Source: Verrucomicrobiaceae bacterium
Lineage (GTDB): Bacteria > Verrucomicrobiota > Verrucomicrobiae > Verrucomicrobiales > Akkermansiaceae
Length of the DNA: 9,031 nt
NCBI GenBank assembly: GCA_947372405.1
Contig: CANBTO010000175.1
Location: 1 to 9,031 of the forward strand
Reading direction: 5' to 3'
Under the pieces are notes generated by a model, which worked only from the letters and a program-made list of their open reading frames with translations, made no database searches and was not told where the DNA came from. Positions 1 to 9,031 of this stretch are shown here, one piece after another. Each line of letters opens with the position of its first letter. Position 1 is the first letter of the stretch. The position numbers and the translations under genes are program-made.

Positions 1-3000
1 TCCAGTGGCTCAGGCCCTCGCCGGTGGCGCTCTCGATCTCCAATCCATCCGGCACGTCGAGGTCCAGGCGGAACACGCCGGAGCGGGTGATCGTAACCGC
101 GAGATCGACGGCCACCACCATCCGGTCCTCACCGAGTGACACCAACTGCCATGACTCCGCACGCAGCTCGGGAGCCACCGCGGTGACCTTGAGCTTCGCC
201 TTGGCCGCGCCCGCGCCGTAGCGGAACGCGTGCTGTAGCAGCGCCAGCGGCTGTCCGTCACGGGTCCGCGGCAGCAGGCTGTTGTTGAAATCCTCCGGAT
301 TCACGCGGGAAAGGCCCTCGACATCCACGGACTCCGGCTGCACCTCGTCACCGAACGCGATTCCTAACAATCCCACCTCGCCCGCAGCGTGATCCACCCG
401 CACCGGCTCGAGTTCAAGTTGCAGCGGAAGGGCTCCGGCACCACGCTGGGTCTCGATGGTGAACGAGAATCCATCGCTGCGAGCCGGCTCCACCGTGACG
501 CGCAGCTCGCGTTTCTCCGGATCAAAGCGCCACGCGCCGACAGGTCCATCCCCCACATCGCTCACGGTGAAGCCCGCGGGAATCTTCATGGTCAGGGACG
601 AAACCCGGCCTTGTGCGGGACGGATCGTCACCAGATGGCGGCCGTTCACCACTCCTGGTCCGGGAATGAAAAGATTGGCAACCTCGGAGAAATACTTCGT
701 TTCCTCGCTGCCGGCGTCGCGCTGTTTCGGGCGGGCCTGGATTCTAACCGAATCCACCGGGCCCAGCGCCATCACCGCGCCGCTCTCGTCCGCCTTCAGT
801 CCCGTCAGAGCCTGGACCTTCGCCGCTCCCTGCGCGGAAAACTCCCAGCCGCCCTTGTTCCAGCGCAGCGTGACGCGCCGCATCGCCGCAGGGCCGGATG
901 GAAGATCCCAACCTTTCAGCGGATCCGCCAGTGGCATTTCGAAAACCGCCTTGCCGGTCGATCGTCCGCTTTTCTCAGCGACCAGCATGTAGCCGCTGAT
1001 TCCGTCCGACACGCCCTTCACCACCCGCAGGCCGGTGCCATCGAATCGGCTGAGCACGGCGGGCTCGCGCAGCAGCAGGAAGCGGTCTCCCGCCTCGCCG
1101 CGCACCGTCACGTCCACGGTGCCGTAGAGCCTGCCATCGCGGATCTGCCAGTCATGGACCATGGATTCCGCAGGTTTCACCTTCGTGGTTTCCTCCGCCC
1201 GCGCGCTCCATGGGATCATGCAGACCAGCGCCATCGCGGCCGCCACCGCCTCCAAGGCTTTGGGTTTCCTGAGCCCCTTCAAGGCCTGATAGATCCGGGG
1301 CAGCAGCCAGAACGCGCCCACCAGCGCGACGATGGCGAAGAACAGCGGAGCCCCTCCACGAACTGATAGAAACGCGGCCACCACCAGCACCAGCCCGCTG
1401 CCCAGCCACCAGCGGTCGCCCTTCACCACGCCCCGCAGGGCGGCGATGGTTCCGAGCACAAATCCAAGCCAGACGCCCCACCCGGTGCGTGCGACCCATG
1501 CCGGGACATTGCCCAGTTCAATCGAGATCTCGCTGTTCGCAGCCACCACGGGTGCCGCATATTCCAGTTTCGCCGAACCGACGCGCGATGTCATGCCGGC
1601 ATGCAACGCCAGTCCCAACGCAATCGAAACAAACGCCAATCCGCACAGGATCGCGAAGACTTTCCTCATGCCCGCCGGATTCCCCTTGCCCGTCAGCATG
1701 GTCGCGAGACCCGTTAGAAGCAGCAGTGCGGCGGCGCCACGTTTCCTCGCCATCCAGTCCCAGCCGCTTTCCGCGAGCACCGGTCGCACCAGATCCGCCG
1801 TGCCACCGCGCGGCACAAGCTGGCGGCCTTCATCGCCGGTCACCGTCCACTCGCCGATCACCACCGGCGCGTCGAGTTTCGGTGCGACCAGCCTCGGCTT
1901 GGAAGGGTTTGCGGCACGCGCTCCATAACGAAGCGCGACCTCCACCGCCTGGTTCGGATCCACCCGCGAAGGCAAGGGAACCAGCGTCTCGTCACCATCG
2001 GTGCGGGCGTTCACCGCCTCCCCATCCACCTTGGCCTCCCACAGCACCGCGTCCTTCGGAAACACCATGCGCAACGCGCTCTGGCCGCGTGTTTTCACGA
2101 AAATCCTCGCGTCCGTCACCCACTGGCCGTCACGCGACACCTGGCTGTTGAGCTTCTGGAAATCCACCACCTGCCCGACGGTCTCGCCGGGCTCGAACCA
2201 CTCGACATCCATGCGGATCTTGAACTCCCGCGCCGTGTATTGCCACGCACCCAACGTGGGGGCGCTGCTCAACAAACGGAACTCGGCCGGCAGTTCGGTG
2301 GGATCGATCGCCAACAGAGCGCCCTCGCTCGTGGCCTTGTGGTTCACCTGCAGCGGGCTGACCACCTGCACGAATCCCCGCTCGCCCTGCACACCCAGCG
2401 GACGCACCTCGCCGGGCGAAAGACTGCCGCCGCGCGAGTTCATCGGCTGCTCGAAGGTAAGAAGCACCGTGCCGGTTCCCAACACCGGACGCGACAACGG
2501 AACGATCACCGTGTTGCCATCCCGCCGCCAGTCGCGGCCGACGTTCTGGCCGGTCACATCGATGTTGCCGATGCCTTCGGGCACCGAGATCTTCCATTCG
2601 GTCGCCGGTGCGCCCACCACGAAGAAGTTCATCAGCACGCTGCCATAAACCTCACCCGCCTTGAGCGAGTAGAGATGGAAAACATCCGCCTGGATGCTCT
2701 GCCCGAGCGCCTCCACGGAAAGCTCCACATTCCATGTATCCTCACGGAGGCGGAACGCCTGCTGCAGGGCGTTGGTCTTCTTCGGGAAAAACGTGACGGG
2801 CACTTCGGCGACTCCCGCCGTCTTCCCTGCTGTTAGACGGTAGCCCGCGGCGGCCACCGCGCCGACATAACCGCGCCGCGACTTCACACCCGGAAACCCG
2901 AGCGGCTGGAGCGCCCACGCGCCGGCTTTGGCAGCCTCGTTCTTCTCGAGCCTCACACTGATCAACTGCCGGTCAGCGACTGCCTGCTTGAAGAGGACCT

Positions 3001-4873
3001 TGAGCTTGCGCCTGCCGTCCTTCACATCGCCGCCCACCGCGTAGTCCGCCACTTCCGCACCGGTCACCGAGGCCACCGCATGATCGGCCGGAATCTCCAT
3101 CTCCCACTCGCGCAGCGGAGCCTCGCGGATGTCCAGCTCCAGATCCGCAGAGATGCGGCGGTCGGTCTCGGCGAGTTCATACACCGTGACTTCTGTTAGT
3201 CCGACTTCCGGCAGCACTTGATTGGCATTCACCACATAGCCGTATTCCGCCGAAGGAAACCGATAGACAAAGACCTGGCGGAGTTTCTCATCGACTCCAC
3301 CGGGAAACTGGCCGGGCGCGAGCTGGATCAGTCCCTTGGCATCCGCCACTTCGATTCTAACAGCCCCGTCGTTCGCCACGCGCAGCCAGCCGCTGTGCCG
3401 CAACGCGCCGACAGGGGCCATGCGCAGCGCCTGCGCCTTCACCGGGAATCCGCCGAGAGCCGCCTGGGCCTCGATGACCACACGGCCCGCGCCCTCGATC
3501 GGGCGGCTGAGCTTCACGACCAAGCGGCGGGTGCCACCGCTTTCGATCACGTTCCAGCCCAGCACGGGCTCCCCGGAAACGGACAGGACCTCACCCGGAC
3601 CGTTGAGTGTTAGAGAAAGGTCGGCGAGCTTGCCTTGCAGCACGCGCAGGTCCACCACGGTCAGTTGCCGGAGCAGTCCGCTGCCCACCCGGACGTCGGT
3701 GGTTTCCGTGCTGGAGAAGAAAAGAGTGCCGTCCGCCACCTTGTCCGCCAGCCGCCATGCCATCGCGCCGGAGCCACTGGCCGGGAGGAATCCGCGCCAT
3801 TGCTTGTCAACAAACTGCGGCACGACCGACAGACGGTTGTCGAAGGAACTGTCCGCGCCGATGCCATCGATCATCACGGGAACCACCACGCCCGCCGGCA
3901 GGTTGAAGCCCAACATGCGCCAGTCGCCTTTCCTCATGACAGGCACTTCGAAGGCGAGGTTCACGGGAAATTCGCCGGCACGCTCGGCCACGAGATCGTA
4001 GCTCCATGCATCGTCGATTTTCCGAAGAGCCACGTGCCAGCCGTCGCCGGAAGCGGAGTCTGTTAGGGCCGCGCCGCCTGCCAGCAGTTCCACTGCGGAG
4101 CCATCGCCCCGCGACTTGGCGGTGCCGGTGAGTCGGAAGGAAACGCTCGATCCGTCGTCCGAGACCTTGCCGGTCAGCGCGGTGTTGGTCATTTCCAACC
4201 CGCGCGCGTCCGTGCCGGCGGGCGATATCTTCATGGTGATGCCCGCCTCTTCGGTGCCGATGAACTTCCGGTTCTTCGCACCTTCCAGCGGCGCGAGTCC
4301 ATCCACATCCGTCATCTTCAAGTCCACCCCGCTGTCCTCGGTGACGTTCACCTTGAGTGAGAAACCCGTCGCGCTTCCCGGCCCCGGCAGCAACAGATCC
4401 GCGGTTTCCTTTTCCACTTTGGATTTCGTTTGCACCAGAACCTCAAGTTCCTCCGCCGTCTTGCCCTCGACCAACACAGGCCGCACATCGAGAAAACGAT
4501 CGCCATCCTCCGTCACGCGCACCGACCAATCGCGAAGACCATTGCCAGTGACTTCCGTCACTTCCCCTTCCCCACTGAGCGCGAGCGTGAGTGTTTCGGC
4601 TTTTCCCTGATGGATATGATAACTGATCTTCTGCTCGGAAGTTACGGCTTCCAGCGTCACATGGGCTTCCACCTCGGCGGCTGCGGAGAAGAACAACGGA
4701 GCTTCCTTCGGGGCCTTGGTCCACGGCACGAGCACCATGCGTTCCTCCGCTTCCTGGGCATGGAGAAAGCCGGTCAGCACGATCAGGAGGGCGGACGCCA
4801 CTGTCCGCCATTTTCCAAGGCTCCGGACGGGACAGGAGTGTCCCGACTCCTTATGCAAAATGGTCGTTTTCAT
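1..4873 (-). CDS. Giant secreted/membrane protein with repeated beta modules (3' end outside window)
   Basis: I do not recognise this protein. The frame from ATG at 4873-4871 is free of stops to base 1 (1624 codons) and keeps GC-rich third positions throughout. Residues 1-40 form a signal peptide: a long n-region, hydrophobic V25-L37, likely cleavage after H-A39. Residues 40-1040 are beta-rich and contain a recurring pattern: alternating hydrophobics, Pro, then V-x-G-x-x-V, then a basic/hydrophobic strand and a 'V-x-L' strand. Hydrophobic segments lie at about 1047-1062, 1072-1092, 1131-1146, 1157-1171, 1175-1191 and 1207-1224. The last resembles a signal peptide ending A-R-A1226. The module pattern then resumes to the window edge. 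No catalytic motif was seen. No Shine-Dalgarno precedes the ATG, but no better in-frame start leaves a positive n-region. The gene follows the 234-aa gene after 43 bp and shares its 5' end. It may be a surface scaffold or secretion-related membrane protein; that is inference. Confidence 0.88.
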   Translation of the reverse strand, partial: MKTTILHKESGHSCPVRSLGKWRTVASALLIVLTGFLHAQEAEERMVLVPWTKAPKEAPLFFSAAAEVEAHVTLEAVTSEQKISYHIHQGKAETLTLALSGEGEVTEVTGNGLRDWSVRVTEDGDRFLDVRPVLVEGKTAEELEVLVQTKSKVEKETADLLLPGPGSATGFSLKVNVTEDSGVDLKMTDVDGLAPLEGAKNRKFIGTEEAGITMKISPAGTDARGLEMTNTALTGKVSDDGSSVSFRLTGTAKSRGDGSAVELLAGGAALTDSASGDGWHVALRKIDDAWSYDLVAERAGEFPVNLAFEVPVMRKGDWRMLGFNLPAGVVVPVMIDGIGADSSFDNRLSVVPQFVDKQWRGFLPASGSGAMAWRLADKVADGTLFFSSTETTDVRVGSGLLRQLTVVDLRVLQGKLADLSLTLNGPGEVLSVSGEPVLGWNVIESGGTRRLVVKLSRPIEGAGRVVIEAQAALGGFPVKAQALRMAPVGALRHSGWLRVANDGAVRIEVADAKGLIQLAPGQFPGGVDEKLRQVFVYRFPSAEYGYVVNANQVLPEVGLTEVTVYELAETDRRISADLELDIREAPLREWEMEIPADHAVASVTGAEVADYAVGGDVKDGRRKLKVLFKQAVADRQLISVRLEKNEAAKAGAWALQPLGFPGVKSRRGYVGAVAAAGYRLTAGKTAGVAEVPVTFFPKKTNALQQAFRLREDTWNVELSVEALGQSIQADVFHLYSLKAGEVYGSVLMNFFVVGAPATEWKISVPEGIGNIDVTGQNVGRDWRRDGNTVIVPLSRPVLGTGTVLLTFEQPMNSRGGSLSPGEVRPLGVQGERGFVQVVSPLQVNHKATSEGALLAIDPTELPAEFRLLSSAPTLGAWQYTAREFKIRMDVEWFEPGETVGQVVDFQKLNSQVSRDGQWVTDARIFVKTRGQSALRMVFPKDAVLWEAKVDGEAVNARTDGDETLVPLPSRVDPNQAVEVALRYGARAANPSKPRLVAPKLDAPVVIGEWTVTGDEGRQLVPRGGTADLVRPVLAESGWDWMARKRGAAALLLLTGLATMLTGKGNPAGMRKVFAILCGLAFVSIALGLALHAGMTSRVGSAKLEYAAPVVAANSEISIELGNVPAWVARTGWGVWLGFVLGTIAALRGVVKGDRWWLGSGLVLVVAAFLSVRGGAPLFFAIVALVGAFWLLPRIYQALKGLRKPKALEAVAAAMALVCMIPWSARAEETTKVKPAESMVHDWQIRDGRLYGTVDVTVRGEAGDRFLLLREPAVLSRFDGTGLRVVKGVSDGISGYMLVAEKSGRSTGKAVFEMPLADPLKGWDLPSGPAAMRRVTLRWNKGGWEFSAQGAAKVQALTGLKADESGAVMALGPVDSVRIQARPKQRDAGSEETKYFSEVANLFIPGPGVVNGRHLVTIRPAQGRVSSLTMKIPAGFTVSDVGDGPVGAWRFDPEKRELRVTVEPARSDGFSFTIETQRGAGALPLQLELEPVRVDHAAGEVGLLGIAFGDEVQPESVDVEGLSRVNPEDFNNSLLPRTRDGQPLALLQHAFRYGAGAAKAKLKVTAVAPELRAESWQLVSLGEDRMVVAVDLAVTITRSGVFRLDLDVPDGLEIESATGEGLSHW

Positions 4874-4883
4874 CGGTTTGTGT
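4751..4883 (-). repeat. Duplicated 5' gene end, copy A (leader, start and signal peptide of giant gene)
   Basis: The leader A-C-A-C-A-A-A-C-C-G, the ATG and the first 41 codons resemble the same part of the 234-aa gene (5502-5630). Both proteins begin M-K-T-x-x-L-H-K-E-S-x-H-S-C and both signal cores run L-L-I-V-L-T-x-x-L-H-A-Q-E. Downstream of codon 41 the proteins are unrelated. This points to duplication of a 5' cassette or copying by gene conversion, not to whole-gene paralogy. Confidence 0.75.
4828..4850. repeat. Small REP-like hairpin element, copy A
   Basis: On the plus strand a 7-bp stem CGGGACA / TGTCCCG encloses the loop GGAG (4828-4845). An overlapping alternative stem pairs GGAGT (4835-4839) with ACTCC (4846-4850), so two hairpins exclude each other. 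It lies inside codons 8-16 of the giant gene. In the coding sense it begins next to AAGGAG, a Shine-Dalgarno-like word inside the reading frame. There is no T-run after it, so it is not a terminator. Confidence 0.65.
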
Positions 4884-4916
4884 GTTGGTTGTTTCAAAGG
4901 GCTTGCGGGCATTCAT

Positions 4917-5621
4917 TCAGTCCCCGCTCTTCTCCAACAGCGTGATCGTCCGCTCCGGAGACTTCGATTGCTCCCGGCTGACATAGTCGTGATTCCATTT
5001 CAGGTGGACGGAGTCGCCGGGTTTCAGCGCGAGGATGGCATTGTGGATTTCCGCGGAAACCTTCAGGTTCTTCATGTTGTCTTCTATCAGAATCTGGAAT
5101 TGCTCCTGCTTCGGATCGCCATACTCGCCGGGTTTCTCGTAGTTGAGGTATTTGACGATTTCAAAGACGGCGAGCTTGCCCGAGGAGCCGCAACGGTCGG
5201 GGCAAAGCTTTGTGGCACCATTGCAAGTATGATCCTTCAGCCCCGTGAAGCGGGCGATGGTGTCGTGGGCGGAAAGCAATTCGCGTTGTTCCCTGGGCAT
5301 GAGTTTCTTTTCCACCGCCGCGCGCCATTCGATGGATTTGATTTCAGGCCCTTGACCTGCGGCATCCATCAACTTGAGTCGTTTCGTCAAGGCATTGGCC
5401 CACTCATCCGAGCCGATGTCGGGACCATGACCTTGGGCATCGGTGACGGGCTGCTGATCCTCCGCCCATTTCGCCCATGCCGCCCATTCCTTGGGAGCGG
5501 GTTCCTGGGCGTGGAGAAGACTGGTCAGGACGATGAGGAGCAAGCACGCCAATGTCCACAGGCTGTGCCTCCGATCGGAACAGGAGTGTTCCGACTCCTT
5601 ATGCAGAGTGTTCGTTTTCAT
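4917..5621 (-). CDS. Secreted protein of unknown family: tandem repeats plus HxCx6Cx3C domain
   Basis: This encodes 234 aa, function unknown. Residues 1-39 are a signal peptide with an unusually long n-region (M-K-T-N-T-L-H-K-E-S...) and core L25-L37, likely cut after H-A38. Residues 45-60 are Trp/Ala-rich. Residues 61-85 and 86-108 are two copies of a repeat with consensus D-A-x-G-x-G-P-[DE]-I-x-S-x-E-W. Residues 114-230 form a domain shared with the upstream gene: A-R-F-T-G-L, D-H-x-C133-x6-C140-P-D-R-C144-G-x-S-G-K-L, then YEKPGEYGDPKQ, ILIEDNMKN, LKPGD, WNHDYV and SKSPER. By hand count 86 of 117 residues match the paralogue. His131 and the three Cys could bind metal or form a disulfide. 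The protein ends soon after SPER and has no cystatin part. The start was chosen because it is the only ATG before the hydrophobic core and matches the giant gene's start. No Shine-Dalgarno is visible upstream. Predicted periplasmic or extracellular; same operon. Confidence 0.9.
   Translation of the reverse strand: MKTNTLHKESEHSCSDRRHSLWTLACLLLIVLTSLLHAQEPAPKEWAAWAKWAEDQQPVTDAQGHGPDIGSDEWANALTKRLKLMDAAGQGPEIKSIEWRAAVEKKLMPREQRELLSAHDTIARFTGLKDHTCNGATKLCPDRCGSSGKLAVFEIVKYLNYEKPGEYGDPKQEQFQILIEDNMKNLKVSAEIHNAILALKPGDSVHLKWNHDYVSREQSKSPERTITLLEKSGD
5298..5441 (-). repeat. Two tandem ~25-codon protein repeats
   Basis: Residues 61-85 and 86-108 of the 234-aa protein align as D-A-[QA]-G-[HQ]-G-P-[DE]-I-[GK]-S-[DI]-E-W, then A-[LV]-x-K-[RK]-L-x-L-M or a close variant. 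The first copy is two residues longer. A weaker Trp-rich stretch (E-W-A-A-W-A-K-W-A) just before may be a decayed third copy. The paralogue at 5652-6365 lacks this insert. The function of the repeat is unknown. Confidence 0.7.
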
Positions 5622-5630
5622 CGCTTGTGT
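5502..5630 (-). repeat. Duplicated 5' gene end, copy B (leader, start and signal peptide of 234-aa gene)
   Basis: This is the partner of the segment at 4751-4883: leader A-C-A-C-A-A-G-C-G, ATG and 40 codons. The two copies are nearly identical across the hairpin element and diverge gradually through the signal-peptide core. The upstream paralogue (237 aa) has an unrelated short signal peptide, so the shared N-terminus was gained separately from the shared Cys domain. Confidence 0.75.
5576..5598. repeat. Small REP-like hairpin element, copy B
   Basis: This is the same element as at 4828-4850: stem CGGAACA / TGTTCCG with loop GGAG (5576-5593), and alternative stem GGAGT (5583-5587) / ACTCC (5594-5598). 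Relative to copy A one stem pair has changed from G-C to A-T on both sides, so pairing is kept. It lies inside the signal-peptide n-region of the 234-aa gene. Confidence 0.65.
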
Positions 5631-5651
5631 TCTCTAACAGGCTATCGCGCC

Positions 5652-6365
5652 TCACTTCCACGCCCAGGACGTCAGCGACATCGCGCCATCGAGTTGCAGA
5701 TAAACCACGGCTTCCGCCTGTCTTTCCTTGCCATCGTCGGTGAGCTTGAGATGGAGCCTGAAATTCATGCCAGCCACCACCTGCTGCTGCGCGTCCACGA
5801 TGCCGACGAGCGCTAGTTTGGGCGATTCCGCCTTCTTCCGCTCAACGGCGAATTCAGCCGCCTTGCGGACCCGTTCGTCGTTCATGTCAGCCCTGGAGTA
5901 TCCTCCAACAAGCGGGGCTTGGTGTTCGGCAGCCGGCGCAGCCAATGGCTCCAGCTTGACGATCACCCGCTCGGGAGACTTGGAACGATCCTTGGTCACG
6001 TAATCGTGATTCCAGTCCAGGCGGACCTGATCGCCCGGCTTGAGGGCGAGGATGGCATCCCGGATCTCCTCCGGGACCTTCGCGTTCTTCATGTTGTCCT
6101 CGATGAGGATGCGGAACTCCTTCTGCTTGGGATCGCCATATTGACCGGGCTTTTCGTAGGCGAGGTAGCGGGTGATTTCGAACACCGCCAGCTTGCCCGA
6201 ATCTCCGCAACGGTCCGGACACAACGAAGTACGGCCCAGGCATTGGTGATCCACCAAACCCGTGAAGCGGGCTTCCGTCTGGTGGGAGGATAGCAACTCT
6301 CGTCCGTTGGGTTCCTCAGCAGGAAGGAGAAGGGCGGACAGCATGAGAAGTAGCAGCGGTTTCAT
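5652..6365 (-). CDS. Secreted HxCx6Cx3C-domain protein with C-terminal cystatin-like domain
   Basis: This encodes 237 aa. Residues 1-16 are a short, classical signal peptide (M-K-P-L-L-L-L-M-L-S..., cut near P-A16). Residues 23-139 are the unknown domain shared with the downstream 234-aa protein, including D-H40-x-C42-x6-C49-P-D-R-C53-G. An Ala/Pro linker (142-151) leads to residues 152-237, which carry the cystatin hallmarks in order: G154-G155, helix motif A-A-E-F-A-V-E (169-175), Q195-V-V-A-G199, and C-terminal L-T-S-W234. In cystatins the Gly pair, QxVxG loop and a Trp hairpin wedge into papain-like protease active sites. The loop is intact here, so inhibition of C1 cysteine proteases is possible but inferred. 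Its target could be a host, predator or self protease; the context does not tell. The gene sits 82 bp after the VWA gene and 30 bp before its paralogue. The leader just before ATG is A/C-rich without a Shine-Dalgarno. Confidence 0.92.
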   Translation of the reverse strand: MKPLLLLMLSALLLPAEEPNGRELLSSHQTEARFTGLVDHQCLGRTSLCPDRCGDSGKLAVFEITRYLAYEKPGQYGDPKQKEFRILIEDNMKNAKVPEEIRDAILALKPGDQVRLDWNHDYVTKDRSKSPERVIVKLEPLAAPAAEHQAPLVGGYSRADMNDERVRKAAEFAVERKKAESPKLALVGIVDAQQQVVAGMNFRLHLKLTDDGKERQAEAVVYLQLDGAMSLTSWAWK

Positions 6366-6447
6366 GGTTGTGGTTTTGATGGGACCTATGAGTCATATAG
6401 GTCATATAGGATCTATGGTTTCGTTTCAGTAAACTCTCCGTAAAATC
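6366..6447. promoter_or_regulatory. 82-bp AT-rich spacer with tandem 9-mers and a short inverted repeat
   Basis: This spacer separates the VWA gene from the cystatin-domain gene. It holds two perfect head-to-tail copies of TCATATAGG (6393-6401 and 6402-6410). An inverted repeat ACCTAT (6384-6389) / ATAGGT (6397-6402) overlaps the first copy. It is the longest intergenic gap and the most AT-rich non-coding stretch, so it is the likeliest place for an internal promoter or an RNA-processing site. No clear -35/-10 pair, terminator hairpin or Shine-Dalgarno could be assigned. The operator idea is inference. Confidence 0.4.
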
Positions 6448-9031
6448 TCACTTCAGCACATCCAGCATGTGCAGCACCTCGCCCACGCGGCCGTTACCGC
6501 CGTAGAAGCGCTTCACGTTGGCGCGGGGTTCGGCGAGTTGTTTGAAATCGATGGCCTCGCCGAGCGGGCCGCCTTTGAGTTTCTCCGCGGCGAGCATGGC
6601 GAGCGTCGCAAGCTGCATGGAGGGTGTGGCACGGTCGAATACCGGAGCCTTTTCATCGTGGGGAATCGTCCATGAGCGCTCGACCATCTGGTTGCTGGCG
6701 GCGTCGTGGAAACGCACGCTCACCTCGCCGAGTTCGCCGCTGCCACCGGGGATAGGCTCCACCTGATAGACGGCCACACCGGCCTCGTCTGCGGCGAGTT
6801 CCGCGGCGTCCACCTTGTCGTTGCGGAAGTCCTCGGTCTTCAGGCGGTCCTTTTCGAAACCGATGAGCTTGTAGCGTCCCACGCGCTCCGGGTTGAAGCG
6901 CACCTGCACCTTCACGTTTTCCGCGGCGGGATGGAAGGCACCGGCAAGCTGCTTGCCGAAGTTGTCGTCCGCGCCCTTGCCCACGACATAGTAGCGGCCG
7001 TTGCCGTTGCGGGCAAGCTCACCTAACAACTCGTCGTTCAGTCCGTCCGCGGCGATGCCGGCGATGTCGAAGGAGACGCCCTTCTGGCGCAGTTGCTTGA
7101 CCTTTTCGGCCAGCTTGACGGGATCGGCGTTGCCGAGATTGGCTGCACCGTCCGTGAAAAGCACGATGCGGTTCTGCGCTCCGGCCTGCTTGTGGCGCTC
7201 CGCCATCTGCTCGCCGAGCTTGATGGCCTCCTCCAGATTGGTACCGCCCTCGCTGGCGGTCTGGTTCACCAGGTCACCGAGTTTCGCCGCCTGATCGCCA
7301 GACATGGCGTCGGCCAGCAGGTGCGGGGTTCTGGAAAACCCGATGACCGTCACGCTGTCCTTGTCGGTTAGAAGTCCGGCAAGCCCGGCGAGCGCCTTGT
7401 CCATCGCGGCGCGGCGGTCCTCGCGCACCATCGAGCCGGACTGATCGACCAGCAGTGTGAGACGAAGCGGTTGCGCTGCGGAGCGACCGGCAGCGGCGGT
7501 CTTGAGCGCGATGCGCACCAGGTTGCGGCCGGGAATGACCGGATGGGCGGCCTGCTCGATGTTCACGGCAACCGGTTCGTTGGAAGTCGGCGCGGGATCG
7601 CCGTAGTCCACGGCGTTGTAGAACTGCTCCACCTTGATGCCCGCGGGATCGGGGCGCTCGCCCTTGGCCAGCGCGGCCTGGGCGACCTGGAACGAGGCAT
7701 CGCTGATGTTGAGGGAGAAGGTGGAGTAGGGATCCTCCGTGGCGGCGATCTCCTCCATGAGATCCACCAGGGGAACCGCGGGTTTCTCCATCAGGTTATC
7801 TCCCAACTCGAGGCCCCGAAACAAATATTCGTTCGAATATCCGGTGTGGATATCATATTCAACTCCTCCGGCAAGATTGTTCGTTTCAGCAGCTTTCGAT
7901 GTATCCCAGAACTGCTCTACTTTGGCAGGTGTCTTAGGAACCGAATCGGAAGCAGCGACGTCAGGCAACACTGGCGGCTCGGCAGGTTTGCCTGCCGCAA
8001 TCGGCGATCCATCGTTCACAAATCCTTCAAAACCTTCTTTGCCACCTTTTTCCTTGGGCTCTTCATCCGCCGGGACCTTCAACTCCCAAGCTGCATCCAC
8101 CTGTGAGAGAAGTTCGGCGCGCGTGTGGTCGTAGGCGGCGCGGTAATAATCGGACTTCGCCTGGGCGATGCGCTCCATGCCGTGGCGTGCGGCTGTGTTG
8201 TAGGGATCCGCACGCAAGACGTTTTCATACTCGTGCTTGGCGTCGTCGAATTTGCCCAGGTTGTAGTTGCCCTCGGCGGTGTAGAGGCCACGACGAACCT
8301 TGTCCACATTCTCGGTTTGTTCGTAGGTCAAAGCCGGATTGGTGCGAATAGGATCATCCAGATAAGCGGCTTCTCGTTTTGCGACATCATTGCCCGGATT
8401 GGCCTTGAGCGCGGATTCAAGTTCTTCGCGCGCTTCGTTATACTTGCCGACCTTGCGGTCCTGCATGGCCTTGGCAACGCTGGCATCGCTCAGATGTAGT
8501 TTGTAAGTTTGAAGGCGATCAGCGAACAACGGCGCATTCGGAACCTTGTCGATGGCTTTGGCAAATTGTTCCGCGGCCTTTTCATAATCTCCTTTTGCAT
8601 ATGCCTCGCGCCCGGCAGCGAGATGCGCGTCACCCTCGACGACGGATTCCTGGCGACGGATCATCTCGCGCTGGGCAAGTTCGCTTCGAGAACCCGAACC
8701 GGGCGATGCGCTCGACAATGTCGCGGTTGAAGATGAGGGATCGGCGAGAGGAAGAGCTCTGAGTCCTTCGACATCCTCGGGACCACTTCGGGTTGTGATT
8801 TTTGGGACTGTAAGCTTTTTCACAGTCCCATCTGGATCAGTAACAGTAATTTCTTGGTTGGGATTCACTTGTGACGTATCCGACAACGTGGAAGTTGAAG
8901 ATGCGGGAGCGTTCGCGATTCCACCACCAAAACCAAGCGTGCCGCCTGTCACGTGCGTATTGCCCGTGTAAGTATTGGTTCCACTCAAGTTGAGCCTGCC
9001 CCCATTCATCGCCGTATTCAGTCCGGACTCG
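6448..9031 (-). CDS. Mosaic TPR + YfbK-type VWA domain surface protein (5' end outside window)
   Basis: The frame is still open at base 9031 and codes in frame upstream of the first ATG in the window (9009), so the true start is probably outside. Numbering is from that Met. Residues 5-30 match a passenger-associated transport (PATR) repeat: L-N-L-S-G-T-N-T-Y-T-G-N-T, G-G-T-L-G-F-G-G-G. Residues 35-108 are a Ser/Thr/Pro linker. Residues 110-313 are TPR-like and recall the N-terminus of the Amuc_1098 pilus secretin family (D-D-P-I-R-T-N-P-A-L, D-P-Y-N-x-A-A-R, S-D-Y-Y-R-A-A-Y-D-H-T-R-A-E-L-L). Residues 383-405 look like an outer-membrane beta strand. Residues 428-475 are the YfbK N-terminal region (P-Y-S-T-F-S-L...). 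The VWA domain (515-690) has a complete MIDAS: D522-x-S524-x-S526, T590 and D620. Residues 690-850 fit the DUF3520-like tail. It probably binds a metal-dependent ligand at the cell surface or periplasm. First gene of the likely operon. Confidence 0.92.
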   Translation of the reverse strand, partial: ESGLNTAMNGGRLNLSGTNTYTGNTHVTGGTLGFGGGIANAPASSTSTLSDTSQVNPNQEITVTDPDGTVKKLTVPKITTRSGPEDVEGLRALPLADPSSSTATLSSASPGSGSRSELAQREMIRRQESVVEGDAHLAAGREAYAKGDYEKAAEQFAKAIDKVPNAPLFADRLQTYKLHLSDASVAKAMQDRKVGKYNEAREELESALKANPGNDVAKREAAYLDDPIRTNPALTYEQTENVDKVRRGLYTAEGNYNLGKFDDAKHEYENVLRADPYNTAARHGMERIAQAKSDYYRAAYDHTRAELLSQVDAAWELKVPADEEPKEKGGKEGFEGFVNDGSPIAAGKPAEPPVLPDVAASDSVPKTPAKVEQFWDTSKAAETNNLAGGVEYDIHTGYSNEYLFRGLELGDNLMEKPAVPLVDLMEEIAATEDPYSTFSLNISDASFQVAQAALAKGERPDPAGIKVEQFYNAVDYGDPAPTSNEPVAVNIEQAAHPVIPGRNLVRIALKTAAAGRSAAQPLRLTLLVDQSGSMVREDRRAAMDKALAGLAGLLTDKDSVTVIGFSRTPHLLADAMSGDQAAKLGDLVNQTASEGGTNLEEAIKLGEQMAERHKQAGAQNRIVLFTDGAANLGNADPVKLAEKVKQLRQKGVSFDIAGIAADGLNDELLGELARNGNGRYYVVGKGADDNFGKQLAGAFHPAAENVKVQVRFNPERVGRYKLIGFEKDRLKTEDFRNDKVDAAELAADEAGVAVYQVEPIPGGSGELGEVSVRFHDAASNQMVERSWTIPHDEKAPVFDRATPSMQLATLAMLAAEKLKGGPLGEAIDFKQLAEPRANVKRFYGGNGRVGEVLHMLDVLK

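Follow-up and report, generated by a model that had tools for sequence, protein, structure and literature searches.

A bacterial cystatin domain fused to a PVC-group cysteine-containing domain in a Verrucomicrobiaceae operon

Results

The window, by which we mean the whole 9,031-nucleotide stretch of DNA that was analysed, carries on its minus strand, in order, a TPR/VWA/YfbK_C protein, a cystatin fusion, a tandem paralogue and a 1637-residue protein (Table 1), with intergenic gaps of 82, 30 and 4 bases. The VWA neighbour named by the first-pass annotation is confirmed by a Pfam match; its gene ends 82 bases upstream of the fusion on the same strand. Rfam gave no match at gathering anywhere in the window.

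Table 1. Coordinates of genes, domains and motifs in the window
Feature	Position	Strand	Description	Basis
TPR + VWA/YfbK_C protein	6448..9030	(-)	upstream of the fusion, open at window end	Pfam
Fusion protein ORF	5652-6365	(-)	237 aa, ATG start; signal-peptide-like start (by eye), N-terminal Cys domain, linker, C-terminal cystatin	
N-terminal domain	5946..6302	(-)	about residues 22-140; no Pfam model	relatives, full model
Stretch with three invariant Cys	6207..6242	(-)	C42, C49, C53 of the N-terminal domain	alignment A3
Cystatin domain	5655..5918	(-)	residues 150-237 (fold from about 154)	Pfam, phmmer, model, motif check
GGY N-terminal trunk	5898..5906	(-)	residues 154-156	at least 90% conserved in A2
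AEFAV	5844-5858	(-)	residues 170-174	residue-by-residue check
QVVAG first hairpin loop	5769..5783	(-)	residues 195-199	residue-by-residue check
LTSW second hairpin loop	5664..5675	(-)	residues 231-234	residue-by-residue check
Tandem paralogue	4917..5621	(-)	234 aa; GHGPD-type repeats and the same N-terminal domain, no cystatin	P0050
Large downstream protein	2..4912	(-)	1637 aa, runs off window	no Pfam match above cut-off
Palindromic repeat	4829-4857 and 5577-5605		two copies	

The fusion protein begins with MKPLLLLMLSALLLPAEE, which by eye resembles a signal peptide, and on this basis the protein is probably exported. Its full-length model has a pLDDT of 88.0 and a pTM of 0.59, with residues 146-153 below pLDDT 50. 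The protein differs from database entry P0001 at one residue. NCBIfam returned nothing useful for it (best row E 0.081, under cut-off), and PHROGs had no match at E<=1.

Several lines of evidence identify the C-terminal domain. Both the SQAPI model (PF16845; residues 160-234, 42.4 bits against a cut-off of 31, E 9.5e-11) and the Cystatin model (PF00031; residues 154-211, 32.7 bits against 22.2, E 8.9e-8) score above their curated cut-offs by hmmscan. In PDB sequences, phmmer matched 34 distinct chains at E<=1; potato multicystatin scored best (4lzi, 3e-12), and almost all of the chains are named as cystatins or as binders derived from them. The predicted fold (pLDDT 94.3) consists of one helix followed by four long strands, with the helix wrapped by the antiparallel sheet as in the cystatin superfamily, and the top matches in a structure search with this model were cystatins. 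Cystatins, protease inhibitors known chiefly from plants and animals, contact their proteases through three segments: the N-terminal Gly, QxVxG and the Trp of the second hairpin. All are present here, as G154/G155, Q195-G199 and W234, and across the 67 rows of alignment A2 the loop positions Q46, V48, A49 and G50 of the cystatin fragment are invariant, as are L82 and W85, with T83 and S84 nearly so. The agreement of profiles and predicted fold rules out a chance motif. Thus the first-pass annotation was correct that the classical landmarks (GGY, AEFAV, QVVAG, LTSW) lie in order, and the profile and structure checks that it proposed both came out in favour of a cystatin. Type 2 (animal) cystatins have two conserved disulfides, whereas residues 150-237 contain no cysteine; stefins (type 1) are cytoplasmic and have no signal peptide. 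The domain is a genuine cystatin; its kind is already known from bacteria, where it is sparse, and what is new is the domain context.

The fact that the better-scoring Pfam model is named for aspartic proteinase inhibitors, together with the presence of cystatin E/M-legumain and fetuin-B complexes among the structural matches, raises the idea of a different true target, either legumain (C13), an aspartic protease like those that squash SQAPI inhibits, or a metalloprotease like those that fetuin-B inhibits. We consider this improbable. Because both Pfam models cover one and the same segment, the SQAPI name cannot by itself decide the target and was discarded as a sign of aspartic protease inhibition; the profile match is the only tie between this domain and the SQAPI inhibitors. 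In addition, QVVAG and SW are papain-type contacts, which counts against another protease class.

A search with the 88-residue cystatin domain recovered 201 proteins at E<=1e-3. The 120 listed are 86-152 residues long, most with starts that look like signal peptides by eye, and the few source names given include Verrucomicrobiota, Acidobacteria and Pyrinomonadaceae. Among these 120, QVVAG occurs in all, LTSW in 118 and a G-G/S/A-Y/F pattern anywhere in the protein in 118, counts that are inflated because candidates had to share exact five-residue words. Searching whole genomes by profile is less biased, though the profile was built from those same relatives. A PF00031 search of the genomes of seven relatives gave no matches, but neither did the control genomes, and so the A2 profile was used instead. 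We applied it to a phylum sample (n=387 genomes) and a family sample (n=260), both drawn around G001, the Akkermansiaceae MAG that carries L001. Cystatins were found in 8 of 387 and 5 of 260 genomes, respectively, with one genome common to both and hence 12 in total. QxVxG is retained in 12/12 and the trunk in 12/12 (strict GG in 10); the Trp hairpin is present in 11/12, the exception being L021, a weak match (E 4e-5). The claim that bacterial cystatins are uncommon therefore holds in part: they are sparse (8/387 genomes), but they have been described since 2009 and 201 relatives lie at E<=1e-3, and so the bacterial occurrence of a cystatin is not itself new. As a separate matter, carriage of the domain by mobile elements is unsupported, as tblastn at E<=1e-3 gave no matches in 72,556 plasmid and 50,697 phage records.

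These conserved segments also bear on whether the domain inhibits anything. Many binders and proteins of other function use the cystatin fold (the structural matches include affimers, monellin, latexin and fetuin), bacterial cystatins occur in fusions with unrelated partners, and loss of inhibition is described as a trend in vertebrate families in the retrieved portions of Kordis and Turk (PMC2784779). The domain could thus be a part of exported proteins that binds or stabilises and does not inhibit, a change known from eukaryotic cystatin lineages. This is conceivable but rather unlikely, as 11 of the 12 profile-found genomes keep all three protease-contacting segments together, and a mere scaffold would have no need of them.

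The N-terminal half of the fusion matches no Pfam model, in agreement with the earlier description of an unrecognised Cys-containing domain joined to the cystatin; only weak rows appeared, the best being DUF6491 (E 0.013, in 2 of 57 members). At E<=1e-3, the whole fusion protein as query found 208 relatives of this domain. Among the 120 listed, C-x6-CPxxCG is present in 120, W-x-H-x-Y-V in 110 and a GHGPD repeat in 81, while a cystatin motif is found in only P0001 and P0002; P0002 has GHGPD repeats, the N-terminal domain and the cystatin, in that order, in a single chain. C42, C49 and C53 are invariant across the 57 rows of alignment A3. We propose this PVC-group domain, from its conserved residues, as a candidate new domain family that possibly binds metal. 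The A3 profile gave two weak rows against PDB sequences (E 0.62 and 0.65), and a viral structure search had no matches at E<=1e-3. In the full model the elements run strand-strand-strand-helix-strand-strand, which is the order of the OB fold, and some single-stranded-DNA-binding proteins are among the weak rows of the structure searches. The domain also has a near-invariant WNHDYV segment, in the fusion and in the C-terminal half of the tandem paralogue. Short GHGPDxxSxEW repeats, matched by no Pfam model, are present in the tandem paralogue and in the protein of L028 (247-2361), where they lie downstream of a cystatin.

Thirteen genome loci encode the N-terminal domain, from sources labelled Akkermansiaceae, Verrucomicrobia, Verrucomicrobiaceae, Prosthecobacter, Verrucomicrobiales, Akkermansia, Planctomycetota, Pirellulaceae, Kiritimatiellaeota and Lentisphaera. 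The VWA/YfbK_C protein lies upstream in six (L001-L005, L007), and relatives of the large protein lie downstream in four of those six (L001, L002, L004, L007). Two of these four reach the contig end, and L003 and L005 show no large protein. Where they can be matched, the window's large protein is 77% identical to that of L001 and its VWA protein 83% identical to that of L002, which points to a verrucomicrobial origin for the window. The domain is present once in each of the 13 loci, and the cystatin profile, which finds the window and L014-L025, finds no cystatin in any of them. The second domain copy and the cystatin therefore appear to have been added to an operon that predates them. The two copies in the window differ by dN 0.23 and dS 1.19 over 118 codons. 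PHROGs gave a single match to the tandem paralogue (E 0.062).

The TPR part of the VWA protein (residues 106-329) matches NF042912, the Amuc_1098 type IV pilus outer membrane protein, at 271.9 bits (E 1e-80) against a cut-off of 750; by sequence, this protein appears to combine VWA/YfbK_C with TPRs similar to those of a pilus secretin. In L003, an ORF at 4719-5318 ahead of the VWA gene looks by eye like an ECF sigma factor, and the start of the VWA gene has the appearance of an anti-sigma region. Such a sigma factor may be dedicated to this operon.

Cystatins are also joined to other partners. In L029 and L030 the domain forms the end of a 3-keto-disaccharide hydrolase (PF06439, E 9.3e-38 and 1.9e-36); SQAPI scores 30.8 of 31 bits in L029, just under the cut-off, and 34.8 in L030, over it, with the Pfam Cystatin model under cut-off in both. 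The two cystatins differ by dN 0.26 and dS 1.4. In L028 the cystatin opens a protein of 705 residues whose GHGPD repeats resemble those found in relatives of the N-terminal domain. L027 carries a near copy of the first part of this protein. The cystatin genes of L027 and L028, which are also those labelled L022 and L023, are almost the same, with no synonymous differences over 98 codons, so we counted them as one event. Like the window protein, these family-sample proteins join a cystatin to another module; unlike it, they have other partners and lie on other tree branches, and the cystatin comes first in L028. When the L028 domain was searched against proteins of roughly 390-1230 residues, the sole match at E<=1e-3 among 341 candidates was P0241, a 400-residue protein with a cystatin at its start; long fusions sharing the words of this domain are, as judged from these sequences, rare. 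In L026 and L034, genes that by eye look VWA-like or MoxR-like lie close to the cystatin genes, in a pattern too irregular to interpret.

A tree was built from 62 domains, 48 of them taken from the 120 listed stand-alone cystatins; of the 52 that were tried, the domain-cutting pattern removed P0121, P0124, P0146 and P0157, and it also removed L021 from the 12 loci. The tree requires three changes of fused state, and well-supported branches force at least two of these. These changes could be losses, so the tree alone is no proof of independent fusions; because the partners and domain order differ, however, separate fusions are the simpler reading.

To which protease such a domain might be directed is informed by the producers' own peptidases. 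Peptidase_C1 is present in 67 of the 387 phylum-sample genomes (E<=1e-5), specifically in 1 of 8 with a cystatin and 66 of 379 without, a comparison of small numbers among draft genomes that covers the Peptidase_C1 model. At E<=1e-3, it is found in 2 of the 12 cystatin genomes (G019 and G516), and the other ten, which are drafts, have no match. Although C1 genes are thus available in the phylum, and two genomes combine one with a cystatin, regulation of the producer's endogenous C1-family peptidase is hard to reconcile with the ten and with the 1/8 against 66/379, and we regard it as very doubtful. The self-protection role proposed earlier is not favoured as far as own C1 proteases are concerned, given that 2/12 (E<=1e-3) is similar to 67/387 (E<=1e-5). 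Cystatin presence shows no sign of a link to an own C1 peptidase, making foreign proteases the likelier targets.

Discussion

We favour the reading, with a probability of about one half, that the gene specifies an exported two-domain protein whose intact cystatin shields the producer's exported proteins from a foreign protease. The structurally intact and probably active cystatin would block papain-family (C1A) cysteine proteases by inserting into their active-site cleft the classical wedge of Gly-Gly trunk, QVVAG loop and Ser-Trp loop. The N-terminal Cys domain, common to the neighbouring gene and many PVC-group proteins, may direct the inhibitor to the cell surface or the periplasm or anchor it there, alongside two other products of the operon, the VWA/TPR protein and the large protein. 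The foreign protease to be blocked would most likely come from protist grazers, other bacteria or eukaryotic debris, and by blocking it the producer would protect its own exported proteins. The secreted anti-protease role suggested by the first-pass annotation is therefore the likeliest reading, as the inhibitory segments are intact, but it is unproven.

In the retrieved portions of Kordis and Turk (PMC2784779), cystatins and stefins are reported across several bacterial phyla, and the chief role given to the bacterial cystatins is to defend pathogens and commensals against the proteases of eukaryotic hosts, host cathepsins in particular. Those portions mention one multi-domain fusion (Polaribacter), similar to the situation here; in contrast, their table has Verrucomicrobia without cystatin or stefin, and the fusion partners that we describe do not appear in them. 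Among the literature matches listed, the term bacterial cystatin(s) was met only in that paper and a review (PMC3594739), none was an experimental study of a bacterial cystatin, and those pairing cystatin with Verrucomicrobi- dealt mostly with kidney disease and gut microbiota. Compared with phytocystatins (tarocystatin 3ima, potato multicystatin 4lzi), the window protein has a bacterial operon, the PVC-group Cys domain and SLTSW as its second loop. The small stand-alone bacterial cystatins (for example P0138, P0143, P0148 and P0224) belong to the same GGY...AAEFAV...QVVAG...LTSW family and are 35-57% identical to the window domain, except P0121 at 75%, but at 86-152 aa they lack its N-terminal Cys domain.

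Fusion to probably exported proteins and to an enzyme, combined with C1 peptidases being no commoner in cystatin genomes, suggests protection of secreted proteins instead of defence against host cathepsins. More tentatively, in Verrucomicrobiota and their relatives the cystatin might be a detachable protease shield that has repeatedly been fused to unrelated exported proteins. Its partners (the PVC-group Cys domain, GHGPD repeats and the 3-keto-disaccharide hydrolase) could then be protected in cis, along with proteins nearby, and the attackers might be papain-type proteases of grazers and competitors; we offer both details as speculation. If true, the shield would be a general strategy by which producers of secreted enzymes survive in protease-rich habitats. 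With 88 residues and no cysteine, the domain makes the protection idea cheap to test.

Both ORFs downstream of the fusion carry, within their first 30 or so codons, a palindromic repeat that consists of GGGACAGGAGTGTCCC or GGAACAGGAGTGTTCC followed by GACTCCTTATGCA and that encodes KESxHSC ahead of their signal-peptide-like segments. The repeat recalls Rickettsia palindromic elements. Its 14-base core, GGACAGGARTGTCC, is present in six of seven related genomes (21 copies in G002, seven in G001, six in G003 and one in each of three others), with a reversed-pattern control giving 0. In L002 (5646-5750), four copies lie inside one short ORF and code for a repeated peptide.
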